Shown here in pieces: positions 1-64,000 of a stretch of DNA of 64,000 nt. The DNA comes from Streptococcus infantarius subsp. infantarius ATCC BAA-102 (lineage in GTDB: Bacteria > Bacillota > Bacilli > Lactobacillales > Streptococcaceae): NCBI RefSeq assembly GCF_000154985.1, contig NZ_DS572692.1, positions 62,001 through 126,000 of the forward strand, written 5' to 3'. Numbering within the stretch: position 1 is the stretch's first letter; each line of letters begins with the position of its first letter. The notes under the pieces are model-generated. The model had not been told where the DNA came from. It searched no databases and saw nothing but the letters and a program-made list of their open reading frames with translations. Position numbers and translations under genes: made by a program.

Positions 1-1
1 T

Positions 2-526
2 GTAACTGATTTGATTGGACTTGCGGTTACGAAGGCCTTGATGAAAGAGGAGCATCGTTATTTAAATGCCTCTTTGATTAATGACGCGAAAGCTATTGAG
101 CTGCATCATTTTGTCAATCTGGGTATTGCCGTTGGCTTGCCAGATGGTTTGGTGGTTCCAGTTGTTCATGGAGCTGATAAGATGACCTTGTCTGATTTTG
201 TGGTTGCATCAAAAGATGTGATTCAAAAAGCGCAAGCTGGCAAATTAAAAGCAACTGATATGTCTGGGTCAACTTTCTCTATCACAAACTTAGGGATGTT
301 TGGGGTTAAGTCCTTTAACCCAATTATTAATCAGCCAAACTCTGCTATTTTAGGAATTTCAGCGACTGTTGACACTCCGGTTGCCATTGATGGACAGGTA
401 GTGATTCGTCCAATTATGGGACTTAGCTTGACCATTGATCACCGTTTGGTCGACGGGATGAATGGCGCTAAATTTATGTTGGATTTAAAAGCGTTGCTGG
501 AAAATCCTTTGGAACTACTGATCTGA
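2..526 (+). CDS. Dihydrolipoamide acyltransferase (E2), C-terminal part
   Basis: E2 core of a pyruvate or acetoin dehydrogenase complex, which moves the acetyl group from lipoyl-lysine to CoA. Only the last ~174 codons are in the window; the frame is open to the left edge, so the gene starts upstream and the apparent TTG start at 11 is not real. The catalytic-domain signature DHRLVDG (HxxxDG) lies near the end. The E3 gene follows 26 bp downstream in the same operon. The sequence here cannot tell pyruvate from acetoin as substrate; an E3 carrying its own lipoyl domain occurs in both kinds of streptococcal operon. Confidence 0.93.
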   Translation, partial: VTDLIGLAVTKALMKEEHRYLNASLINDAKAIELHHFVNLGIAVGLPDGLVVPVVHGADKMTLSDFVVASKDVIQKAQAGKLKATDMSGSTFSITNLGMFGVKSFNPIINQPNSAILGISATVDTPVAIDGQVVIRPIMGLSLTIDHRLVDGMNGAKFMLDLKALLENPLELLI

Positions 527-552
527 GATTAAAAAGATAAGAAAGGAAATTT

Positions 553-2292
553 ATGGCAGTAGAAATTATCATGCCAAAGCTTGGTGTGGACATGCAAGAA
601 GGTGAGATTCTCGAGTGGAAATTATCTGAAGGCGATGTAGTGAACGAAGGTGATATTCTTCTTGAAATCATGTCCGACAAAACTAACATGGAAATCGAAG
701 CTGACGACTCTGGTGTGCTTTTAAAAATTGTGCATCCAGCTGGTGATGTGGTGCCAGTGACTGAAGTGATTGGATATATCGGAGCAGAAGGGGAAGTGAT
801 TGCTGAAGAGGTCAGTCTCAAGGAAGCTGCTAGTCAACTTGAGTCTGCAGGTCTTGAAGTGCCGAATGCTGTTTCTGCTAAAGCTGGAGTTTTTAGCGCA
901 GCTGATTTAGCGGCAGATGAATATGACTTGATTGTCGTTGGTGGTGGCCCTGCGGGTTACTATGCCGCCATTCGCGGATCTCAGCTAGGGGCTAAAGTTG
1001 CTATCGTTGAAAAATCAGAATTCGGTGGGACTTGCTTGAATGTCGGCTGCATTCCAACCAAAACTTATCTAAAGAATGCTGAAATTTTAGACGGCCTTAA
1101 AATTGCTGCAGGTCGAGGTATTAATCTTGCCTCAACGGATTATAGCATTGACATGGATAAGACCGTTGATTTTAAAAATACGGTTGTAAAAACGCTAACT
1201 GGCGGTGTCCGTTCACTTCTAAAGGCTAATAAAGTAACCATTTTTAATGGACTTGCCAAAGTCAACCCTGATAAAACAGTCCTTATCGGTTCTGAAATCA
1301 TTAAAGGGCGCAAAATTATTCTTGCTACAGGTTCCAAAGTGTCACGTATCAATATTCCTGGCATTGATTCGCCACGTGTTTTGACATCAGATGAGATTCT
1401 TGATTTACGTGAGATGCCGAAATCTCTTGTTGTCATGGGTGGTGGCGTTGTTGGTATCGAGCTTGGTTTGGTCTGGGCATCTTACGGCGTTGAGGTGACT
1501 GTTATCGAAATGGCTGACCGCATTATTCCAGCAATGGACAAAGAAATCTCACAAGAATTGCAAAAGATCTTGACTAAAAAGGGCATGACCATTAAGACAA
1601 ATGTTGGGGTGAGCGAAATCATTGATGAGACAAGTTACTTAAGCTTGAAATTATCAAATGGTGAGACTATCCAAGCTGATAAAGCTCTGCTATCTATTGG
1701 ACGTGTGCCACAGATGAAAGGTCTTGAAAATCTTGGCTTAGAGATGGACGGCAATCGTATCAAAGTTAACGATTATCAAGAGACGTCAATACCAGGCATC
1801 TATGCCCCAGGCGACGTCAACGGTCAGAAAATGCTGGCGCACGCTGCTTACCGCATGGGAGAAGTGGCTGCTGAGAATGCTCTTTCTGGTAATCATCGCA
1901 AAGCAAAACTCAAGTACACTCCCGCAGCAGTTTATACGCATCCAGAAGTTGCCATGGTCGGATTGACCGAAGAAGCTGCGCGCAAGCAATACGGTGATAT
2001 TTTGATTGGCAAATCAAGTTTTTCTGGTAATGGACGTGCTATCGCTTCAAATGAAGCCCAAGGATTTGTCAAAGTCATTGCAGATAGCAAGTACCATGAA
2101 ATCTTGGGGGTTCATATCATTGGACCAGCAGCTGCAGAGCTCATCAACGAAGCAGCAACTATTATGGAAAATGAATTGACCGTTGATGATGTGGCCCAAG
2201 CTATCCATGGGCACCCGACTTTCTCAGAAAACATGTACGAAGCTTTTCTAGACACCATCGGACAAGCCATTCACAACCCACCGAAGAAATAA
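553..2292 (+). CDS. lpdA: Dihydrolipoamide dehydrogenase (E3) with N-terminal lipoyl domain
   Basis: Flavoprotein that reoxidises dihydrolipoamide of the 2-oxoacid dehydrogenase complex with NAD+. Residues 1-75 form a lipoyl domain with the attachment site DKT (Lys43); a linker leads to the FAD/NAD disulfide reductase. The redox pair is Cys161/Cys166 (GGTCLNVGC) and the catalytic dyad motif HPTFSE starts at His554. At 579 aa it is ~110 aa longer than plain E3 because of the lipoyl domain. The ribosome site AGAAAGGAA precedes the ATG. A lipoate ligase gene lies 3 kb downstream and could modify Lys43 (inference). Confidence 0.95.
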   Translation: MAVEIIMPKLGVDMQEGEILEWKLSEGDVVNEGDILLEIMSDKTNMEIEADDSGVLLKIVHPAGDVVPVTEVIGYIGAEGEVIAEEVSLKEAASQLESAGLEVPNAVSAKAGVFSAADLAADEYDLIVVGGGPAGYYAAIRGSQLGAKVAIVEKSEFGGTCLNVGCIPTKTYLKNAEILDGLKIAAGRGINLASTDYSIDMDKTVDFKNTVVKTLTGGVRSLLKANKVTIFNGLAKVNPDKTVLIGSEIIKGRKIILATGSKVSRINIPGIDSPRVLTSDEILDLREMPKSLVVMGGGVVGIELGLVWASYGVEVTVIEMADRIIPAMDKEISQELQKILTKKGMTIKTNVGVSEIIDETSYLSLKLSNGETIQADKALLSIGRVPQMKGLENLGLEMDGNRIKVNDYQETSIPGIYAPGDVNGQKMLAHAAYRMGEVAAENALSGNHRKAKLKYTPAAVYTHPEVAMVGLTEEAARKQYGDILIGKSSFSGNGRAIASNEAQGFVKVIADSKYHEILGVHIIGPAAAELINEAATIMENELTVDDVAQAIHGHPTFSENMYEAFLDTIGQAIHNPPKK

Positions 2293-2397
2293 TTTGACAT
2301 GTACTAAGAATGTTAACACTTGAAAAATTATTTTTAAGTTCTATACTTTTCAAGAAATTAGACATTATGAAATTAACTAGTTTATTGGAAGTGTAAT

Positions 2398-2731
2398 ATG
2401 AACAAATTTTCCTTATATCTTAGGTTGCTTTATTTTTTAGTATTTGTCTTTGTAACGGCTCTATTTTTATTCTAACCTGAGATAATTGTGGTGCATTTCA
2501 ATAATGGTATACCTGATGGTTATGACAATAGATTATTTCTTTATGTATTCTTTATTATTTCTGTGTTAATTGGTGAAATCAGTATTCTTTTTTTCAAAAT
2601 ATTATCGAAAAAAAGGAAATACATAAGAGTTTCCGTTACTTTTCCCAGGTGAAATTAGATTTCTTCAGGTTTATTTACTGATAAATTTGGCATTTGTTTG
2701 TGCTATGATTCAACAAGTTCTTACCAGTTAG
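2398..2731 (+). pseudogene. DUF1648-like small membrane protein, broken
   Basis: An ATG at 2398 opens 25 codons (a hydrophobic segment) and stops at TAA 2473. The same frame then continues to 2652 with P-E-I-I-V-V-H-F-N-N-G-I-P-D-G-Y, which resembles the DUF1648 signature (PxxIPxHxNxxGxPDGY), followed by a second membrane segment. A +1 frame from 2651 adds a further hydrophobic stretch ending at TAG 2731. One nonsense codon plus one frameshift therefore explain the remnant. The family assignment rests on the short motif only. Confidence 0.6.
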
Positions 2732-2744
2732 TATAGATTAAAAG

Positions 2745-2770
2745 GAGTATGAGATAGGATTCTCATGCTT
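2745..2770 (+). terminator. Weak hairpin with T-run
   Basis: GTATGAG (2745 on) pairs with CTCATGC with one G-U and is followed by TTTTT. It lies just after the DUF1648 remnant and may be its old terminator. Confidence 0.35.
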
Positions 2771-2795
2771 TTTATATGTGAATTTTTTACAAATA

Positions 2796-2841
2796 AAAAA
2801 GGGATTGCAGTCACAATTAAGTGTTTACTGCAATCCTTTTT
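2796..2841. terminator. Rho-independent terminator, possibly bidirectional
   Basis: A perfect 10-bp stem, GGATTGCAGT (2802-2811) with ACTGCAATCC (2827-2836), is flanked by an A-run on the left and a T-run on the right. It can end transcription from the left and from the - strand transporter gene. The rest of 2293-2914 holds only the DUF1648 remnant. Confidence 0.75.
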
Positions 2842-2914
2842 AGCTGAGCATAAAAATTGAAGTGCGAATTAAGTTTTGAGGATGTTTCTGTTTTGAATGT
2901 AACAATTAAAAAGA

Positions 2915-3808
2915 CTAAGCTTTTTCATGTGCGATGTTAGTTGTTGTTTGTGTTTTAGCAAGGTAAACACCTGTTAATGTAATTAAAATGGCGATGACAG
3001 TTTGCAGATTTAAGTTCTCGTTAAAAATTACCCAAGCGTATAATGCGGCAACGACTGGCTGAGATAGGGTAATTAAGGATGATAGGCAAGCATTTACTTT
3101 TCCCAAACAATAAGCTAATAAGCCTTGTCCTAAAATTTGAGAGAGGAGAGCTAGTGCCAAAAGTGGCCAAAGCTCACCAAAATTCTGTGGCACATAAAAG
3201 CCTTCGGTAAAGAAAATCACAGTAGCTAGTACCAGTAGAGTTCCAAAAGCACTGATAAACATAATGATGGTTGATGTTACCGAATCGCGCAATTTGTAAA
3301 CTGTAATCATAAACATGGCGTAAAAGACAGATGAGCCAAGACTCAGTGAATCTCCAAGCAGACGGTCTGGAGACATACTCACTTTATTTGACATGAGAAC
3401 CAGCACACCAATAAGTGTAACGAGACCGCCAAACAAAAATTTAGGCGTCATTTTTTCTTTGAATAGGAAATAACTGACTGGAATAACAGTGAATGGGGTA
3501 AGATTCACCAAAACATTGGCATTAGCCACACTAGTATACGAAAATGAGCTATTCCATAAAGTTAAATCACCCGCTAAAAATGCTCCCGCTAAAACGATTG
3601 TTGCGATTTGTTTGCGGTTTAAAGCCTGTAACTCAGACTTCTTGAGAAAAGGCATCAGCATGGGGATAGAAAATAAAACGCGGTAAAATCCAGTGTTGAT
3701 TGGTGGTAGGGGACAGAGTTTGACAAAGATGCCACCAGTTGCTAAAAAACAAATAGCTAGAAAAATTAAGAAAATATATTTGCTATCATTTGTACGATTT
3801 TGCTTCAT
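2915..3808 (-). CDS. EamA/DMT family transporter
   Basis: Membrane exporter of the drug/metabolite superfamily, 297 aa with about ten hydrophobic segments arranged as two EamA repeats. Substrate unknown. It is divergent from a MocR-type regulator 90 bp away; such regulators often control a neighbouring DMT permease, so co-regulation is inferred. The start ATG at 3808 has GAGGTG upstream on the - strand. Confidence 0.85.
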   Translation of the reverse strand: MKQNRTNDSKYIFLIFLAICFLATGGIFVKLCPLPPINTGFYRVLFSIPMLMPFLKKSELQALNRKQIATIVLAGAFLAGDLTLWNSSFSYTSVANANVLVNLTPFTVIPVSYFLFKEKMTPKFLFGGLVTLIGVLVLMSNKVSMSPDRLLGDSLSLGSSVFYAMFMITVYKLRDSVTSTIIMFISAFGTLLVLATVIFFTEGFYVPQNFGELWPLLALALLSQILGQGLLAYCLGKVNACLSSLITLSQPVVAALYAWVIFNENLNLQTVIAILITLTGVYLAKTQTTTNIAHEKA

Positions 3809-3826
3809 TTTTTCACCTCAGTCTAA

Positions 3827-3866
3827 ATTGTAAAGGATACGTGGTATAATAAAAAGTACCGGTATT
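3827..3866. promoter_or_regulatory. Divergent promoters of transporter and MocR regulator
   Basis: TATAAT at 3845-3850 can serve the + strand regulator and TACAAT (- strand, 3832-3827) the transporter. GGTAT occurs twice as a direct repeat (3843 and 3862), 19 bp apart, and TACCGGTA is palindromic at 3858-3865. Direct repeats are the usual operator form for MocR proteins; that this one binds here is inference. Confidence 0.45.
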
Positions 3867-3898
3867 TAAAAATTTTTAGGTGCCACTTTGGAGGAAAT

Positions 3899-5305
3899 AT
3901 GATACATCTTAATCGCAGTGCAGGGAGTAGTCCCCTATACCAGCAGATTTACCAGCAGATAAAATCAGATATTTTGCAGGGCTATTTAGCGCCTGATGAG
4001 AAACTGTTAGGAACACGAACCCTAGCAAAAATGCTGAGCGTCAGTCGAAATACGGTTGACCGAGCTTACATGCAGCTGACCCTAGAAGGGTATATCGAGA
4101 GCCGTCAAAATGCAGGCTTTTACGTTTTAAAAATGCCAAAGGCTTTTCAGTCAGAAAGAACTTTGACCGAGCCCATTTTAAAAACTGAAGCCAAGTCTGA
4201 TGACGACCACATTGTTTACGATTTGACCAACAGCAGCCATACGAGTAATCTATTTCCCAAGAAAGTTTGGAAAACACATTATCAAAATGCCTTTGATGAG
4301 TTAGATAAAGCAGAGCAATTGTCGACCTTGCAGCCTTTTCAGGGAGAGTACAAGCTGAGAAAGGAAATTAGTCGTTATCTGGAGCGTATTCGAGGGGTAA
4401 AATGTCACCCAGACCAAATCATTATCACTAGCGGGCTTCAACAATCTTTGGATTATATTTGCCAGTTTTTAGGGAATACGAAAAGAAGTGTCTTGATGGA
4501 GGACCCGAGTTATCCCAAGGCGCGTGAAATTTTTAAGAAAAATGCCTATCCAATCGTGACGGCAGAAGTTGATGAGAAGGGTTTGGACTTGACTAAGGTT
4601 GATAGGAGTTCGGAGATTGAGATGATTTACACCACACCATCTCACCAATTTCCGCTTGGTATGATTATGCCGATTTCTAGACGTCGTGAACTCTTGAGTT
4701 TTGCTGAAGCGTACAATTCTTTTATTCTTGAGGATGACTATGACAGCGAGCTCCGCTATTACCAACGTCCCATTCCAGCCTTGAAATCAATTGACTATCT
4801 GGGTCGTGTGATTTATCTGGGGACTTTTTCAAAAATCCTTTCACCGTCTTTTCGTATGGGGTATATGGTTTTGCCAGAACAGTTCACTGAGAGTTTTCTA
4901 GAAAAATTCAAGCTTTACAACAGCACGGTCAATCTCTTGAATCAGATTGCTCTAGCAAATATTCTATCAAGTGGTGATTACGACCGTTTGGTTCGCAAGA
5001 TGAATCATGTTTTTAAAAAGCGCTATGAAGCCTTTAAAAAAGAATTTGAGCAGTTTAATGCTCCCATAAAACTCTCTTCAAACGTCAGTGGACAGTATTT
5101 TTTGGTGACTTTTCCGGATAAAATCAACCAGTGTGATGTTATCAAGCGTGCAGAAAAAGAAGGTGTTCGAGTCTACGATACCATGCAATTTTGGCAAGAA
5201 AAAGCGGCTTGTCCGCAGGAAAGCCTCTTTCTTGGATTTAGTAAAATTGATTTGGAAGACATCCCAGATTGTGTCAGACGCCTTAGAAAAGCTTGGGAGA
5301 ATTAA
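3899..5305 (+). CDS. MocR/PdxR-type regulator (GntR HTH + aminotransferase fold)
   Basis: Transcription factor of 468 aa. Residues 1-75 are a GntR winged helix (SVSRNTVDRAY recognition region). Residues ~100-465 form a fold-type I aminotransferase domain with the PLP lysine at Lys312 in GTFSKILSPSFRMGY. Members sense PLP or amino-group ligands and control vitamin B6, GABA or transport genes. No B6 synthesis genes are nearby; the only divergent partner is the EamA transporter, its likely target. Confidence 0.88.
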   Translation: MIHLNRSAGSSPLYQQIYQQIKSDILQGYLAPDEKLLGTRTLAKMLSVSRNTVDRAYMQLTLEGYIESRQNAGFYVLKMPKAFQSERTLTEPILKTEAKSDDDHIVYDLTNSSHTSNLFPKKVWKTHYQNAFDELDKAEQLSTLQPFQGEYKLRKEISRYLERIRGVKCHPDQIIITSGLQQSLDYICQFLGNTKRSVLMEDPSYPKAREIFKKNAYPIVTAEVDEKGLDLTKVDRSSEIEMIYTTPSHQFPLGMIMPISRRRELLSFAEAYNSFILEDDYDSELRYYQRPIPALKSIDYLGRVIYLGTFSKILSPSFRMGYMVLPEQFTESFLEKFKLYNSTVNLLNQIALANILSSGDYDRLVRKMNHVFKKRYEAFKKEFEQFNAPIKLSSNVSGQYFLVTFPDKINQCDVIKRAEKEGVRVYDTMQFWQEKAACPQESLFLGFSKIDLEDIPDCVRRLRKAWEN

Positions 5306-5376
5306 TGAGCAAATTAAGAGACGGTGGAATTTGATTCTGATATACTAAGTCTAATGAAAAATGAAGGAGCTTTTAG

Positions 5377-6366
5377 ATGAAATACATCGTTAACAAGTCC
5401 CACAATCCCTTTTACAATATTGCCTTGGAAGCTTACGCTTTTCGTGAATTGCGAGACGAAGATGAGCTTTTTATTCTCTGGATAAATGAGCCGACCATTG
5501 TGATTGGAAAACACCAGAATGCAATTGAAGAGATTAACAAGGCTTACACTGATGAACACGGGATTCATGTCGTTCGCCGTTTGTCAGGTGGCGGAGCTGT
5601 TTATCACGACCTTAATAATTTGAACTACACCATTATTTCTAATAAAACCCAAGAAGGTGCCTTTGATTTTAAGACCTTCTCACAACCTGTCATTGAAACC
5701 CTTGCTGATCTTGGTGTGACAGCGACCTTCACTGGAAGAAATGACCTTGAAATCGATGGCAAGAAATTCTGTGGGAATGCACAAGCTTATTACAAAGGAC
5801 GCATGATGCACCATGGTTGCCTGCTTTTTGACGTGGACATGACTGTTCTTGGTAATGCCCTGCAAGTTTCAAAGGATAAAATTGAATCAAAGGGTGTTAA
5901 ATCAGTGCGTGCACGTGTGACTAATATCTTAGATGAATTGCCAGAAAAAATGACTGTTGAAGCATTTTCAGAACAATTACTTAACAAAATAAAAGAACAA
6001 TACCCTGACATGACGGAGTATGTTCTTTCTGAAGCTGATTTAGAAAACATTCAAAATCTAGCCGATAACCAATTTGCCACTTGGGATTGGACTTACGGCA
6101 AATCACCAGACTACACCATTAAACGTTCAGTCCGCTACCCAGCAGGTAAGCTGACAAGTTATGTGAAAGTCGAAAAATCTGTGATAACAGGTCTTAAAAT
6201 TTACGGTGACTTTTTTGGCATCAAAGACGTCTCAGATATTGAAGAAGAACTCATTGGTCTTCGCTATGAATACCAAGACGTCTTAGACAAACTCCTAACC
6301 GTAGAGACTACACAATATTTCACTAATATCACCCCACAAGAAATTGCGGGAGCAATCGTGGAATGA
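5377..6366 (+). CDS. lplA: Lipoate-protein ligase A
   Basis: Activates free lipoate with ATP and attaches it to lipoyl domains. The 329-aa length and the motif RRLSGGGAVYHDLNNLNY are typical of the LplA fold, followed by the accessory C-terminal domain. AAGGAG precedes the ATG. It lies 3 kb from the lipoyl-bearing E2/E3 genes, which are probable substrates, and 2.5 kb from a zinc macrodomain whose homologues are linked to lipoylation-dependent ADP-ribosylation. Confidence 0.93.
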   Translation: MKYIVNKSHNPFYNIALEAYAFRELRDEDELFILWINEPTIVIGKHQNAIEEINKAYTDEHGIHVVRRLSGGGAVYHDLNNLNYTIISNKTQEGAFDFKTFSQPVIETLADLGVTATFTGRNDLEIDGKKFCGNAQAYYKGRMMHHGCLLFDVDMTVLGNALQVSKDKIESKGVKSVRARVTNILDELPEKMTVEAFSEQLLNKIKEQYPDMTEYVLSEADLENIQNLADNQFATWDWTYGKSPDYTIKRSVRYPAGKLTSYVKVEKSVITGLKIYGDFFGIKDVSDIEEELIGLRYEYQDVLDKLLTVETTQYFTNITPQEIAGAIVE

Positions 6367-6374
6367 AAAAGGAC

Positions 6375-6401
6375 CCAGCTAGCAATTACTAGCTGGTTTT
6401 T
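6375..6401 (+). terminator. Terminator of lplA
   Basis: Perfect 8-bp stem CCAGCTAG (6375-6382)/CTAGCTGG (6389-6396), 6-nt loop, then TTTTT. Confidence 0.85.
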
Positions 6402-6408
6402 ATATCTA

Positions 6409-6714
6409 TTAATCTAAATGATGTGTGTGTTTGGTAATCCATTGTTATAGCTTGATGTTAAGCCAGAATGAATAAATACCTAGCGTGATGACTGTTAAAA
6501 TTAACCATTTAATCCAATTTCCAAATAGCTGCATAGCTGTACCATCAAAGTAAAGACGGTGACCGTCGATGACAGTTTGTTTGACCTTCCAATTGATCAT
6601 AATGCAAATTCCCCATGGGGCACAAATACCAAGTGTTAAAAAGGTAATCAAACTTGCAATAATGCTGTGTCCAATATAACTTAGCAAACCGCTGTCAAAA
6701 TAGCTTTCGTGTTT
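6409..6714 (-). pseudogene. DUF898-like membrane protein, start and end damaged
   Basis: The frame reads KHESYFDSGLLSY...DGHRLYFDGTAMQLFG...ITLGIYSFWLNIKL, two membrane segments in a DUF898 (YjgN-like) pattern. AAGGAG sits at 6729-6724, but the codon spaced for initiation is absent: TTTTTTAAAACAC looks like TTTTTT-ATG-AAACAC with TG deleted. A TAA at 6447-6445 then cuts the frame, and QWITKHTHHLD follows in frame to 6409, like the usual tail. Initiation at TTG 6687 without a ribosome site is the only way to make protein. Probably inactive. Confidence 0.6.
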
Positions 6715-6835
6715 TAAAAAATACTCCTTTGTAAAAGTTGTGAAACGTTACTAATTTAGCATATTAGAAGATAGCACGCAAAGAAACACTTTGAAAATGA
6801 CGTTTTCTATTATTAAAGAGAAAACTACTTTTTGT

Positions 6836-6862
6836 TATAATGTTTGAAAAAGAGTATGGAGG
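6836..6862 (+). promoter_or_regulatory. -10 box and ribosome site deciding the next start
   Basis: TATAAT occupies 6836-6841, overlapping the upstream ATG at 6840, so that ATG cannot be used from this promoter. GGAGG (6858-6862) lies 7 nt before ATG 6870, which is taken as the start. Confidence 0.7.
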
Positions 6863-6869
6863 TAGATTT

Positions 6870-7370
6870 ATGTCAGAGATGAGACGCCGTGATCGTCAAG
6901 TGACAGATTTAGCAGAAATTAAGGAGATTATTGAGAAAAATATGATTTTACATTTAGGGCTTTTTGATAAAGAGTTTCCTTACGTGGTTCCTCTTCATTA
7001 TGGCTATGAATACGATGAAGGAAAGAATCAATTTATTTTTTACATGCACGGTGCAAAACAAGGCCATAAGATTGATTTAATCCATCAAAATCCAAATGCT
7101 TGTATCCAAATTGAAGGTGAAGTCATACCAGATTATGACCACGAGATTCCATGTAAGTACGGTGCTTTCTTTACCTCTTTTATCGGACGTGGAAAAGCAG
7201 AACTTTTAGAAAAACATGATGAAAAAGCACACGCTTTAAATCAATTAATGCAACATCAAACTGGAAAAAGATTTGAATTCACCGAGAAAATGACCAAGCC
7301 AGTAGCCGTGATAAAAGTCGTGGTAACAGATTATTCAGCTAAAGCGAAGAAAATGAAATCCACAAAATAA
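6870..7370 (+). CDS. Pyridoxamine 5'-phosphate oxidase-fold protein (NimA-like)
   Basis: FMN-binding split-barrel protein of 166 aa. The N-terminus MSEMRRRDRQVTD and the following HLGLFDKEFPYVVPLHYGY are typical of the NimA/5-nitroimidazole-reductase-like branch of the PNPOx superfamily rather than true PdxH. The reaction in this organism is unknown; relatives reduce nitro groups or bind flavin or heme. It is monocistronic, with its own -10 box and a terminator after the stop. Confidence 0.8.
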   Translation: MSEMRRRDRQVTDLAEIKEIIEKNMILHLGLFDKEFPYVVPLHYGYEYDEGKNQFIFYMHGAKQGHKIDLIHQNPNACIQIEGEVIPDYDHEIPCKYGAFFTSFIGRGKAELLEKHDEKAHALNQLMQHQTGKRFEFTEKMTKPVAVIKVVVTDYSAKAKKMKSTK

Positions 7371-7373
7371 TGA

Positions 7374-7406
7374 AAAACAGCTAAACCAATGTTTAGTTGT
7401 TTTTTA
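7374..7406 (+). terminator. Terminator
   Basis: AACAGCTAAAC pairs with GTTTAGTTGTT over a CAAT loop with one mismatch, then TTTT. Confidence 0.75.
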
Positions 7407-7499
7407 TGAAAAGATACAGAAAAATTAAAAAAGCTCTTGACTTTGAGTAGGCTCCAAGGTGTAATATTGATAGTAGCAATTCAAAAATAGGAGGAAAGA

Positions 7500-8864
7500 A
7501 TGGATAGTTTTTCGGATAAGGCGTTAGAAAAGAATTACTTTTTTAGTAATCGTGATTTAACCAAACTTTTTATCCCTTTGATCATTGAGCAGGGTTTAGA
7601 ATTTTTGGTTGGTCTTATTGCCTCAATCATGGTTTCAAGGGTTGGTGAAGCAGCGGTGTCAGGTGTATCCTTGGTTGAATTCTTGATGGCTCTTTTTATC
7701 AGTATTTTTGCGGCATTTGCGACTGGTGGTGGGATTGTAGCTGGTCAATATTTAGGTGACCGTGATAGTAAAAATGCCAATAAAGCGGTCAACCAGTTGG
7801 TGAAGTTCACTTTGTACTTTAGCTTAGCAATTACGCTTTTGATTTTTGTGATTAAACCTTTTATTTTGAGTCATTTGTTTGGATCAATCACGCCTGAAGT
7901 TCACGCGCAAGCTGATCGTTATTTTAATATCGTTGCACTCTCAACACCGTTTATCGCTCTTTACAATTCGGGCGCAGCGATTTTCAGAACCTTAAATAAA
8001 TCTCGTCTGCCAATGAATATCATGCTGGTGATGAATGGCTTGAATATTGTCATGGGCGTCAGCTTGATTTATGGTTGCGGTTGGGGAGTTGAAGGAGTGG
8101 CTGTTCCAATTCTTCTTTCTCGTGTTGGTGCCATGCTGTTAATTCTGTGATTTGCGCATCATATCAAGTCAGATTTGACCTTAGGAAACTTCTTAAAAGA
8201 AAAAGTCGACTGGCAGATGATCAAAAAAGTTCTTGGTATTGGACTACCATTTGGTTTTGAAAATGGTATGTTTTTCCTTGGACGATTGATTGTTTTATCA
8301 GTTGTTTCCCTTTTTGGAACCGCAGCTATCGCCGCAAATTCAGTTGGTGGAACCATCATTATGTTTCAAGGTTTGCCAGGAATTTCAATTGTACTTGGTT
8401 TAGCTGTTATCATTTCAAAATGTGTCGGTGCTGGTGACTATGAGCAGGCTGAGTTTTACAAGCGAAAAGTTAGCTGCATCATTCATGCTGCAAATGCTTT
8501 ATTTTCAGTAGTTGTCGTTGCTTTAATGCCTTTTTTGATGATGATTTATGATTTGTCAGACCAAGCGACACATTATGTTTGGATTATTGTGCTTGCTCAT
8601 GGGATTTTAGTGAGTATTTTCTGGAATTCAGGTTATGTCTTGCCTGTAGTCTTTCGTAGTGCGGGAGATGCAAATTTCCCGATGATTATCGGTATCGCTT
8701 CAATGCTTTTAGTTCGCGTAGTATGCGCCTACTTTTTATCGGTCAATTTTGGTATGGGAATGCTTGGAACTTGGGTAGCCATGTTCTTAGATTGGTTTGT
8801 TAAGGGACTCATCTATGAAATCCGCTACCGCAAAGGCACTTGGAAAAATTACAAATTAGTATGA
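7500..8864 (+). pseudogene. MATE family efflux transporter, interrupted by TGA
   Basis: A single 455-codon frame encodes a multidrug and toxin extrusion transporter with about 12 membrane segments, but codon 217 is TGA (8148-8150). Sequence on both sides is well conserved and in frame (AMLLIL-stop-FAHHIKSDL), so this is one nonsense change and not a fusion. AGGAGGAAAG precedes ATG 7500. Two short ORFs remain (7500-8150 and 8175-8864); the second has no good ribosome site. A separate intact MATE gene lies at 29.9 kb. Confidence 0.9.
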
Positions 8865-8873
8865 TAAAACTAA

Positions 8874-8903
8874 AAAAGGAACTGGATAATCCAGTTCCTT
8901 TTG
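8874..8903. terminator. Bidirectional terminator
   Basis: AAAAGGAACTGGA pairs perfectly with TCCAGTTCCTTTT over a TAA loop, between the MATE pseudogene (+) and the macrodomain gene (-). Confidence 0.85.
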
Positions 8904-8909
8904 AGTTGT

Positions 8910-9692
8910 TTAATGCAACAATTCGTGATAAATAGCTGCTTCGTCGTCTTGGTCAACATTGAAAATGATTCTTTTGACATACTGACTTTGATCTAGAAAT
9001 GCTTTAACAGTGTTTACAGCAATTCTAGCAGCATCTTCGTTGATAAAGTGTTTGTCATGATTAGTTGCTAGGGATGATAGGGCAACAGATTCGATTTGAT
9101 TTTTTTCTGCCAGGGTTAGGCAAGAGAGGTAGCTTTGGGCAAGCAAATCAGCATCAGACTCTGTTAAGTGCTCGTTGATGGCAGGACCAACGGTGTGAAG
9201 AATGAATTTTGCTGGAAGGTTGTAACCAGGAGTGATTTTTGCACTACCTTCTGGTTCATCGTGTCCTTGGTCTTTCATAAGATTATAGCATTCCAGACGC
9301 AGTTGAACACCGGCATAAGTATGAATGGTATTGTCAGTGCATTCGTGAAGCGGTTGGAAGCAACCTAGCATTTGGCGATTAGCCGTATTGACGATAGCAT
9401 CGACTTGAAGTCGTGAAATATCACCTTTCCAGACATACAAGCGGTCGTCTGTCGCAAGTGGCTGTAAATGATTTAAAAAAACGACCACCCGTTCAGCTTT
9501 TTTTAATTGAAGGTAATCATTTTGCATGATTAAAAAACGCGTTGAGACAGCCATTGGCGGTCTGACATTAAGAAGAGCACGCAAGAGAGTTTCTTGTCCA
9601 GGTAAGTCATCTGGAACATCGATGGCTTTAAATTGCGGATTCTCCATAATAAGGTAATCTAATAGGAAGCTTACCATTTCTTTCTTAGTCAT
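8910..9692 (-). CDS. Zinc-dependent macrodomain ADP-ribosyl hydrolase
   Basis: 260-aa protein with an N-terminal helical region (1-80) and a macrodomain (85-255). VDAIVNTANRQMLGC marks the ADP-ribose loop. Cys111, His116 and Cys118 with AIHTYAGVQLRLEC-like flanks match the zinc-containing macrodomains of S. pyogenes and S. aureus, which remove ADP-ribose from lipoylated GcvH-like carrier. In those species it sits with SirTM, GcvH-L and LplA2; here none of the first two is adjacent, and lplA is 2.5 kb away on the other strand. Confidence 0.88.
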   Translation of the reverse strand: MTKKEMVSFLLDYLIMENPQFKAIDVPDDLPGQETLLRALLNVRPPMAVSTRFLIMQNDYLQLKKAERVVVFLNHLQPLATDDRLYVWKGDISRLQVDAIVNTANRQMLGCFQPLHECTDNTIHTYAGVQLRLECYNLMKDQGHDEPEGSAKITPGYNLPAKFILHTVGPAINEHLTESDADLLAQSYLSCLTLAEKNQIESVALSSLATNHDKHFINEDAARIAVNTVKAFLDQSQYVKRIIFNVDQDDEAAIYHELLH

Positions 9693-9793
9693 ATGGACTC
9701 CTTACTAATTTTAAAATCGCTTTCCCAAATACTAGTATATCACCTTTTTAAGGAATTCGCATCAAGAAAAAGAAGTTTGAAAGTTGAAATTAA

Positions 9794-9832
9794 AAAAGTA
9801 GAGATTACTTTGAGGTCAATCTCTACTTTTTA
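9794..9832 (-). terminator. Terminator overlapping the cstR stop codon
   Basis: A 13-bp perfect stem (9794-9806 with 9818-9830) begins inside the last codons of the CsoR-family gene and is followed on the - strand by a T-run. Confidence 0.75.
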
Positions 9833-10083
9833 ATAATCAAATCAATAGCTTTAGCAAGATTCTCTTCTTGTTGTTTAGGGTCTGCCACGGGCTCTTCGAT
9901 GACTTGATTGATTTTATTGCCAATGACAATACCAATGGTACGATTAATACTTGAGCGAACAGCAGTTAGTTGTGTCACGATATCAATACATTCTTGGTCT
10001 TCGTCAATCATTTTTTGAATGCCCCGAAGTTGGCCTTCGGCACGTTTTAAACGGTTGATAATATCTTTTTTATCTGTTTTCAT
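9823..10083 (-). CDS. CsoR/CstR-family repressor
   Basis: 86-aa four-helix repressor of the DUF156 family. Only one cysteine is present (Cys32 in DQECIDIV). In CstR persulfide sensors a second cysteine follows in helix 2; here that region reads IVIGNKINQVIEE, without cysteine and without the His-Cys pair of copper CsoR. It is divergent from rhodanese/CoA-disulfide reductase genes with matching operators, so a reactive-sulfur role is inferred, but sensing chemistry must differ from the two-Cys model. Confidence 0.85.
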   Translation of the reverse strand: MKTDKKDIINRLKRAEGQLRGIQKMIDEDQECIDIVTQLTAVRSSINRTIGIVIGNKINQVIEEPVADPKQQEENLAKAIDLIIKK

Positions 10084-10103
10084 GAGGACTCCTTTGATTT
10101 TAT

Positions 10104-10122
10104 TATACCGGTGGTAGGTATA
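10104..10122. promoter_or_regulatory. CsoR-type operator next to the repressor gene
   Basis: TATACC and GGTATA form a perfect inverted repeat with a 7-nt G-rich spacer, ~20 bp upstream of the repressor start: probable autoregulation site. Confidence 0.6.
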
Positions 10123-10146
10123 ATTGTCAAACCTAAGACCTTTTCG

Positions 10147-10198
10147 TTGACAGGATGAAAGTAGCTATGATATTATTTTATCATACCTATAGGGGTAT
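10147..10198 (+). promoter_or_regulatory. Promoter and operator of the rhodanese operon
   Basis: TTGACA (10147-10152) and TATTAT (10171-10176), 18 bp apart, are followed at the start-site region by ATACCTATAGGGGTAT (10183-10198), close to the A/T-flanked C-tract/G-tract operator known for CstR. A bound repressor would block initiation. Confidence 0.65.
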
Positions 10199-10251
10199 TC
10201 GATGGAAAGGAGAAAAAGCTTATTTTTCTTAAAAAACTATTTTCTCAGTCA

Positions 10252-10551
10252 GTGAGAACAATTACGACAAGTGAACTAGAAGCTGTTATGCAGGACAAGT
10301 CTACGGTTTTACTAGATGTGCGAACAGCTCAAGAATACGCTGGGGGGCATATTAAAGGAGCACGGCTTTTCCCGCTTGACAGAATTCATACCTACGAGGG
10401 TAAAAAAGGTAGTACGATTTACTTGATTTGTCACTCTGGCACACGTAGTAAGCGTGCAGCTAAACTTTTGAGTCAAAAAGGCTATGATGCGATTTCGGTC
10501 AAAGGTGGCATGATGGCTTGGCAAGGAAAAATCATTGGAGGAAAGAAATGA
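10252..10551 (+). CDS. Single-domain rhodanese (sulfurtransferase)
   Basis: Sulfur carrier with active-site Cys60 in LICHSGTRS. The annotated GTG at 10252 has no ribosome site. In frame upstream, AAAGGAG (10206-10212) lies 9 nt before ATT 10222, which would add IFLKKLFSQS; initiation at ATT (rare, as in infC) is the better-supported start. The downstream CoA-disulfide reductase ATG overlaps the stop, so translation is coupled. Confidence 0.85.
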   Translation: MRTITTSELEAVMQDKSTVLLDVRTAQEYAGGHIKGARLFPLDRIHTYEGKKGSTIYLICHSGTRSKRAAKLLSQKGYDAISVKGGMMAWQGKIIGGKK

Positions 10552-12203
10552 CTAAGATTATTATTGTTGGTGGTGTCGCTGGGGGTATGTCAGCTGCGAC
10601 ACGTCTTCGCCGCTTGATGGAAGACGCTGAAATTATTGTTTTTGATAAAGGACCATACGTGTCATTTGCTAACTGTGGCTTACCTTTTCATGTTTCTGGA
10701 GAAATAGCAGAGCGTGATAATTTGCTAGTTCAGACACCTGAGCGATTGAAGGCGCGCTTTAACATTGATGTCCGTCCAGAATCAGAGGTCTTATCAGTTG
10801 ATGCAGACAAAAAAGAAATCACTGTTCGTCATGATGATAAGGTCTACACAGAATCATATGATAAATTAATCCTATCACCAGGTGCCAAACCATTTGTCCC
10901 AGAAATGGAAGGTCTAGACAGTGCAGATAATGTTTTTGTGCTTCGCAATATTCCAGATTTGGATAAAATCATGACTGCTTTATCTGATGTACAATCAGGA
11001 AATGCGACAGTCATCGGTGCTGGATTTATCGGGCTTGAAATGGCAGAAAGCTTGGCTAAAAAAGGTTTGAACGTGACTATCGTTGAAAAAGCCCCGCATG
11101 TTTTGCCACCACTCGATGAAGAAATGGCAGCCTTTGTGAAAAACGAATTGGCTCGAAACGGTATCACAGTTTACACTAATCAATCTGCCAAAGCTTTCAA
11201 AGAAAATGGAAAAGTGATTATTTTGGAAGACGGTAGTGAGTTGACTTCAGATATTACTATTATGTCTGTTGGGGTTCAACCTGAATCAAGTCTCGCTAAA
11301 GAAGCTGGTCTTGAGCTCGGCCTTCGTGGCGGTATTTTGGTTAACCAAAACTACCAAACAAGTAACCCAGATATTTACGCAGTGGGTGATGCCATTATTG
11401 TCAAACAAGAAATTACTGGTCAAGATGCGCTTATTTCTCTTGCTAGTCCAGCTAACCGTCAAGGCCGTCAAGTTGCGGATAACATTGCTGGCATTGCGCG
11501 TCAGAATAAAGGTAGTATCGGAACAGCTATTGTGCGTGTCTTTGATTTAGCAGCTGCTTCAACAGGACTTAGCGAACGTATTGCTCGTCAAAACTTTGAT
11601 GATGTTGCTGTTGTTCATACGAATAACAAGGACCATGCTGGATACTATCCAGGAGCAACTGATGTTGTTTTGAAATTGATTTTCAATAAGAAAACTGGTG
11701 TTATTTATGGAGCTCAAGCAGTTGGTCAAAAAGGTGTTGATAAACGTATCGATGTTTTAGCGACAGCCATTAAAGCAGGCTTGACCGTGGTAGATCTTCC
11801 TGAATTAGAATTTACTTATGCGCCACCATTTGGAGCAGCAAAAGATCCGGTTAATATGGCAGGATATGCTGCACTTAATATCATTGAAGGCGTTAGTGAA
11901 TCTATCCAATGGTATGAATTAGCTGACGAATTAGCCAAAGGCAAGGTCTTTCTTGATGTCCGTACTGAAGCAGAAGTTGCTAGAGGTTATATTGCAAATG
12001 GTATTAACATACCACTAGATAGTTTGCGTGACCGTTTGTCTGAGTTAGACCCTAACAAGGAATACATTATTAGCTGTCACAGCGGTCTTCGTTCTTACAT
12101 TGGCGAACGTATCTTGAAACAAAATGGCTTTAAAGTGAAGAACCTTGATGGGGCATACCACCTCTATAGTACTGTAAAACCAGAGGAGATTAAACGTGAT
12201 TAA
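10548..12203 (+). CDS. CoA-disulfide reductase with C-terminal rhodanese domain
   Basis: FAD-dependent reductase of 551 aa acting on CoA disulfide or CoA-persulfide/polysulfide. N-terminal GGVAGGMSAATRLRR binds FAD; the single redox cysteine is Cys43 in SFANCGLPF as in CoADR. A rhodanese domain covers ~460-551 with Cys510 (ISCHSGLRS). The start is ATG 10548 after GGAGGAAAG, overlapping the previous stop (ATGA). The fused form (CoADR-RHD) is known for polysulfide handling, fitting its neighbours. Confidence 0.9.
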   Translation: MTKIIIVGGVAGGMSAATRLRRLMEDAEIIVFDKGPYVSFANCGLPFHVSGEIAERDNLLVQTPERLKARFNIDVRPESEVLSVDADKKEITVRHDDKVYTESYDKLILSPGAKPFVPEMEGLDSADNVFVLRNIPDLDKIMTALSDVQSGNATVIGAGFIGLEMAESLAKKGLNVTIVEKAPHVLPPLDEEMAAFVKNELARNGITVYTNQSAKAFKENGKVIILEDGSELTSDITIMSVGVQPESSLAKEAGLELGLRGGILVNQNYQTSNPDIYAVGDAIIVKQEITGQDALISLASPANRQGRQVADNIAGIARQNKGSIGTAIVRVFDLAAASTGLSERIARQNFDDVAVVHTNNKDHAGYYPGATDVVLKLIFNKKTGVIYGAQAVGQKGVDKRIDVLATAIKAGLTVVDLPELEFTYAPPFGAAKDPVNMAGYAALNIIEGVSESIQWYELADELAKGKVFLDVRTEAEVARGYIANGINIPLDSLRDRLSELDPNKEYIISCHSGLRSYIGERILKQNGFKVKNLDGAYHLYSTVKPEEIKRD

Positions 12204-12498
12204 ATACATTTCAGCTAGTCAACTACAAGAGGCTTTAAAGGAACAGCCATTAAACATTATTGATGTCCGTGAGCGAGTGGAGTTTGCCATGGGACACATT
12301 CCAACAGCAGTTAACCTTCCTTTGAGTGAATTTGTATCTGTCTACCAAGCACTTGATAAAGATAAAACATATCATATCATTTGCCAAAGTGGTGCCCGTT
12401 CAGAACAAGCCTGCTTTTTTCTAGATGACCAAGGCTATAAAGTGGTAAATGTTGATGGTGGCACATCAGCGTGGCCAGGAGCATTAGAATACCAATAG
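12196..12498 (+). CDS. Single-domain rhodanese
   Basis: 100-aa sulfurtransferase with active-site Cys63 (IICQSGARS). It starts at GTG 12196, overlapping the 3' end of the reductase gene by 8 nt, with GAGGAG 7-8 nt upstream. Third sulfur-transfer protein of the operon and the last gene before the terminator. Confidence 0.87.
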   Translation: MIKYISASQLQEALKEQPLNIIDVRERVEFAMGHIPTAVNLPLSEFVSVYQALDKDKTYHIICQSGARSEQACFFLDDQGYKVVNVDGGTSAWPGALEYQ

Positions 12499-12530
12499 AA
12501 CATTCTCTTTAAACATATTCCTATTTTTTA

Positions 12531-12555
12531 GCAGGGCAAATTTGTCCTGCTTTTA
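12531..12555 (+). terminator. Terminator of the rhodanese operon
   Basis: GCAGGGCAAA pairs with TTTGTCCTGC (one G-U), a near-perfect palindrome followed by TTTT. Confidence 0.75.
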
Positions 12556-12564
12556 TGATATAAT
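12556..12564 (+). promoter_or_regulatory. Extended -10 promoter, probable leaderless transcript
   Basis: TGATATAAT is an extended -10 box with no clear -35. The ATG at 12571 is 6 nt after it, so transcription would begin at or beside the start codon. No ribosome site fits in between. Confidence 0.6.
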
Positions 12565-12570
12565 CATTTT

Positions 12571-13221
12571 ATGACTGATAAAAATGATATTTTACAAAGG
12601 GCTGAAAAGCTTGTTTATGATAAATTACACGCAGAAGCTAGTGGTCATGACTGGTGGCATGCGGTTCGTGTGAGAAATACAGCGCGTGAATTAGCTGAAA
12701 AAGAAGGAGCAGATAGCTTTATCTGTCAGTTGACAGCTTTGGTGCATGATATGGCTGATGAAAAGTTAAATGATGATCCTAAGCAAGCTCTAGCTAATTT
12801 AAAAGCTTGGCTCGTTGAGCAGCAACTTTCTCAAGCAGACGTTGAACACATTATTCAAATCATCAATACCATGTCTTTTAAAGGAGATGGTAGCAGTGTT
12901 CCAGCAACTTTAGAAGGAAAAGTTGTGCAAGATGCTGACCGTTTGGATGCTATTGGTGCGATTGGTATTGCGCGTTGTATGGCTTATTCGGGCAGCAAGG
13001 GTCGTCCAATTCATGACCCCAGCATGACTGCCCGTGAACATTTGACTGCTGAGGAGTATCGTAATAGCAAGGACACAGCAATCATGCATTTTTACGAGAA
13101 ACTGCTTAAACTTAAAGACTTGATGAACACAAGCCACGCTAGAAAAATGGCTGAGCACCGCCACGCTGTTTTGGAAGAATTCTTAAAAGAATTCTACGCA
13201 GAATGGGACGGCAAGTTGTAA
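12571..13221 (+). CDS. HD-domain phosphohydrolase
   Basis: 216-aa metal-dependent phosphohydrolase of the YedJ/YpgQ type. Motifs are H-D at HDWWHAVRVRNTA (residues ~26) and VHDMADEKL, with a later D in VQDADRLDAIGAIG. Relatives hydrolyse nucleotides; the substrate here is unknown. Followed 15 bp later by an acetyltransferase gene, so the two are probably co-transcribed. Confidence 0.87.
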   Translation: MTDKNDILQRAEKLVYDKLHAEASGHDWWHAVRVRNTARELAEKEGADSFICQLTALVHDMADEKLNDDPKQALANLKAWLVEQQLSQADVEHIIQIINTMSFKGDGSSVPATLEGKVVQDADRLDAIGAIGIARCMAYSGSKGRPIHDPSMTAREHLTAEEYRNSKDTAIMHFYEKLLKLKDLMNTSHARKMAEHRHAVLEEFLKEFYAEWDGKL

Positions 13222-13236
13222 GAAGGAGAGACTAAT

Positions 13237-13704
13237 ATGACGATTAGACGAGCAAAAGAAAGTGATATTTCAAAACTGATTGATTTACTAGAGCAAGTTC
13301 TCTTGGTGCACCACAAGGTTAGACCTGATTTGTTCCAAGAAAAGGGTGTCAAATATACGGAAACCCAATTAGCTGAGTTGATTGCTGATGATAATCGTCC
13401 GATTTTTGTCTATGAAGACGAAGAGGGAGAAGTTCTTGGACATATGTTTACCATTATCGAGCATTCATCAGCGCCAAAAGTGCCGCAAAAGACACTTTTT
13501 GTTGATGACTTGTGTGTGGATGAAGCTGCGCGTGGGCAAAAGATTGGTGAGCAGTTATATCAGTTTGCCTTGCAGTATGCCAAAGAGATTGGTTGTTACA
13601 ACTTAACGTTGAATGTCTGGAGTGCTAATAAATCAGCAGTTCGCTTCTATGAACGCCAAGACATGACACCTCAAGAAACACGCATGGAACAGATTATTGA
13701 TTAA
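13237..13704 (+). CDS. GNAT family N-acetyltransferase
   Basis: 155-aa acetyl-CoA-dependent acetyltransferase. The CoA-binding motif A is VDDLCVDEAARGQKIGEQL, and NVWSANKSAVRFYERQDM is the usual motif B. AGAAGGAGA precedes the ATG. Substrate not predictable. Confidence 0.87.
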   Translation: MTIRRAKESDISKLIDLLEQVLLVHHKVRPDLFQEKGVKYTETQLAELIADDNRPIFVYEDEEGEVLGHMFTIIEHSSAPKVPQKTLFVDDLCVDEAARGQKIGEQLYQFALQYAKEIGCYNLTLNVWSANKSAVRFYERQDMTPQETRMEQIID

Positions 13705-13712
13705 AAAATAGA

Positions 13713-13737
13713 AGTCACGAGCAATCGTGGCTTTTTA
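13713..13737 (+). terminator. Terminator
   Basis: AGTCACGA/TCGTGGCT stem with GCAA loop, then TTTT. Confidence 0.8.
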
Positions 13738-13861
13738 GCAACTAAATTTTCCAAAATCAAGCGTAGAAAACGCTTTAGTTAATTATATAATTATGTGAAT
13801 AGTTGTTAAATTTCTAATTTTAATAAGATACCTAAAATCTACTGCCAAATGTATAAATTTA

Positions 13862-13918
13862 TGCTACAATTAAAGTGAATACTGTTAGCCAAAGGGCTGA
13901 CGTTAATAGAAAGGGTAA
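13862..13918 (+). promoter_or_regulatory. guaA promoter and leader hairpin
   Basis: TGCTACAAT (13862-13870) is an extended -10 box. The ~45-nt leader contains GTTAGCC-AAA-GGGCTGAC-type pairing (one G-U) just before the ribosome site AGAAAGGG. No purine riboswitch signature is visible. Confidence 0.5.
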
Positions 13919-13920
13919 TA

Positions 13921-15483
13921 ATGACTGACAAATCTACTTTGAACGATGTTCAAAAAATCATTGTTCTTGACTATGGTAGCCAGTACAACCAATTGATTGC
14001 TCGTCGTATCCGTGAATTTGGTGTCTTCTCTGAACTACGAAGCCACAAAATAACAGCTGATGAAGTTCGCGCAATTAACCCAATTGGTATCGTACTTTCA
14101 GGTGGTCCAAATTCAGTTTATGCTGACAATGCCTTTGGTATTGATGAGGAAATTTTTGAATTGGGTATTCCAATTCTTGGTATCTGTTATGGTATGCAAT
14201 TGTTGACTGACAAACTTGGTGGTAAAGTTGTTCCAGCTGGACAAACTGGTCACAGCGAATACGGTCAATCAACACTTCGTCTAAAAGCTAAATCAGAACT
14301 TTTTGCTGAAACACCAGATGAACAAACTGTTTTGATGAGCCACGGCGATGCTGTTACTGAAATTCCTGCAGGCTTCCACTTGGTTGGGGACTCTGCTGAT
14401 TGCCCTTACGCAGCAATTGAAAATACTGAGAAGAAAATCTTCGGTATCCAATTCCACCCAGAAGTTCGTCACTCAGTATATGGTAAGGATATTTTACGTA
14501 ACTTTGCTTTCCGAATCTGTGGTGCTAAAGGCGATTGGTCAATGGATAACTTCATTGACTTGCAAATCAATGAAATCCGTCAAAAAGTTGGTGACCGTAA
14601 AGTTCTTTTGGGACTTTCAGGTGGTGTTGACTCATCAGTTGTAGGTGTCCTTCTTCAACGTGCTATCGGTGACCAATTGACATGTATCTTCGTTGACCAC
14701 GGTCTTCTTCGTAAAGGAGAAGGTGACCAAGTTATGAACATGCTTGGTGGTAAATTCGGATTGAATATCATTCGTGTTGATGCTTCAAAACGTTTCTTAG
14801 ACCTTCTTGCTGGCGTTGATGACCCAGAGAAAAAACGTAAAATCATCGGTAATGAATTTGTCAGTGTATTTGACGACGAAGCAAGAAAACTTAAAGGTGT
14901 TGACTTCTTAGCACAAGGTACTCTTTACACAGACGTTATCGAATCTGGTACAGATACAGCCCAAACAATCAAATCACACCACAACGTTGGTGGTCTTCCA
15001 GAAGACATGCAATTTGAATTGATTGAACCACTTAACACACTTTTCAAAGACGAAGTTCGTGCGCTTGGTACAGCTCTTGATATGCCTGACGAAATCGTTT
15101 GGCGTCAACCATTCCCAGGACCAGGACTTGCTATCCGTGTGATGGGTGAAATCACAGCAGAACGTCTTGAAACAGTTCGTGAATCTGATGCTATCCTTCG
15201 TGAAGAAATTGCTAAAGCTGGTCTTGATCGTGATATCTGGCAATACTTCACAGTTAACACAGGTGTGCGCTCAGTTGGTGTTATGGGTGACGGACGTACT
15301 TATGATTACACAATCGCAATCCGTGCAATCACATCAATCGACGGTATGACAGCAGACTTTGCACGTATCCCATGGGATGTTCTTCAAAAAATCTCTGTTC
15401 GTATCGTAAATGAAGTTGACCACGTTAACCGCATCGTATACGATATTACAAGTAAACCACCCGCAACAGTTGAGTGGGAGTAA
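13921..15483 (+). CDS. guaA: GMP synthase (glutamine-hydrolysing)
   Basis: Converts XMP to GMP with ATP and glutamine. 520 aa: class I glutamine amidotransferase domain first (catalytic Cys89 in GICYGMQL), then the ATP pyrophosphatase domain (P-loop LSGGVDSS) and the C-terminal dimerisation domain ending in KPPATVEWE. Codon usage is the highly expressed streptococcal type. The guaA 3' end is a known integration hot spot for genomic islands, and accessory sequence begins directly after the stop. Confidence 0.97.
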
Positions 15484-15601
15484 TGCACAGCGATTCGCAG
15501 TACGTTAGTACAAGACCCCTGCAATAGTGGCCTAAGAGCAAGGAGTGAAAACGACGCAGCGATTAGTTAGCCACGAACTGCTGCGAGTTTAAACGATATA
15601 A

Positions 15602-15634
15602 CCACTTAGAACAAGCTAGTCTAAGTGGTTTTTA
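15602..15634 (+). terminator. Terminator ending repeat copy 1
   Basis: CCACTTAGA pairs perfectly with TCTAAGTGG, then TTTTT. This could also terminate guaA transcripts. Confidence 0.8.
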
Positions 15635-15749
15635 TGTTCGACACAAGAAGTACCATCAGAACTGATATCTCCCTGCGATAGCTGTCTCAGAACAAGGAGT
15701 AAAAAGAGACGACGTGATGAGTTAACAGCGAACCACTGGAGATAAAGAA

Positions 15750-15778
15750 AGCTAGTCAGATTAGACTAGCTTTTTTAG
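15750..15778 (+). terminator. Terminator ending repeat copy 2
   Basis: AAGCTAGTC pairs with GACTAGCTT over AGATTA, then TTTTT. Confidence 0.8.
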
Positions 15779-16180
15779 TTTAAAAATCCAAGTACAAGAG
15801 AGCTGATGTATTCCCCCTCCCCCTGCAACAGCGGTCTAAGAGCAAGGAGTAAAAATGATGATGTGATTAGTTTTAGCTAGCCATGAACTGCTGCGAGTTT
15901 AAATGATACAACGACTGATAAGTGAAGCGCCATCAGAGTTGATGTCCCCCCTGAAATAGTGGCCTAAGAACAAGAAGCAGAAACTATGGATGATTTCAAG
16001 ACAGTTTTTCTCACAGAGAAAAACCAGCAACTATATGGTGGCTGACAAGACTTAGACACTTCATTTGATTGACAAGGAAACAGTAAAAATATTTCAAAGT
16101 TTAATCATGGCTTATTGTAAATGCATCAGCTAAATTAGAAAATGAACTTATAAGTACGCAAGTGCTGGAAAAATTGTAGA

Positions 16181-16309
16181 ACACTGAGTTATAATATAGA
16201 GGATCTCTGTGAATTTATTATTGATGAGGATGAGGTAAGAATAAAAATTAGTTTGGAGACAAAGGTAAGAGAGAAAATTGATAAGAAACTCTTGTATATC
16301 CATTATTGA
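16181..16309 (+). other. Possible coding remnant
   Basis: An open frame without a start reads TLSYNIEDLCEFIIDEDEV followed by a charged, lysine-rich tail and stops at 16307-16309. Composition looks protein-like, but nothing is recognisable. It lies between the repeats and the AAA ATPase gene. Confidence 0.25.
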
Positions 16310-16413
16310 TGGAATCTTATTTATTGAGAAAATAATAAAATTTTAGTAAGGGTAAATAGGGAAATAATAGTAAAGAGAGCAAATAATATATTTTGGAGGG
16401 AGACAACGAGGAC

Positions 16414-18792
16414 ATGATTGAAGATATTGCATCAATAAAGATTAAAGGAGGTATTTTTGAAACAGAAACAGATTTGCCTATATTTGAAAAAGAAAAGACC
16501 CAAAAACCAAATTTTTCTCTGATTTATGGAAAAAACGGAAGTGGCAAGAGTACCATATCGCGTGGATTTAGAAAGATTACTGGCGATGAGGAGTTGCAAA
16601 TCGAATCAATGGAATTACTCGACGCGGACGGCTCCACTATAGAGGTTTGTGAAGAAGAAAAAAATAATACTTATGTATTTAATGAAGAATTTATAGAAGA
16701 CAATATTAAAATCGAGGATGACGGATTAAGTGCAATAGTTGTAATGGGCGCAGTTAAAGATGTTGACGACAATATAAAACAGATTCAGCCTACTTATGAG
16801 AAGAGTTTATCTGAGGCGCAAGCACAGAAAGAAGTTTTTAATAAATACTCAGATAGTGACAATAATCTTTGTCCAGAATACTATATAAACAAAATGCAGG
16901 AAGCGCTAAAAGGTGATAATAGTTGGGCTTCACGAGATGCAAAGATTCGTAACAACAAGACTAATAGCAAGGTTAGACGTAATACATATACTCAGTTTGT
17001 AGAGTTACATCCAACAAAAAGCAGAGATGAGTTAGTGTTGGTTTATGATGCTACGATGAAAAAGTTGGAAGCTGCAAAAAGTGGTAGTAAAAGAATTGAG
17101 ACTGTTGTTCCAACTTTAGAAACGTTTGAGGATATTGAGAACGATATTGTAAATCTTCTTAAAGAAAAAATAGAAAAACCTGTTTTGTCAGAAAGGGAGA
17201 AATCACTATTTCATATTCTTCAAGATGATAACGGTAATCAAAAATTGACTAATATAAAAAATCATTTTACTGGTCCTCAGAAAATAACTTGTCCGTTTTG
17301 TTTTCAAGATGTTGATGAGAAGTATGCGGATGATTTGGTGCAGAGTATAGAGAAGATTCTTAGTAAAAAGGTCGAAGAACATCAAGGTAAATTGTTGAAA
17401 GCCAGATTATCTATTTTTGAGGTAAACCTTGTGGCCTTTAATGAATTATCACCAGAAAAAGTCAAAGAGTGTGAGACAAAAATCGGGGTACTTAATTCTT
17501 CGATAGAACAAGTAAATGAGTTGATTAATCAGAAAATCGAAAACGTATATAAACCGATATTGAACGAAGGTTTTTGTTTAAAGAATAAGTACGATGAGTG
17601 TGTAGCTTCTTTGGAAGAGTTGGAGGAGGCGCGAAAATCTTTTAATGAAAAAACCACAGCTACTAAACCTCTTATAAAAGAGCTTACTAATGTAAATAAT
17701 GAGATTGCATATTATGATTTGAAGGAATTATACGAAAAGTATCAAAAGCAAATTGCAGAGAAGAAAACAGAAGAGGAAAAATCTAATAAATTAAATCAAA
17801 CTGCAAATGATCTTAGAAAGAAAATTGAGGTATTAGAGCAGGAGAAGAAAAATGCACGTATAGCCATGAAAGCTATTAATGACGATTTGGCCTATATTTT
17901 CTTTTCTAAGACAAGATTAAGGATTGATTATGACCATGATAAATACGTCCTTTATTCACATGAAAGATTAGTGGAACCCGGAAACGTTTCGGTTGGAGAA
18001 AGAAATGCAATAGGGCTTTGCTATTTCTTTAATAGAATAATGGAGAACAAGGATGAAGAGAAAGTCTTTAATTCTAAGTATTTGCTGGTTATCGACGATC
18101 CAGTGTCGAGTTTCGATATGGAAAATCGCATAGGTATATTATCCTATTTGAAATATAAATTGGGGCAATATTTGAAGGGAAATGATAAATCGAAATTTTT
18201 GTTATTTACTCATGATATGCAGACATTTTATGATATGCGCCATTTTGTGCTTGAATTGCTAAGCTCTAAATATAAAAACGGAGCAAGCAAGTATGTTAGA
18301 GATTGGGAGCTTAAAAATAAGAGCGTCGATAAAATAGATATACAAAAGAGGAATGAATATACAGCTTTACTTGGAACGGTGTTTGATTATGCTGATGCTG
18401 AGGAGATTGATACACAATATTCTGTCAGTATTGGTAATGTTATGCGAAAAGTAATGGAGGCATTCGGTACATTTGTGTATAAGAAAGGAATGGCTCAGCT
18501 TTCTACAGATGAAAGCATTATGGCAAATCTTTCAAAAGAAGATCAGGCTTATTACGAAAATTTAATGTATAGGCTTGTATTGAATACGGGCAGCCACATG
18601 GAGGAAAAGGTAAAAACAATAGACGATATGAATTTCTTTGATTACATTTCAGATGCAGATAAACGAAGAACTGCAAGAGATGTTATTTGCTTTCTATATA
18701 AGATAAATCCGCTTCATGTTAAAGCTCATTTGCAGGGTAAAGAAAATGCAGTGGAAAAGATAGAGATGTGGTGTGAAGCAATATCCGCTTAA
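16414..18792 (+). CDS. AAA_13-type ATPase, RloC/PrrC-like
   Basis: 792-aa SMC/ABC-like ATPase: Walker A GKNGSGKST (39-47), coiled coil, CPFC (293-296) in mid-protein between coiled-coil arms like a zinc hook, second coiled coil, signature SVGE (526-529) and Walker B LLVIDDPVSSFD (Asp561/562). The N-terminal YVFNEEFIEDN is typical of the PrrC/RloC branch (anticodon nucleases). The C-terminal region has RLVLNTGSH (Arg720, His728), compatible with a HEPN-type nuclease but not a standard spacing. ATG 16414 is chosen; a TTG seven codons upstream overlaps the ribosome site. High AGA/ATA codon use differs from neighbours, suggesting transfer. Confidence 0.8.
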   Translation: MIEDIASIKIKGGIFETETDLPIFEKEKTQKPNFSLIYGKNGSGKSTISRGFRKITGDEELQIESMELLDADGSTIEVCEEEKNNTYVFNEEFIEDNIKIEDDGLSAIVVMGAVKDVDDNIKQIQPTYEKSLSEAQAQKEVFNKYSDSDNNLCPEYYINKMQEALKGDNSWASRDAKIRNNKTNSKVRRNTYTQFVELHPTKSRDELVLVYDATMKKLEAAKSGSKRIETVVPTLETFEDIENDIVNLLKEKIEKPVLSEREKSLFHILQDDNGNQKLTNIKNHFTGPQKITCPFCFQDVDEKYADDLVQSIEKILSKKVEEHQGKLLKARLSIFEVNLVAFNELSPEKVKECETKIGVLNSSIEQVNELINQKIENVYKPILNEGFCLKNKYDECVASLEELEEARKSFNEKTTATKPLIKELTNVNNEIAYYDLKELYEKYQKQIAEKKTEEEKSNKLNQTANDLRKKIEVLEQEKKNARIAMKAINDDLAYIFFSKTRLRIDYDHDKYVLYSHERLVEPGNVSVGERNAIGLCYFFNRIMENKDEEKVFNSKYLLVIDDPVSSFDMENRIGILSYLKYKLGQYLKGNDKSKFLLFTHDMQTFYDMRHFVLELLSSKYKNGASKYVRDWELKNKSVDKIDIQKRNEYTALLGTVFDYADAEEIDTQYSVSIGNVMRKVMEAFGTFVYKKGMAQLSTDESIMANLSKEDQAYYENLMYRLVLNTGSHMEEKVKTIDDMNFFDYISDADKRRTARDVICFLYKINPLHVKAHLQGKENAVEKIEMWCEAISA

Positions 18793-18814
18793 TCAAATAA
18801 TATTGGAGAATAGT

Positions 18815-19044
18815 ATGCGTAAGATAATTAGAATGCCATCCAGTGTAAGCACTGCGGCGATATAATTGAATCAGTGATTGGATATGACTATGTGACTTGC
18901 AACTTTTGGGCATGTAGTGTAGATGGAAATTATGACTATCTTCATGGAAATTATTCGTTATTTATGGAGCTTTGGATGAATCTGCGGAAACGTTTTTTAT
19001 ACTTTCCACTGCAGAAAAATTTCTTGTATGATATAATATTTTAG
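18815..19044 (+). pseudogene. Small zinc-ribbon protein, frameshifted
   Basis: ATG 18815 (GGAG upstream) gives MRKIIR and soon stops. From 18832, in another frame, NAIQCKHCGDIIES...YDYVTCNFWACSVDGNYDYLHGNY continues to a stop at 19044. One deleted base restores MRKIIR-NAIQCKHCGD, a four-cysteine zinc ribbon of a small family often found beside phage and defence genes. The tail after DYLHGNY looks replaced. Confidence 0.65.
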
Positions 19045-19087
19045 CAATTTTGTATTGTTTATTTTCGCTTTTTAAAGGAGGTTTGAA

Positions 19088-19573
19088 ATGGAACTTTGGG
19101 ATGCTTATGATGCGCATTTGAATGTTATCGGTGGTCAAGTTTTGGTTCGTGAGAAAAAGATTCCTTGTGGTGTTTTTCATTTAGTTAGTGAAATTATTGT
19201 TAAGCATAGTGATGGGACTTATTTATTAACACAAAGAGATCCAAGAAAAAATCTAGGTGGCATGTGGGAAGCGAGCGCAGGTGGCTCAGCTTTGCAAGGC
19301 GAAAGTCCTTTAGATTGCGCAAAACGAGAATTACGTGAAGAGACAGGAATCGTGACAGATGATTTTGTTGAAGTAGGGCGCGTCTTACACCAAAGGCATC
19401 AAACTTATTATGTCAATTATCTTTGTCATACAGACGTCGATAAGGATAGTATTGTTTTACAAGAAGGTGAAATCTCTGCTTATAAATGGGTGACTTGTGA
19501 TGAATTGCGTGGCATGTCTCGAGAGGAGCTTGCTACACAACGAATCCAAAATTTTATTGCAGAATTAGGATAA
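19088..19573 (+). CDS. NUDIX hydrolase
   Basis: 161-aa hydrolase of nucleoside-diphosphate-linked substrates. The Nudix box is complete: GGSALQGESPLDCAKRELRE followed by ETGI. The N-terminus MELWDAYDAHLNVIGGQVLVR resembles IPP isomerase-like Nudix proteins. The ribosome site AAAGGAGG precedes the ATG, and TATAAT lies ~50 bp upstream (in GTATGATATAATATT). Confidence 0.88.
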   Translation: MELWDAYDAHLNVIGGQVLVREKKIPCGVFHLVSEIIVKHSDGTYLLTQRDPRKNLGGMWEASAGGSALQGESPLDCAKRELREETGIVTDDFVEVGRVLHQRHQTYYVNYLCHTDVDKDSIVLQEGEISAYKWVTCDELRGMSREELATQRIQNFIAELG

Positions 19574-19592
19574 ACCTAAATTCAATGTGATG

Positions 19593-19620
19593 AGCTAACC
19601 AGATTTGGTTAGCTTTTTTG
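19593..19620 (+). terminator. Terminator of the NUDIX gene
   Basis: AGCTAACCA (19593-19601) pairs with TGGTTAGCT (19606-19614), followed by TTTTT. Confidence 0.85.
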
Positions 19621-19722
19621 TTTTGATTTTGACCTTTCATCACAATAAATTTACCTCTTATCCCAAACTATTGCGAATTAAAAGTAAGTATGTTTTACTA
19701 TAATCAAAAGGAGGGAAAAGGA

Positions 19723-20037
19723 TTGAAAATCACTATTGATGTAGATGATTCTCTGGAGCAAGATTATATAACCATTCATTGTAAAGAGCTGACAGATGAT
19801 ATTTTAGAACTTCAAAAAAGTTTAGTCAGTAAATCTGTGGGAAGTCTTCGCATCTCAGCTTTTCAGGATGATGTTGAACATTTTTTAGAATTAAAAACAA
19901 TCATTTTTATGGAATCAGATGGTAATTATATTCTTATTCATACTTCGCAGGACATTTACAAAACCAGGCGAAAATTAGATGAAAATTGCTTTGATAGTCA
20001 TTTTAGCTTACTTCATCATTGTGAATGGTATCGGTAA
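19723..20037 (+). pseudogene. LytTR-family regulator, truncated in the DNA-binding domain
   Basis: TTG 19723 follows AAAGGAGGG by 7 nt and is the likely start; the ATG at 19690 precedes a TATAAT at 19699-19704. The frame reads as a LytTR regulator up to IYKTRRKLDE and then turns into NCFDSHFSLLHHCEWYR, losing the second half of the DNA-binding domain. The change occurs exactly where the next membrane-protein frame begins, as if a deletion fused the two genes. Confidence 0.7.
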
Positions 20038-20596
20038 AAGAAGTTTTCTTGGTGTGACATTCTCACTTGGTATTATTGCTTGTTTATTCTCTGATTTGCT
20101 TGGGATTGGTATGGTATCTCCGTTTATCATCATTTTGGTTTCTATTTTGATTGGAGTTGGTCTTTCTATGATTTTTGGTAAGAAGGCATATGTTCGTCAT
20201 GATTTTGGAGGCAAGTACATCTATAGTAATGTTTCAGATTCTAAGGAATATTCGGATGCTGACGGGACATTTACAGTAGACAATAGTCTTGGTGAAAGAA
20301 CAGCTTATATGTCTGTGAATGATTTAAGACATGGTAAAATTGAAAATGCCCTAGGTAGTTTGATTGTTTATCTTAATGGCACAAGTTTAGATGAAGCGGG
20401 TGCTACGATTGATATCGATAATGGTCTAGGTAAACTGCAAGTTTACGTTCCAAAAGAATTTAGAGTATCAGTCAATATTGATAATGGTCTCGGTACCGTT
20501 AACACTCATGGTAATCCAGCAACAGATGAAACATTGCCATTGTTGAAACTTAACATTGATAATGGTCTCGGTACAACAGATATTTATTTTGAATAG
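19979..20596 (+). CDS. LiaF-like membrane protein, probably N-terminally truncated
   Basis: 205 aa: two to three hydrophobic segments (1-75), then a soluble domain with repeated IDNGLG motifs (around 138, 162 and 193) typical of the LiaF/DUF2154 cell-wall-stress domain. The ATG at 19979 has no good ribosome site and lies in the truncated LytTR frame. Homologues usually have a longer N-terminus and follow a LytTR gene, so the first part was probably lost in the same deletion. May be untranslated. Confidence 0.6.
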   Translation: MKIALIVILAYFIIVNGIGKRSFLGVTFSLGIIACLFSDLLGIGMVSPFIIILVSILIGVGLSMIFGKKAYVRHDFGGKYIYSNVSDSKEYSDADGTFTVDNSLGERTAYMSVNDLRHGKIENALGSLIVYLNGTSLDEAGATIDIDNGLGKLQVYVPKEFRVSVNIDNGLGTVNTHGNPATDETLPLLKLNIDNGLGTTDIYFE

Positions 20597-20607
20597 AATA
20601 TATAGCC

Positions 20608-20641
20608 TAAAGCCTTAAAGAATTTCTTTGAGGCTTTTTGA
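20608..20641 (+). terminator. Terminator
   Basis: AAAGCCTTAAAG and CTTTGAGGCTTT form a long stem over AATTT, followed by TTTT. Confidence 0.7.
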
Positions 20642-20742
20642 TTTCTTTCTTGAAATGCATTTTCAGGTAACGTATAATAAAAATGTTTTGAAAATTTAAT
20701 GAAAATAGTTGTGGCAGCGACACTTAGAATCAGGAGATAACG

Positions 20743-20970
20743 ATGACATATAAGCTATCAAGAATGAAAGTGCTTATTTTAACTTTGTTAATGGCTTTTA
20801 TGGAGCTCTCAGCCCTACCTGCAGCTTTTTTAGGTCAAGTAACTTTCAAAGATATTAAACCAATGTATTTTACATTGATGTTAAATTTTATTATAGCCTT
20901 GATAACGTCACTTGTAGCTTATGTTCTGTTAGGCGTTTATGGCTTATTGCTCTTGAAAAATAAAGATTAA
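20743..20970 (+). CDS. Small membrane protein, possibly the start of a CPBP protein
   Basis: 75 aa with two hydrophobic segments (8-30 and 40-70). CAGGAG lies before the ATG. MELSALPAAFL resembles the beginning of some CPBP-family membrane proteases, so this may be a truncated one; no function assigned. Confidence 0.5.
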   Translation: MTYKLSRMKVLILTLLMAFMELSALPAAFLGQVTFKDIKPMYFTLMLNFIIALITSLVAYVLLGVYGLLLLKNKD

Positions 20971-20997
20971 AAAGTTAGTGAAAGAAGTGAATGATAC

Positions 20998-21738
20998 ATG
21001 TATATCCATAAATTTGGTAATCCTGAACATCCTAAGGTAATCCTCTTAGCACCGATGATGATATCTGGTGAAAATTTATATCATTTGATGAAACCATATT
21101 TGAAAGGTGATTATTGCATTATCGCACTCGACCAAGGTGGTCATGGTAAAGCGGGACAGTATTTGAGTGTTGATGATGAATATCGGCAATTGAAAGATTA
21201 TCTTGTCGAAAAAGGGTATTTTGATATTAAACTGGTTTATGGCGCCTCACTGGGTGTAGCTATTGGATGGCGATTATTTAATGACCAACGTTTCAAAATT
21301 GAATACGCTTGGTTTGATGGAGTTGCTTTGAAGAAAAATGCTTGGTTGTTGGAAAATGTCACGCGCCTTCTTTTTAGACAAAAGAAATGAGCACTAAAAA
21401 AGTCAGGCGCAGCTGCATCACAATCTCTTGTTAAAATGTATGGCGAGGATTTGGCTAAGTTGATGACGAAAAATTCTGATAGAATTACTAGTCAGGATAT
21501 CGATGCTAATTGTCACGCTTGTTGCCATTATGATTTACATCTGTTAACAGCAGAACAACAAAGCAAACTTCATTTAGAATATGGCGAGAAAGATTTTGAT
21601 CTCGGCGTTTCTAAAAAAGCTTTTAAAAAATATCTTCCAGAAGTTGATGTGATTATCCGAAAGGGCTACCCACATTGTGGTTATTTTGCTGGTAATACGG
21701 CAGCTTATGTGACAGAATTAGAAGCATTTATAAAATAA
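20998..21738 (+). pseudogene. Alpha/beta hydrolase, interrupted by TGA
   Basis: A 246-codon frame with nucleophile motif YGASLG and a C-terminal catalytic His context (KGYPHCGYF) is cut by TGA at 21388-21390. The sequence continues in frame (ALKKSGAAASQSLVKMYGEDL). Only one lesion is visible, so the inactivation is recent. Confidence 0.88.
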
Positions 21739-21740
21739 AA

Positions 21741-21772
21741 AAATCTTTTACTCAATTTGGGTAAAGATTTTA
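21741..21772 (+). terminator. Terminator
   Basis: AAATCTTTTAC and GTAAAGATTT pair with one bulge, followed by T-rich sequence. Confidence 0.55.
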
Positions 21773-21805
21773 AATATGATATGATAACTATAATTAATAA
21801 TCACT

Positions 21806-22638
21806 ATGAAGAGAATTATGAAAAAAGAAAATACGAAATTAAATAGAGTATGGCTATCATTTTTGATATATTTGCTGTTTTTTTGGCTAGGTAGTCTAAT
21901 ACTTAATCAAAAACAGCTTGTTTGGCTTCTTTTAGAATTTTATGTGCTTGTGATTTCTGGTTTTATCCTTTGGAAATACCATCGTTATTTGCAGCCTAAG
22001 CACCTGATTATTTCATGCGGACTTTGTGGCTTGTATACCTTGTCTGAAATGATTCATCCAACACCCTTGTCGATTTTTAATATCATACTTGTCTTTTTAT
22101 CGGCTTGTGCTGTGATGGCTGTTTTTGCTCAAAAACCAGAAGGAGCACTAAAATGGTTTAAAGGACATTCAAGAAAAGTATTGCAATAAGTGTTAGTATT
22201 GGAATACTATGTGGACTCATTTGGGGTGCTATTAATTGTATACTGATGTTGGGAAGTAATGGCCTTCAGCCTTCTAGTATTTTTAAAGCTTTTTTACTTT
22301 CTTTAAGCCCAGCTATTATTGAAGAAGTTGCTTATCGAACTGTTTTTTACGCTTTTTGTTTAACCATGATAAGTGGTGAGAAGCTGAATACGAAAGGTCA
22401 GGAATTGACAACTTATGCCATGATGACTGTTCCGCATATATTACCGCATACGGTGGAGTGTTTTAACAATGGTTTTCTATCTGGATTGCTGGAATGGCTG
22501 ATTTCAGTGGTTTTATACATCCTTATTTTTGGACTGATTTTTGCTTTTTTGCAGAGAAAACGAGATATTGTATCAGCTATGATTGCTCACGGTACCGTTG
22601 ATTTTATTCGCTTTTGTTTATTTGGGTTGCCTATTTGA
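21806..22638 (+). pseudogene. CPBP intramembrane metalloprotease, frameshifted
   Basis: The first frame (MKRIMKKENTKLNRVW...) ends at 22189. The second frame, open from about 22165 (FKKSIAISVSIGILCGLIWG), carries the protease motif EEVAYR, then HILPH and AHGTVDF, the remaining CPBP (CAAX protease/bacteriocin immunity-like) motifs. A single-base shift near GGACATTCAAG joins them into one ~277-aa membrane protein. Confidence 0.85.
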
Positions 22639-22657
22639 TTTGAATGGGGTGAGATAA

Positions 22658-23325
22658 ATGAGTAAGAAACTTTTTATGCAAGCTATCAGCAAATTTTTCT
22701 TTGGCTTTTTGTTTGTTGCTACTTTGTTATTTCTTTCAGCAGGGACTTTGTATTATTGGAACGCTTGGCTTTTGTTAGCGATTCTGTTTATTCCCATGTT
22801 TATCTCAGGGCTTGTCATGATGATTTTTAGTCCAGAATTGCTTAAAAAGCGTCTTAATGCCAAAGAAAGTGAAAAAGAGCAGCAGCAGGTCATTAAGTTT
22901 AGCGCGCTGATGTTTATCACAGCTTTTTTGACAGCTGGTTTTAGCTTTCGTTTCCATTGGCTGCGCTTATCACCTAATATCAGTTATGTTGCAGCTGTGA
23001 TATTCTTACTAGCTTATGGTTTATATGCAGAAGTTTTGCGTGAAAATGCCTATCTAGCTCGAACGATTGAGGTTCAAGAAGGGCAAAAAGTGATTGATAC
23101 AGGATTGTATAGTATTGTTCGCCACCCTATGTATGCTGCAACTTTACTTTTATTCTTAGCGATGGGCCTTGTTCTCGGGAGCCTTGTATCATTTCTCATA
23201 TTACTTGCTTACTTGCCTCTTATTGTCAAACGTATCCGTAATGAAGAAGTGGTTCTGGTACGTGACTTGCAAGGTTATGAAGTTTATCAAAAAAAGTTCG
23301 TTATCGCTTAATTCCTTATATTTAG
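22658..23325 (+). CDS. Isoprenylcysteine methyltransferase-like membrane protein, C-terminus frameshifted
   Basis: Multi-pass protein of the ICMT/PEMT superfamily, with GLYSIVRHPMYAATLLLF as the SAM-site signature. The frame as read stops at 23311 after YQKKFVIA. One extra A in the A7 run at 23289-23295 would give YQKKVRYRLIPYI to 23325, the conserved end of this family. So the last ~10 residues are altered by a homopolymer shift; a slippage or sequencing artefact is possible. Confidence 0.75.
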
Positions 23326-23327
23326 TA

Positions 23328-23358
23328 AAGTCATTTCATTTTTTGAAATGGCTTTTTT
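23328..23358 (+). terminator. Terminator
   Basis: AGTCATTTCA pairs with TGAAATGGCT (one G-U), then TTTTTT. Confidence 0.8.
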
Positions 23359-23546
23359 ATTTATTGACTACCTTTTCAATAAAAATAATTTCAATTATCA
23401 AATCAATGCTTTGCAATGATGCAAAATTCGAATGATAATTTTAATTTTTCTGAAATTTTCTTGAAAACATACAAAAATGTCTTTTCATAAACCTAAAAAT
23501 GGAGTAATATAGATAATGTTCTATTTTTTATGGAAAGGGATACATC

Positions 23547-24443
23547 ATGGAAAATAATTTGGGAAAATGCTTTAAGCTTTTGAGAGAATCAAAAGGCTTA
23601 TCGCAAAAGGAAATAGCTGGGGAGGTTATTTCCATCGCGCAGTTATCACGTTTTGAACGTGGTGTTAGTAATATTAACGCTGATACGCTTTATCAGTGTT
23701 TGGAGAATATGAATGTCTCTATTGCAGAATTTCAGTGTGTTTGTAGGAATTACTTACAAAATCAAACACTGCTTTTTCAAGATGAAGTGGCTAAGGCTTA
23801 CATTGAAAAAAATACACTAACCCTAAAACACTATCTAGTCAAATGTCAGCAACTTGAAGCTTCATCGCCACACCAAAAATTTCACAAACTCAATACAATC
23901 ATTGTCAAAGCTGTTTTGCAGCAGTGTGACAAGAAAGAAAAGGTCGCAAAAAAGGACGTTCAATTCTTGGTAGATTACCTGTTTTCAGTTGAACAATGGG
24001 GACGTTATGAGCTCTGGCTTTTCACTTACAGTGCCTCATTGATGACAAGTAACTTGGTTGAAACTTTCGCTTGTGAAATGATTAACCGCACGCAGTTCTA
24101 TCAAGAAATTCCTGAGAATCGTCGCTTGGTCAATCAAATGTTGTTTAACGTGATTAACGTTTGTATTGAAAGAAGTCGTTTTTCATTAGCTTTCAAATTG
24201 CTTAACTATGCTGATAATTTGAAAAAAGATGAAACCGATTTGTTCATTCGCAATGCGGTCAAGTATTGTCGAGGTTATTACCTACTTAAAACAGGTAATC
24301 TATCTGGCCTTCAAACGATGGAAAAATGCGCAGAAATCATGATGTTTCTTGAATGTCATAGCATTGCTCAACAAATGTTGGATAGAATTTCTGATTTAAA
24401 ACAAGAAACATCACATATGCAAAAAGAATTAACTCATTTGTAA
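23547..24443 (+). CDS. rgg: Rgg/RopB-family transcriptional regulator
   Basis: 298-aa regulator with N-terminal HTH_3 (residues 8-60: LRESKGLSQKEIAGEVISIAQLSRFERG) and a TPR-like C-terminal domain that binds peptides in Rgg proteins. It lies directly upstream of the glucosyltransferase gene in the same direction, the arrangement of S. gordonii rgg-gtfG where Rgg activates gtf. No convincing short hydrophobic pheromone gene was found beside it. Confidence 0.9.
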   Translation: MENNLGKCFKLLRESKGLSQKEIAGEVISIAQLSRFERGVSNINADTLYQCLENMNVSIAEFQCVCRNYLQNQTLLFQDEVAKAYIEKNTLTLKHYLVKCQQLEASSPHQKFHKLNTIIVKAVLQQCDKKEKVAKKDVQFLVDYLFSVEQWGRYELWLFTYSASLMTSNLVETFACEMINRTQFYQEIPENRRLVNQMLFNVINVCIERSRFSLAFKLLNYADNLKKDETDLFIRNAVKYCRGYYLLKTGNLSGLQTMEKCAEIMMFLECHSIAQQMLDRISDLKQETSHMQKELTHL

Positions 24444-24496
24444 TTTTAAGTAAACTATACGTGTAGTCTTTTTATGGAATTTATTTAGGAGGATTT

Positions 24497-27400
24497 ATGG
24501 AAAACAAGATTCGCTATAAGCTACACAAAGTTAAAAAACAATGGGTAACCATTGCTGTTACAAGTATGGCATTGGTTGGAGTTGGTGTTGGAGTTGCTTG
24601 CTCTACACATGAAGTATCTGCCGACGAAACAAACGTTGTTGCTGTTACAAGAGGAAGTGATACCCCAGCGTCAAGTAGTAGCCAAACACAAACAAGTACT
24701 GCTACAGAACAAAGTCAAGAAACAACAACTGAAGCTTCATCAACAGAAGAAACAGTAGTTGCGGAAGACTCACAAAAAACTACAGATGCTACATCTGCTA
24801 AAGCTGATGACAAGACTACTGAAACTTCAGCAACTGAAGCATCTGAAGAAACAAAAGCATCATCTGAAGAAACAACTAAACCTTCAGAAGCTACTTCAAC
24901 AGAAACAAGTGAAACTTCTGAAACTAACCCATCAGAAGAATCACACAAAGCTACTGATGAAGAAGTACGTGATGACAAAACAAACAAAGCTGCTGATTCA
25001 GACGCCGAAAAAGCTGCTGTTGACCAATTGAGCTTGGATAACATCAAAAAAATTGATGGAAAATACTACTACATCCAAGAAGATGGTACAGTTAAGAAAA
25101 ACTTTGCCATCACAGTAAATGGTCAATTGCTTTACTTTGATGCTGAAACAGGTGCATTGTCATCAACATCAACTTACTCATTTACAGAAGGATTGACAGA
25201 CCTTGTCGATAACTTCTCAAAAAATAACCAAGCTTACGATTCAACAGAAAAAAGCTTTGAATTGGTTGATGGTTATTTAACAGCTAATTCTTGGTATCGC
25301 CCTACTAAAGTTTTAGATAATAATGGTGAAAAATGGATAGATTCAACTGAAGAAACTTTCCGTCCATTGGTAATGGCATGGTGGCCTGATGTTGACACAC
25401 AAGTGAACTACCTTAACCATATGTCTAAATACTTTGGTTTGGATAAAACATATTCTGCAACTGATAAACAATCAACATTAAACGTTGCAGCAGAAGCTAT
25501 TCAAATTAAAATTGAACAAGAAATCAAACGTCGTGGTGACGTAGCTTGGTTGCGTGATATCATTGCTTCATTTGTATCAACTCAAGACAAATGGAACATA
25601 AACTCAGAAGATCGTGACACTGACCACTTGCAAGGTGGTGCCCTTCTTTACGTTAACAGTGATTTGACTGAATGGGCTAATTCAGACTATCGTCTTCTTA
25701 ACCGCGCACCTACTTACCAAAATGGTCAAACAAACTACCACAAAGCTGACCGTACAGGTGGTTATGACTTCTTACTTGCAAACGACGTTGATAACTCAAA
25801 CCCAGTTGTTCAAGCAGAACAATTGAACCAACTTTACTACCTTATGAACTGGGGTAAAGTCGTCTTTGGTGACGCTGACGCTAACTTTGATGGTGTTCGT
25901 GTCGATGCCGTTGATAACGTGGACGCTGACCTTCTTCAACTTTACACTGATTTGTTTGAAGCAGCTTACGGCGTTAACAAAACAGAAGCACAAGCTCTTG
26001 CTCACATTTCTATCCTAGAAGCTTGGAGCTTTAACGACCCTGATTATAACCACGATACAAACGGTGCTGCACTTGCTATCGATAACGGTCTTCGTATGGC
26101 TTTCCTTGATGTTTTAACACGTCCAGAAGGTAGCCGATCAAACTTGGAATCATTGATTCATAATGATCTTGGTATGACTGACCGTACCGTAGATAGCGCT
26201 TATGGTGATACTATGCCATCATATGCTTTCGTTCGTGCACACGATAGTGAAGTTCAAGGTATCATTGCATCAATCATCGCTGGTCAAATCAATCCTAAAA
26301 CAGATGGTTTCACATTCACACTTGATGAATTGAAACAAGCTTTCGAAATTTATAACGCTGATATGAACAGCGTTCATAAACAATACACTCATTTCAATAT
26401 CCCAGCAGCATACGCTTTGCTTTTGACAAATATGGAATCTGTTCCACGTGTTTACTACGGTGACTTGTTCACTGATAATGGTCAATATATGGCAGTTAAA
26501 TCTCCATACTATGATCAAATCGTTGCTCTTCTTAAATCACGTATTAAATACGCAGCTGGTGGTCAAGCAATGAATGTTCAATACCCTGATGGCGCTAACG
26601 GTGGCGTTTTGACATCAGTTCGTTTTGGTAAAGGTATCATGACAGCTGATCAAAAAGTGACTGACGATTCTGTAACAACTTCAGGTATTGTAACAATCAT
26701 TTCTAATAATCCAAACCTTAAATTGAACAGTTCTGATGTGATTGCTGTACAAGTTGGTATTGCTCACGCAGGTCAATACTACCGTCCATTGCTTTCACCA
26801 ACTGAAAATGGTTTGCAAGCTTACCTCAACGATTCTGATACAGACATCACTAAATTGGTTGACGAAAACGGATTTATCTACTTCACAGGTGATGAAATCA
26901 AAGGCTTCCAAACAGTTGATATGAATGGTTTCCTTACTGTTTGGGTACCAGTTGGTGCATCTGCTGATCAAGATATCCGTGTGAAAGCAAGCACAGAAGC
27001 TAAAGAAGCAGGCAAATTAACTTACGAAACTTCAGCAGCTCTTGACTCACAAATTATCTTTGAAGGATTCTCAAACTTCCAAGACTTTGTTAAAGACCCA
27101 TCACAATACACTAACAAAGTCATTGCTGAAAATGCTGATCTCTTTGCTTCATGGGGTGTCACATTATTTGAATTGGCACCACAATACGTGTCATCAACTG
27201 ATGGTACATTCCTTGACTCAATCATTCAAAATGGTTATGCCTTCAGCGACCGTTATGACTTGGCAATGAGCAAAAACAATAAATACGGTTCAGCAGAAAA
27301 CCTTAGAAATGCTATCAAAGCCCTTCACTCTAAAGGTATTCAAGTCATTGCTGACTGGGTTCCAGACCAAATCTACGCTCTTCCAGGTGAAGAAATCGTT

Positions 27401-28843
27401 ACTGCAACACGTGTTAACGACTACGGTGAAGAACGCGAAGGTGCTCAAATTAAGAACAAACCATATGCTGCAAACACTAAAAGTAGTGGTAAAGACTATC
27501 AAGCACAATATGGTGGTGAATTCTTAGAATACCTTCAAGAAAAATACCCATCAATCTTTGAACGTGTTATGATTTCTAACGGTAAGAAAATCGATCCATC
27601 AACTAAGATTAAAGTTTGGAAAGCTGAATACTTCAACGGAACAAACATCCTTGGTAAAGGTTCAGATTACGTTCTTAACGACCAAGCAACAGGTACTTAC
27701 TTCACTGTTAATGAAAATGGCGCATTCCTTCCAAAACAAATGACATCAGATTCAGCTCAAACTGGTTTCTACTATGATGGTAAAGGTATGACTTACTACT
27801 CAACAAGTGGTTACCAAGCTAAATCTTCATTCGTTCTTTACAACGGAAACCATTACTACTTTGACGAAGATGGTCACATGGTAACTGGTATGCGTGAAAT
27901 CGACGGTCAAACTTATTACTTCTTGCAAAATGGTATTGAAATTCGTGACGCTATCTATGAAGATGCAGAAGGAAACCAATACTACTTCGGTAAAACAGGT
28001 AGCCGTTATGAAGGTGGTCATTACTATGTCTTCAACACAACTGAAACAGTTGATGGTGTTGCCAAAACTGTAACTAACTGGCGCTACTTCGGTAAAGATG
28101 GTATCATGGCGCGTGGTCTTGTTAAAATTGGTGAAGATTACCAATATTACGATGAAAATGGGAACCAAGTTAAAGGCCAACTTGTTAAAGACAAAGATGG
28201 TAATACACGTTACTTCAAAGGTGACTCAGGTGCAATGGTTGCTTCTGAATTCGCTCTTATCAATGGTGGATGGTATTACTTCAACGAAGATGGTGTAGCT
28301 GTTAAAGGTGCTCAAACAATTAACGGTCAACAATTGTACTTCGATGAAAATGGTATCCAAGCAAAAGGTATCTTCGTAACAAACGAAGACGGTACACGTA
28401 GTTACTACGATGCCAAATCTGGTGAAAAATTTGTTGGTGACTTCTTCACAACAGGTGATAACCACTGGTATTATGCTGACGAAAATGGTAACTTGGCAAC
28501 AGGTTCACAAGTTATCCGTGGTCAAAAACTTTACTTTGCTGAAGATGGCCTTCAAGCTAAAGGTATTTTTGTGATAGACGCTGAAGGAAACCGTCACTTT
28601 TACGATCCAGATTCAGGTGACCTTGCCACAAATAAATTTATCGGTGACGGTGACAACTGGTATTACTTTGACGAAAATGGTCAAGTGGTAACTGGTGACC
28701 AAGAAATCAACGGTCAAGAATTGCATTTCGATGAAAATGGTCTTCAAACTAAAGGCGGATTCGCAACAGACGCTGAAGGGAACAAACATTATTACGATGC
28801 AAAAACTGGAGATTTGGAAGATGTAGCTCTTGTAGAAGCATAA
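24497..28843 (+). CDS. gtf: Glucosyltransferase (glucansucrase, GH70)
   Basis: Secreted 1448-aa enzyme making alpha-glucan from sucrose. The signal peptide is of KxYKxGKxW type (RYKLHKVKKQW, cleavage near EVSADE). Residues ~40-170 are a Thr/Ser/Glu-rich variable region. The catalytic GH70 core has nucleophile Asp470 (DGVRVDAVDNVD), acid/base Glu508 (HISILEAWSF) and transition-state Asp583 (RAHDSEVQ). Residues ~1100-1440 are YG/cell-wall-binding repeats that bind glucan. No LPXTG anchor. Linkage type cannot be read from sequence. AGGAGG precedes the ATG. Confidence 0.96.
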   Translation: MENKIRYKLHKVKKQWVTIAVTSMALVGVGVGVACSTHEVSADETNVVAVTRGSDTPASSSSQTQTSTATEQSQETTTEASSTEETVVAEDSQKTTDATSAKADDKTTETSATEASEETKASSEETTKPSEATSTETSETSETNPSEESHKATDEEVRDDKTNKAADSDAEKAAVDQLSLDNIKKIDGKYYYIQEDGTVKKNFAITVNGQLLYFDAETGALSSTSTYSFTEGLTDLVDNFSKNNQAYDSTEKSFELVDGYLTANSWYRPTKVLDNNGEKWIDSTEETFRPLVMAWWPDVDTQVNYLNHMSKYFGLDKTYSATDKQSTLNVAAEAIQIKIEQEIKRRGDVAWLRDIIASFVSTQDKWNINSEDRDTDHLQGGALLYVNSDLTEWANSDYRLLNRAPTYQNGQTNYHKADRTGGYDFLLANDVDNSNPVVQAEQLNQLYYLMNWGKVVFGDADANFDGVRVDAVDNVDADLLQLYTDLFEAAYGVNKTEAQALAHISILEAWSFNDPDYNHDTNGAALAIDNGLRMAFLDVLTRPEGSRSNLESLIHNDLGMTDRTVDSAYGDTMPSYAFVRAHDSEVQGIIASIIAGQINPKTDGFTFTLDELKQAFEIYNADMNSVHKQYTHFNIPAAYALLLTNMESVPRVYYGDLFTDNGQYMAVKSPYYDQIVALLKSRIKYAAGGQAMNVQYPDGANGGVLTSVRFGKGIMTADQKVTDDSVTTSGIVTIISNNPNLKLNSSDVIAVQVGIAHAGQYYRPLLSPTENGLQAYLNDSDTDITKLVDENGFIYFTGDEIKGFQTVDMNGFLTVWVPVGASADQDIRVKASTEAKEAGKLTYETSAALDSQIIFEGFSNFQDFVKDPSQYTNKVIAENADLFASWGVTLFELAPQYVSSTDGTFLDSIIQNGYAFSDRYDLAMSKNNKYGSAENLRNAIKALHSKGIQVIADWVPDQIYALPGEEIVTATRVNDYGEEREGAQIKNKPYAANTKSSGKDYQAQYGGEFLEYLQEKYPSIFERVMISNGKKIDPSTKIKVWKAEYFNGTNILGKGSDYVLNDQATGTYFTVNENGAFLPKQMTSDSAQTGFYYDGKGMTYYSTSGYQAKSSFVLYNGNHYYFDEDGHMVTGMREIDGQTYYFLQNGIEIRDAIYEDAEGNQYYFGKTGSRYEGGHYYVFNTTETVDGVAKTVTNWRYFGKDGIMARGLVKIGEDYQYYDENGNQVKGQLVKDKDGNTRYFKGDSGAMVASEFALINGGWYYFNEDGVAVKGAQTINGQQLYFDENGIQAKGIFVTNEDGTRSYYDAKSGEKFVGDFFTTGDNHWYYADENGNLATGSQVIRGQKLYFAEDGLQAKGIFVIDAEGNRHFYDPDSGDLATNKFIGDGDNWYYFDENGQVVTGDQEINGQELHFDENGLQTKGGFATDAEGNKHYYDAKTGDLEDVALVEA

Positions 28844-28862
28844 GCAGTCATCAAAAAGTATG

Positions 28863-28880
28863 TTAGTATTTCAATACTAA
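28863..28880. repeat. 18-bp palindrome copy 1
   Basis: TTAGTATTTCAATACTAA, just after gtf. The same 18 bp recur at 29021-29038, the inner 16 bp occur in inverse orientation inside dprA (63709-63724), and a variant (TAGTATTGGAATACTA) lies at 22194-22209. Confidence 0.6.
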
Positions 28881-28913
28881 ATGGATTTAAACAAGCAATA
28901 ACTTCATAATAAA

Positions 28914-28961
28914 AAGCTATCAAATCTAGTGATGTGCGTGCTAGTATTTGGTAGCTTTTTT
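28914..28961 (+). terminator. Terminator of gtf
   Basis: AAAGCTATCAAAT pairs with ATTTGGTAGCTTT (with one G-U), inner pairing CTAG/CTAG, followed by TTTT. Confidence 0.75.
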
Positions 28962-29020
28962 ATGCTGAAAACTTTAAGTTTCATTAGCATTGGTGTATAG
29001 TTTTGGTGAAGGAAGATTCT

Positions 29021-29038
29021 TTAGTATTTCAATACTAA
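29021..29038. repeat. 18-bp palindrome copy 2
   Basis: Identical to the copy at 28863-28880. It lies ~35 bp upstream of the CPBP pseudogene, where an operator would be expected. Confidence 0.6.
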
Positions 29039-29072
29039 GATAAGTTAACATCTAAAAAGGAGATTTCAGGCT

Positions 29073-29735
29073 ATGATGAGTGAACAGAAAAAGACTAGTT
29101 TTAGAGATTATATTGCTTCAAATGCTATTCCTATTTTGATTGAAGTGGTTTTTATCTTGTCGTGTTTGATTGTCCCGTCAAGCTACCTTATCTACACCAA
29201 TGCTTTGTTTTACTTTTTGCTTTTGGTTTATTTTCTCATCTCTAAAGACCTTAATTTAAAAGAATGGTTTAGGAGTTTTAAAAGCGGCAGAAAGTACTGG
29301 ATTCAGGTTTTATTGACGTTTTTATGATTCGTGCTTACCTTTGCTTTGACAAGGATGTTAGAAGGATTTTTTCCAAACTTTGAGATAGGGAGTATCAGTT
29401 TAAGAAGAGATAGTTGGCTGACCTTAATCGTATTTGTTATTTCGACCATCTTTTTGCCAGCAGTGACCGAAGAAACATTTCATAGAAAAAATATGATTCG
29501 TTTTGCTAGCAAGAAAATAATTGTCCTCACGACCTTTTTTAGTATGTTACTTTATGCTTTGGGACATTCGCTTTCTTTTTGGGGAATTTTCTTGACTATG
29601 ATTTGGGCATTTCCGTTGAGTTTATCATATATCAAAACTAGAAATATTTACGTTGTTATGACGGCGCATTTTATTGGAAATCTTATCGGCAATAGTAGCG
29701 ATGTGATAGCTACCTTGATTCATTGGTTATCTTAA
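29073..29735 (+). pseudogene. CPBP intramembrane metalloprotease, interrupted by TGA
   Basis: One 220-codon frame is cut by TGA at 29325-29327 (LLTFL-stop-FVLTFALTRM). The protease motif EETFHR and the later GHSLSFWG and MTAHFIGN motifs lie after the stop. AAAGGAG precedes the ATG. A single visible lesion. Confidence 0.88.
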
Positions 29736-29752
29736 CTGAAATCTTACAATAG

Positions 29753-29788
29753 GCACTCTTAGCTGAATTTGGCTGGGGTGCTTTTTTT
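29753..29788 (+). terminator. Terminator
   Basis: GCACTC...GGGTGC with inner AGC/GCT pairing, followed by TTTTTTT. Confidence 0.65.
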
Positions 29789-29884
29789 GGGTTTAAATGA
29801 CCAAAAAAATTGTGCAGATAGAACACTAGTGATATGCAAGCGTTTGCGATATAATGCACTTAGTAATAATGATGGAGAAAAATT

Positions 29885-31210
29885 ATGGCAAAAAGAGAAC
29901 ATTTCTTGAGAGAAGCAATGACGATTGCAATCCCTGTAGCTTTACAAGCCATGCTGCAGTCATCCTTTTCAATGATTGACCAATTAATGGTTGGGCAGTT
30001 TGGAAAGACTGCCATTGCAGCTGTGGAAGTTGGCGGAAAGCCACAGTTTGTCTTTGCCTTTGTTAGCGGAGCGATTGCGACCGTAACAGGTATCATGATT
30101 TCTCAATATATGGGAAAAAATGATCAGAAAAAGATTAATACCAGCATGTCAGTTAACCTCTTAGTCATGCTGTGCTTGGCTTTATTTACCATGGGCTTGT
30201 GCTTAATCTTCCCTGATGTTTTGGCAGGAATCTTCACTAAGGATACTGAAGTTGTGGTGACGGCTAAGCCCTATATTCAGCTCTTAGCTTGGGTCTATCC
30301 TTTATCTGGGGTTGCAACACTTTTAGCGGTTCAGCTGCGTTGCCGAAATTACGCTAAGTATCCGCTCTATATCAGTGCAGTCGCTGCGGTGGTCAATACA
30401 TGCTTAAATTATCTTTTGATTTTTGGACATTTTGGTTTTCCTGCCATGGGAATCAAGGGGGCAGCGCTAGCTAGCTTAATGTCTCAAGTAGTGAATCTGG
30501 CTTTGATGGTTTATTTTTACCATAGAACTTGTCAATTTAGCTTTGATTTGCGGATGAAGGCTTCGGAGATTAGTCAGTATCTCATCATACTAACGCCTAT
30601 TGTGGTTAATGAGTTGCTTTGGACTTTGGGGCAAAATGTCAATACCTACATTTATGGGCACATGGGAACGAGCGAACTTGCTGGGATGTCTCTAACTGGT
30701 CCCATTCAAGGGCTATTTATCGGGGCTTTGTCTGGGTTGTCACAAGCTGCGGGGATTTTAATCGGACGCAGGCTTGGTGAGCATGATTACGAACGAGCTT
30801 ATCATGATTCGAAACGTTTGTGTTTTTATGGCTTTGTAGGGTCACTCATTTTATCAATCTTCTTAGTTGTAGGTGAAAATCTCTACATTGACTTATATAA
30901 TGTTGGTCCTGATGTTAGACAAGTCGGGTTACAACTCTTGTTGACTTTTGCGATTTTAGCACCAGTTAAAGTCCAAAATATGATTTTGGGTGGTGGTATT
31001 ATCCGAAGTGGTGGGAGAACCAAGTACATCATGATTATCGATATTTTGGGTACATGGTGTATTGGTGTGCCTTTAGGGCTCTTTACGGGACTGGTTCTTA
31101 AACTTCCAATTGTTTGGGTTTATTTTATTCTATCGCAAGAGGAATTGTTCCGTTTTATGGTATCAGTCTTTATGTTCCGCAGTAGAAAATGGATGAATAC
31201 CATTAAATAA
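29885..31210 (+). CDS. MATE family efflux transporter
   Basis: Intact 441-aa cation-coupled multidrug exporter with ~12 membrane segments (for example SMIDQLMVGQFG and GAALASLMSQVVNL). It begins at ATG 29885 after GATGGAG. Distinct from the interrupted MATE gene at 7.5 kb; ~30% similarity by eye at most. Substrate unknown. Confidence 0.88.
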   Translation: MAKREHFLREAMTIAIPVALQAMLQSSFSMIDQLMVGQFGKTAIAAVEVGGKPQFVFAFVSGAIATVTGIMISQYMGKNDQKKINTSMSVNLLVMLCLALFTMGLCLIFPDVLAGIFTKDTEVVVTAKPYIQLLAWVYPLSGVATLLAVQLRCRNYAKYPLYISAVAAVVNTCLNYLLIFGHFGFPAMGIKGAALASLMSQVVNLALMVYFYHRTCQFSFDLRMKASEISQYLIILTPIVVNELLWTLGQNVNTYIYGHMGTSELAGMSLTGPIQGLFIGALSGLSQAAGILIGRRLGEHDYERAYHDSKRLCFYGFVGSLILSIFLVVGENLYIDLYNVGPDVRQVGLQLLLTFAILAPVKVQNMILGGGIIRSGGRTKYIMIIDILGTWCIGVPLGLFTGLVLKLPIVWVYFILSQEELFRFMVSVFMFRSRKWMNTIK

Positions 31211-31226
31211 GCTGTTTTCACCAAAA

Positions 31227-31241
31227 TTGACAAATTGTCAA
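31227..31241. promoter_or_regulatory. Palindrome upstream of the dha remnants
   Basis: TTGACAAATTGTCAA, a perfect palindrome around a central base, lies 125 bp upstream of dhaL. It could be an operator for the former dha operon; no regulator gene is adjacent. Confidence 0.35.
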
Positions 31242-31366
31242 AAAATAGGCCGTTTTACGACTTTATGTGAGACCTTTTGATTAAAAAGTTTTATAACGAA
31301 GAAAAAGGTTTCTATGATAGCGTTTTCTTTTTTGCAGTGTTTAGGATGATAAAAGGAGTGTTTTAT

Positions 31367-31957
31367 ATGAAATTAGAGACTGCAAAAAGATGGCTCATCT
31401 TGTTCTACGAAAAAATCCAAGAAAATCTAGCTGTTTTAGCTGAACTGGACTCAACGATGGGAGGAGATGGAGACCATGGTGAAAACATGCTACGTGGTAT
31501 GACAGCTGTTGTCAATACCGTTGAACCAAAGGAATTTGCATCGACATCTGATTTATTTAAGGAGACAGGAATGCTTCTTCTTACAAAAGTCGGTGGCGTA
31601 TCTGGAACCTGATATGATTCAGCATTTTTAGGAATGGCAAGGGCTGAAGAAGCAGGTGACTAGCTTTACTATGATATCAAAGAAGGCTTGGTCATGATTC
31701 AAAGGCTTGGTCGAGCAGAAATCGGTGATAAAACTATGGTTGACGTCTGGGCGCCTGTAGTAGAAGATTTGAAAAATCATCAGCTAACACCAGAGCGTAT
31801 TGATGAGTATATTCTAAAGACAGCTCTTTTGAGAGCTAAAAAGGGACGTCATGCATATGCTGCAGATGGTTCACTTGGGCTTGTCGATCCTGGTTCGTAT
31901 TCATCAGGTCTATTGTTTAAAGCATTATTAGAAGCGGAGGAAAATAATTATGTCTAA
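31367..31957 (+). pseudogene. dhaL: Dihydroxyacetone kinase subunit DhaL, two stop codons
   Basis: ATG 31367 follows AAAGGAG. The frame carries the ADP/Mg site GGDGDHGENM and the usual C-terminal end (AYAADGSLGLVDPGSYSSGLLF). It is broken by TGA at 31610-31612 (within VSGT-stop-YDSAF, normally VSGPLYGSAF) and TAG at 31661-31663. No dhaK lies upstream; a MATE gene occupies that place. Confidence 0.9.
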
Positions 31958-32326
31958 GAAAACTGGTATTGTTATTGTGTCACACTCAAAAGATATTGCT
32001 CAAGGCATTGTAGAATTAATCTCATAAGTTGCGACAGACGTTCCCATTACATTCTCTGGTGGGACTGAAGATGGCAGAATCGGAACAAGTTTCCAACAAA
32101 TCAAAGAAACAGTCGACAATAATGCCGCAGACACTATATTAGGATTCTTTGATTTTGGCTCTTCAAAGATGAATCTAGAAATGGTTGGGAATTGTCTGAA
32201 AAGAACATCCTTATGTGTAAAGTTCCTCTCGTTGAAGGGGCTTATACAGCAGCCTCTTTACTGCAAGTAGGTGTTCCATTTGAGGCTGTCATTGAACAAC
32301 TTCGTGAAATGGATATCGATAAATAA
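31950..32326 (+). pseudogene. dhaM: PTS-dependent DHA phosphotransferase DhaM, broken
   Basis: Overlaps the dhaL stop. It starts MSKKTGIVIVSHSKDIAQG with the phospho-accepting His in VSHS, then TAA at 32025-32027, then in frame to about 32183 where one base is missing, after which VPLVEGAYTAASLLQVGVPF continues in another frame to TAA 32326. Together with dhaL, a dead remnant of the PEP-dependent dihydroxyacetone kinase. Confidence 0.88.
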
Positions 32327-32337
32327 TGATAAAAAAT

Positions 32338-32364
32338 CTAAGCGGGCCTAAGTTCGCTTTTTTT
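32338..32364 (+). terminator. Terminator
   Basis: AAGCGGGCCTAAGTTCGCTT folds as AAGCG/CGCTT with inner pairs, followed by TTTTTT. Confidence 0.55.
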
Positions 32365-32452
32365 CTGCTAAACATCCAGATTTAATGGAAAAATTGGTAA
32401 TAATCTTTGCGACTTCATCTACATGTCAAAGTGGACAATGATTCACTTTTTT

Positions 32453-32484
32453 TATATAATAAAGTCAGTTATATAACTGACTTT
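32453..32484 (+). promoter_or_regulatory. hdiR promoter with palindromic operator
   Basis: TATATAAT lies directly before a perfect 24-bp palindrome (32461-32484) whose core is GTCAGTTATATAACTGAC. Placed at the transcription start of the hdiR-umuC genes, it is the expected autoregulatory operator. Confidence 0.75.
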
Positions 32485-32536
32485 TTAAAAACAAATCAGT
32501 TTATCTTTACAAAATGCGATAAAAGAGGTGAGTTTG

Positions 32537-33223
32537 ATGTATTTTCCTGAAAAGTTAAAAAATCGTCGTTTGGAGCTTGGTTTGAAGCAGACAGAACTGG
32601 CAAAGGAACTTGGTATTTCTAAGCAATCTTATTTTGCTTGGGAAAAAGGTACGGCAAAGCCAACAAAAGCTAACTTGGCTAAGTTAGAAGAACTTTTGCA
32701 GGTGTCGCACGGCTATTTTTCTGAGCTTGAAATTGCCACTTTGTACAAGCAATTAACTGACCAGAATCAAGAAAAAGCTTTGACTTATGTTCAAGATTTA
32801 CTTGAACAGCAGCGCAAGGTGGTTACTATGGTTCAAGAACCACGTTTTGCCTACAAGGTTTACGAACGTTTGTCAGCTGGTATCGGTGCTAATGTCTATG
32901 ATGATATGGATTACGACACAGTTTATTTTGATAAAGACTTGGCGCATGATTTTGCCTCGTGGATTGATGGGGATTCTATGGAGCCTACTTATCACAATGG
33001 CTCTGTGGCTCTCATTCGTGAGACTGGGTTTGACTACGATGGTGCGGTTTATGCAGTCGTTTGGAACTCACAGACTTACATCAAAAAGGTCTATCGTGAG
33101 GAAAATGGGCTGCGCTTAGTATCAATCAATAAAGATTACGATGATAAATTTGCGCCATATAGTGAAAATCCACGTATTGTTGGAAAAATTGTCGGCAACT
33201 TCATGCCAATCATAGGAGGATAA
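32537..33223 (+). CDS. hdiR: HdiR-like self-cleaving repressor (HTH + S24 peptidase)
   Basis: 228 aa: HTH_3 domain (6-60) and a LexA-like S24 domain. The cleavage pair Ala114-Gly115 (ERLSAGIG), catalytic Ser147 (DGDSMEPTY) and Lys183 (TYIKK) are all present, so DNA-damage-stimulated autocleavage is expected. ATG 32537 is spaced 7 nt from AAGAGG; a GTG three codons upstream is part of that site. Streptococci lack LexA and use such repressors for UmuC induction. Confidence 0.88.
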   Translation: MYFPEKLKNRRLELGLKQTELAKELGISKQSYFAWEKGTAKPTKANLAKLEELLQVSHGYFSELEIATLYKQLTDQNQEKALTYVQDLLEQQRKVVTMVQEPRFAYKVYERLSAGIGANVYDDMDYDTVYFDKDLAHDFASWIDGDSMEPTYHNGSVALIRETGFDYDGAVYAVVWNSQTYIKKVYREENGLRLVSINKDYDDKFAPYSENPRIVGKIVGNFMPIIGG

Positions 33224-33224
33224 G

Positions 33225-33428
33225 ATGCATTTAAAAGATATTTTAGATTTGGATTCATATGATTTAGCACTAGATAGCAAGGTCGAAATTTTTGATATGG
33301 ATGATTTTGCAGATTCTGTCATGCATCAGCGTTTTTCAAAGGTTTATTTACCAGAGGATAAAGAGAGCGAACTCTCACCTTATGCTTTCTTGGTTAATGA
33401 TTCGATTTTAATCACCATGGAGACTTAG
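33225..33428 (+). CDS. Small acidic protein between hdiR and umuC
   Basis: 67 aa, highly acidic (HLKDILDLDSYDLALDSK...), no recognised domain. The ATG is 1 nt after the hdiR stop with AGGAGG upstream, and the umuC ATG follows immediately: co-translated member of the SOS cassette. Confidence 0.75.
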   Translation: MHLKDILDLDSYDLALDSKVEIFDMDDFADSVMHQRFSKVYLPEDKESELSPYAFLVNDSILITMET

Positions 33429-34844
33429 ATGGGCTATTTTGATTATTCACGAGAGCCGCGTTCTGATATCGCCTTTGTGGATATGAAGTCCTTTTATGCT
33501 AGTGTGGAGTGCGTGGACCGTGGCTTGCATCCTTTGAAAACTTCGCTTTGCGTTATGAGCCGAGCTGAAAATGCCAGTGGCTTGATTTTAGCGTCTTCAC
33601 CGACATTTAAGAAAGTTTTTGGAACATCAAATGTCAGCCGAGCTTATGATTTGCCGTTTGATGTTCACACGCGCAAGTTTTCTTATTACAATGCCAAACG
33701 TCAAGGTTTACCAACCACGCCTGAGTATGTGGCTTTCATTGAAAATTGGGCAAAGGCGACTTGGATAGTACCGCCGCGAATGGACCGCTACATTGAGAAA
33801 AATCTAGAGATTCAGCATATCTTTCAAAACTATGGTAGCATCGAAGATATCTTGCCTTACTCTATCGACGAAGGTTTTATCGACTTGACCTCATCGCTGA
33901 ACTATTTTATCCCAGATAAGACCCTAGGTAAGAAAGAAAAGTTAGATAAGGTTTCTGCTATGATTCAGCGAGAAATTTGGCAAAAAACAGGCATCTACTC
34001 AACAGTTGGCATGTCAAATGCCAATCCATTGCTTGCAAAGCTTGCTCTCGATAATGAAGCCAAGCACAATCAGAACATGCGTGCCAATTGGTCTTACGAG
34101 GATGTCGAGACTAAGGTTTGGGCGATACCTAAGATGACTGACTTCTGGGGGATTGGCAGCCGTATGGAAAAACGTCTTAATAAGCTTGGCATTTTTACCA
34201 TCAAAGAACTCGCTAATTTCAATCCCGATATTCTCAAGAAAGAGCTTGGTATCGTGGGGGTTGACCTCTTCTTTCATGCTAACGGCATTGATGAAAGCAA
34301 CGTTCACCAGCCCTACAAGCCTAAGTCTAAGAGCATTGGCAATTCTCAGGTTTTGCCACGCGATTATCGCAAGAAGGCCGATATCGAGTTAGTTTTTAGG
34401 GAAATGGCAGAGCAGGTTGCTATTCGCCTGAGAAGAGCTCACAAGAAGGCGACAAATGTGTCGATTTATATCGGCTTTTCAAAGCAAGAGAAAAAGCACC
34501 GCATTCAGGCGCAAATGAAAATCGAGCCTAGCAATAACACCAAGCAACTGACTGAGCACGTTTTAACTCTGCTGCGCAAAAAATATGATTCGGGTGCAGT
34601 CAGACATATCGCGGTATCTTATTCAGGCTTAGTCGATGAATCATACACTACGTTTTCTTTATTTGATGACATTGAAAAAATAGAAAAAGAAGAAAGGCTC
34701 CAATCAGCTATTGATGCTATTCGTGACCAGTTTGGCTTTACGACTATTCAAAAAGCTAATGCTCTGCAGGAAGCCTCACGCAGTTTAGAGCGCAGCAAAT
34801 TGGTCGGAGGGCATTCAGCAGGAGGATTGGATGGATTAAGTTAA
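33429..34844 (+). CDS. umuC: Y-family DNA polymerase (UmuC type)
   Basis: 471-aa error-prone translesion polymerase. Palm motifs FVDMKSFYASVE and YSIDEGFIDLT hold the catalytic acidic residues; the thumb motif is DFWGIGSRMEKRL, and the little-finger domain follows. Under hdiR control (inferred from the shared operon). Likely mediates damage-induced mutagenesis. Confidence 0.93.
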   Translation: MGYFDYSREPRSDIAFVDMKSFYASVECVDRGLHPLKTSLCVMSRAENASGLILASSPTFKKVFGTSNVSRAYDLPFDVHTRKFSYYNAKRQGLPTTPEYVAFIENWAKATWIVPPRMDRYIEKNLEIQHIFQNYGSIEDILPYSIDEGFIDLTSSLNYFIPDKTLGKKEKLDKVSAMIQREIWQKTGIYSTVGMSNANPLLAKLALDNEAKHNQNMRANWSYEDVETKVWAIPKMTDFWGIGSRMEKRLNKLGIFTIKELANFNPDILKKELGIVGVDLFFHANGIDESNVHQPYKPKSKSIGNSQVLPRDYRKKADIELVFREMAEQVAIRLRRAHKKATNVSIYIGFSKQEKKHRIQAQMKIEPSNNTKQLTEHVLTLLRKKYDSGAVRHIAVSYSGLVDESYTTFSLFDDIEKIEKEERLQSAIDAIRDQFGFTTIQKANALQEASRSLERSKLVGGHSAGGLDGLS

Positions 34845-34845
34845 G

Positions 34846-35205
34846 ATGATTGACCGCAGTTATTTACCATTTCAAGCGGCGCGTGAGCACTACGACAGAG
34901 GCATGGAAAAATGGATGGGCTTTTTCTTATCAGAACACACCAGCTCACTAAAAGCTGACAAAACTAAAGAACTCCTACACACCAACCTTACTAAAGACCA
35001 AAAAGCCCTTCTCCTAAGCCAACTCTACACCAGCCATCTCACTGGTGTTTGTACAACCGCAAAAGACAAAGACCACAGCCAACAACTAAGGGGCAAAATC
35101 ACCGACCTCACCCCACACGAAATCACCATCAAAACAAAATCCCAATACCACCTCATCAAAACCAAGGACATCCTAGCCATTGGCGTTGAAGTCGAAGGAG
35201 TGTGA
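34846..35205 (+). CDS. YolD-like protein
   Basis: 119 aa beginning IDRSYLPFQAAREHYDRGMEKWMGFFLSEH, a family that regularly follows UmuC-type polymerases in Firmicutes and has been proposed as a UmuD-like partner. The start is 1 nt after the umuC stop. Function inferred from context only. Confidence 0.72.
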   Translation: MIDRSYLPFQAAREHYDRGMEKWMGFFLSEHTSSLKADKTKELLHTNLTKDQKALLLSQLYTSHLTGVCTTAKDKDHSQQLRGKITDLTPHEITIKTKSQYHLIKTKDILAIGVEVEGV

Positions 35206-35228
35206 GGAAAAGATATAAGGAGACTACA

Positions 35229-35405
35229 ATGACCACAAAGGATGAAGTAAAAAGAATCGTTGATAAATATGACGAAAGCTTTTCTGAGCTGTCTAACAAT
35301 GGCACCGCAAAAGAATTTAAAACCGTTATGAAATACATTGCTGACCAAGCCAAAAAACGCCAGAGACAGTTAGTGGGATTGGAAGAGGAAGAACAAGAAG
35401 ACTAA
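35229..35405 (+). CDS. Small conserved protein ending the SOS cassette
   Basis: 58 aa, charged, with acidic tail GLEEEEQED. ATG 35229 follows AAGGAG by 7 nt; the longer frame from 35202 overlaps the previous gene. Function unknown. Confidence 0.6.
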   Translation: MTTKDEVKRIVDKYDESFSELSNNGTAKEFKTVMKYIADQAKKRQRQLVGLEEEEQED

Positions 35406-35529
35406 ATAAAAATCACCTTACCTGGTTTTATATAGAAGCTGGATAAGGGAATAGTAAAGATAAAAGTATTGATATATGGTATTATATATTGGTATATAAA
35501 TTAGAAAATCAAGTAATCGGAGGAAGATT

Positions 35530-38082
35530 ATGAATAAACAGCAACTTGCTTCAAAAATTTGGGAATCAGCTAATAAAATGCGTTCTAAAATTGAAGCTAA
35601 CGAATATAAAGACTATATTTTGGGTTTTATATTCTATAAATTCCTTTCTGAACAAGAAGAAAAATATTTAAAGGAAAATGACTGGACTGACAAATATTTA
35701 TGTGAACTAACTGAAGAAGATCCAGAAGTTGTTGAAAGTATTCAAAAAAATCTTGGATATTTTATTTCATACAATAATTTATTTTCTACTTGGATTAAAA
35801 AGGGTAGTGATTTTAGTGTCCAAGATGTACGAGATGCATTATCAGCTTTTAGTCGATTAATAGATTCTGCTCACAAAGATGTCTTTGAAGGTGTTTTTGA
35901 TACACTGCAAACTGGACTTTCAAAATTAGGTGAAGGTTCAGCTTCTCAAACAAAAGCTATTAGTGATTTAATCTATCTTATTAGGGATATTCCTATGGAT
36001 GGAAAACAAGATTATGATGTTTTAGGATTTATCTATGAATACCTGATTAGCATGTTTGCTGCAAATGCTGGTAAAAAAGCTGGTGAATTTTATACCCCTC
36101 ACGAAGTTTCACTGTTAATGTCAGAAATTGTTGCTGAACATTTAAAAGATAGAGAGTCAATTAAAATCTACGATCCTACAAGTGGTTCTGGCTCATTGCT
36201 GATTAATATTGGTAAAAGTGCCTCAAAATATATATCTAATAAGGACAATATTAAGTATTATGCCCAAGAGTTAAAGCAGAACACATATAATTTGACACGT
36301 ATGAATCTTGTTATGCGAGGTATTTTGCCAGATAATATTGTTACGCGAAATGGAGATACCTTGGAGGATGATTGGCCTTATTTTGATGACAAAGATCCAA
36401 TTGCTACTTATGAACCTTTGTATGTTGATGCAGTTGTTTCTAATCCGCCATATTCACAATCATGGGATCCTACTGATAAAGAAACTGATCCACGATATGC
36501 TCGCTTTGGATTAGCGCCAAAAGGAAAAGCAGACTATGCCTTTTTACTTCATGATCTTTTTCACATTAAAAGCGATGGAATCATGACAATCGTATTGCCA
36601 CACGGTGTATTATTCCGAGGTGGTGAAGAAGGCGAAATTCGTAAAAACTTAATTGAACAAAATCATATCGATGCTATTATCGGTTTACCGTCAAACATCT
36701 TTTTTGGAACCGGTATTCCAACGATTATCATGATTTTGAAACAAAAACGTGAAAATACTGATGTATTGGTAGTTGATGCCTCTAAAGGTTTTATTAAATC
36801 AGGAAAAAATAATAAATTACGAGCTTCTGATATTAAACGTATTGTTGATGTTGTGATAAATCGTGAAAATGTTGCAAACTTTTCGCGCGTGGTATCTCGC
36901 GATGAAATTCGAAACAATAATTACAATCTTAATATTCCTCGTTATGTTGATTCTTCAGAGAAAACTGAAAGTTGGGATATTTTTGCAACAATGTTTGGTG
37001 GTATTCCAAAATCTGAATTAGAAGATTTAAGTGATTTTTGGAATGCTTTTCCAAATTTAAAATCAGATTTATTCCAAGAGATAAATGCATCTACGTATCA
37101 ATTAAAAGTGTCTGATATCAAGAAAGCTGTTTTTTCTCATCCAGAAATTCAACAGTTTTTTGAAACATCTCGAAAAGTTTTCTCAGACATTCCGCAATAT
37201 ATGCGAGAGGAATTAATTGATCATATTAATGAAGTACATGTTCAGAGAGAAGAAGAAAAATTAGCACAATATATATTTAAACGTTTAGAAAGCATGCCGC
37301 TAATTGATAAATATGATGCGTATGAGAAATTAGATACACAATGGCAGTATATGCAAACTGATATTGAGATTCTTCAAACAGAAGGATTTGACGCTGCAAA
37401 AAAAGTTGATCCTAATCTAGTTATCAAGAAAAAATCAGGTAAAGAAGTAGAGGTTCAAGAAGGATGGCTGGGACATGTTTTGCCATTTGATTTGGTCCAA
37501 AAGGAATTACTGGCTGATGAAGTTAACTCAATTTCTAATAAGGAAAATCGCTTAAATGATATTTCAGCAGAAATCGAAGAACTTTTTGAAGAATTACCAG
37601 AAGAAGAAAAAGAAAAAGACTTCGTCAATGATGCTAAGGATGCATTTGTTAATGCTAAAGTTAAGAAAGCTCAAAAGGATGAGACACTGGATCTAGCGGT
37701 AAGAGATATCTTAAAACAAGTAGTTAGTCTTCAAAACGAAGAAAAATCTCTTAAATCTGATGTAAAATCAGCTGTTGACAATCTCCAAAATAAAACTAAA
37801 GTTCAAATTGAACAATTGTCTAATGCCCAAGTTTACATGCTATTGGAGAAAAAATGGATTACTCCATTCATCGAACAAATGCAATCACTGACTCAAGAGT
37901 TAGTCAATGAGTTAGTTCAAAAAATTGAACAACTTTCTCAGAAGTATGATGAAACACTATCTGATATCGATAATGAAATAAAAGAAGCAGAGTCTACTTT
38001 AGCTTCAATGTTACAAGATTTAGAAGGTAACGAATTCGATATGAGTGGTATTCAAGAACTCATTAAATTATTGGGAGAATAA
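35530..38082 (+). CDS. hsdM: Type I restriction-modification methyltransferase subunit HsdM, extended
   Basis: N6-adenine methyltransferase. Residues 1-140 form the HsdM N-terminal domain; the SAM site is DPTSGSGSLL (from Asp215), the catalytic motif NPPY (305-308), and IIGLPSNIFFGTGIPT is a family hallmark. Typical HsdM is ~500-550 aa; this one is 850 aa. Residues ~560-850 add a Glu/Lys-rich region predicted as long coiled coil (AEIEELFEELPEEEKEKD and later heptads). AGGAAG precedes the ATG. Operon order hsdM-hsdS-hsdR. Confidence 0.94.
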   Translation: MNKQQLASKIWESANKMRSKIEANEYKDYILGFIFYKFLSEQEEKYLKENDWTDKYLCELTEEDPEVVESIQKNLGYFISYNNLFSTWIKKGSDFSVQDVRDALSAFSRLIDSAHKDVFEGVFDTLQTGLSKLGEGSASQTKAISDLIYLIRDIPMDGKQDYDVLGFIYEYLISMFAANAGKKAGEFYTPHEVSLLMSEIVAEHLKDRESIKIYDPTSGSGSLLINIGKSASKYISNKDNIKYYAQELKQNTYNLTRMNLVMRGILPDNIVTRNGDTLEDDWPYFDDKDPIATYEPLYVDAVVSNPPYSQSWDPTDKETDPRYARFGLAPKGKADYAFLLHDLFHIKSDGIMTIVLPHGVLFRGGEEGEIRKNLIEQNHIDAIIGLPSNIFFGTGIPTIIMILKQKRENTDVLVVDASKGFIKSGKNNKLRASDIKRIVDVVINRENVANFSRVVSRDEIRNNNYNLNIPRYVDSSEKTESWDIFATMFGGIPKSELEDLSDFWNAFPNLKSDLFQEINASTYQLKVSDIKKAVFSHPEIQQFFETSRKVFSDIPQYMREELIDHINEVHVQREEEKLAQYIFKRLESMPLIDKYDAYEKLDTQWQYMQTDIEILQTEGFDAAKKVDPNLVIKKKSGKEVEVQEGWLGHVLPFDLVQKELLADEVNSISNKENRLNDISAEIEELFEELPEEEKEKDFVNDAKDAFVNAKVKKAQKDETLDLAVRDILKQVVSLQNEEKSLKSDVKSAVDNLQNKTKVQIEQLSNAQVYMLLEKKWITPFIEQMQSLTQELVNELVQKIEQLSQKYDETLSDIDNEIKEAESTLASMLQDLEGNEFDMSGIQELIKLLGE

Positions 38083-38085
38083 CTG

Positions 38086-39336
38086 ATGAAAGATACAAAT
38101 AAGTTAAACCCAGAAGTTCGTTTTTCAGGATTTACTGATGATTGGGAACAGCGTAAGTTGTCGGATATATACAGAGATATTGGAAATGCATTTGTTGGAA
38201 CTGCTACTCCGTATTATGTTGAAGAGGGACATTTCTATCTTGAATCCAATAATGTAAAAGACGGACAGATAAACCATAATACCGAAGTATTTATTAATGA
38301 TGAGTTTTATGAGAAACAAAAAGATAAATGGCTGCACACTGGTGATATGGTTATGGTTCAATCTGGACATGTTGGTCATGCTGCTGTAATTCCAGAAGAG
38401 CTGGACTGTTCAGCCGCCCACGCACTTATTATGTTCAGAAATCCAAAGTTTAAGATTGAACCGTATTTTTTGAATTATCAGTACCAGACAGTCAAGGCAA
38501 AAAAGAAAATCGAGAACATAACAACAGGTAATACCATTAAACATATCCTCGCTTCTGAGATGCAGAAATTTATTGTGGACGTAGCTTCATATGATGAACA
38601 AGAAAAGATTGCTGGATTCTTCAGCCACCTCGACAGCCTCATCACTCTTCATCAGCGTAAGTTAAATGGTCTAAAAAATGTAAAAAAAGCTATGCTTGAA
38701 AAAATGTTTCCTAAAAATGGTGAAAGTGTTCCAGAAATTCGTTTTTCAGGATTTACTGATGATTGGGAACAGCGTAAGTTGTCGGATATATACAGAGATA
38801 TTGGAAATGCATTTGTTGGAACTGCTACTCCGTATTATGTTGAAGAGGGACATTTCTATCTTGAATCCAATAATGTAAAAGACGGACAGATAAACCATAA
38901 TACCGAAGTATTTATTAATGATGAGTTTTATGAGAAACAAAAAGATAAATGGCTGCACACTGGTGATATGGTTATGGTTCAATCTGGACATGTTGGTCAT
39001 GCTGCTGTAATTCCAGAAGAGCTGGACTGTTCAGCCGCCCACGCACTTATTATGTTCAGAAATCCAAAGTTTAAGATTGAACCGTATTTTTTGAATTATC
39101 AGTACCAGACAGTCAAGGCAAAAAAGAAAATCGAGAACATAACAACAGGTAATACCATTAAACATATCCTCGCTTCTGAGATGCAGAAATTTATTGTGGA
39201 CGTAGCTTCATATGATGAACAAGAAAAGATTGCTGGATTCTTCAGCCACCTCGACAGCCTCATCACTCTTCATCAGCGTAAGTTAGATAAGTTAAAAACA
39301 GTAAAAAAAGCAATGCTTGAAAAAATGTTTATTTAG
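38086..39336 (+). CDS. hsdS: Type I specificity subunit HsdS with two identical halves
   Basis: 416 aa made of two target-recognition domains, each starting RFSGFTDDWEQRKLSD and ending with the conserved helix region FFSHLDSLITLHQRKL. The halves are identical at DNA level over 548 bp. In normal HsdS the two TRDs differ and read different half-sites; identical TRDs predict a symmetric (inverted-repeat) bipartite target. Start is 3 nt after hsdM. Confidence 0.93.
   Translation: MKDTNKLNPEVRFSGFTDDWEQRKLSDIYRDIGNAFVGTATPYYVEEGHFYLESNNVKDGQINHNTEVFINDEFYEKQKDKWLHTGDMVMVQSGHVGHAAVIPEELDCSAAHALIMFRNPKFKIEPYFLNYQYQTVKAKKKIENITTGNTIKHILASEMQKFIVDVASYDEQEKIAGFFSHLDSLITLHQRKLNGLKNVKKAMLEKMFPKNGESVPEIRFSGFTDDWEQRKLSDIYRDIGNAFVGTATPYYVEEGHFYLESNNVKDGQINHNTEVFINDEFYEKQKDKWLHTGDMVMVQSGHVGHAAVIPEELDCSAAHALIMFRNPKFKIEPYFLNYQYQTVKAKKKIENITTGNTIKHILASEMQKFIVDVASYDEQEKIAGFFSHLDSLITLHQRKLDKLKTVKKAMLEKMFI
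38117..38664 (+). repeat. Direct repeat in hsdS, copy 1
   Basis: 548 bp identical to 38738-39285 (period 621 bp). Flanking bases differ at once on both sides (G/A at 38116/38737, A/G at 38665/39286), so the identity ends sharply. Confidence 0.95.
38738..39285 (+). repeat. Direct repeat in hsdS, copy 2
   Basis: Second exact 548-bp copy, covering TRD2 and its conserved region. Zero divergence implies very recent recombination, gene conversion, or an assembly duplication. Confidence 0.95.
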
Positions 39337-39352
39337 TAATTAGGAGAATATT

Positions 39353-42300
39353 ATGGTTTTTAATAGTGAATCAGAATTCGAAGAAGCCTTAATTAAACTC
39401 CTTTCTGAAAAGGGCTGGGAGAAAAAAGTTTTAAAAAACTATACAGAAAAGGATTTATTACGTAACTGGGCTGATATTCTTTTTGAAAATAATCGTGGTA
39501 TTGATCGTCTAAATGATTATCCACTTACAGATACTGAAATGCAACAGATTTTAGAGCAAATTGAAAATTTGCGTACACCATTAAAATTAAATGGCTTTAT
39601 TAATGGTAAAAGTGTTTCAATAACTAGGGATAATCCAGATGATAAACTCCATTATGGAAAAGAAGTGAGTTTAAAAATTTATGATCGCCGTGAAATTGCT
39701 GCTGGTCAAAGTCGTTATCAGATTGTTCAGCAACCTAAATTCCCTACAAAATCTAAAATACTCAACGACCGTCGTGGTGATTTAATGCTTTTGATTAATG
39801 GAATGCCTGTTATTCATATTGAGTTAAAGAAAAGTGGCGTTCCTGTCAGTGATGCTTACCACCAAATTGAGAAATATTCGCGAGAGGGAGTATTCACAGG
39901 ACTATTTTCATTAGTTCAAATTTTTGTTGCAATGGAGCCTGATGAAACGGTCTATTTTGCAAATCCGGGTCCAGATGGTCAATTTAATAAAAGTTATTAT
40001 TTCCATTGGGCTGATTTTAATAATGAACCTATTAATGAGTGGGATAAAATTGTGTCCACACTTTTATCGATTCCGATGGCACACCAATTAATTGGTTTTT
40101 ATACAGTTGCAGATAATTCAGATGGCGTTTTAAAAGTTATGCGTAGTTATCAATATTTTGCAGCAAATGCTATATCCGATAAAGTAGCTCAAACAAATTG
40201 GGATGGTGATAATCAATTAGGTGGTTATGTTTGGCATACAACAGGTTCAGGGAAGACAATGACAAGTTTTAAATCTGCTCAATTAATCGCAGCTTCTAAG
40301 GATGCAGATAAAGTCATTTTTTTAATGGATCGCATTGAACTAGGAACTCAATCTTTAAAAGAATACCGAGGATTTGCTTCAGAGAATGAAGGAGTACAAG
40401 CAACAGAAAATACTGGTGTTCTTATTGCTAAGTTAAAAAGTACTGAGCCTTCAAATACGTTAATTGTGACATCTATTCAAAAAATGAGTAATATCAAGAA
40501 TGAACCAGAAGGGCTTAATTCTAGTGATATTGAGTTAATGAACAGTAAACGCATAGTGTTTATTATTGATGAAGCTCATCGTTCAACTTTTGGTGATATG
40601 CTTATTACGATTAAAAAGACATTTCCAAAGGCAATCTTCTTTGGATTTACGGGTACACCAATTCAAGAAGAAAATCAAAAGAAAAACAATACAACCTCGA
40701 CTGTGTTTGGAAATGAATTACATCGTTACAGTATTGCTGATGGTATAAGAGATAAAAATGTTTTAGGTTTTGATCCATATAAAGTTCTTACTTTTAGAGA
40801 TAAAGATATACGACAATCAGTTGCTTTAGAAAAAGCAAAAGCTAAAACTGAAGAAGAAGCTATTTCTGATCCTCAAAAAGCTAAAATATATTATAAATAT
40901 ATGGCTTCAAATGAAATTGGAATGGCAGGACATACTGAAGATAATGGGCGATACGTAAAAGGAATAGAAGATTATGTTCCAATGGTCCAATATCAAACTG
41001 ATGATCATATTAACAGTGTAGTTAATGATATCTTAGAAAATTGGGTAAGGTTAAGTCGCGGTGGCAAATTTCATGCAATATTTGCCACGAGCAGTATTCC
41101 AGAGGCTATTGTCTATTACCGAAAATTAAAAGAATTGAAACCTGATTTAAAAGTTACTGCATTATTCGATCCTAATATTGACAATAGTGGAAATATTGAT
41201 TTTAAAGAAGATGGGTTGTCTGAAATTATTAAAGACTATAACAAAAGATATGATCAAAACTTTGCTATTCCAACGTTTTCTAAAATGAAGAAAGATATTT
41301 CAGCTCGTTTAGCTCATAAGAAACCATATCAAAGATTATCTACAGGTCAACAAATTGATTTATTAATCGTTGTTGATCAAATGTTAACTGGTTTTGATTC
41401 TAAATGGATTAATACTCTTTATATGGATAAAATCCTTCAATACGAAAACATCATTCAAGCTTTTTCTAGAACTAATCGTTTATTTGGTGACGAAAAGCCA
41501 TTTGGTACAATTCGTTATTATAGAAAACCCCATACGATGGAACGAAATATAGAAGATGCTGTAAAATTGTATTCTGGAGATAAGCCATTAGGATTATTTG
41601 TTCAGCATATTGTTAAAAATATCGAAAATATGAATCGTTTGTATAAAGAAATTTCCGATTTATTTATACACTCAGGTATTAAGAATTTTGAGAAAATTCC
41701 AGATGATAAATCAGTTTCTCGTAAATTTGCCAAACTTTTTAGTGAATTCAAAGCATGTTTAGAGGCTGCTAAAATTCAAGGTTTTACCTGGAAAAAGGAT
41801 ATATATACAGATGAATCTCAGCAAATAAAAGTTAATTTTACTAAAACGGAATATTACGTACTATCATTGAGATATCAAGAACTTTATTCTAAAGACTCTG
41901 GTGATGGAATTGATGTTGGAGAAGATATAGTTCCGTATGATATAAGTTCTTACATTACAGAACTTGATACTGGTGTGATTGATGCAGATTATATGAATTC
42001 ACGATTCAGCAAGTATTTAAAATTACTAAATGATTCTTCATCAAGTAAAGCAATATCAAATGCTGAGGAAGAGCTTCATAAAACTTTTGCAACTTTGACA
42101 CAAGAAGAACAAAAATTTGCTAATATTTTTCTTCATGAAATTCAACGAGGAGAAGTAGAGGTATCTGAGGACAAAACGTTTAGAGATTATATAACAGAAT
42201 ATATAGCAAGGAATAAAAATGATCAAATTCATAATTTAGCTGAAAACCTTGGTCTCGATGAAGAGAAATTACGTTATATAATGAACTTGAAGCTTAATGA

Positions 42301-42493
42301 AGCAAATATTAATGAATTTGGACGTTATTCAGAGTTAAAAGATACTGTTGATAAAGGAAAAGCAAAAGAGTATCTGGAAAAAATTGAAGGAAAGAAAATC
42401 ATTCCTCCAAAAGTTGGAATAAAAGTAGATAAATTATTACGAAATTTTATTACAAGTGGTGGATTTGATATAGAAATAGTCGATGAAAAATAA
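39353..42493 (+). CDS. hsdR: Type I restriction endonuclease subunit HsdR
   Basis: 1046-aa translocase/nuclease. N-terminal nuclease motif: IEL-K with Glu157 and Lys159 after the acidic loop in DRRGDLMLLINGMP. SF2 motor: Walker A TTGSGKT (Lys301), DEAH 406-409, motif III FTGTPIQ, and motif VI region QAFSRTNR. A helical C-terminal region contacts HsdM. Intact. Starts 16 bp after hsdS with AGGAG. Confidence 0.95.
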   Translation: MVFNSESEFEEALIKLLSEKGWEKKVLKNYTEKDLLRNWADILFENNRGIDRLNDYPLTDTEMQQILEQIENLRTPLKLNGFINGKSVSITRDNPDDKLHYGKEVSLKIYDRREIAAGQSRYQIVQQPKFPTKSKILNDRRGDLMLLINGMPVIHIELKKSGVPVSDAYHQIEKYSREGVFTGLFSLVQIFVAMEPDETVYFANPGPDGQFNKSYYFHWADFNNEPINEWDKIVSTLLSIPMAHQLIGFYTVADNSDGVLKVMRSYQYFAANAISDKVAQTNWDGDNQLGGYVWHTTGSGKTMTSFKSAQLIAASKDADKVIFLMDRIELGTQSLKEYRGFASENEGVQATENTGVLIAKLKSTEPSNTLIVTSIQKMSNIKNEPEGLNSSDIELMNSKRIVFIIDEAHRSTFGDMLITIKKTFPKAIFFGFTGTPIQEENQKKNNTTSTVFGNELHRYSIADGIRDKNVLGFDPYKVLTFRDKDIRQSVALEKAKAKTEEEAISDPQKAKIYYKYMASNEIGMAGHTEDNGRYVKGIEDYVPMVQYQTDDHINSVVNDILENWVRLSRGGKFHAIFATSSIPEAIVYYRKLKELKPDLKVTALFDPNIDNSGNIDFKEDGLSEIIKDYNKRYDQNFAIPTFSKMKKDISARLAHKKPYQRLSTGQQIDLLIVVDQMLTGFDSKWINTLYMDKILQYENIIQAFSRTNRLFGDEKPFGTIRYYRKPHTMERNIEDAVKLYSGDKPLGLFVQHIVKNIENMNRLYKEISDLFIHSGIKNFEKIPDDKSVSRKFAKLFSEFKACLEAAKIQGFTWKKDIYTDESQQIKVNFTKTEYYVLSLRYQELYSKDSGDGIDVGEDIVPYDISSYITELDTGVIDADYMNSRFSKYLKLLNDSSSSKAISNAEEELHKTFATLTQEEQKFANIFLHEIQRGEVEVSEDKTFRDYITEYIARNKNDQIHNLAENLGLDEEKLRYIMNLKLNEANINEFGRYSELKDTVDKGKAKEYLEKIEGKKIIPPKVGIKVDKLLRNFITSGGFDIEIVDEK

Positions 42494-42494
42494 A

Positions 42495-42523
42495 AGAAGG
42501 AGAGAGTCTCCTTCTTTTTTTAC
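42495..42523. terminator. Bidirectional terminator between hsdR and the recombinase
   Basis: AGAAGGAGA (42495-42503) pairs perfectly with TCTCCTTCT (42507-42515), with A's on the left and T's on the right. Confidence 0.85.
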
Positions 42524-43455
42524 GAATTCAAACTTGATAATGACCACATGATAATATCGATATCTTTGCTTTCTAGTTCGTTAATGATGTGAAGATATGT
42601 TTTTTGTGTTGTTGTCATGTTTGAGTGTCCTAGTCGTCTAGCCACACTTGCTATAGAAACGCCTGCAAAGAGCAGTAGTGAAGCGTGTGTATGACGTAAA
42701 CCATGGATAGAAATAATTGGAACGCCAGCGTTTTTACAATGACGCGCTAGACGGTCATTGACAGTAGAATTGTACACTTTTCCTTTGACAAAAATAGGTT
42801 TGTCTTCGGGTAAACTTTTTAAAAGCTCAGCAAATTGAATAACGGTTTGCCAATCAATAGGGATTTTACGAACAGAAGATTCGTTTTTTGTAGGAAGAAA
42901 GCCACCGTTCTCTTTATAGTTCCATGTTTTTGAGACAGAGAGAGTTTGTCTTGTTAAATCAAAATCTTTTGGGGTTAGTGCTAAAGCTTCGGAAAATCGC
43001 AAGCCTGTTTTAGCAATAAGAAGAATGAGCCAATCCATATTAATCTCACTTTTTAAATCCAAATCATCAAGAAGTTTGTGGAGTTCATATTGATTGAGAA
43101 ATTTAGGCTTCTTTTCGCGTGGCTGTTTTCCTTTTATGATAGCTTTTCGAGTTGGATCCCGTGGAATAAGTCCCTCATCTACTGCATCAAGAATCGCACA
43201 TTTTAAATGATGATGAAAATCCATAGTTGTTTGTCTTTCGTGAACACTAGCGTATTGATTTAATATTTTTTGATAAGAAATACGGTCTAAATGCTGTATC
43301 TGTAGTTTTGGTACAAGCTTTTCAAGCCATCGATAGGCCATATAATATTTTTGCATAGTGATTGGTCGAATCGCTCCCTCTTTATAAACCATAATCCATT
43401 GTTTGTAGTAGTCACAGAATAACATTTTTTCAGAATTGATTATCATTTCATCCAT
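42520..43455 (-). CDS. Tyrosine recombinase next to hsdS'
   Basis: 311-aa integrase-family recombinase: N-terminal core-binding domain (5-110) and catalytic domain with Arg in KTGLRFSEAL, HGLRHTHASLL (His-x-x-Arg), LGHSN and the nucleophile Tyr in KTYLHI. It lies 2 bp from the inverted hsdS fragment, matching the position of the recombinase in streptococcal phase-variable type I loci (psrA/creX type). Confidence 0.88.
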   Translation of the reverse strand: MDEMIINSEKMLFCDYYKQWIMVYKEGAIRPITMQKYYMAYRWLEKLVPKLQIQHLDRISYQKILNQYASVHERQTTMDFHHHLKCAILDAVDEGLIPRDPTRKAIIKGKQPREKKPKFLNQYELHKLLDDLDLKSEINMDWLILLIAKTGLRFSEALALTPKDFDLTRQTLSVSKTWNYKENGGFLPTKNESSVRKIPIDWQTVIQFAELLKSLPEDKPIFVKGKVYNSTVNDRLARHCKNAGVPIISIHGLRHTHASLLLFAGVSIASVARRLGHSNMTTTQKTYLHIINELESKDIDIIMWSLSSLNS

Positions 43456-43457
43456 TT

Positions 43458-44015
43458 TTATAAGCCTCCTGACAATAATGTATCACAACACCTATAAAAT
43501 ATCTGTTTTAAGGTATAAAATACCTTACGCTGATGAAGAGTGATAGTGTCGTCGAGTTGTTGGAAGAATGAGCCAATTTTTTTTTGCTCTTTGAAACTTG
43601 GTAGAAAGGCAAAAACATTATTAATCACACTTTTAGATAAACTAGGAACACCTGTTGATTCATCATATTTCTTCCAATTAATTTTTTTAAAAATTGCTAA
43701 GGTAAATTGTAAGTCAATATTTGTTTGTGGAGTAGCATAGAATAAAGTATCTACAGTCCAAAATGGTGCTTTAAGCAAGTATGGTTTATCGATTGTTCCT
43801 TTTCGTCCGATACCAATGGCATCAGTTTTTTCTGATAAAGCTTCGTTGACACTTAGCATATATCCACCAGTACCATAAACAGGTATATTTCCTTTGTTAA
43901 GGTGTTTATAGTCTCTACCAGAATGAACATCAATAATTTTATCTAACTTACGCAGTTCCCAAGCGTGATTATCTCCTTCCCCAATTCTTCCAGCGCTAGC
44001 TAATTTTCTACATAC
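43458..44015 (-). pseudogene. Silent, 5'-truncated second hsdS (hsdS')
   Basis: In-frame from 44015 with no initiator until ATG 43859. It contains a connecting region (KLASAGRIGEGDNHAWELRKLD), a TRD unlike those of hsdS (IIDVHSGRDYKHLNKGNIPVYGTGGY...), and the conserved region SFFQQLDDTITLHQRKV. No promoter or start serves it. It shares a 21-bp identical stretch with hsdS after the TRD (43524-43544, core ATCACTCTTCATCAGCG) and a 17-bp near-match before it (43945-43961). A TRD donor cassette. Confidence 0.82.
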
Positions 44016-44120
44016 TCACAAAGAATTCACACAAACATTGTTCTTTCATAATTCTTTACAGCCCTGCCAACTTCCAAAAGAAATAATATCGTGACTAAAA
44101 ACTTCCTTGATTTTATGCTA

Positions 44121-44127
44121 AAATAGA
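44121..44127 (+). promoter_or_regulatory. -10 region of gntR
   Basis: TAAAAT follows a TTGATT -35-like box at the right spacing (CTTGATTTTATGCTAAAATAG), upstream of ATG 44163 with GGGAG. Confidence 0.45.
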
Positions 44128-44162
44128 GCTAAGTTATTTAGAACAGAACGGGAGTAGAGGTT

Positions 44163-44861
44163 ATGATTCCAGCATATATTAGAATTCATGATGCGTTAAA
44201 GAAAAAGATTGACGATGGTTTTTGGGAGATTGGTCAGCGTTTGCCGAGTGAGCGTGATTTGGCGGATGACTACGAGGTGAGTCGTATGACGCTTCGTCAG
44301 GCGATTACGCTTTTGGTGGAAGAAGGGATTCTTGAGCGCCGTGTGGGTAGCGGGACTTATGTGGCGAGTCATCGCGTGCAAGAGAAGATGCGAGGAACAA
44401 CGAGTTTCACAGAGATTGTGCGTTCACAAGGCAAGAGCCCGTCATCTCAGGTGGTTTCTTATCAGCGTAAGCCTGCTAATGAGACTGAAATTCAGCAGTT
44501 GCAACTGAAACCTAGTGATTATGTGGTTCGCATGGAGCGTGTGCGTTATGCGGATAACATGCCGCTTGTTTTTGAGGTGGCGTCAATCCCAGAGAAGTTG
44601 ATTCGTGAGTTTAAGCGTGAGGATATCACGGAGCATTTTTTCCAGACTTTGACGGATAATGGTTATGAGATTGGTAAGAGTCAACAAACCATTTATGCCA
44701 AAAATGCGAGTGAGCGCGTGGCTAACTACCTTAAGGTTCCGAAAAATCATGCCGTACTGGCTTTGACACAGGTCTCATATTTCACAGATGGTAGACCATT
44801 TGAGTACGTACACAGTCAGTATGTCGGCGACCGCTTCGAATTTTATTTGGAGAATAATTAA
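44163..44861 (+). CDS. GntR-family regulator with UTRA domain
   Basis: 232 aa: GntR winged helix (8-70, LPSERDLADDYEVSRMTLRQA) and a UTRA effector domain (90-230). The family senses sugar phosphates or related small molecules; the ligand here is unknown. In streptococci a gene like this commonly precedes ylxM-ffh, as here. Confidence 0.9.
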   Translation: MIPAYIRIHDALKKKIDDGFWEIGQRLPSERDLADDYEVSRMTLRQAITLLVEEGILERRVGSGTYVASHRVQEKMRGTTSFTEIVRSQGKSPSSQVVSYQRKPANETEIQQLQLKPSDYVVRMERVRYADNMPLVFEVASIPEKLIREFKREDITEHFFQTLTDNGYEIGKSQQTIYAKNASERVANYLKVPKNHAVLALTQVSYFTDGRPFEYVHSQYVGDRFEFYLENN

Positions 44862-44866
44862 AAATA

Positions 44867-44895
44867 AGAGAGCAAGTTTTCTTGCTCTCTTTTGT
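44867..44895 (+). terminator. Terminator of the GntR gene
   Basis: AGAGAGCAAG (44867-44876)/CTTGCTCTCT (44881-44890) perfect stem, then TTT. Confidence 0.85.
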
Positions 44896-44904
44896 CATCA
44901 AATA

Positions 44905-45025
44905 TAAAAAGGTTGAGAACCCTCGGGGATTTTCCTTGAAAAAATCAAGGCGGCAGCACCTTTACCTAGTACAACTGCACTCTTTGGATAAATCGTCACC
45001 GATTTAAACTCAGTCTCAACCTTGC
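44905..45025 (-). ncRNA. Candidate structured small RNA, antisense to gntR-ylxM direction
   Basis: On the - strand a 10-bp closing stem (AAGGTTGAGA at 45023-45014 with TCTCAACCTT at 44918-44909) encloses several hairpins: AAATCG-GTGA-CGATTT with a GNRA loop, AGTGC-AGTT-GTACT, and CCTTGA-TTTTT-TCAAGG. The 3' side runs into TTTTT. An extended -10 box TGATACAAT (45037-45029) sits at the right distance upstream. No start codon/ORF of note. It does not carry the 4.5S RNA apical-loop signature. Identity unknown. Confidence 0.6.
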
Positions 45026-45162
45026 TTTATTGTATCATTTTAGAGAAAGTTACACTAATTTTTGCTTCTAAACTGATATCGCTTACGACTTTTATGACTT
45101 ATTGGGTGTGATTAACCAATTCTAACTATTAAAATTAGGCAAAATATGGTAAAATAAAGGCT

Positions 45163-45495
45163 ATGGAAATTGAAAAAACCAATCGTATGAATGCTCTTTT
45201 TGAGTTTTATGCTGCGCTTTTGACAGATAAGCAGATGAATTATATCGAACTGTATTATGCGGATGACTATAGCTTGGCTGAGATTGCTGAGGAATTTGGT
45301 GTTAGCCGTCAGGCAGTTTATGATAATATCAAACGTACTGAAAAGATTTTAGAAGCTTATGAGATGAAGCTGCACATGTATTCGGATTATATTGTTCGCA
45401 GTCAGATTTTTGATGAGCTTTTGGATAAATACCCATCAGATGATTTCTTGAAAGAAAAGATTGCCATTTTGAGCAGTATTGATAACCGAGATTAA
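45163..45495 (+). CDS. ylxM: YlxM family DNA-binding protein
   Basis: 110-aa sigma-70 region 4-like helix-turn-helix protein ([23 protein letters not shown]) encoded with ffh across streptococci; reported to associate with the signal recognition particle. The ffh ATG is 46 bp downstream. Confidence 0.92.
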
Positions 45496-45541
45496 TTTAC
45501 AGATAATTGATAATTTATAGATTTAGGTAGGAGAATTTATT

Positions 45542-47101
45542 ATGGCTTTTGAAAGTTTGACAGAACGCCTGCAAGGGGTTTTTAAAAATATTCGCGGAAA
45601 GAAAAAGCTATCTGAAAAAGATGTTCAAGAAGTAACCAAAGAGATTCGCTTAGCTTTGCTTGAAGCTGACGTTGCTCTTCCGGTCGTTAAGACATTTATC
45701 AAACGTGTTCGTGAACGTGCCGTTGGTCATGAAATCATTGATACGCTCGACCCAACACAACAAATCGTTAAAATCGTTAACGAAGAATTAACAGAAATCC
45801 TTGGTTCTGAAACAGCTGAGCTTGAAAAATCACCTAAAATTCCTACAATCATTATGATGGTCGGTCTTCAAGGTGCTGGTAAAACGACATTTGCTGGTAA
45901 ATTGGCTAACAAGCTGATTAAAGAAGAAAATGCACGTCCAATGATGATTGCGGCTGATATCTATCGTCCAGCAGCCATCGACCAATTGAAGACTCTTGGT
46001 AGCCAAATCAATGTTCCAGTCTTTGATATGGGAACTGACCACTCAGCCGTTGAAATCGTGACAAATGGTTTGGCACAAGCCAAAGAAAACCACAACGATT
46101 ACGTTATCATCGATACAGCTGGTCGTCTGCAAATCGATGAAGCTTTGATGCAAGAACTTCGTGATGTTAAAGCTCTTGCGAAACCAAATGAAATTCTTTT
46201 GGTTGTTGATAGCATGATTGGTCAAGAAGCTGCTAATGTCGCTGACGAATTCAACAAACAATTGGATATCACTGGGGTTGTCTTGACTAAAATTGATGGT
46301 GATACTCGTGGTGGTGCGGCACTTTCTATCCGCGAAATCACTGGTAAACCAATCAAATTCACTGGTACTGGTGAAAAAATCACTGATATCGAAACGTTCC
46401 ACCCAGACCGTATGTCAAGCCGTATCCTTGGCATGGGTGACTTGCTCACATTGATCGAAAAAGCAAGTCAAGAATACGATGAAAAACGTTCAATGGAACT
46501 CGCTGAAAAAATGCGTGAAAACACCTTTGACTTTAACGATTTCATCGAACAACTTGACCAAGTTCAAAACATGGGACCGATGGAAGACTTGATTAAAATG
46601 ATTCCTGGTATGGCTAACAACCCAGCTCTTAAGAACTTCAAGGTTGATGAAAAAGCTGTCGCTCGTAAACGTGCTATCGTGTCATCAATGACACCTGAAG
46701 AACGTGAAAATCCTGATTTGCTAACACCTAGCCGTCGTCGTCGTATTGCAGCTGGTTCAGGTAACAGCTTTGTTGACGTCAACAAATTCATCAAAGATTT
46801 CAACCAAGCAAAACAAATGATGCAAGGTGTCATGTCTGGTGACATGGAAAAAATGATGAAGAAAATGGGTATCAACCCAAATAACCTTCCTAAAAACATG
46901 CCAAACGGCATGGACATGTCATCACTTGAAGGTATGATGGGACAAGGTGGTATGCCAGATTTATCTGCTTTGAGTGGTAATATGGATATGAGCCAAATGT
47001 TTGGTGGTGGTCTAAAAGGAAAAGTCGGACAATTTGCCATGAAACAAGCTATGAAGCGTCAGGCTAATAAAATTAAGAAAGCTAAGAAAAAACGCAAATA
47101 G
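45542..47101 (+). CDS. ffh: Signal recognition particle protein Ffh
   Basis: 519-aa SRP54 GTPase: N domain (1-95), G domain with GLQGAGKTT, DTAGR and TKIDGD, and a methionine-rich M domain (~330-500, FDFNDFIEQLDQVQNMG, many Met) that binds 4.5S RNA and signal sequences. Lys/Arg-rich tail. AGGAGAA precedes the ATG. Confidence 0.97.
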   Translation: MAFESLTERLQGVFKNIRGKKKLSEKDVQEVTKEIRLALLEADVALPVVKTFIKRVRERAVGHEIIDTLDPTQQIVKIVNEELTEILGSETAELEKSPKIPTIIMMVGLQGAGKTTFAGKLANKLIKEENARPMMIAADIYRPAAIDQLKTLGSQINVPVFDMGTDHSAVEIVTNGLAQAKENHNDYVIIDTAGRLQIDEALMQELRDVKALAKPNEILLVVDSMIGQEAANVADEFNKQLDITGVVLTKIDGDTRGGAALSIREITGKPIKFTGTGEKITDIETFHPDRMSSRILGMGDLLTLIEKASQEYDEKRSMELAEKMRENTFDFNDFIEQLDQVQNMGPMEDLIKMIPGMANNPALKNFKVDEKAVARKRAIVSSMTPEERENPDLLTPSRRRRIAAGSGNSFVDVNKFIKDFNQAKQMMQGVMSGDMEKMMKKMGINPNNLPKNMPNGMDMSSLEGMMGQGGMPDLSALSGNMDMSQMFGGGLKGKVGQFAMKQAMKRQANKIKKAKKKRK

Positions 47102-47111
47102 AAAAAAGAAG

Positions 47112-47148
47112 GAGAACACTTGTTACATTCGAGTGCTCTCTTTGTTTT
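47112..47148 (+). terminator. Terminator of ffh
   Basis: GAGAACACT pairs with AGTGCTCTC (one mismatch), followed by TTTGTTTTT. Confidence 0.7.
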
Positions 47149-47380
47149 TAATAATTTGAGCTATTCAAAGAAAATCAAAATCTAATATGAAATGAGCCAC
47201 TGCCCCAAAACCGATAACTAGCAAGTGACATCATCAGTTTTGGATGATCCTTGTAGCTGTATGCAGTTATACAAATGCTAAATATTTCAATAGTACTGAT
47301 AAATTAATTTTAAAAAAATAGTATATATTTTCAAAATAGGTGTATAATAATGATAATACTTTAGAAAAAGAGGGTTTAAT

Positions 47381-48466
47381 ATGACAACAACAATGATGTC
47401 AAATTATAGTTATGGTGTAGATGCATACAAAGAATTACCAGACGTTCTCAAAAAGTATGATTTTAAGAAGATTGCTTTTATTGGAGGAGAAAATGCCTTA
47501 GCAAGTGCTGAGAAGGAAGTTCGACAAGTGCTAGAAGGTACTTCCTATGACATTTTAACAAGTCTAGTATATGGTGAAAATTCTACTCTAGCTACCATTG
47601 AGCGGTTAGCCGCTGATGAAAATGTCCAAAAAGCAGATGTTATTTTTGGTTTTGGTGGTGGTAGAGCACTAGATACAACTAAAATGGTCGCAAAAACACT
47701 AGATAAGCCTGTATTTACCTTTCCAACCATTTGTTCTAATTGTTCAGCAGGAACAGCTATCGCTGTTGTTTACAATGAAGACCATTCTGTCAACTCATAT
47801 GGCTATCCCGATGCTCCGTTACATATTTTTATCAATACTCGTATTATTGCGGAAGCACCAACAAAATACTTTTGGGCAGGGATTGCAGATGGTATTTCAA
47901 AAGCGCCAGAAGTTGAACACGCCTCAGATGAGGCTCTAAAAAAAGGACAAATCCTGTCACATACAGCAACCTTGGGACGTGCAATTGCCTTATCATCTAA
48001 GGAAGCCTTTTATCGTTATGGTGAAGAAGCCATGAAAGATGTGGAAAGCAGTCGTGCTAGCAAGGCTGTCGAAGAAATCGCCCTTGATATCATTGTCTCA
48101 ACAGGATATGCCTCAAATCTAGTTAATCAACCAGACTTTTATTACAATTCTGCCCACGCTCATGCCTTTTATAACGCCACTATGTCAATTCCTCGTCAGG
48201 GAGAATATTTGCACGGTGTGGTAGTTTCGTTTGGTGTCTTAGTCCTTCATGCTTATTATGATGAAATGGATGAACTTACACAAGTAGCTGAATTTAATAG
48301 AAAGCTAGGCCTTCCAGTTACCTTGGAAGATTTGGGACTAGAAGAAAAAGATGTTCCTAAAATTGTTGAAGTTGCAATGACGACAAATGAATACAAAAAT
48401 ACACCGTTTGATCCGGAAAAATACAAACAGGCAATCCTAATAGCAGATCAATTGGGAAGAAAATGA
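47381..48466 (+). CDS. Iron-containing alcohol dehydrogenase (GldA/HcxA-like)
   Basis: 361-aa NAD(P)-dependent dehydrogenase of the glycerol-dehydrogenase branch: NAD site FGFGGGRALDTTK and TICSNCSAGTA, with metal ligands Asp (ADGISK) and His in LHGVVVSFG and NSAHAHAFYN. Substrate glycerol or a 2-hydroxy acid; not decidable. TATAATAATGATAAT about 35 bp upstream is the promoter region. The dha kinase genes that would use dihydroxyacetone are dead at 31-32 kb. Confidence 0.85.
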   Translation: MTTTMMSNYSYGVDAYKELPDVLKKYDFKKIAFIGGENALASAEKEVRQVLEGTSYDILTSLVYGENSTLATIERLAADENVQKADVIFGFGGGRALDTTKMVAKTLDKPVFTFPTICSNCSAGTAIAVVYNEDHSVNSYGYPDAPLHIFINTRIIAEAPTKYFWAGIADGISKAPEVEHASDEALKKGQILSHTATLGRAIALSSKEAFYRYGEEAMKDVESSRASKAVEEIALDIIVSTGYASNLVNQPDFYYNSAHAHAFYNATMSIPRQGEYLHGVVVSFGVLVLHAYYDEMDELTQVAEFNRKLGLPVTLEDLGLEEKDVPKIVEVAMTTNEYKNTPFDPEKYKQAILIADQLGRK

Positions 48467-48530
48467 AATTATTACTCCTTCGCATACTCAAGAAAAGAAT
48501 ACATTTGAGTATGGAAGGATAAATTTATAA

Positions 48531-48586
48531 ATAGGTTCTACAATCTTTGTTACGAAGTTCTCGACAAGATTGTAGAGCCTATTTTT
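48531..48586. terminator. Long hairpin terminator
   Basis: A 17-bp stem (48531-48547 with 48566-48582, ATAGGTTCTACAATCTT pairing with one G-U), followed by TTTTT, between convergent genes. Confidence 0.8.
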
Positions 48587-48625
48587 GACTTTGAAATCAG
48601 CCTTTAGTTTAGCCTCTGTCACGTA

Positions 48626-49432
48626 TTAGCTGTTATTTTGTAATTGACAAGTCTGATTACAACAAGTGTCACAAGGGAGTCTTGTTGTAAGAAGAGTTGT
48701 TTGCTTTTTCAATTCATGAGGATAAACACCTATATATTTTTTGAAAAGGCTTGAAAAACGACTATGTGATTTATAACCGACAGCGTTAGCAACCTCTTTA
48801 ATCTCTAATTGCGTTGTTGTTAACAAATGTTCAGCCAAGTTCATGCGTTGCTCTTGAATATACTCAGTGATTGTCATGTTATATTTGAATTTAAATAGAT
48901 TTTTTAGCTTTGTCTTACTCATCATAGCGATTTTTGCTAGTAAATCTTGGGGGATAGTGGTGGTCAAATGATCATTGATGTAATGTTTGACATTATCCAG
49001 GACTTGATTATCGTCAGGGTTAATCTTTTTCTCTTTTTGTTGACTATAGTAATCATCGATGATTATGCTTAGCCACTCTTTCGCTTTGACTTCGTAAAAA
49101 AGTTCACTCCCTACGGATGAAATCTTATAATTGAGAATTTCATCAGCAATTTTACTTATCTTATCACTAATAAAACATTTCGTTTCTTGGAAAATTTGAA
49201 AAATCAGCTCTTGACTTAATTCGTATTGTCCAACTAAATAGTCATCAATTATTTTTTGTGTAAAGTGTACATTAAGAATATGATAGTTAGAATGTTTGTG
49301 TAGGCGGAATTGAAGCGATTGATGATGATTGAAAAAGACACGGAAATTTCCATTGTTAGCGATAACAAGAAAGCTAAAAAAGATGCGCTCACCTAGTTTG
49401 GTTTGAGCGATAAGCTGGAAAGACATCCGCAA
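48626..49432 (-). CDS. AraC-family regulator, probably 5'-truncated
   Basis: 268 aa: a divergent N-terminal part (1-165) and AraC HTH domain (170-250, KEVANAVGYKSHSRFSSLFKKYIGVYPHELKK). The C-terminal tail LPCDTCCNQTCQ has four cysteines in nine residues. Initiation would be at TTG 49432 or ATG 49426; neither has a ribosome site, and a stop lies two codons upstream. An ABC ATPase remnant missing its own 5' part begins on the opposite strand at the same point, so a deletion probably removed both 5' ends. Confidence 0.65.
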   Translation of the reverse strand: MRMSFQLIAQTKLGERIFFSFLVIANNGNFRVFFNHHQSLQFRLHKHSNYHILNVHFTQKIIDDYLVGQYELSQELIFQIFQETKCFISDKISKIADEILNYKISSVGSELFYEVKAKEWLSIIIDDYYSQQKEKKINPDDNQVLDNVKHYINDHLTTTIPQDLLAKIAMMSKTKLKNLFKFKYNMTITEYIQEQRMNLAEHLLTTTQLEIKEVANAVGYKSHSRFSSLFKKYIGVYPHELKKQTTLLTTRLPCDTCCNQTCQLQNNS

Positions 49433-49670
49433 AGTTTATCAGGAAGAGAAAATCAACGTTTGTTATTAGCGATGGCAAAAGCTTCCAATAAACCTATCAT
49501 CGTTTTAGATGAGCCTACAAGCGGCTTGTGTCACGGACAACGGACAAATGACCAAAATGATTGACGATTTACAAGAAATGGCACATAATGGAAAAACAAT
49601 TATCGTTGTGACGCACGATTATGAGTTAATCAAGAATTGCAAAGGTAATATTATTGAGTTTGTTGAATAA
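49424..49670 (+). pseudogene. ABC transporter ATPase remnant
   Basis: Starts inside the signature region (HPQSLSGRENQRLLLAMAKA), continues through Walker B (PIIVLDEPTSGL), then is shifted by a 7-bp tandem duplication (CGGACAA twice, 49534-49547). Removing one copy restores CHGQMTKMIDDLQEM and the H-loop VVTHDYEL to a stop at 49670. Walker A half is missing. Confidence 0.82.
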
Positions 49671-50170
49671 AAAATCCCCGCAGTTTAAAAGCTATGGGGT
49701 TCTTTAATGTGTGAAAAACACTGAATTCGCTTACAAATAATAAAAATCAAGTCTAAAAAACCAAAATAGAAGGTGTTTTTAGCAAATTTCATGACAAATG
49801 ACACGAAGAAAAGACAAAAAAACGCCTAAAAACACTTAAAAAAGTAGGTAAGTTATAAAGCCTAAAAAGACAGATAAAGAGTCAAAATTTTACCTTATAA
49901 AGATTTGCTAAAGACAATTTGCCATTTATCCAGTGAAAATTTTTTCGAAAAAAATTTTGAGCATGAGAATAGGAAGAATAAGTAGTCAATAAAAACTAAT
50001 GAGCAGAAAAACGTATAAAATCAAATGTTTTTGACGATAATATAAAATTAATATAAATCAGCTCTTTCTAAAATTTTTCATAACATCTTTCCGAAAAACT
50101 GTAATTTTCTTGAAAAACAAATCAGTCTATGATAAACTACTACTATAAAGATATCCAGGGAGATTTTCAG
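49671..50170. other. Gene-free terminus region
   Basis: 500 bp, strongly AT-rich, without a coding frame. CCCC/GGGG hairpin (49676 on) can terminate the ABC remnant. The only recognised element is the dif site at 50085. The remainder shows A-tracts and short dyads of no clear meaning. Confidence 0.6.
50085..50115 (+). other. dif: difSL chromosome-dimer resolution site
   Basis: 31-bp site with left arm ATCTTTCCGAAAA, centre ACTGTAA and right arm TTTTCTTGAAA, matching my memory of the streptococcal/lactococcal difSL consensus. It lies 56 bp before xerS, its usual position, and at the strand-bias switch of the window. XerS acts here with FtsK at cell division. Confidence 0.9.
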
Positions 50171-51241
50171 ATGAAACGAGAAAAATTACTTGAAAAAATT
50201 GATGAACTAAAAAATATAATGCCTTGGTATGTCCTTGACTATTACCAATCAAAACTTTCTGTACCATATAGTTTTACAACCTTGTATGAATACCTCAAGG
50301 AATATCGACGATTTTTTGAATGGATTCTTGATTCAGGTATTTCAAATGCTAATCAGATTACTGATATTGAATTAGGTACTTTAGAACATTTGTCAAAAAA
50401 AGATATGGAATCTTTCGTACTTTATCTGCGTGAACGTCCTTCTTTAAACACCTATTCAACCAAGCAAGGAGTTTCACAAACCACTATCAACCGCACTCTC
50501 TCAGCACTTTCAAGCTTATTTAAGTATCTGACAGAAGAGGTCGAGGACGAAAATGGTGACCCCTACTTCTATCGAAATGTCATGAAAAAGATTTCAACCA
50601 AGAAAAAGAAGGAAACCTTGGCAGCTCGGGCTGAAAATATTAAAGGGAAGCTTTTTTTAGGCGATGAGACCATGGCATTTATCGAATACATCGATAAGGA
50701 ATACCAAAACAAGCTCTCACACCGCGCTCTCTCCTCCTTTCAGAAGAACAAGGAGCGTGATTTAGCGATTATTTCACTTCTTCTTGCATCTGGTGTTCGT
50801 CTTTCTGAGGCTGTTAATCTTGATTTGAAGGATTTACATCTGAATATGATGGTTATCGAAATCACTCGTAAAGGTGGCAAACGCGATTCTGTGAATGTTG
50901 CTGCTTTTGCCAAACCTTATCTTGAAGACTATTTAAAAATTCGTGCACCTCGTTATAAAGCAGAAAAACAAGATCAAGCACTATTTTTAACAGAATACCG
51001 TGGTGTTCCAAATCGTATCGATGCTTCAAGTATTGAAAAATTGGTTGCCAAGTATTCGCAAGATTTTAAGGTTCGTGTGACTCCCCACAAACTTCGTCAC
51101 ACATTAGCAACGAGACTGTATGGCGCAACTAAATCACAAGTTTTGGTTAGTCACCAATTAGGGCATGCCAGCACTCAGGTTACTGACTTGTATACCCATA
51201 TCGTTAATGATGAACAAAAAAATGCGCTTGATAAATTGTAA
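50171..51241 (+). CDS. xerS: Tyrosine recombinase XerS
   Basis: 356 aa, the standard XerS length, with the start at ATG 50171 (AGGGAG upstream); the longer frame from 50129 covers leader sequence. Single-recombinase Xer system of streptococci and lactococci resolving chromosome dimers at dif. Catalytic residues: Arg in [24 protein letters not shown] and Tyr in TDLYTHI. Confidence 0.96.
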
Positions 51242-51247
51242 AAAGTA

Positions 51248-51279
51248 ATCTGGACTATAAAATTAGTCCAGATTTTTAT
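51248..51279 (+). terminator. Terminator of xerS
   Basis: ATCTGGACTA (51248-51257)/TAGTCCAGAT (51264-51273), then TTTT. Confidence 0.85.
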
Positions 51280-51338
51280 ATGTTAAAGTAATTTTAAAAA
51301 CTGTTAATTAGCCATTTTGCATAAATAATATTATGTAG

Positions 51339-52019
51339 TTAAATTTCTAAAGGTTTAAAGTTCCCAACGATTTTTCCAATGATTCGTGGATTTTCATAAT
51401 AAGGTGCAAATTTGTCAGCATAATGTTTATTGAGAGAGACTAAACGTAATCCATCTTCTTCTCGATAAATTTTTTTGATGTAAGTTTGTCCATCCCAATC
51501 AACGGCGTAAATGGCTCCATCATAATCAAAGTCAGTTTGCTTAATAAGGACCACTTCACCATTTAGATAAGTTGGTTCCATTGAATCACCGAAAACCCAA
51601 GATGCAAAATCGTGGTCTAACTGCTCATCATAAAAGACTGTATCGTAATTGCCATCGCCAAAATAAGAGTAACCAGTACCTGCAGATAACTTTTCAAAAA
51701 CCTTATAAGAGTAAAGTTTTGGTAATGGTTTAACAATTTCTTGCTCTTTTAGGAGATTTTTTGCGTAGTTCTCTAATTTTAAGCGATTATCTGGATTCAA
51801 TTGTAAGTAAGTATTGACAATATCATGCTCAGAAAGAAAATACGTTTCATCAACTTTAAAAATCTGACTTAATTGTCCTAAATTTTTTTGATTTGGTTTT
51901 GTTTTACCATTCTCCCAATTAAAGTACGAAGCTCTTGATATTTGTAGTCTTTTGGCTAAATCAGCTTGAGAATAGCCATTTTCTTGACGCAGTGCTTTTA
52001 ATTTTTCTCCAGAAAACAT
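51339..52019 (-). CDS. Second HdiR-like self-cleaving repressor
   Basis: 226 aa with HTH_3 (6-58) and S24 domain: Ala113-Gly114 cleavage pair, Ser146 in FGDSMEPTY, Lys182 in TYIKK. Clearly paralogous to the repressor at 32.5 kb, the C-terminal halves being very alike. It is a lone gene with its own palindromic operator; its regulon beyond autoregulation is unknown. Confidence 0.87.
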   Translation of the reverse strand: MFSGEKLKALRQENGYSQADLAKRLQISRASYFNWENGKTKPNQKNLGQLSQIFKVDETYFLSEHDIVNTYLQLNPDNRLKLENYAKNLLKEQEIVKPLPKLYSYKVFEKLSAGTGYSYFGDGNYDTVFYDEQLDHDFASWVFGDSMEPTYLNGEVVLIKQTDFDYDGAIYAVDWDGQTYIKKIYREEDGLRLVSLNKHYADKFAPYYENPRIIGKIVGNFKPLEI

Positions 52020-52035
52020 AGCTTCCTCCTTTCTA

Positions 52036-52055
52036 TGTTAGTTTATAAACTAACA
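52036..52055. promoter_or_regulatory. Palindromic operator of the second HdiR-like gene
   Basis: TGTTAGTTTATAAACTAACA, a perfect 20-bp palindrome 17 bp upstream of the start codon. Its core resembles the operator at 32465-32482. Confidence 0.72.
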
Positions 52056-52080
52056 ATATTATAAAAAATATTCAGTAAAA

Positions 52081-52104
52081 AAGCAAGACGAAATAGTCTT
52101 GCTT
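52081..52104 (-). terminator. Terminator of the Bce sensor operon
   Basis: AAGCAAGAC/GTCTTGCTT stem with a 6-nt loop and, on the - strand, a following T-run; it overlaps the kinase stop codon. Confidence 0.78.
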
Positions 52105-53050
52105 AACGTTTTTTAGGTGTGATGAAAACTTGTGTTCCTTGGTCAATTTGACTCTGAATTGTGATATCAAGATTAAGGCTATCTAGGACTTGTTTTGTCA
52201 TATAAAGACCAAGACCTGTGGCTTTTTGATGTTCATGACCGTTGAAGCCTGTGAAACCTTCTTCAAAAATACGTGGTAAATCTTCTTCAAGTATGCCGAT
52301 ACCATCATCTGATATTTCAATGCTAGATTGAGGGATACGAATGGCAATTTTTCCCCCCTCTTTTGAGTACTTAATAGAATTATCGATTAATTGAGTTAAA
52401 GCAAAATTAACCCACTTTCTGTCGGAATTGAGTTCCCAATCACCTGTCACCTCAACAGAAAGGTGTTTTAATAAACAAGGAATACGATATTTTTTGATGA
52501 TTGAGGTTGTGATATTTTTGACAGATAGTTTCTCAAATCGAAAATCGTCTTTATTTTGGCTGAATTTAAGATAATTTAACAAGGTATCTAAATAATTTTG
52601 TAGACGATTTAACTGCTGTTCCACTTCTTTTGGGTCAAGTTGGTCAGTCTGAGCCATCAAAGAAAGAGCTGACAAAGGAACTTTCATCTGATGTGACCAC
52701 ATTTTAATGAGGTTTTGAATATTTTCCATCTGAGTTTGAAGTTTTAAGAGCTCACTAGCATGAGTTTCTTTTTGCTGACAGATGATTGCTCTAAAAGCTT
52801 GTTCAGACGGCAAGTGAAAATCATTCAATTCTTTTACGTAAATAAATTGTTGTAAAATTAATTGCTTGCGCTTAAATTTATAGTATTGCCAAATCGTGAT
52901 AAAGATAAGAATGGTGATGTTGACACTAAAACTGACTTTAAAGTAGGCAATCGGCAAGTGAAATAGAATAAAAGTGGTTAAAAATAAGGTTGTTAAAATG
53001 GTGTAGGTAAGATACCAAACACCAAATTCTTTAAAAAATTGTCGTATCAT
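52103..53050 (-). CDS. BceS-type intramembrane-sensing histidine kinase
   Basis: 315 aa with two close N-terminal membrane helices (15-60) and almost no extracellular loop, hence no ligand domain of its own. The phospho-His is in IKMWSHQMKVPLSAL, and N, G1 and G2 boxes follow (QLIDNSIKYS, SDDGIGI, GLGLYM). Kinases of this group are activated by the partner ABC transporter, present next door. Overlaps the regulator gene by 4 nt. Confidence 0.9.
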   Translation of the reverse strand: MIRQFFKEFGVWYLTYTILTTLFLTTFILFHLPIAYFKVSFSVNITILIFITIWQYYKFKRKQLILQQFIYVKELNDFHLPSEQAFRAIICQQKETHASELLKLQTQMENIQNLIKMWSHQMKVPLSALSLMAQTDQLDPKEVEQQLNRLQNYLDTLLNYLKFSQNKDDFRFEKLSVKNITTSIIKKYRIPCLLKHLSVEVTGDWELNSDRKWVNFALTQLIDNSIKYSKEGGKIAIRIPQSSIEISDDGIGILEEDLPRIFEEGFTGFNGHEHQKATGLGLYMTKQVLDSLNLDITIQSQIDQGTQVFITPKKR

Positions 53051-53709
53051 TTTAAAAGATAACCGACTCCTCTCACGGTATGAATGCGATCAAATCCTAA
53101 TGGTTGAACTTTTTTACGTAAGCGTGTCATATTGACACTTAAGGTGTTTTGGTCAATAAAACTTTCGTTTTCCCACAATTTCTCTAACAACTCTTCCTTT
53201 GGCACAACTTGATTTTGGTGTTCAAATAGAATACTAAGGATTTTATTTTCTGTTGGAGAAAGGTTAATCTGCTTGCTCCCATTTGATAAAATTCCTTCAC
53301 GTGATAACGAAAATTCATCGAGTTGATAGTTGTCGGAAGTGAATTGATAGGCTCTACGCAAAAAAGCTGATATCTTAGCATCTAAGATAGTCAATGAGAA
53401 GGGTTTAGAAATAAAATCGTCTCCTCCCATATTAAGTGCCATAACAGTATCCATTTCATCATCGCTGGATGAGATAAAGATAATTGGTAAAGTCATCGTT
53501 TTACGAATTTCTGTTGTCCAATAAAAACCATTGAAATAAGGCAAAGTGATATCCATCAAAATCAAATCAGGCTTAATTTCTTCGATTTCTTGCTTAATCG
53601 CACGAAAATTATTAACGCTAAAGACATCATAAACTTTGCTTAAATGCTGTTTTAATAGAGTTACAATGGTGTTGTCATCTTCTACGATATAAATTTTTCC
53701 TTGTTTCAT
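53047..53709 (-). CDS. BceR-type response regulator
   Basis: 220-aa OmpR-family regulator: receiver with phospho-acceptor Asp53 (LILMDITLP) and Lys in FISKPFSL, C-terminal winged helix. Partner of the adjacent kinase. Expected to bind the BceR-type dyad at 56936-56953 upstream of the transporter operon. Confidence 0.92.
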   Translation of the reverse strand: MKQGKIYIVEDDNTIVTLLKQHLSKVYDVFSVNNFRAIKQEIEEIKPDLILMDITLPYFNGFYWTTEIRKTMTLPIIFISSSDDEMDTVMALNMGGDDFISKPFSLTILDAKISAFLRRAYQFTSDNYQLDEFSLSREGILSNGSKQINLSPTENKILSILFEHQNQVVPKEELLEKLWENESFIDQNTLSVNMTRLRKKVQPLGFDRIHTVRGVGYLLK

Positions 53710-53725
53710 AGCTTCATTCTAACAA

Positions 53726-53748
53726 AAAATGGTCTTTACGACCATTTT
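53726..53748 (-). terminator. Terminator-like hairpin just before the response regulator
   Basis: AAAATGGTC/GACCATTTT perfect stem with 5-nt loop and T-run on the - strand, only 17 nt upstream of the regulator start codon. It separates the transporter genes from the two-component genes. Confidence 0.75.
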
Positions 53749-53810
53749 TAGCTGAGTTTCTTATCAAAATATTTGTAGTTAGTCTTATTAAAGAAAGTAG
53801 TTTTCAGTAA

Positions 53811-55796
53811 CTAACGATTGATGAGCTTATAATAAGTTCGGCTTGTTAGTTTATAGATAAAGAAGTAAATGATAACCAAGCATAGTATTGTAATACCACT
53901 TACAGTAACCATACTTGAACCAGCTACTCCAAAGAGTAAGAGCATTTGTTTTAGCATAGTTAAAGCGAAAACAAAATGTAAGATAGCAACGCCAAGTGGC
54001 ATGAAGAAAACAAGTAATGTTTGTGAATTAACTGTTCGTTTCACTGCTTCTTTGCTCATTCCGACTTCTTGCAGGATTTTATAAGATTTTTTATCTTCAA
54101 TTCCTTCTGTACGTTGTTTGTAGTAAATGATTAAGGCTGCACCAAGCAAGAAACTGAGTCCTAGTAAGAATCCTGTAAACAAGAAACCTCCAGTAATAGC
54201 ATACATGTCATTCATAAAGGTTTTCTTAGTGTAAATATCACTTTGGATTTCACTGTTTTTATCTGATTTTAATCCGTCAGAGATTGTTGAAATGTCTTTA
54301 GTTGAAAGATCAGCATAAGCTGTAAAAGTACTTTGAAACATGAGATCATGTTGTTTGAAAAGCTCTAGCATTTCTTCCATAACCACATTATTACTGAAAA
54401 TAATAACACTCGGATTATAGGTATTTCCTAACTCAGGAAATTTGAGATTTTTAAAGTTTTTGACGTTTTCAAATTTTTTATCAAACAATGTCAATGTTTC
54501 AAGTTGACTGTCTCCCTTTTGTTTGTAAAAAGCAATTTGATTGTCTTTTAATTTTGGAAGATCATTTCCGAGTTTTTGAATAGCGTCCTGAGTTGTTAAA
54601 TAAAGAGCACCAAACGTATTGACATCGGGATGTTTGATTGAATCGTCATTAATAGCCATTACTTTTTCATTTGCAAGGCAAGCTGAAGACATGGCTGACT
54701 GATAAGTTATGTAATCACTGCTTGGCTTATCCAGTTTATCGACGATTTGATTTTGGAATTCTTCTTTAAATTCATCCTCAGAGATTATTCTAGAATCCTT
54801 CTCGACATAGCCATTATTAGAAAAGGTTATTTGTGTATTTTTAGGAAATAGAATATTGGCTTGATTTTGACCACTAACATATAAAGAAGTTGTTGTTGCG
54901 ATGGTTACAAAAGTCATTGTAGCAAGCAAAGTGATATTGGCAAGACCAACGGCATTTTGTTTCATTCTGAAAATCATTTGTGCAGTTGTGACAAAGTGTT
55001 CTGGTTGGTAAAAATAGTTTTTATTCTTACGACGGCGTTTGAGATACCATGTCATAAAGCTGACGTAAAATAGGTAAGTCCCAATAATAACAAGCACTAC
55101 TGCAATGAAGAAACGATAGACAACCACAAGCGCAGCTACTTTTACAGAGGAAATAGACATGTAATAGCCAATACCTAGGCTGATAATACTTAGCAAAGCT
55201 AAAATTATATTTCCACGAGGTTCTTTTTCACCTTTTTCTTGACGTTTAAACAAAGCAAGAGGTGATGAACGATAAATGATAATAATATTAATCACTTCTA
55301 GCAAAGCAAAGATAGCGGCAAAAGCTACTGATGCCAAAATAAACGCAAGTGGTGATAATGTCAAAACAAACTTATCATAATGTAAGAGATTAACAAAAAT
55401 TAGGTAGAACAATTGTGAAAATATGGCTGATAAGATGCTGCCAATTACGATAACACCTATAAACATAATAGCTAATTCAATTGTTGACACCAAACCGACC
55501 TGACGTCTATTCATCCCAAGGATATTGTAAAGACCAAATTCCCTACTTCTTTGCTTGAGCAAGAAATTATAACTATAAATCTCCATGATGACTGTAAAAA
55601 TCATCAAAACAACAATAGCCAGCCCTAATACGGTGTTACTGTAACGCATGTCGTCTGATACTGGACTAAAGAGAATTAACAAGGTTGAACAGTCAAGGAT
55701 AAAAAGGACTACACTGGCGAGTAAAAATGGGCCGAAAATATCAAGTGATTTTTTCAAATTTGACCAAGCTAGTTTAGCATAGAACATCTTATTCAC
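53811..55796 (-). CDS. BceB-type ABC transporter permease
   Basis: 661-aa permease with ten membrane segments and a ~200-aa extracellular domain between segments VII and VIII (about residues 310-510), the hallmark of BceB-like peptide-antibiotic sensors/detoxifiers. Overlaps the ATPase gene by 8 nt. With the kinase it forms the sensory complex for bacitracin- or lantibiotic-like peptides; exact specificity unknown. Confidence 0.92.
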   Translation of the reverse strand: MNKMFYAKLAWSNLKKSLDIFGPFLLASVVLFILDCSTLLILFSPVSDDMRYSNTVLGLAIVVLMIFTVIMEIYSYNFLLKQRSREFGLYNILGMNRRQVGLVSTIELAIMFIGVIVIGSILSAIFSQLFYLIFVNLLHYDKFVLTLSPLAFILASVAFAAIFALLEVINIIIIYRSSPLALFKRQEKGEKEPRGNIILALLSIISLGIGYYMSISSVKVAALVVVYRFFIAVVLVIIGTYLFYVSFMTWYLKRRRKNKNYFYQPEHFVTTAQMIFRMKQNAVGLANITLLATMTFVTIATTTSLYVSGQNQANILFPKNTQITFSNNGYVEKDSRIISEDEFKEEFQNQIVDKLDKPSSDYITYQSAMSSACLANEKVMAINDDSIKHPDVNTFGALYLTTQDAIQKLGNDLPKLKDNQIAFYKQKGDSQLETLTLFDKKFENVKNFKNLKFPELGNTYNPSVIIFSNNVVMEEMLELFKQHDLMFQSTFTAYADLSTKDISTISDGLKSDKNSEIQSDIYTKKTFMNDMYAITGGFLFTGFLLGLSFLLGAALIIYYKQRTEGIEDKKSYKILQEVGMSKEAVKRTVNSQTLLVFFMPLGVAILHFVFALTMLKQMLLLFGVAGSSMVTVSGITILCLVIIYFFIYKLTSRTYYKLINR

Positions 55797-56541
55797 CTCC
55801 TAAAAGGGCTGTCATGGCAAGTGAAATGTCTTTACTAAATTCTTGATTGGTCTTGTTACCACGGTAAATTTGGTGGAAAATACGACCATCTTTGATAAAA
55901 AGCACACGTTTAGCATGGCTTGCGGCGTTGGCTGAGTGAGTTACCATAAGTATTGTTTGGCCATAGCTGTTAATGTCTTCAAAAAGATTTAAGATATCTT
56001 CTGAATTACGATAGTCAAGCGCTGCGGTTGGTTCATCAGCCAAAAGAAGCTGCGGATTAGTAATTAAACTACGAGCAATGGCAACACGTTGTTTTTGACC
56101 ACCAGATAATTCAAAAGGACGTTTTTCAAGCAACTCTTCAATGTGTAATTTTGGAGCTAGCCTTGTGATACGTTTTTCCATTTCTTGATAGGGAAGGCGC
56201 CCAAGTACTAGTGGCAAGAAAATATTATCCTTGACTGATAGGGTGTCCAATAAGTTAAAATCTTGAAAGACAAAGCCGAGATTTTTCAAACGGAATTCAG
56301 CCAATTGGCTTTCTTTGATTTTCGTGACTTCTTCACCATTCAAAATAACGGAACCGTTAGTAGGTTTTTCTAGTGTTGCTAGAATATTTAGCAATGTTGT
56401 TTTCCCAGAACCTGATTCACCCATGATGGCGATGAATTCATTCTTGTCTACCTTAAAGTCGACATCTTGCAATGCACGTGTAACTTCTTTTGAAAAACGC
56501 GTGCGAAAAAATTTCTCGAGGTGATTGATTTCCAGTAACAT
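55789..56541 (-). CDS. BceA-type ABC transporter ATPase
   Basis: 250-aa ATPase of the MacB/BceA type: Walker A GESGSGKTT, Q-loop FVFQDFNLLD, signature LSGGQKQR, Walker B LLLADEPTAALD, H-loop THS. Powers the BceB permease. GGAGAA precedes its start. Two small membrane-peptide genes lie directly upstream in the same direction. Confidence 0.94.
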   Translation of the reverse strand: MLLEINHLEKFFRTRFSKEVTRALQDVDFKVDKNEFIAIMGESGSGKTTLLNILATLEKPTNGSVILNGEEVTKIKESQLAEFRLKNLGFVFQDFNLLDTLSVKDNIFLPLVLGRLPYQEMEKRITRLAPKLHIEELLEKRPFELSGGQKQRVAIARSLITNPQLLLADEPTAALDYRNSEDILNLFEDINSYGQTILMVTHSANAASHAKRVLFIKDGRIFHQIYRGNKTNQEFSKDISLAMTALLGGE

Positions 56542-56613
56542 AATTTCTCCTTTTTTTCATTATACCCTTTCAAGCTCAGAAATGCTTAGTTAGTCTTTAC
56601 TTTTTAAAACTTT

Positions 56614-56721
56614 TTAGTGCTTTTTTAACGGTCTTCTCCCACTCCAGTACCAAAAAGCTAAGCTTGCTACTCCTACTATGATGATAAGTAGAATAGTTAT
56701 CAGACTATATAGCTCAATCAT
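56614..56721 (-). CDS. 35-aa membrane peptide upstream of bceA
   Basis: MIELYSLITILLIIIVGVAS followed by LAFWYWSGRRPLKKH: one hydrophobic helix (5-26) and a basic C-terminus. A strong ribosome site AGGAGGTG lies 8 nt before ATG. Spaced 72 bp from bceA and 15 bp from the preceding small gene. The good ribosome site, the clean helix and the conserved order suggest a real gene; a role as modulator of the transporter is inference. Confidence 0.7.
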   Translation of the reverse strand: MIELYSLITILLIIIVGVASLAFWYWSGRRPLKKH

Positions 56722-56736
56722 ACTAAGCACCTCCTT

Positions 56737-56856
56737 CTACTTTGTTATGCGAAAGGCATATGAGATGATATAAACAATAGATCCAAGAAATAGCAATACA
56801 ATCCAAATGAAAAAATGAATCCATAGGCTAAGATAGTGTTTAAATTCTTCTTTCAT
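56737..56856 (-). CDS. 39-aa membrane peptide, first gene of the Bce operon
   Basis: MKEEFKHYLSLWIHFFIWIV then LLFLGSIVYIISYAFRITK: short charged N-terminus, one long hydrophobic helix (9-33), basic end. AAAGGAG precedes the ATG by 9 nt. It is the promoter-proximal gene downstream of the BceR-type dyad. Function unknown. Confidence 0.7.
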   Translation of the reverse strand: MKEEFKHYLSLWIHFFIWIVLLFLGSIVYIISYAFRITK

Positions 56857-56935
56857 ATACTGCTACTCCTTTCTTATTGACATCTTTAGTTTATCGGAAA
56901 TCAACTCTTTTTTTCTTACAGTTTTGGGGATGAAA

Positions 56936-56953
56936 TCTTACAAAAATGTAAGA
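56936..56953 (-). promoter_or_regulatory. BceR-type binding site
   Basis: TCTTACA-AAAA-TGTAAGA, a perfect inverted repeat matching the TNACA-N4-TGTAA pattern reported for BceR-like regulators. An extra half site (TGTAAG, - strand) lies at 56920-56915 and a -10-like TAAACT at 56893-56888. Likely activation site for the small-peptide/bceAB operon. Confidence 0.75.
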
Positions 56954-56988
56954 AAAACACAGAAGCCAATACTTCTGTGTTTTATATT
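56954..56988 (-). terminator. Terminator of the TIM-barrel gene
   Basis: AAAACACAGAAG/CTTCTGTGTTTT, 12-bp perfect stem with 6-nt loop, adjoining the BceR-type site. Confidence 0.75.
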
Positions 56989-56991
56989 ATC

Positions 56992-57813
56992 TTACAAGTT
57001 TTGTGCAATCTGTTTTAGGTAAGCATGACTTTCGAGTTGTTCAACTGGATTCGTCAAATCTTTTAAGTTAATTTCGTAGATGCTACTTGCTGTCTCATTA
57101 AAGAGTGGCAAAGCTTTCGCCCAATCAATTTTTCCATGCCCCAGCGTTAAGCTATCATGCGTTTGCCCAAGTGAGTCTACCAAATGGTAATGAACGATAT
57201 GATCTTTCAAAGTCTTTAGAGACTGCTGAAGAGCCTCATTATCACCGTGGAGATAGATAAAAGCATGTGAAACATCATAGGCAAGCGGGTAAGCTTTTTG
57301 AGCAAGTAAGCGATCAAAATCAGGATTTCCATATGAATAGAGTTTTGAAATACCATTTTCAAACATGATATAGTCTTTGCCAATATGACAAAAGTGATCC
57401 ATGCGAGAGAAAAGATACTGACGAGCATCCTCGATTGAAGCAAAAGGTTCTAATAGTTCAGCTTCTTCTAACTCGTAAGAGCCGTGAACCAGCACTTTAC
57501 AGTCGTATTTTTTTGCTAAATCAAGTAATTTTTGTGTTGAAAAATCGATAAAGTTAACCAATTCAGCATTATTTTTTGGATGAGCTACTAATTCCAAACG
57601 CTTTCCTTGGTACTTCATAGGGTGATGAAGAACAATAGTCTTTACACTACTTGATTTGACTTTTTGAATGGCTTCTTCAAGTTTTTCTAAACCATCAGCT
57701 GTATAATCAACTTCGCTTGTAAAAAATTCAAAAACATCAGGATGATATTTTAAGCGACTAGCTACTTGTTCAGGGGCACAGCTAGCTTTTAGTCCTAATT
57801 GAATTGGAAACAT
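56992..57813 (-). CDS. Sugar phosphate isomerase/epimerase-like TIM barrel protein
   Basis: 273 aa of the AP-endonuclease family 2 fold (xylose-isomerase-like). Candidate metal ligands: Glu in IMFENG, Asp-His in AYDVSHAF, His in VHYHLVDS, and Glu near the end (SIYEINL). Enzymatic role unknown. 26 bp downstream of trmFO, same direction, so co-transcribed. Confidence 0.78.
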   Translation of the reverse strand: MFPIQLGLKASCAPEQVASRLKYHPDVFEFFTSEVDYTADGLEKLEEAIQKVKSSSVKTIVLHHPMKYQGKRLELVAHPKNNAELVNFIDFSTQKLLDLAKKYDCKVLVHGSYELEEAELLEPFASIEDARQYLFSRMDHFCHIGKDYIMFENGISKLYSYGNPDFDRLLAQKAYPLAYDVSHAFIYLHGDNEALQQSLKTLKDHIVHYHLVDSLGQTHDSLTLGHGKIDWAKALPLFNETASSIYEINLKDLTNPVEQLESHAYLKQIAQNL

Positions 57814-57839
57814 TTTGTCACCTCTTCTAAGATAGTGTA

Positions 57840-59177
57840 TTAAACGTTAAGGTATTCTTCCAGATCTTTCAAGGCACGTTCAGCAACTTTTTCGTAACGT
57901 TCTTTTTTATCACGGATACGTGGTCCTTCGAGTTCTTTAATGATACCAAAGTTAACGTTCATTGGTTGGAAATGTTTGCTTTCAGCATGAGTGATGTAGT
58001 GTGGTAAAGCACCGATAGCTGTTGTTTGAGGGAAAATAACAGGTTCTTCACCCTTGAAACGACGCACAGCATTGATACCAGCTACAAGACCTGATGCAGC
58101 AGATTCAACATAACCTTCAACACCAGTCATTTGACCAGCGAAGAAAAGATTTGGATTTTGACGTGTAGCAAATGTTTCAGTCAAAAGGTTTGGTGAATCC
58201 ATGTATGAGTTACGGTGCATAACGCCGTAACGTACAAATTCAGCATTTTCGAGGCCTGGAATCATACGGAACACACGTTTTTGTTCTCCCCATTTAAGGT
58301 GTGTTTGGAAACCAACGATGTTAAATAAGCTACCAGCTGCATTGTCTTGACGCAATTGAACAACGGCATAAGGTGTTTTAAACTCGCCATCACGTGGTCC
58401 TTTATAATCTTCTGGATATTCTAGTCCGACAGGTTTCATAGGACCATAGAGCATTGTTTTAATGCCTCGTTTTGCCATGACTTCGATTGGCATACAACCT
58501 TCGAAGTATTTTTCTTTTTCAAATGAATTTAGCGGAGCTTCTTCAGCATTGACAAGAGCTTCGTGGAAAGCCATGAATTCTTCTTTTGTCATTGGGCAGT
58601 TAAGGTAAGCAGCTTCCCCTTTGTCATAACGTGATTTAAGGTAAACTTTATCCATGTCGATAGAACTTTTATCAACAATCGGTGCTGCTGCATCGTAGAA
58701 ATAGAAACCATCGCCACCATTTAATTCGTGGATTTTTGCAGCCAAAGCATCTGAAGTAAGTGGTCCACTAGCGATAACTGTAATAGCATCATTTGGGACT
58801 TCAGTGATTTCTTCGCGAATGATTTCGATAAGTGGATGATTTGTGACTTCGTCAGTTACCATTTGTGAGAATCCGTCACGGTCAACTGCAAGAGCGCCAC
58901 CAGCAGGGATGCGCGTGCTTTCAGCAGCTTTCATGATAACAGAATCCAAACGGCGCATTTCTTCTTTAAGAAGACCGACCGCGTTTGTCAAACTGTCACC
59001 ACGTAGTGAATTCGAACAAACAAGTTCAGCAAATTTATCAGTTTTATGCTGAGGTGTTGGTTTGACCCCACGCATTTCATAAAGTTTAACTGGAATACCG
59101 CGCTTAGCAATCTGATAAGCAGCCTCAGAACCAGCTAAACCAGCTCCAATAACGTTAATGTATGATGATTGAGACAA
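57840..59177 (-). CDS. trmFO: tRNA (uracil-54-C5) methyltransferase, folate/FAD dependent
   Basis: 445-aa flavoprotein forming ribothymidine-54 in tRNA with methylene-THF. FAD site [20 protein letters not shown] near the N-terminus, catalytic cysteines in [11 protein letters not shown] and [10 protein letters not shown], and the closing GALPHYIT region. Usual streptococcal neighbour of topA/dprA. The ATG follows AATA/GGAGG in a structured leader. Confidence 0.96.
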
Positions 59178-59187
59178 TATACTAATA

Positions 59188-59253
59188 CCTCCAAAAATGA
59201 GCTTAGAAAAGCCTAAAACTCATTTTCCAGATGTGGGAGTTGGCCCATATCTG
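59188..59253 (-). promoter_or_regulatory. Structured 5' leader of trmFO
   Basis: Two hairpins on the - strand: CAGATATGGG/CCCACATCTG (59253-59228) and then AAAATGAG.../...CTCATTTT (59226-59194), the second followed at once by TT and the GGAGG ribosome site (59192-59188). The second stem plus T-run looks like an intrinsic terminator or a ribosome-site sequestering element. No known riboswitch recognised. Confidence 0.55.
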
Positions 59254-59391
59254 AATCTTTCTATTTTTGATACTTGACTATCATAACATAAAATCAGTGA
59301 AATACAAATAAAATATCGAATCATATGACATAACTTAAATTATGTAAATATTATTAACCAATTTAAGCTCTAATCATCAGAAGAGGCAAAT

Positions 59392-60105
59392 TCAAGCAGC
59401 TAGTAAAACACTAAATATGCTAAAAAGTGATCCAATTAAGTAGTATTCTGCAAAAGTAGGACTTTCAGATATTTTTATTTTATTGTAGCGTGCAATCGGT
59501 TTTGCTGTAAAGACAAGCCCAATTGAGGCAAATTGATTAAAGATGATGCAAATACTCATGACAACACGTTCTAAAAGACCGATGATTGCCCCAGCACCTG
59601 GAATGGTATCCATTTTTTGATCGTCTTGAGGCTGATATTTTTGAAAGAAAATCTTGAAAACAACATTTGTTGGCTTAGTGATGAGAATAAGAAATAGAAT
59701 CATGTTTAAAATTTGTGCTGTTGTAGCATTGACAGTCAGATAAGGACAAAAAATGCTTCCTGTTAATAACACGATAATCACTAAGTGAAGCATTTGATCT
59801 GCTAAAAAAGTCGACATAGCGTTGAGACGAAGCCACTTAGCGACACAGGATTTTCTAAAATCAATGATAGCATGGCTAAGTAAGATAAGCAGACTCGTCA
59901 ACCATAGACTTGGTAAAAAGCAAGTTACTAAGACCAAAGGTAAAGCAACACCTAATAGGTGAATCAAAAGGTACTTTTTATCTGTGTTTTTACGATCTGC
60001 AACTGTTTGACCTTGTAGGTGAAAATCAGATAAAAAGTGACAGATTAAGAAAAGTGCCAAAATGGGATTTTGAATGAGATAGTGAGAAAGTCCAGTAATA
60101 GGCAT
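59392..60105 (-). CDS. DUF3307 membrane protein
   Basis: 237 aa, about six hydrophobic segments, with the family start FLICHFLSDFHLQGQTVADRK. Function unknown. Its start codon overlaps the satD stop by one base, so the two are translationally coupled; DUF3307 and SatD genes regularly occur together. Confidence 0.82.
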   Translation of the reverse strand: MPITGLSHYLIQNPILALFLICHFLSDFHLQGQTVADRKNTDKKYLLIHLLGVALPLVLVTCFLPSLWLTSLLILLSHAIIDFRKSCVAKWLRLNAMSTFLADQMLHLVIIVLLTGSIFCPYLTVNATTAQILNMILFLILITKPTNVVFKIFFQKYQPQDDQKMDTIPGAGAIIGLLERVVMSICIIFNQFASIGLVFTAKPIARYNKIKISESPTFAEYYLIGSLFSIFSVLLAA

Positions 60106-60770
60106 TAAGCTAACTCCTCTCCATGATGTTTAAGGCATTTTAAAGCCGTTTTACGTGCGCGAAGGTAAATTTTGATATTGCTGCTTTTAAGCCGTTTTGA
60201 TAAAGCACTGGTTGTTAGTTCTAAGCGTTTTGCAAGTATTTGCTGATCAAACTGTTCATCATATATGCCTAGAGTTAACAGTTCTTTTAAAATTATTTCT
60301 TGACTTGCTCGCCAATCTGATTTAATAGCTTCGCTGCTTGCAATCAAGGTATTAACAACGCTGACTTGATTCTCATCATCAAAAGAAACCGCAATTTGTG
60401 TATTGCCGTAGTCATTTTTTTGATGAATATAGTTAATGGCTTTTCTGGCATGCCAGTAAGCTGGACCATCAGCACCAATACTTTGTTCGGGATTGATATC
60501 TGTTAGAATTTTTCCCATCCCAATTCCGAAACGTACCTGATAAGGTTGCATAGCAAGATTAATACGATCAATGATTTGAAATAAAGGGGCATCAAGCGTC
60601 AATAATCCTTGAAATTCATCTCCCAATGTAATAGATAATTTTGAAACCAATACTTCTTTAAATTCTGTATTCAAATCATTTAAGCAAGTTTCTAATATTT
60701 TTTGAACTTGGTATCGATTATCGATTTTCTTTGAATCAATAATGTCGCCAATTAATGCAAAATAATTCAT
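60105..60770 (-). CDS. satD: SatD family protein
   Basis: 221 aa; the N-terminal part (YFALIGDIIDSKKIDNRYQVQ) and the GDEFQGLL motif match SatD of the S. mutans secretion/acid-tolerance locus, resembling a nucleotidyl-cyclase-like fold. The C-terminal ~70 residues read as a helix-turn-helix (LAKRLELTTSALSKRLKSSNIKIY). Function not established. Confidence 0.82.
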   Translation of the reverse strand: MNYFALIGDIIDSKKIDNRYQVQKILETCLNDLNTEFKEVLVSKLSITLGDEFQGLLTLDAPLFQIIDRINLAMQPYQVRFGIGMGKILTDINPEQSIGADGPAYWHARKAINYIHQKNDYGNTQIAVSFDDENQVSVVNTLIASSEAIKSDWRASQEIILKELLTLGIYDEQFDQQILAKRLELTTSALSKRLKSSNIKIYLRARKTALKCLKHHGEELA

Positions 60771-60817
60771 AGACCACCTCTCTTATAGGTCTATTATAAT
60801 GGCAATAAAAACTGACC

Positions 60818-60850
60818 TAAAAAACCTCACAAAGAAAATTTGCAAGGTTT
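60818..60850 (-). terminator. Terminator of topA
   Basis: 12-bp stem, AAACCTCACAAA (60822-60833) with TTTGCAAGGTTT (60839-60850) including G-U pairs, followed on the - strand by TTTTT. Confidence 0.7.
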
Positions 60851-60857
60851 GAAAGAT

Positions 60858-62996
60858 TTATTTAACTTTTGCTTCTTCGTAGTCACATTCTTCGCTGCTG
60901 CAGACGACTTGTTTACCACCGCCACGAATTTTCTTCTCAACGAGGAATTGACCACATTTTGGACAAGAACGTCCGACTGGTTTATCCCATGAAGTGAATT
61001 CACACTCAGGATATCGGTCACAGCCATAGAAAAGACGATTACGTTTTGTCTTACGTTCAATCACTTGACCTTCGCCACAAATTGGACAAGTCACACCAAT
61101 TTCTTTTGTGATGGCTTTGGTATTGTGACATTCTGGGAAATTGCTACAAGCGTAGAATTTACCATAGCGTCCTAATTTGATTACCATTGGGTGTCCACAA
61201 ACGTCACAGTCAAAACCAGCAGGCTCATCTTTGATTTGAATTTTTTCAATTTCAGTTTCTGCTTTTGCTAGTTCTTTTTCAAATGGTTTGTAAAAAGCAT
61301 CAATGACTTTTTGCCATTGTTCTTTTCCTTCTTCGACTTCATCAAGTTTACCTTCCATGTCAGCGGTAAATTTGACATCAACGATATCTGGGAAGAATTC
61401 AACAATCAAGTTATTAACGATTTCGCCTAATTCAGTTGGTTCGAAGCGTTTTGAAACCAAGCGAACGTAGTAACGTCTTTGGATGACATCGAGTGTTGGT
61501 GCGTAAGTTGATGGTCGACCAACACCGTTTTCTTCAAGGGTTTTAATCAGAGTGGCTTCAGAATAACGTGCAGGTGGTTGAGTAAAGTGTTGTTCAGGAC
61601 TTGTTGAAACTTTCTTAACAACATCGCCTTCAACCATGTCGGGCAACATTTTATTCTTATCAGAATCGTTGTAGACAGCCAAGTAACCGTCAAATTTGAC
61701 TTTACTACCGTTAGCTGTGAAGCGCACGCCATTTTGCTCCAAGTTAACTTTCATGGTATCAAACACCGCAGCTGTCATTTGACTTGCGACAAATCGATTC
61801 CAAATCAATGTGTAGAGTTTCAATTGGTCTTTGTCCAAGTGTTTTGCGATAGATTCTGGTGTTAAGTTAACGTTTGATGGGCGAATAGCTTCGTGGGCAT
61901 CTTGAGCACCTGAAGCATTTTTCACACGATTACCGTGTTTAGAGTAATTTTCACCGAAACGTTCAGTAATAAAGCCTGCAGCATCATTTTGCGCAACAGG
62001 GCTGATACGTGTAGAGTCGGTACGCATGTAAGTAATCAAACCTTGTGTACCACTCTTACCAAGACTAATCCCTTCGTACAACTGTTGAGCAACCATCATA
62101 GTCTTACGTGTACGGAAGTTGATTTTGTTAGCAGCATCTTGTTGAAGAGATGATGTTGTATATGGAAGTGGTGCGTTACGACGACGCTCTTTCTTTTCAA
62201 CTTTTGCTACGTTAAATTCATCACTAGTAAGACGAGCAAGAACTTCTTGCACTTCTTCGTTAGTGCTAAGTTTTAGTTTTTTACCATCGATGCCATAAAA
62301 AGCAGCTTGGAATTTTTTAGTTCCTTTTTTGAAGAATCCATCAATTGTCCAGTATTCTTCAGGTTTAAAGTTTCTAATCTCATTTTCACGGTCGATAATG
62401 AGTTTTAATGCAACAGACTGAACGCGACCTGCAGAAAGACCTTTTTTAACCTTTTTCCAAAGCAATGGTGAGATAGAATACCCAACAATACGGTCAAGAA
62501 CTCGACGGGCTTGTTGCGCATCTACCAAATCCATATCGATTTGGCGTGGTTCAACAAAGGCATTTTTGACAGCGTCTTTGGTGATTTCATTGAAAACAAC
62601 ACGGTTTTTCTCGATTTCATCAAGTCCCAAAATGTGTGCCAAATGCCATGAAATAGCTTCTCCCTCGCGGTCCGGGTCACTTGCGAGATAAACTTTTTTA
62701 GATTTTTTAGCCTCTTTTTTCAAATCGTTAATCAGAGGACCTTTACCGCGGATATTAATATATTGCGGTTCATAATTATTTTCAAAATCAATAGACATGC
62801 TTGATTTTTTCAAATCACGGATATGACCAACTGAAGCGACAACTTTATAGTTGCGTCCTAGATATTTTTCAATGGTTTTTGCTTTAGCTGGTGATTCCAC
62901 AATAACCAAGTTTTTCTTGGCAGCTGTTTTTTTCTTTGTTGTTTTTTTACTTGTCTTTTTAACAGCTGTTTGGGCTTTTGTAGTAGTCGTTGCCAT
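60858..62996 (-). CDS. topA: DNA topoisomerase I
   Basis: 712-aa type IA topoisomerase relaxing negative supercoils. Toprim ([30 protein letters not shown]), active Tyr in [11 protein letters not shown], and three C-terminal four-cysteine zinc motifs (CDVC..C, CPIC..C, CPKC..C). A Lys/Thr-rich N-terminal tail precedes Toprim. ATG 62996 with GGAAGTGAG is chosen; the frame is open 18 codons further but without a ribosome site. Confidence 0.96.
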
Positions 62997-63090
62997 AAGC
63001 TCACTTCCTATCAGTAATAAACTTATAACATAATACCCCGCTTTTTCCAAACTGTCAATAAAAAAGTTGTATTTAATAGAAAAAACTTGT

Positions 63091-63933
63091 TTACAATTGG
63101 TATTCTGAAAGGACGTCTAGGCCTGATGTGATGCACTTTGCGCCCTCTTTGATTAAATGATGACATCCGTCAGATTTTCCGTCCAAAATATTACCTGGAA
63201 TGGCAAAAACGTCTCGTCCTTCTTCTAGAGCGCGCTCACAAGTAATTAAACTGCCAGATCGCAACTTAGCTTCTGCTACTATGACGCCTTGGGATAGCCC
63301 TGCGATAATGCGATTGCGTTCTGGGAAATGGTATTTTAGCGGCGCTTCTGCTGCTGTGTATTCACTTAAAATCAAATGATTTTTTCTAAGGTAGTCCTGT
63401 AACTGTTTATTTTCTTTGGGATAATAGACGTCAAGACCGCAGCCAATAACTGCTATTGTCGCCCCGCCATTTTTTAGGGCTGAAATATGTGCGCTGGTAT
63501 CGATTCCTCTAGCTAGGCCACTGACAATGACGAATTGATTTCCAAGTTCTTTGATAATTTTTTGAACGGACTTGGTTCCTGTCTGTGTGGCTGTGCGTGC
63601 TCCTACTACTGCAATTTTTGGACGATTTAGTAGCTCAATATTGCCTTGATAAAAAAGCAAAACAGGCGGATTATAAGAGTGTTTTAATTCCAGCGGATAG
63701 TCGTCATCTAGTATTGAAATACTAGGGTATTGGTTAAAGACTTTTCGCAAAGTTTTACTATCCAAATCTTTGTATTTTTCTATAAATAAAATAGGATTCT
63801 TACATTTGGACACCACAGCCATATCGCGCAAGGAAAGAGATTTCTTCTCTCGCTTTTGATAATCTAAAATGGTTAGAATATTGTGATTTGTTAGTCCTGC
63901 TTGTTTTAATTTAAATAGTTCAAAATTATTCAT
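63091..63933 (-). CDS. dprA: DNA processing protein DprA
   Basis: 280 aa, usual streptococcal length. Loads RecA on incoming single-stranded DNA during transformation. N-terminal helical region, then the Rossmann-like DprA core ([38 protein letters not shown]). Located before topA as in other streptococci. A late-competence promoter is not visible within the available upstream 60 bp. Confidence 0.95.
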
Positions 63934-63960
63934 TAGTCACCTCACTACTTTTCTATTCGA

Positions 63961-63988
63961 AAAAAAGTCCTATAACCATAGGACTTTG
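63961..63988 (-). terminator. Terminator of the gene beyond the right edge
   Basis: AAAGTCCTAT/ATAGGACTTT (63964-63973, 63978-63987) with a T-run on the - strand; ends a - strand transcript entering from outside the window. Confidence 0.75.
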
Positions 63989-64000
63989 TGAGATTTTTTG

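Follow-up and report, generated by a model that had tools for sequence, protein, structure and literature searches.

Epigenetic invertons are reportedly the subject of a paper by Huang and others from 2020. Among the described systems closest to the locus considered here is the hsd locus of Listeria monocytogenes ST8 (LMR479A_0528-0532), for which the part of the report dealing with this locus infers inversions at agcttgggaacagcgt and ctatcgctcttcatcagcgtaagttagat from strain comparison (PMC4783014). In Streptococcus suis SsuCC20p the recombinase carried by the locus is required for TRD exchange, as the sections on this system describe from tests in culture; the same sections state that inverted xerD was absent from assemblies and reads, with the authors speculating about a coordinated double recombination (PMC10790761). 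Excerpts on pneumococcal SpnIII/cod with PsrA describe a type I R-M system shuffled via inverted repeats in its hsdS genes, in which a tyrosine recombinase acts at a short repeat (IR1 15, IR2 298 and IR3 85 bp; PMC4948785, PMC7096588), and a passage on pneumococcal tvr describes a recombinase that moves TRD-coding units, including single halves (PMC6265443). Passages of a further source recount hsdS domain movement in Helicobacter pylori, where a TRD flanked by two kinds of repeat can move between halves, as well as an inversion in Mycoplasma pulmonis, where the R and M genes lie between inverted S genes (PMC3077401).

The locus that we compare with these systems lies in a 64,000-nucleotide stretch of DNA from Streptococcus infantarius subsp. 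infantarius ATCC BAA-102, here called the window. Its gene order is hsdM-hsdS-hsdR, followed by a convergent tyrosine recombinase gene and a silent single-TRD half gene, hsdS' (Table 1), and its TRD cassettes run between two short sequences that we call site5 and site3. Long open frames and family matches indicate that hsdM, hsdS and hsdR are all intact, with hsdM also scoring above the cut-off of NCBIfam TIGR00497. The first-pass annotation had described an inverted, silent hsdS' behind hsdR and adjoining a tyrosine recombinase, and open reading frames and Pfam matches bear this out. Reading from 44015, the hsdS' frame stays open down to 43458; no start codon of the ATG, GTG or TTG kind precedes site5 in it, and the first to occur is an internal ATG at 43859. 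The 8 promoter-like matches in 42400-44200 represent no excess over the mean of 7.1 in shuffles and do not bear out the earlier description of hsdS' as promoterless. In the recombinase, R153, K190, H251, R254, H277 and Y287 are presumably the active-site residues, judging from motif knowledge, and matches to R, H, R, H and Y are visible in its alignment with 3nkh.

Table 1. Genes, TRD cassettes and sites of the hsd locus in the window.
Feature	Position	Strand	Family match or remark
hsdM, type I modification subunit, 850 aa	35530..38082	+	Pfam PF02384 N6_Mtase, PF12161 HsdM_N
hsdS, expressed specificity subunit, one TRD present twice, 621-bp period	38086..39336	+	Pfam Methylase_S
TRD cassette copy 1, 519 bp, site5 to site3	38143..38661	+	
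site5 TGGGAACAGCGTAAG, first half of hsdS	38143..38157	+	
site3 CTTCATCAGCGTAAG, first half of hsdS	38647..38661	+	
TRD cassette copy 2, sequence as in copy 1	38764..39282	+	
site5, second half of hsdS	38764..38778	+	
site3, second half of hsdS	39268..39282	+	
hsdR, type I restriction subunit, 1046 aa	39353..42493	+	Pfam HsdR domains
Hairpin and T-run between convergent hsdR and recombinase genes	42492..42518	.	consensus match only
Tyrosine recombinase, 311 aa	42520..43455	-	Pfam Phage_integrase
hsdS', silent single-TRD half gene	43458..44015	-	open frame; Methylase_S in 133-aa ORF 43458-43859
Silent TRD cassette of hsdS', 438 bp	43524..43961	-	
site3 of silent cassette, exact	43524..43538	-	
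site5 of silent cassette, one base changed (TGGGAACTGCGTAAG)	43947..43961	-	

The duplication within hsdS is exact, 38117-38664 being identical to 38738-39285. Inverted matches between hsdS and hsdS' of 21 bp (exact) and 17 bp (one mismatch) had been claimed, and recomputation returned the same values: the reverse complement of 43524-43544 agrees with 38641-38661 and 39262-39282 at 21/21 bases, and 43945-43961 differs from 38143-38159 and 38764-38780 at one base in 17 (TGGGAACAGCG vs TGGGAACTGCG). An inverted shared word of at least 15 bases occurred in 4 of 2000 random draws of same-size segment pairs, where draws with starts less than 2 kb apart were skipped yet counted within the 2000; the hsdS/hsdS' pair itself has 8 overlapping 15-base word positions that match in inverted orientation. 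Some likeness is expected since both segments are hsdS, and the codon comparison below addresses this homology. The two sites have AGCGTAAG in common, and the adjoining seven bases differ. The changed base of the window's silent site5 falls within the shared core, and this site may be impaired. On inspection, a perfect two-armed palindrome could not be assigned to both sites, as ACGCT/AGCGT suits part of the site5 rows and does not suit site3.

We consider it very probable, from sequence comparison, that the locus is subject to recombinase-mediated exchange of TRD cassettes, which would make it a variant form of phase-variable type I R-M systems already known. The recombinase would swap cassettes of hsdS, which is expressed, with that of the silent hsdS'; two unlike sites delimit every cassette. 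Because site5 and site3 differ in seven bases, site5 would join only site5 and site3 only site3, so that the reading frame would be kept. A single crossover at each site would then swap the TRD and leave hsdR and the recombinase as before, and the methylation target would change with it. One TRD may have come to fill several slots by a route of this kind.

Comparison of related genomes for exchanged TRDs had been set beforehand as a test, and such exchanges were found, with ends at the repeats already named. The doubled TRD of the window matches the silent TRD of another genome (G259, locus L157) at 513 of 519 bp (6 mismatches), with dense mismatches directly outside the sites, so the likeness stops at site5 and site3. 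This genome has the same R-M type as the window (HsdM 94%, HsdR 91% and recombinase 94%), and the shared cassette is 98.8% identical while other shared stretches differ by approximately 11-17%. Two loci of one genome, L158 and L159, are 99.88% identical over 4135 bp with different TRDs, the difference in the silent slot running between site5 and site3; hsdS is broken up in both. Further shared cassettes bounded by the sites were seen in L012, L046 and L153, and between L144 and L092, L153 and L154, and L024 and L026. Five genomes (the window, L012, L046, L153 and G155) each have one TRD in at least two slots, delimited by the sites, although assemblies of mixed populations could mimic such duplicates. 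In the window tandem and in L153, alike flanks carry the identity some bases to the left of site5. L040 was rejected as a site-bounded copy since identity continues past the sites, and L034 is doubtful as contig ends touch both copies. The proposal that the silent TRD serves as a donor for hsdS, linked to the recombinase, thus gains support from these exchanges and from the Listeria inversions inferred at the same cores in the relevant part of that report. That the doubled TRD arose by exchange is likewise supported, but the step that would have made two copies is inferred.

In recombinase-bearing loci both sites hold their codons far beyond protein need. Where loci have the recombinase, the QRK of the W.QRK motif is written CAGCGTAAG in 111 of 134 occurrences, compared with approximately 3% expected from background codon use (Q CAG 0.39, R CGT 0.25, K AAG 0.34). 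Before site3, the L is CTT in 88/88 and the H is CAT in 83/83 of the distinct rows having those residues; the codons of conserved residues neighbouring them scatter. For any QRK in S ORFs, the counts were 124/151 with a recombinase in the fetched DNA and 18/54 without. S ORFs without a recombinase in the fetched DNA also read CAGCGTAAG in 16 of 19 HQRK motifs, and in 2/9 W.QRK motifs. This group is not a clean codon control, as 12 of the 19 HQRK motifs lie in four stretches whose genomes carry the recombinase; 4 of the other 7 read CAGCGTAAG.

Across the genus, at least two exact copies of site5 occur in 5 of 284 genomes, all 5 with the recombinase. Exact site5 by itself is a weak marker of the recombinase, being present in 7/26 genomes that bear it and 33/258 that do not. 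This weakness is largely due to hsdS relicts: for the 33 site5-positive genomes without recombinase, 20 loci were fetched, 15 of which have only an hsdS relict of 56-84 aa, the rest comprising one fragment with an hsdM piece, one full system and three without an S match. In the mycoplasma loci, read with code 4 (n=7), exact site3 occurs in 2 and site5 in none.

The proposed cassette exchange has to be weighed against plain pairwise inversion at site5 or site3, which would reversibly flip hsdR and the recombinase, one phase breaking the hsd operon; we regard this as possible, albeit doubtful. The site pairs in the window are inverted; the pertinent passages infer inversions at the same cores in L. 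monocytogenes (PMC4783014) and describe, for M. pulmonis, an inversion in which the S genes enclose R and M (PMC3077401). Two mycoplasma loci, L064 and L065, have hsdR in the orientation opposite to hsdM or hsdS, so turned-round orders do exist in the recombinase family. However, hsdR is co-oriented with hsdM in 28 of the 29 loci in which all three genes were found, a set whose filter left out the mycoplasmas, and a conservative event cannot alter TRD copy number, yet this is altered in the five genomes named above. Site-bounded occupation of two or more slots by one TRD therefore requires more than plain inversion. The placement of hsdR between the partners, which the first-pass annotation had called unusual, is common in this recombinase family, the window's layout being found in 12 of the 29 loci, and the M. 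pulmonis passage offers a parallel. L026, with hsdM opposite hsdR, was considered as a flipped form and rejected, because inversion at the sites would predict another gene order. L064 and L065 were also considered as switched states, but neither has an exact site5 and the silent halves of L064 face away from the recombinase, so their layouts may be fixed rather than switched.

Homologous gene conversion, copying silent TRDs into hsdS with the recombinase as an occasional helper or bystander, would account for multiple copies of one TRD and for the unchanged orientation of hsdR, and the position of hsdR had been put forward as possibly favouring it. The comparison does not favour it: identity in the shared blocks breaks off at the borders of the approximately 15 bp sites, with unrelated flanks (L012, L046, L144 with L092, and the window with L157), so only some 15-30 bp of homology would be available for starting; the codon-level conservation of the sites also argues against it, and we consider it quite improbable. 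It is unlikely, too, that the locus is a dead relic in which the changed site5 and the missing hsdS' start mean that shuffling is over in this strain. The silent site5 does have a changed base, hsdS fragments are common among streptococci without int, and a TTG start precedes site5 in L155 and L156 and is absent in the window. Such a start is also missing, however, in two loci whose cassettes recur in other slots, L153 and L157; moreover, the recombinase frame is intact with its catalytic motifs, the silent-cassette site3 is exact, and the cassette is closer to its relative's than are the other shared stretches.

Cassette exchange might also take place between two DNA molecules, for example sister chromosomes, the recombinase acting on two sites that have an arm in common but differ in their cores while the donor keeps its copy; we put this forward tentatively and think it rather unlikely. 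If it were true, one TRD could reach every slot, and other type I systems, with hsdR orientation kept, and the recombinase and silent half would form a portable unit for unrelated hsdMSR sets that retain the two 15-bp sites. More broadly, the comparison provides a map of exchange ends for a recombinase family of Bacillota, Pseudomonadota and mycoplasmas (groups taken from organism names), suggests how a shuffling locus can retain hsdR between the partners, and makes inversion versus cassette exchange with copying a directly testable question in type I TRD shuffling. As both HsdS halves carry the same TRD, a palindromic target is predicted for the strain now; according to the relevant part of a review, HsdS homodimers of type IC systems have palindromic targets (PMC3874165).

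Set beside the described systems, the window resembles Listeria ST8, as covered in the part of that report cited, in combining a type I locus with a tyrosine integrase and in that agcttgggaacagcgt and ctatcgctcttcatcagcgtaagttagat hold its site5 core and site3. In ST8 the integrase lies between two hsdS genes of opposite orientation, whereas the window has, in place of two complete flanking genes, one half gene, with hsdR between. The window recombinase is 64% identical to those of L. portnoyi and L. rocourtiae (L060, L073), a figure that does not refer to the ST8 protein itself. SsuCC20p, according to the sections cited, is alike in carrying its recombinase within the locus and differs in its repeats (TAAATCATCATTTA) and its four TRDs. 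SpnIII/cod, set beside the window by its description in those excerpts rather than by protein or IR1 letters, differs in having several hsdS partners. For tvr, the passage names a toxin-antitoxin pair, circular intermediates and repeats in direct orientation, whereas the sites between hsdS and hsdS' in the window are inverted rather than direct, and nothing of the toxin-antitoxin kind was noted among ORFs of at least 60 aa, part of which were searched against family libraries. The H. pylori passages describe 37- and 49-bp direct repeats and mention no silent half accompanied by a recombinase (PMC3077401). In pilE/pilS-type conversion the ends vary with flanking homology, whereas here they lie at the sites, except in L040, and in L034 at contig ends. 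What the window has in common with phase-variable type I R-M systems is a recombinase in the locus, a second TRD that shares inverted repeats with the first one, and alternative TRD arrangements in close relatives (window/L157 and L158/L159).

ORFs and family matches place hsdM, hsdS and hsdR in this order in the window, followed on the opposite strand by a gene for a 311-aa tyrosine recombinase and the silent half gene hsdS'. The window hsdS carries one TRD twice, and hsdS', which holds a single TRD, lies directly upstream of the recombinase and runs in its direction. The inverted matches between hsdS and hsdS' reported in the first-pass annotation were confirmed letter for letter. No ATG, GTG or TTG precedes the 5' signpost (site5) in the hsdS' frame, and the same is true of the silent halves of L153 and L157 (locus stretches of genomes G178 and G259); in L155 and L156 a TTG is present before site5.

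Coordinates of locus features, each in the numbering of its own stretch
Feature	Stretch	Position
open hsdS' frame	window	44015 to 43458
umuC-like operon to gntR interval	window	35450-44060
other sequence within expressed hsdS	L158	10313-11451
frame change in expressed hsdS, exact site5 lost	L159	5004-5141

The TRD cassette is bordered on its 5' side by site5, TGGGAACAGCGTAAG, which encodes W-E-Q-R-K, and on its 3' side by site3, CTTCATCAGCGTAAG, which encodes L-H-Q-R-K. Among loci with a recombinase of at least 50% identity (84 of 129 loci, some places being counted twice), the QRK codons read CAGCGTAAG in 111 of 134 occurrences of W.QRK and in 64 of 92 of HQRK. When identical rows were removed, leaving 123 for site5 and 88 for site3, the site5 rows used CAG for Q in 93%, CGT for R in 91% and AAG for K in 95%, and before the QRK of site3 L was CTT in 88/88 and H was CAT in 83/83. 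In contrast, conserved residues near the sites show ordinary codon scatter. For S ORFs with no recombinase in the fetched DNA, CAGCGTAAG was read in 2/9 W.QRK and 16/19 HQRK, 12 of these 19 coming from four genomes that do carry the recombinase. The set of sites varies across the recombinase family, since among seven mycoplasma loci (code 4) exact site3 was found in two and site5 in none. Separately, 20 recombinase-less streptococcal loci with exact site5 were fetched, and in 15 of them (L161, L162, L164-L176) all that is present of hsdS is a fragment of 56-84 aa, many of these fragments having an identical KGFTDEWEQRKLGDE stretch.

Scanning genome contigs for the recombinase yielded 57 loci, including those of S. 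equinus Sb05 and Sb04 (recombinase 98% identical to that of the window). The recombinase occurs in 26 of 284 genus genomes (E <= 1e-60), and locus stretches were fetched for the five with 91-99% identity (G178, G257, G258, G259 and G267). Its identity to the window recombinase is 73-83% in Lachnospiraceae and further bacteria of the gut or rumen (L023-L036); in L023, L027, L029 and L031 it is accompanied by three or four silent halves.

Comparison of sister genomes for exchanged TRDs, proposed as a check in the first-pass annotation, did find them, between the window and L157 and, in the silent slot, between L158 and L159. The hsdMSR type of the window recurs in G259 (HsdM 94%, HsdR 91%), where the silent slot contains the TRD that occurs twice in the window hsdS, with 6 mismatches over 519 bp. 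Mismatches are dense from -2 leftwards and from +519, and long stretches common to the two loci outside the shared TRD are 83-89% identical; these sharp ends are in keeping with the suggestion that the doubled TRD could be an exchange product. G267 has two copies of the locus, L158 and L159. Over the 4135 bp that run from the silent site3 across recombinase and hsdR their identity is 99.88%, yet they carry different TRDs, the silent ones differing between site5 and site3. The evidence from this pair comes from the silent slot, because expressed hsdS appears disrupted in both copies, in L158 by a stretch of other sequence about 1.1 kb long and in L159 by a frame change near the 5' end. Other site-bounded shared cassettes were seen within L012, L046 and L153, and between L144 and L092 (both G155), L153 and L154, and L024 and L026. 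Identity ends after CAGCGT in L012 and between L153 and L154. Within L153, the third base of CAG distinguishes the expressed site3 from the silent one, which suggests that the 3' exchange occurred at or left of that base.

Among 92 loci examined for copies, two or more S halves were present in 58, and a TRD occupied at least two slots (>=95% over 380 nt) in six of these: the window, L012, L034, L040, L046 and L153; G155 is an additional case, spread over two fetched stretches. L034 is doubtful, and L040 was rejected as a site-bounded copy, its duplicate not being bounded by sites, leaving five genomes. One TRD fills all four S halves of L153, of which one is expressed and three are silent. It is also present, at 100% over 480 nt, in L154, a second type I system of G178 about 190 kb away, whose HsdM matches the L021-type HsdM at only 43%. 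Conservative inversion by itself cannot raise TRD copy number; sister-chromosome exchange, DNA uptake from siblings or gene conversion could each be the source. Gene conversion, the route put forward in the first-pass annotation, could indeed make copies, but the sharp cassette ends favour a site-specific step.

The position of hsdR between the partners had been called unusual, which did not hold in the layout survey. Of 61 loci entered, hsdM, a long hsdR and the recombinase were all present in 29, mycoplasmas being left out by the length filter under table 11. The window layout (hsdR between, co-oriented with hsdM, recombinase opposite hsdM) recurs in 12/29, and a further 4/29 have hsdR between with a co-oriented recombinase; hsdR lies elsewhere in 12/29, and hsdM is opposite to hsdR in one, L026. 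That locus, from Acetitomaculum ruminis, has hsdM directed away from hsdS and hsdR. Under code 4, mycoplasma L062 has the window order hsdM, hsdS, hsdR, recombinase, and hsdR is opposite to hsdM in L064 and to hsdS in L065, with recombinase and silent halves between. Reversed hsdR thus exists in the wider recombinase family, and these orders may represent either fixed layouts or switched states; none was seen among the near relatives of the window. For SsuCC20p, the authors of PMC10790761 did not see the recombinase inverted in reads of S. suis, and they suggest coordinated double recombination.

The locus also seems to be modular. The window recombinase is 98-99% identical to those of G178, G257 and G258 and 94% to that of G259, and gntR follows the same pattern (94-97% vs 92%), whereas HsdR of the first three belongs to a different type (about 29% identical) and that of G259 is of the window type. 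The hsdMSR part therefore appears to have been replaced, with recombinase and silent half retained. The umuC-like operon to gntR interval, seen in the window and in L192, resembles a defence hotspot; in the nearest compared genome, G001, it is occupied instead by the gene of an Eco57I/ResIII-type enzyme, and in L022 an AbiH-family gene lies beside the R-M genes.

A closely similar described system is that of L. monocytogenes ST8, in which, according to PMC4783014, hsdS inversions at two repeats were inferred from strain comparison. These repeats, as given there, contain the site5 and site3 cores of the window. The proposed design of a silent hsdS' linked to a recombinase is supported by these common cores and by the exchanged TRDs of related genomes. 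Unlike the Listeria locus as described there, the window has only a half gene as donor and hsdR between the partners, and on its sequence we would file it as a variant of the Listeria ST8 kind.
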